Assembly (NCBI GenBank): GCA_027063755.1
Contig: JAMORD010000089.1
Span: 1-7,548, forward strand
Direction of reading: 5' to 3'
Length of the DNA: 7,548 bases
DNA from: a bacterium
Lineage (GTDB): Bacteria; Coprothermobacterota; Coprothermobacteria; Coprothermobacterales; JAADFF01
In this document: positions 1 through 7,548 of the stretch, piece after piece
Position numbering within the stretch: position 1 is the stretch's first letter
Layout of the letters: every line of letters starts with the position of its first letter
Position numbers and translations under genes: made by a program
The notes under the pieces: generated by a model
Seen by the model: only the letters and a program-made list of their open reading frames with translations
Databases searched by the model: none
Told to the model about the DNA's origin: nothing

Positions 1-1041
1 TCTCTTCGCCTCATAGTGAACCATAATACCCACAGCAAGATAATACAAGATGGCCGGCAATATTGCGGCAATCATGATATCTCTATAAGGCAGCTCAAGA
101 AACTCGGCCATGATAAACGCAGCTGCACCCATAACAGGTGGCATAATCTGACCACCTGTAGATGCCGCAGCCTCAACGGCACCGGCAAAGTATGGAGGAT
201 AACCTATAGATTTCATAAGAGGAATGGTAAATGAACCGGTACCCACAACATTGGCAACAGAAGAACCTGATATTGTTCCCATAAGACCTGATGCAATAAC
301 GGCAACCTTAGCAGGGCCACCTATAGACCAACCTGCAAGGGCCAGTGCCAATTCAATAAAGAGGTTGCCTACACCGGTAAACTCAAGAAATGAACCGAAC
401 AGAATGAACATGAAGACAAATGTTGCCGAAACGGCAATAGGCGTTGTGTATATACCATTACCTTCAATGTACATGTGAGAGATAATCGTCTTAAATTGAT
501 AAGACCTATGCCCCAATATACCGGGCAATCCAGGTACAAAGGTATAAATAAGAAACAAACCAATAATTAGGAAAAACCAGATACCACCTACACGGCGGGC
601 ACCTTCAAGCACAAGGGCTATAAGAATAACACCCATGATAATATCCCATAAGTTGGGATTACCAGCTCTATAAATGATGTCATGGTAAAAAAGGACAATA
701 TAAAAAGAGGAAAGAGAACCTAAAATAGCAAAAACATAGTCATACCATCCAATTTTCTTCATACCTTTCTTTGGTGCTACAAAGATATACAAGAGGAATA
801 TGGCAAATCCCAAGTGAATAGAACGCTGTATCAGACCGGCAAGTTCTCCAAAGAAAGCTGTATACAGATGAAACAATGACATACCTATAGCTATAGCATT
901 GATAACACGGTCCCAAAACACACTACCTGTACTACGAGTGGCGGCACCACCTTCATACTCTTCTAAGATCTTCTGTACATCTACAGCACCACTCTCTGCA
1001 GACTCGTCTATCTCTTCAATAATTTCTTTCACCTCTGCCAC
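1..1041 (-). CDS. TRAP transporter fused permease, TAXI type (4TM/12TM), C-terminal part outside window
   Basis: Membrane component of a TAXI-class TRAP transporter, which uses an ion gradient to import a solute delivered by a binding protein. The reading frame is open from 1041 to base 1, giving 347 residues; fused permeases of this family are usually 600-700, so roughly half is missing. A charged cytoplasmic N-terminus (MAEVKEIIEEIDE) is followed by small-subunit (DctQ-like) hydrophobic segments. The start of the large (DctM-like) domain follows, with the characteristic GTISGSSVANVVGTG and STGGQIMPPVMGAAAF stretches. The start was chosen as GTG at 1041 because AAGGGGGTG at 1048-1056 is a good SD for it; a GTG at 1050 lies inside that SD. 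The gene overlaps the end of the DUF1850 gene by 13 bases, which suggests translational coupling. The substrate cannot be read from the sequence. The family is clear; the start is likely. Confidence 0.93.
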   Translation of the reverse strand, partial: MAEVKEIIEEIDESAESGAVDVQKILEEYEGGAATRSTGSVFWDRVINAIAIGMSLFHLYTAFFGELAGLIQRSIHLGFAIFLLYIFVAPKKGMKKIGWYDYVFAILGSLSSFYIVLFYHDIIYRAGNPNLWDIIMGVILIALVLEGARRVGGIWFFLIIGLFLIYTFVPGLPGILGHRSYQFKTIISHMYIEGNGIYTTPIAVSATFVFMFILFGSFLEFTGVGNLFIELALALAGWSIGGPAKVAVIASGLMGTISGSSVANVVGTGSFTIPLMKSIGYPPYFAGAVEAAASTGGQIMPPVMGAAAFIMAEFLELPYRDIMIAAILPAILYYLAVGIMVHYEAKR

Positions 1042-1538
1042 AGCAGGCACCCCCTTTTCCACTCTATAACAACCCTGCCCGTCCTCTTCACATCGGGCAT
1101 AAGCACAAGTTTCCCATTGACATAAAATCTATACCGGTTCAGGGGAATCATAAGATATGTTAGCCTCTTATAATCCCTCTGACCGGTTACTGTTACCCTA
1201 TAGTCAGAAGCAGTGTCAGATATAGTAGCAACCTCTACAGTGCCTTCGGCAGGAAGTCCTGCCCCAAAATCCGGTAGTTCTGACCACAAGGCATGGAAAC
1301 CTTTGTCATCTACACGAATAATATCCTTCACATCAAGCCTGATAACCGAGTGCTTGTATACAACCGTCAGAGTAGCCGTCTTTTCTACTGGCACATCAAC
1401 TGTATATGTTTTCACAGAGCCATCGGGCTGATTCAGGGAAACATAAAATACAATATGCCGGCTACCTAAACATGATATGTAAAATGTGGTGGCGGCAATA
1501 ACCGCCACCACTATGAGAAAGATGATGCTTTTTCGCAT
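1029..1538 (-). CDS. DUF1850 family protein of the TAXI-TRAP operon
   Basis: A 169-residue protein with an N-terminal hydrophobic segment (about residues 4-21), so it is exported or membrane-anchored. Two stretches match what I know of DUF1850: YKHSVIRLDV near residue 61 and FGAGLP near residue 91. This family is known mainly as a small companion encoded beside TAXI-TRAP permeases; its biochemical role is not established. Here it sits between the binding protein (2-base gap) and the permease (13-base overlap), the usual order. There is no convincing SD before its ATG: the nearest purine run, AAGG, is about 18 bases away. Translation therefore probably depends on ribosomes finishing the upstream gene (TAATCATG). 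Cys23 follows the hydrophobic stretch, but YISC is a poor lipobox, so lipoprotein status is doubtful. Confidence 0.88.
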   Translation of the reverse strand: MRKSIIFLIVVAVIAATTFYISCLGSRHIVFYVSLNQPDGSVKTYTVDVPVEKTATLTVVYKHSVIRLDVKDIIRVDDKGFHALWSELPDFGAGLPAEGTVEVATISDTASDYRVTVTGQRDYKRLTYLMIPLNRYRFYVNGKLVLMPDVKRTGRVVIEWKRGCLLWQR

Positions 1539-1540
1539 GA

Positions 1541-2506
1541 TTACTTGGAAAGCTTACCTTTCTCCTTGAAGAATTTCTCTGCACCAGGGTGCCAAGGAAT
1601 AGACATACCCTTAACGGCATTGTCAAGGTTAATCATAGCACCTTTTGCATGAGCCTTGGCAATCTCATCGGTATGCTCAAAGATTGCCTTAAGCATATTG
1701 TATACAACATCTTCGGGTATATCTTTTCTCACAATAAGAATAGCCTTAACGGCTACAGTCTTTACATCTTCATCTACACCCTTATATGTACCAGCAGGAA
1801 TAATATCCTGTACATAGAAAGGATACTTCTCCTTCAGAGCACTGGCATGTTCATCATCAATAGCGATTAACTTTATAGACTTAGAGGCAGCAAGCTCATT
1901 AACTGCTGCTGTTGGATAACCAGCTGTAAGGAATGCTGCATCAAGCTGATTGTTCTTCAGCTTCTGCACAGCATCTTTAAAGGATACATGATCTGCAAGT
2001 GCAAGATCATCAAAGGAAATACCATAGGCCTCAAGAATCTGCTTGGCGTTGGCTTCTACACCAGAGCCAGCAGCACCTACAGCAACCCTCTTACCTTTAA
2101 GGTCGGCAACAGAATTGATGCCAGAATCGGCCAGTGTAACAATCTGAATGTGTTCTGGATAGAGAGCCATCATACCGGCAATATTGTCTACCTTCTTACC
2201 ATCAAATACCTCTACGCCATTGTAGGCATAGTAGGCAATGTCGTTCTGAACAAATGCCATGTCGGCCTGACCATCTTTCAGTAGGTTAATGTTTGCAACA
2301 GAAGCACCTGTAGAACGAGCCTCTACCTTGACATTGTCAACATTGTCGGATATAACCTGTGCAATAGCTGTTCCAAGCGGATAATAAGTACCTGTTGTAC
2401 CACCGGTGGCCATGGAGAAGTTGTAGGTCTGTGTCTGACCACCACATGCAACAAATACCATACCTACCGCCAAAATGAGAGCTACCACTGTCATCAGTTT
2501 TTTCAT
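1541..2506 (-). CDS. TAXI family TRAP transporter solute-binding lipoprotein
   Basis: Extracytoplasmic solute receptor that captures the substrate and delivers it to the fused permease encoded downstream. The 321 residues begin with a basic-hydrophobic signal (MKKLMTVVALILAVG) ending in FVAC, so Cys21 is the likely lipidated residue; Phe at -3 is not ideal for a lipobox. The mature protein opens with the TAXI hallmark ATGGTTGTYYPLG (about 33-45), then EARSTGASVANINLL (62-76) and DMAFVQND (81-88), which are typical ligand-pocket regions. Length is normal for the family. The start is firm: ATG at 2506 has a nearly full-length SD, TAGGAGGTGATC, at 2511-2522. It is the first gene of the operon, followed by DUF1850 and the permease. 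TAXI receptors often bind glutamate or other carboxylates, but the substrate here is unknown. Confidence 0.95.
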   Translation of the reverse strand: MKKLMTVVALILAVGMVFVACGGQTQTYNFSMATGGTTGTYYPLGTAIAQVISDNVDNVKVEARSTGASVANINLLKDGQADMAFVQNDIAYYAYNGVEVFDGKKVDNIAGMMALYPEHIQIVTLADSGINSVADLKGKRVAVGAAGSGVEANAKQILEAYGISFDDLALADHVSFKDAVQKLKNNQLDAAFLTAGYPTAAVNELAASKSIKLIAIDDEHASALKEKYPFYVQDIIPAGTYKGVDEDVKTVAVKAILIVRKDIPEDVVYNMLKAIFEHTDEIAKAHAKGAMINLDNAVKGMSIPWHPGAEKFFKEKGKLSK

Positions 2507-2527
2507 AAACGATCACCTCCTACAGAA

Positions 2528-2555
2528 ATTTTAACATATAACATGCATGCTTATA
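2528..2555 (-). promoter_or_regulatory. candidate promoter elements of the TAXI-TRAP operon
   Basis: The 184-base gap before the binding-protein gene must carry its promoter, because a terminator closes trxB. Two -10-like sites read on the minus strand. TATAAG at 2550-2555 would give a leader of about 35-40 bases. TGTTAAAAT at 2528-2536, an extended -10, would start transcription very near the SD. Neither has a clear -35 element, so the choice is open. Confidence 0.3.
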
Positions 2556-2639
2556 TACATATCTCACATAAATATACATTAAAGGTGTAACAAAGGCAGC
2601 TTTTAGACTATCTAATGTATTGTAATATTAATCCAACGC

Positions 2640-2666
2640 AAAAAGGGGATGGTCGCGGCCATCCCC
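2640..2666 (-). terminator. rho-independent terminator after trxB
   Basis: Read on the minus strand, an 8-bp GC-rich stem (GGGGATGG pairing with CCATCCCC, loop CCGCGA) is followed at once by five T. It begins about 24 bases past the trxB stop. It separates trxB from the TAXI-TRAP operon on the same strand. The short T run means some readthrough is possible. Confidence 0.85.
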
Positions 2667-2690
2667 CTACGCATATATACTCAACAAAAA

Positions 2691-3617
2691 TTACTTCTTG
2701 ATATTACCTACTATTTCGTGAGCAGTCTCTGCGGCAATAGCGCCATCGGCAGCAGCGGTAATAATCTGCCTAAGAGGAGTATTTCTCACATCACCAACGG
2801 CCAATATAAGAGGATTAGATGTTCTCATGCGTTCATCTGTAATAATAGCCCCACTATGGTCAACATCAACTATACCCTTGAGGATATCGCTTCTCGGCAC
2901 AAGCCCTATGGCAATAAACACGGCATCTACAGGCAGTTCTTCTACCTTGCCATCTACCACATTTTTGATCTTCAGGGCATTGACCTTTTGGTCTCCCTTA
3001 ATCTCCTCAACAACCGTATCTAAGATAAACTCTACATTGCCATGAGATTTTAACTTGTCAACAAGAGCCTTCTCTGCCCTAAATCCCTGCCTACGATGAA
3101 TGAGATACAGCTTATCGGCAAGCCCTGCAAGAACAAGGGCCTCGGCAAACGCGGAGTTTCCACCACCTACAACGGCAATGGTCTTACCTCTAAAGAATGG
3201 GCCATCGCATGTGGCACAATAAGATACACCACGGCCGGTAAACTCTTTTTCACCAGGAACACCAAGATGTCTGTGCTCGGCACCAGTTGCCCATATCAGC
3301 ACATGGGCTGTGTAAGAATAACCGGCTTGCACCTCTACATACCCTTCATCGGTATGAGGTACAACACCAGACACCTCATCCCACAATATCTCTACACCGG
3401 CCTTTTCAACCTGGGATTTCATACGCTCTGCCAGTTCTGGTCCTTTAATAGTCTCAAAACCGGGATAGTTCTCTATCTCATCAAGCTCAAGTAATGCCCC
3501 GCCGGGCATCCCTTTATCTACTATGGCAGTCTTTAGTCCATATCTTGCAGCATACAAACCTGCTGTAAGTCCACCAGGTCCCGCTCCAACTATAAGCACA
3601 TCGTAATCTACAGCCAT
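2691..3617 (-). CDS. trxB: thioredoxin reductase (NADPH, FAD flavoprotein)
   Basis: Cytoplasmic flavoenzyme that passes electrons from NADPH through FAD and a redox-active cysteine pair to thioredoxin or a similar dithiol protein. All landmarks of the low-molecular-weight family are present in 308 residues: the FAD-binding GAGPGG (11-16), the active-site CATC (Cys134, Cys137), the nucleotide-binding GGGNSA (151-156), the NADPH-selecting HRR with a later Arg (174-176, 180), and the FAD-contacting GDVR (275-278) followed by RQIITAAADGAIAA. Length is normal. ATG at 3617 is preferred over an in-frame GTG at 3626 because GGGAGGTG at 3624-3631 is the SD and contains that GTG. It has its own promoter inside the end of the preceding gene and a terminator behind it. 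No thioredoxin gene is adjacent, so the partner is encoded elsewhere. Confidence 0.95.
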   Translation of the reverse strand: MAVDYDVLIVGAGPGGLTAGLYAARYGLKTAIVDKGMPGGALLELDEIENYPGFETIKGPELAERMKSQVEKAGVEILWDEVSGVVPHTDEGYVEVQAGYSYTAHVLIWATGAEHRHLGVPGEKEFTGRGVSYCATCDGPFFRGKTIAVVGGGNSAFAEALVLAGLADKLYLIHRRQGFRAEKALVDKLKSHGNVEFILDTVVEEIKGDQKVNALKIKNVVDGKVEELPVDAVFIAIGLVPRSDILKGIVDVDHSGAIITDERMRTSNPLILAVGDVRNTPLRQIITAAADGAIAAETAHEIVGNIKK

Positions 3618-3654
3618 AATGTTCACCTCCCTTAACTTTTATATGTGCCATGAA

Positions 3655-3684
3655 ATTATATCATACCTTACTTAGACTGCTCAA
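3655..3684 (-). promoter_or_regulatory. trxB: extended -10 promoter for trxB
   Basis: On the minus strand, TGATATAAT (3655-3663) is a perfect TGn extended -10 plus a consensus TATAAT. An 18-base spacer leads to TTGAGC at 3679-3684, which matches 4 of 6 bases of the -35 consensus. Transcription would start near 3648, giving a leader of about 30 bases that contains the SD. The -35 and much of the spacer lie within the last codons of the 155-residue gene, and no terminator separates the two genes. Confidence 0.7.
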
Positions 3685-4135
3685 TATGAATAGTAGCGGT
3701 GTTTTCGCCCACATCTAAAATTGCCCTGATGGTGTTTGTTTCACAAACATAGTAAGTAATATTCAAGTGGTACATACCATCTACAAGCCACAGCTTACGA
3801 CTACCAAGATACAACTTTCCGTCTCTTGGCACTTGAATAAGAATATAGTTCCAATAAGCCTGCTTCATAGGCTTATCTTCATGATATCTCAAACCTACCT
3901 TTGAAAGGTCTTTTTTATCTACAGCAAGATACACAAACTTACTATATAACTTTGGCACCTGAAGACTTTTTGTCTGGGCATAAAAGTCAAGATAAACCCA
4001 GTGTCCAACTTTTTTTACCTGTATATCAGGATACACAGGATGTGAGCAGACAGTAGATGCCACAGCAGATGGAACGAAGCCGGTTATCACCAACATCACC
4101 ATCAACAATACAATCCCTGTTATGATTTTTTTCAT
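3668..4135 (-). CDS. exported protein of unknown function, 155 aa
   Basis: I do not recognise this protein. Its first 26 residues are a clear signal peptide: a KK start, a long hydrophobic core and an AVA site, with cleavage likely after Ala26. The mature part of about 129 residues is rich in Tyr, Val and Leu in alternating patterns (HWVYLDFYAQ, KLYLGSRKLWLV, MYHLNITYYV), suggesting a small beta-sheet domain. It contains only two cysteines, Cys30 and Cys131, which could form a disulfide after export. ATG at 4135 is one base past the stop of the 98-residue gene. Its SD, GGAGGAGGG, is made by the last codons of that gene, so the two are probably co-translated. It is the third gene of a cluster with the 98- and 347-residue proteins. 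No terminator follows it before the trxB promoter. Confidence 0.82.
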   Translation of the reverse strand: MKKIITGIVLLMVMLVITGFVPSAVASTVCSHPVYPDIQVKKVGHWVYLDFYAQTKSLQVPKLYSKFVYLAVDKKDLSKVGLRYHEDKPMKQAYWNYILIQVPRDGKLYLGSRKLWLVDGMYHLNITYYVCETNTIRAILDVGENTATIHIEQSK

Positions 4136-4136
4136 G

Positions 4137-4433
4137 TTATCCCTCCTCCTCTAAATGTATTTCATAAAAATCATATCCACCAGAACGCTTGATAGCAAGA
4201 TACTCTCCTCCACGGGCATCGGTAATGACATAAGCCCTATGCTCGGGAAACAAACCTTCAATACGAGAAAGCAAGAATAAAGACTCTTCTGGTATAGCCG
4301 TCTGCAACTTTTTTACAAAACCTGAACACTCAAGAGACTGCATAAGAATAGGAAGCACATATGTCACATCGTCATCGGACATACGATTAACAACATCAAG
4401 AAACAGTCTTAGCCCACGGGTTGTCCACTTCAT
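4137..4433 (-). CDS. small soluble protein of unknown function, 98 aa
   Basis: I do not recognise this protein. It has no signal peptide or membrane segment, so it should be cytoplasmic. The N-terminal two thirds looks helical and includes an acidic turn, MSDDD (18-22). The C-terminal third has strand-like segments (HRAYVIT, GEYLAIKR, YDFYEIHL) and ends in EEEG. ATG at 4433 is preferred to the in-frame GTG at 4442, because AGGGGGTG at 4441-4448 is the probable SD and overlaps that GTG. The gene begins 18 bases after the 347-residue membrane protein ends and stops one base before the exported 155-residue protein, so all three are likely one transcript. Its closing codons GAG GAG GAG GGA double as the next gene's SD. 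A regulator or adaptor of the neighbouring membrane protein is possible but unproven. Confidence 0.8.
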   Translation of the reverse strand: MKWTTRGLRLFLDVVNRMSDDDVTYVLPILMQSLECSGFVKKLQTAIPEESLFLLSRIEGLFPEHRAYVITDARGGEYLAIKRSGGYDFYEIHLEEEG

Positions 4434-4451
4434 CTTATCCACCCCCTATTT

Positions 4452-5495
4452 TTATTGTAGACCAAACATAATAGAAACAGTATGCTTAAGGGCATCGTAT
4501 ATGTCAGATGAATGAAAAAGGGTAAATACCACAGCCAATAACATAAGAGACATCTGCAGTCTCATGTATGTATCAGACTTTTCCAAACACTCACACCACC
4601 GATAATATAAAAACTCACCAAGCCAGAATATCAGATAACCGACCGCCATATAAAGATACAAAGTGTTATAAAATCCCAGCGTGATAGTAGATATTAACGA
4701 TAATGATGTTATTATCCACCATTGTTTGGGAGCACGAAAAATAACTCTTGACAGACGTAGTACAAACAGATGAAGCCCATTAATGGCAATAGGGGGAATA
4801 GACTCAACCAGCAGCCCCTGAATAAAGAACACGAAGGCGTAGGTATCAAGCAGTTTATATGCCACATACATCACAGGCAAATACAGGATAAAACGCAAGT
4901 CAATAACATAAGGATACGGCAAATGATAGATATTCTTCTTTTTGTGCCTTTGCTTGGGTATAGACACAACTGGTAACTTCTCAACCTCGGTAAGAGATTG
5001 AAACTCTGTATTATCTACAGCATATTCAAACATAGCCATAAACTCCTCTTTGTTTCTGGCATGAACAGTAGCCGTATATACGGAAATAAACATATTCATA
5101 TACTCGTGTAATTCATTGGGCAAAGAATAGTCCACCATTTCAGACAAGACATTAATTGCACTGTATACATCTTCAAATACCTGTCTATATGGTGTATATT
5201 TTGATGCACTGGAAACAAACTCATCCCAATTGAGAATGTCTCTATCAAGCATCTTATACAAACGGGCAATCTGATACACAAAGCCATATAGGGCAGTTTT
5301 AAGGTAAACAGTGGTAAATGATAGCAGTCTACGAGTAGTGAATATATATTGGGTATCTTGTTCTGCCATACCAAGATCAATAGCCCATAGTAGCAAAGAG
5401 CGAATCTCCTGTAAATCCTCTATGGTAATTTTCTCTATCCTTTTCTTACGCCACTTATCAACAATAGCCGAGTACCGCTCTATCTCACTGGCCAT
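4452..5495 (-). CDS. membrane protein of unknown function with soluble N-terminal half, 347 aa
   Basis: I do not recognise this protein. Residues 1 to about 190 are hydrophilic, mostly helical and rich in aromatic residues. A strongly basic patch, KQRHKKK (181-187), precedes a hydrophobic C-terminal half with four or five likely membrane helices, at about 200-217, 219-248 (perhaps two short segments), 260-282, 285-306 and 322-338. The basic patch would place the N-terminal half in the cytoplasm by the positive-inside rule. ATG at 5495 is preferred to the in-frame GTG at 5504, which lies in the SD TAGGTGG. It leads the cluster with the 98- and 155-residue genes. The layout (cytoplasmic plus membrane protein, small soluble protein, exported protein) could serve an envelope process or sensing, but no catalytic motif is visible. 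Its SD sits in the loop of an AU-rich hairpin. Confidence 0.85.
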   Translation of the reverse strand: MASEIERYSAIVDKWRKKRIEKITIEDLQEIRSLLLWAIDLGMAEQDTQYIFTTRRLLSFTTVYLKTALYGFVYQIARLYKMLDRDILNWDEFVSSASKYTPYRQVFEDVYSAINVLSEMVDYSLPNELHEYMNMFISVYTATVHARNKEEFMAMFEYAVDNTEFQSLTEVEKLPVVSIPKQRHKKKNIYHLPYPYVIDLRFILYLPVMYVAYKLLDTYAFVFFIQGLLVESIPPIAINGLHLFVLRLSRVIFRAPKQWWIITSLSLISTITLGFYNTLYLYMAVGYLIFWLGEFLYYRWCECLEKSDTYMRLQMSLMLLAVVFTLFHSSDIYDALKHTVSIMFGLQ

Positions 5496-5515
5496 ATATA
5501 CCACCTACTATATAT
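5493..5515 (-). promoter_or_regulatory. AU-only hairpin presenting the ribosome-binding site of the 347-aa gene
   Basis: On the minus-strand mRNA, a perfect 7-bp all-A/U stem (AUAUAUA at 5509-5515 with UAUAUAU at 5494-5500) encloses the 8-base loop GUAGGUGG, which holds the SD. The first two bases of the AUG lie in the stem. Such a weak stem could tune initiation with temperature, or may simply reflect AT-rich composition. Confidence 0.35.
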
Positions 5516-5530
5516 CTACCAGTTTCCTAT

Positions 5531-5565
5531 TACAATATTACTATGGGGCACATGGAGATTATCAA
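5531..5565. promoter_or_regulatory. overlapping candidate divergent promoters
   Basis: Only 47 bases separate the divergent 347-residue and esterase-like genes, so their promoters must overlap each other or the coding ends. On plus, TACAAT at 5531-5536 is a good -10 whose start point would be the ATG at 5543 itself; no -35 is evident. On minus, TTGATA at 5560-5565 and TAATAT at 5535-5540, 19 bases apart, would give a leader of about 35 bases. Both are weak assignments. Confidence 0.3.
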
Positions 5566-6193
5566 AAACCTACCATTTGCAAACGGGCAAACAAGAAATA
5601 TATATGTATACACACCAGATACCTATGGGCCTTCACTACTTGTTGTTGTATACGATGGACAATTTGTATTTGACCTATATCCTACAAAGCACCCAATTGG
5701 CATTAATCTGTATGCAGACATTGCAATAAGAGAAGGCACTATCCCCCCCATTACCATAGTAGGCATTGAATCAACCGCAGATAGGCTCAACGAGCTTAAC
5801 CCATGGGACTATACAGCATGCCAAACATTTTTAGAAAGCACGGTCTTACCACTTATAAAAAAACAATACAAAGTTAAAAGGCCATACATAAACATAGGCT
5901 TCTCCGCTGGTGGACAAACGGCCATCTACATGAGTAGATACATAGGGCTATTTGACATGGCCGGGGCCATACTACCTCTATGGATACCCGGCAAGCACAA
6001 TACTATTGCCCCTTATTCACATTTCACATATTTGGCTGTTCGCTCACAAACCGAGGCAGATATCATATTAAACTCATTAAAGACCAATGTGCTATATGAG
6101 ATATACCCAAATGCATACCACACTGTAGATTTCTTCAGAAAATTACTACCCCATGCCATAGAGGTGCTAATCCACCATGCATCAGAAACATAA
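5543..6193 (+). CDS. putative esterase (PF00756-like alpha/beta hydrolase), 216 aa
   Basis: Probably a serine hydrolase of the enterochelin esterase/esterase D type; its substrate is not evident. The N-terminus matches the family pattern IYVYTPDTY...LLVVVYDGQFVF (20-44), followed by IPPITIVGIES (67-77). The nucleophile elbow is GFSAGG, with Ser121. The C-terminal YHTVDFFRKLLP supplies the likely catalytic His193. The usual acidic residue, normally in a G..D turn, is not in its expected form; Glu171 or Asp173 (TEAD) is the nearest candidate. At 216 residues it is shorter than most family members (about 250-300), with the region after the nucleophile condensed. There is no signal peptide, so it is cytoplasmic. 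No SD precedes ATG 5543, while a -10-like TACAAT sits just upstream, so the message may be leaderless. ATG 5552 is an alternative start with no better SD. It overlaps the kinase gene by 17 bases. Confidence 0.8.
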   Translation: MGHMEIIKNLPFANGQTRNIYVYTPDTYGPSLLVVVYDGQFVFDLYPTKHPIGINLYADIAIREGTIPPITIVGIESTADRLNELNPWDYTACQTFLESTVLPLIKKQYKVKRPYINIGFSAGGQTAIYMSRYIGLFDMAGAILPLWIPGKHNTIAPYSHFTYLAVRSQTEADIILNSLKTNVLYEIYPNAYHTVDFFRKLLPHAIEVLIHHASET

Positions 6194-6950
6194 AATACTT
6201 TACACACCACCAAAAACACTATTCATACCGGTTGGTACTCCTCTCATGGGAAAGACAACATGGATAAAAAGGATGCTCCCCAAAACTGTTGCTTCTGTCA
6301 GTAGAGATGATATTAGAAAAGCCATATCCCGGCCTGTATCTTTAGGAATAGGCAAGTTTTACGAAACCATAGTAGATAGCAAGATGGAAGAGGAAATAGA
6401 ACACCTGTGGTGGAAGGCCCTGCAGTGGAACATGGAAAGAAACATTCCAGTAGTCAGCGATACTACCAATCTTACACATAAAGGCAGGCAAAAACTCTGC
6501 ATGCTTGCACACGAACACGGGTATACTCCGATGGTTATCGTTTTTACAACCAGAGACAAGTTAAGAACATGCATAAGCACAGACACGGCGATAATGACAA
6601 AACACGCCAAAGAGCTATACAAACAGGCCATAAAAACCCGGGGCAAATCTCAATACCATAGATTTATAAAAAACCTAGGAATAACATCAGAACTTGGCAT
6701 AACACTTATGCTGAGAAACTACGAAAGACTCCACAAAGACAGTATCTTTATCAATCCTCGGGTACTGTCCTCTATGATAAAACGCATGTATAACGACTAC
6801 CCCCATAGAGCCTATCTAAAAACAGACTTTTCCCGTGTAAAAATTACCAATATACCTCACCCATGTATAGACAAATGCCTACCCACAAAACGCTATAGAG
6901 CGGTGGCTAAACCACCCCAGAAGCCTACAATGGAAGGCAAGGAATGGTAA
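6177..6950 (+). CDS. P-loop kinase resembling the T4 polynucleotide 5'-kinase domain, 257 aa
   Basis: A cytoplasmic P-loop phosphotransferase. Walker A is GTPLMGKT (20-27), followed by W in the T4 polynucleotide kinase manner. SRDDIR (42-47) corresponds to the T4 NRDDYR segment, whose Asp and Arg contact the 5'-hydroxyl and phosphate. SDTTN (94-98) corresponds to the strand ending in SDTN. NPRVLSSMIKRMY (193-205) resembles the helix after the lid. Between about 133 and 188 there is extra sequence not present in the T4 kinase domain, containing TRGKSQYHRF. No phosphatase domain follows; instead there is a basic tail with CIDKC (230-234). A 5'-OH nucleic acid kinase is the best guess, but a small-molecule kinase of the same fold (zeta-toxin or chloramphenicol phosphotransferase type) cannot be excluded. 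SD GAGGTG (6161-6166) lies inside the esterase gene, so the two are probably coupled. Confidence 0.8.
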   Translation: MHQKHKILYTPPKTLFIPVGTPLMGKTTWIKRMLPKTVASVSRDDIRKAISRPVSLGIGKFYETIVDSKMEEEIEHLWWKALQWNMERNIPVVSDTTNLTHKGRQKLCMLAHEHGYTPMVIVFTTRDKLRTCISTDTAIMTKHAKELYKQAIKTRGKSQYHRFIKNLGITSELGITLMLRNYERLHKDSIFINPRVLSSMIKRMYNDYPHRAYLKTDFSRVKITNIPHPCIDKCLPTKRYRAVAKPPQKPTMEGKEW

Positions 6951-6964
6951 ATCTTTAAATCTAC

Positions 6965-6970
6965 TATAAT
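6965..6970 (+). promoter_or_regulatory. -10 box for the exported repeat protein gene
   Basis: A consensus TATAAT lies about 36 bases before the ATG at 7006, with the SD TAGGAGGTGA (6992-7001) in the predicted leader. No good -35 is found at the expected spacing near 6942-6947, so the promoter may rely on an activator or be weak. It implies that the downstream gene is transcribed independently of the kinase, although no terminator separates them. Confidence 0.5.
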
Positions 6971-7005
6971 AGAATGGCAAAACAATTCATATAGGAGGTG
7001 AGAAC

Positions 7006-7548
7006 ATGAAAAAGTTCTCTCATGTCGTTATTATCATTGCCATGATACTGGCAACTTTCCCCCTGCAAGTTTTTGCCCTAACCAATGATGGTATTGACAC
7101 ACCTAACCCCACCTTGGTATTTGCCGGCAACAAAACTTACATTTATAGCACCATTACAACAACAGACGGATACATAGTAGCCGGCACAACACAGTTTGAC
7201 AATGGAAGCACCGTATTCATTCAAAAAATTGACAAGAACGGCAAAGTTATCTGGAACACCTATGTTGGCGGACAAACTGACTATGTACCTGCCTATGTAA
7301 CTCCCAAAGTTATAGAGTTAGGAGATTACTACTATGTCGTAGGCTCTACACAGGGCACCGATGTAGAAGGCTATCACGGTGGCACATGTGGTGATCATCC
7401 ATGCAGTGATATACTCGTAGCCAAAGTTGATAAAGATGGAAATCTCATATGGCACAAGGCTTATGGCACAGAAAATGAAGACATAGGATATAGTGCCATA
7501 GCCGATGGCAACAACATTGTGGTAGTAGGTTATATAGACAGAAATACC
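7006..7548 (+). CDS. exported beta-propeller-like repeat protein, C-terminus outside window
   Basis: The frame is open from ATG 7006 to the window edge (181 residues), with a very strong SD. Residues 1-24 are a signal peptide (KK start, hydrophobic core, VFA cleavage site). The rest shows a repeating pattern: a DG/GD turn plus Y.VVG strand, then a K(I/V)DK.G(K/N).IW strand pair ending in a YGG/YGT turn. Copies are visible at about 54-89 and 106-154, with a third starting at 167. This is the layout of bacterial secreted or surface beta-propeller-type proteins, whose blades read like 'VKLDKDGNLIW'. The second copy carries an insert with Cys128 and Cys133 (CGDHPC) after a GTDVEGYHGG turn, perhaps a disulfide or metal-linked loop. 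It probably acts outside the membrane, but the role, blade number and any anchor domain lie beyond the edge. Confidence 0.85.
   Translation, partial: MKKFSHVVIIIAMILATFPLQVFALTNDGIDTPNPTLVFAGNKTYIYSTITTTDGYIVAGTTQFDNGSTVFIQKIDKNGKVIWNTYVGGQTDYVPAYVTPKVIELGDYYYVVGSTQGTDVEGYHGGTCGDHPCSDILVAKVDKDGNLIWHKAYGTENEDIGYSAIADGNNIVVVGYIDRNT

Follow-up and report, generated by a model that had tools for sequence, protein, structure and literature searches.

We read the three adjacent genes C, B and A as a genus-restricted orphan operon that is co-transcribed and probably acts at the cell envelope, a reading to which we assign a probability of about 0.5. The window, that is, the whole stretch of DNA analysed (7,548 nucleotides), is a complete contig (C89) of a 1.5-Mb assembly that is 88% complete. 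The sequence features that support this reading are the packing of the genes, the SD site of A inside B, selection on all three genes, and the conserved spacing together with the promoter of the neighbouring trxB gene. We also count in its favour the single copy of the cluster in both genomes, the lack of further copies in the searches made elsewhere, five trxB neighbourhoods outside the genus without an equivalent, and the conserved cysteine pair and predicted signal peptide of A.

Organisation, borders and coding of the cluster

The genes C, B and A are all encoded on the minus strand, with gaps of 18 bases between C and B and 1 base between B and A. A strong SD site is found upstream of gene B (AGGGGGTGG), and a second one, upstream of gene A (GGAGGAGGG), lies within the 3' end of gene B. 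The open reading frames confirm the tight packing described in the initial annotation, and from this arrangement we infer that C, B and A are co-transcribed.

Table 1. Positions of the cluster genes and of the features that surround them in the window.
Feature	Positions	Strand	Description	Source
Gene C	4452..5495	-	347 aa, ATG 5495	ORF list
Gene B	4137..4433	-	98 aa, ATG 4433	ORF list
Gene A	3668..4135	-	155 aa, ATG 4135	ORF list
Probable trxB promoter	3655..3684	-	TTGAGC-18-TATAAT, overlaps end of gene A	
Divergent intergenic region, gene C/esterase	5496..5542		47 bases	G001 alignment
Candidate gene C promoter	5535-5507	-	TTGTAA-17-TATAGT, -10 differs in G001	
Esterase-like and AAA_33-type nucleotide kinase gene pair	5543-6950	+	Divergent from cluster	
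TAXI-type TRAP transporter set	1-2506	-	NMT1-like binding protein, DUF1850 protein, DctM-type permease	
Start of a secreted protein	7006-7548	+	Runs off contig end	

The probable trxB promoter matches the consensus of a sigma-70-type promoter at 10 of 12 positions and carries a TG before the -10 element. Its counterpart in the congener (G001) is TTGAGA-18-TATAAT at the equivalent position. Since trxB has its own conserved promoter, the cluster unit probably stops at A and trxB is probably a separate transcription unit, promoter-like sites in the region being no more numerous than in shuffled sequences. At the other border, alignment with the congener revealed a conserved 23-bp block (CATAGTAATATTGTAATAGGAAA, 5523-5545) that extends to the esterase ATG. 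No SD is evident near this ATG, and the esterase mRNA may start there without a leader. The esterase-like gene (PF00756, E 1.3e-6) overlaps the kinase gene by 17 bases; the two are 76% and 72% identical to their homologues in the congener, and the pair was not found in the other genomes of the phylum that were searched, apart from very weak esterase matches. In the TRAP set, the DUF1850 protein lies between the binding protein and the permease, which is truncated at the contig end. The secreted protein at the opposite end bears a weak likeness to SBBP repeat beta-propeller lipoproteins; the match (NF047494, E 2.8e-6) falls well short of the cut-off of that model. The window contains no Rfam elements.

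The lengths of the three genes were compared with the longest open frame in each of 500 mononucleotide shuffles of the segment (median 73 codons, 95th percentile 116, maximum 166). Gene C, with 347 codons, is far above this range and gene A, with 155, is close to its top, while the length of gene B (98), taken alone, is within chance. B and A were accepted as genes because of their codon constraint relative to the homologous locus of the congener. Differences at codon positions 1, 2 and 3 amount to 0.27, 0.17 and 0.51 for C, to 0.14, 0.04 and 0.37 for B, and to 0.26, 0.21 and 0.53 for A. The dN/dS values against the same locus are 0.137 for C, 0.083 for B and 0.141 for A, with synonymous sites almost saturated for A and C. 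By these codon comparisons, all three are genuine protein-coding genes under purifying selection. B is the slowest-changing (88% identity to its homologue, against 64% for both A and C), and both A and C diverge more rapidly than the trxB and TAXI genes beside them.

Predicted proteins and family searches

Hydropathy bears out, as predictions, the complementary locations proposed in the initial annotation: C in the membrane with a soluble half, B soluble and A exported. Residues 1-190 of C are hydrophilic (GRAVY -0.27, pI 5.7) and probably helical, whereas residues 191-347 are hydrophobic (GRAVY +0.78), with hydrophobic segments that span about 197 to 336. By the positive-inside rule, the N-terminus of C would lie inside, and residues 195-347 would form about five membrane helices. 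The lysine-rich linker at 181-187 is variable: its identity to the congener is 42%, against 68% over residues 1-170, 68% over 195-300 and 53% over 301-347. An FTR1-type permease was considered for C and dropped, as the motifs of that family appear to be missing.

The B protein is small and acidic and has no membrane segment. Its AlphaFold (AF2) model has a mean pLDDT of 72, with 43-55 for the other four models, and shows, at moderate confidence, five helices followed by a three-stranded sheet. This low-confidence model suggests a small alpha+beta protein. Foldseek returned nothing for it at E 0.001 or better, and the best VIA-align match (Z 3.2) is inside the common background, so that no credible fold was found.

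A begins with a hydrophobic N-terminus and a predicted signal peptide, which is kept in the congener, with an AVA|S cleavage site near residue 26. The cysteine pair C30 and C131 and the histidines 32, 45, 85 and 123 are conserved between the two species. The AF2 model is beta-rich (mean pLDDT 58.7) and had no Foldseek match at E 0.001 or better. VIA-align returned many Ig-like beta-sandwich matches with a best Z of 6.2, a range that the tool calls common for any model. These matches, which include FetP/P19/FtrA, CBM46, YEATS and FnIII proteins, share a similar general arrangement with the A model (over roughly 70-95 residues, with Z about 5-6 and an rmsd of about 3 to 4 angstrom), but identity is 4-18%, the matches are scattered over unrelated families and there is no family profile match. 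The match to FetP itself (Z 5.5, to the model of mean pLDDT 58.7) stands amid many unrelated folds. Profile scans of A returned no Pfam family with an E-value of 10 or lower and nothing credible from NCBIfam, and no family profile places A with the FetP/P19-type periplasmic metal proteins. The model suggests, with low confidence, an Ig-like beta-sandwich, which we take as no more than a hint at the fold class. A superoxide reductase was also considered for A and dropped, as its motifs appear to be lacking.

Profile scans of C, B and A against Pfam, NCBIfam, PHROGs, PADLOC and PDB sequences gave nothing above chance, in keeping with the initial annotation, which had recognised no family for any of the three. 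A match of each protein to a known unrelated family, named there as evidence against a shared system, was searched for by profile and not found. The matches ANF_receptor (0.019), SNaCT6 (0.072) and T9SS sortase (0.037) were at chance level and were rejected. The genes could nonetheless belong to known families and have evolved so fast that the profile searches made here do not reach their homology, A being, for example, an Ig-like periplasmic domain. We consider this a little less probable than even: the many Ig-like matches of the A model and the rapid change of A and C relative to trxB and TAXI genes point towards it, while the Pfam, NCBIfam and PDB-sequence scans and the ordinary Z values of A point away.

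Distribution of the three genes

Genomes were searched with single sequences (60 genomes) and with profiles (386 genomes). Among the 386, the cluster genes were found in the source genome (G000) and its congener and in no other, and the cluster is single-copy in both. Further genome matches (E 2e-4 to 0.1) were short, many crossing stop codons, and the strongest extra match in every profile search (E between 2e-4 and 7e-4) was likewise short and interrupted by stop codons; none was retained. One species-wide scan of a contig set, with gene B as its only query, returned a single locus, on the contig of the congener. Seven further genomes represent the order and phylum, and in six of them a full-length trxB is present that shares 42-51% identity with that of the window; profile searches detected no cluster in these six, and no diverged equivalent was recognisable beside trxB in the five order or phylum neighbourhoods that were read. 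Within the collections searched, the three genes are restricted to the genus.

This confinement might point to a mobile or defence-related cassette acquired by the genus, but we judge such an origin very improbable. None of the three proteins matched a PADLOC model of known anti-phage defence with an E-value of 10 or lower, there was no credible PHROG match, and no relatives of the cluster turned up among the viral contigs, phages and plasmids scanned. Moreover, the cluster region is free of long repeats and the cluster sits at the same locus in both species.

The contig of the congener is collinear throughout (TRAP transporter, DUF1850, TAXI protein, trxB, A-B-C, esterase, kinase), with the C-B gap unchanged at 18 bases and a B-A gap of 2 bases instead of 1. 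As all flanks are collinear in this sole other carrier found, the shared order says next to nothing about function. The initial annotation had proposed that a conserved order in other genomes would indicate an envelope system; with one collinear congener sharing the order, this is not supported. Co-occurrence was indeed seen in that congener, where it is uninformative, and was not found elsewhere. Lack of co-occurrence in relatives, which had been put forward as evidence against the proposal, is what was observed outside the genus, but it fits a lineage-specific operon just as well as the lack of any system.

The three could also be unrelated lineage-specific genes with separate functions, sharing a transcript or a strand only through the compactness of the genome. 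The small 1.5-Mb genome, short gaps across the whole window, the complete collinearity with the congener and the different rate of B are consistent with this possibility. We nevertheless regard it as rather unlikely, in view of the complementary locations, the SD site of A within B and the identical phyletic pattern of all three genes.

A putative envelope operon and its likeness to known systems

If C-B-A is a genus-restricted operon, its transcript would start in the divergent region 5496-5542 and end before trxB. C would sit in the cytoplasmic membrane as an anchor, with its helical half inside, and B, produced alongside it, would be a cytoplasmic partner or regulator. A would be exported to the outer face as a beta-sandwich closed by a C30-C131 disulfide. 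Such a disulfide, contacts between the proteins and any shared task are inferred; the three might jointly serve a lineage-specific envelope function, e.g. ligand or metal capture, or transmembrane signalling.

Several observations count against the operon reading. There are just two sequences with collinear flanks, which leaves the co-occurrence test without power; promoter-like sites do not exceed their number in shuffled sequences, and the -10 element of the candidate C promoter is not conserved. The much slower change of B than of the other two proteins does not suggest that the three co-evolve tightly as one complex. A hitherto undescribed envelope complex of three components, invented by the lineage, with an exported and possibly metal-binding A (two Cys, four His), C as membrane partner and B as cytoplasmic switch, appears improbable to us. 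We rate the cluster as an ordinary orphan operon with a putative role at the envelope.

If the three proteins act together, a deep-branching lineage would have invented a small envelope system. As found, they are three uncharacterised families within one genus, a common situation in phyla that have been sparsely sampled. None of the features tested distinguishes the cluster from taxonomically restricted (orphan) operons, which it resembles in consisting of conserved genes, under selection, without detectable relatives beyond a narrow group.
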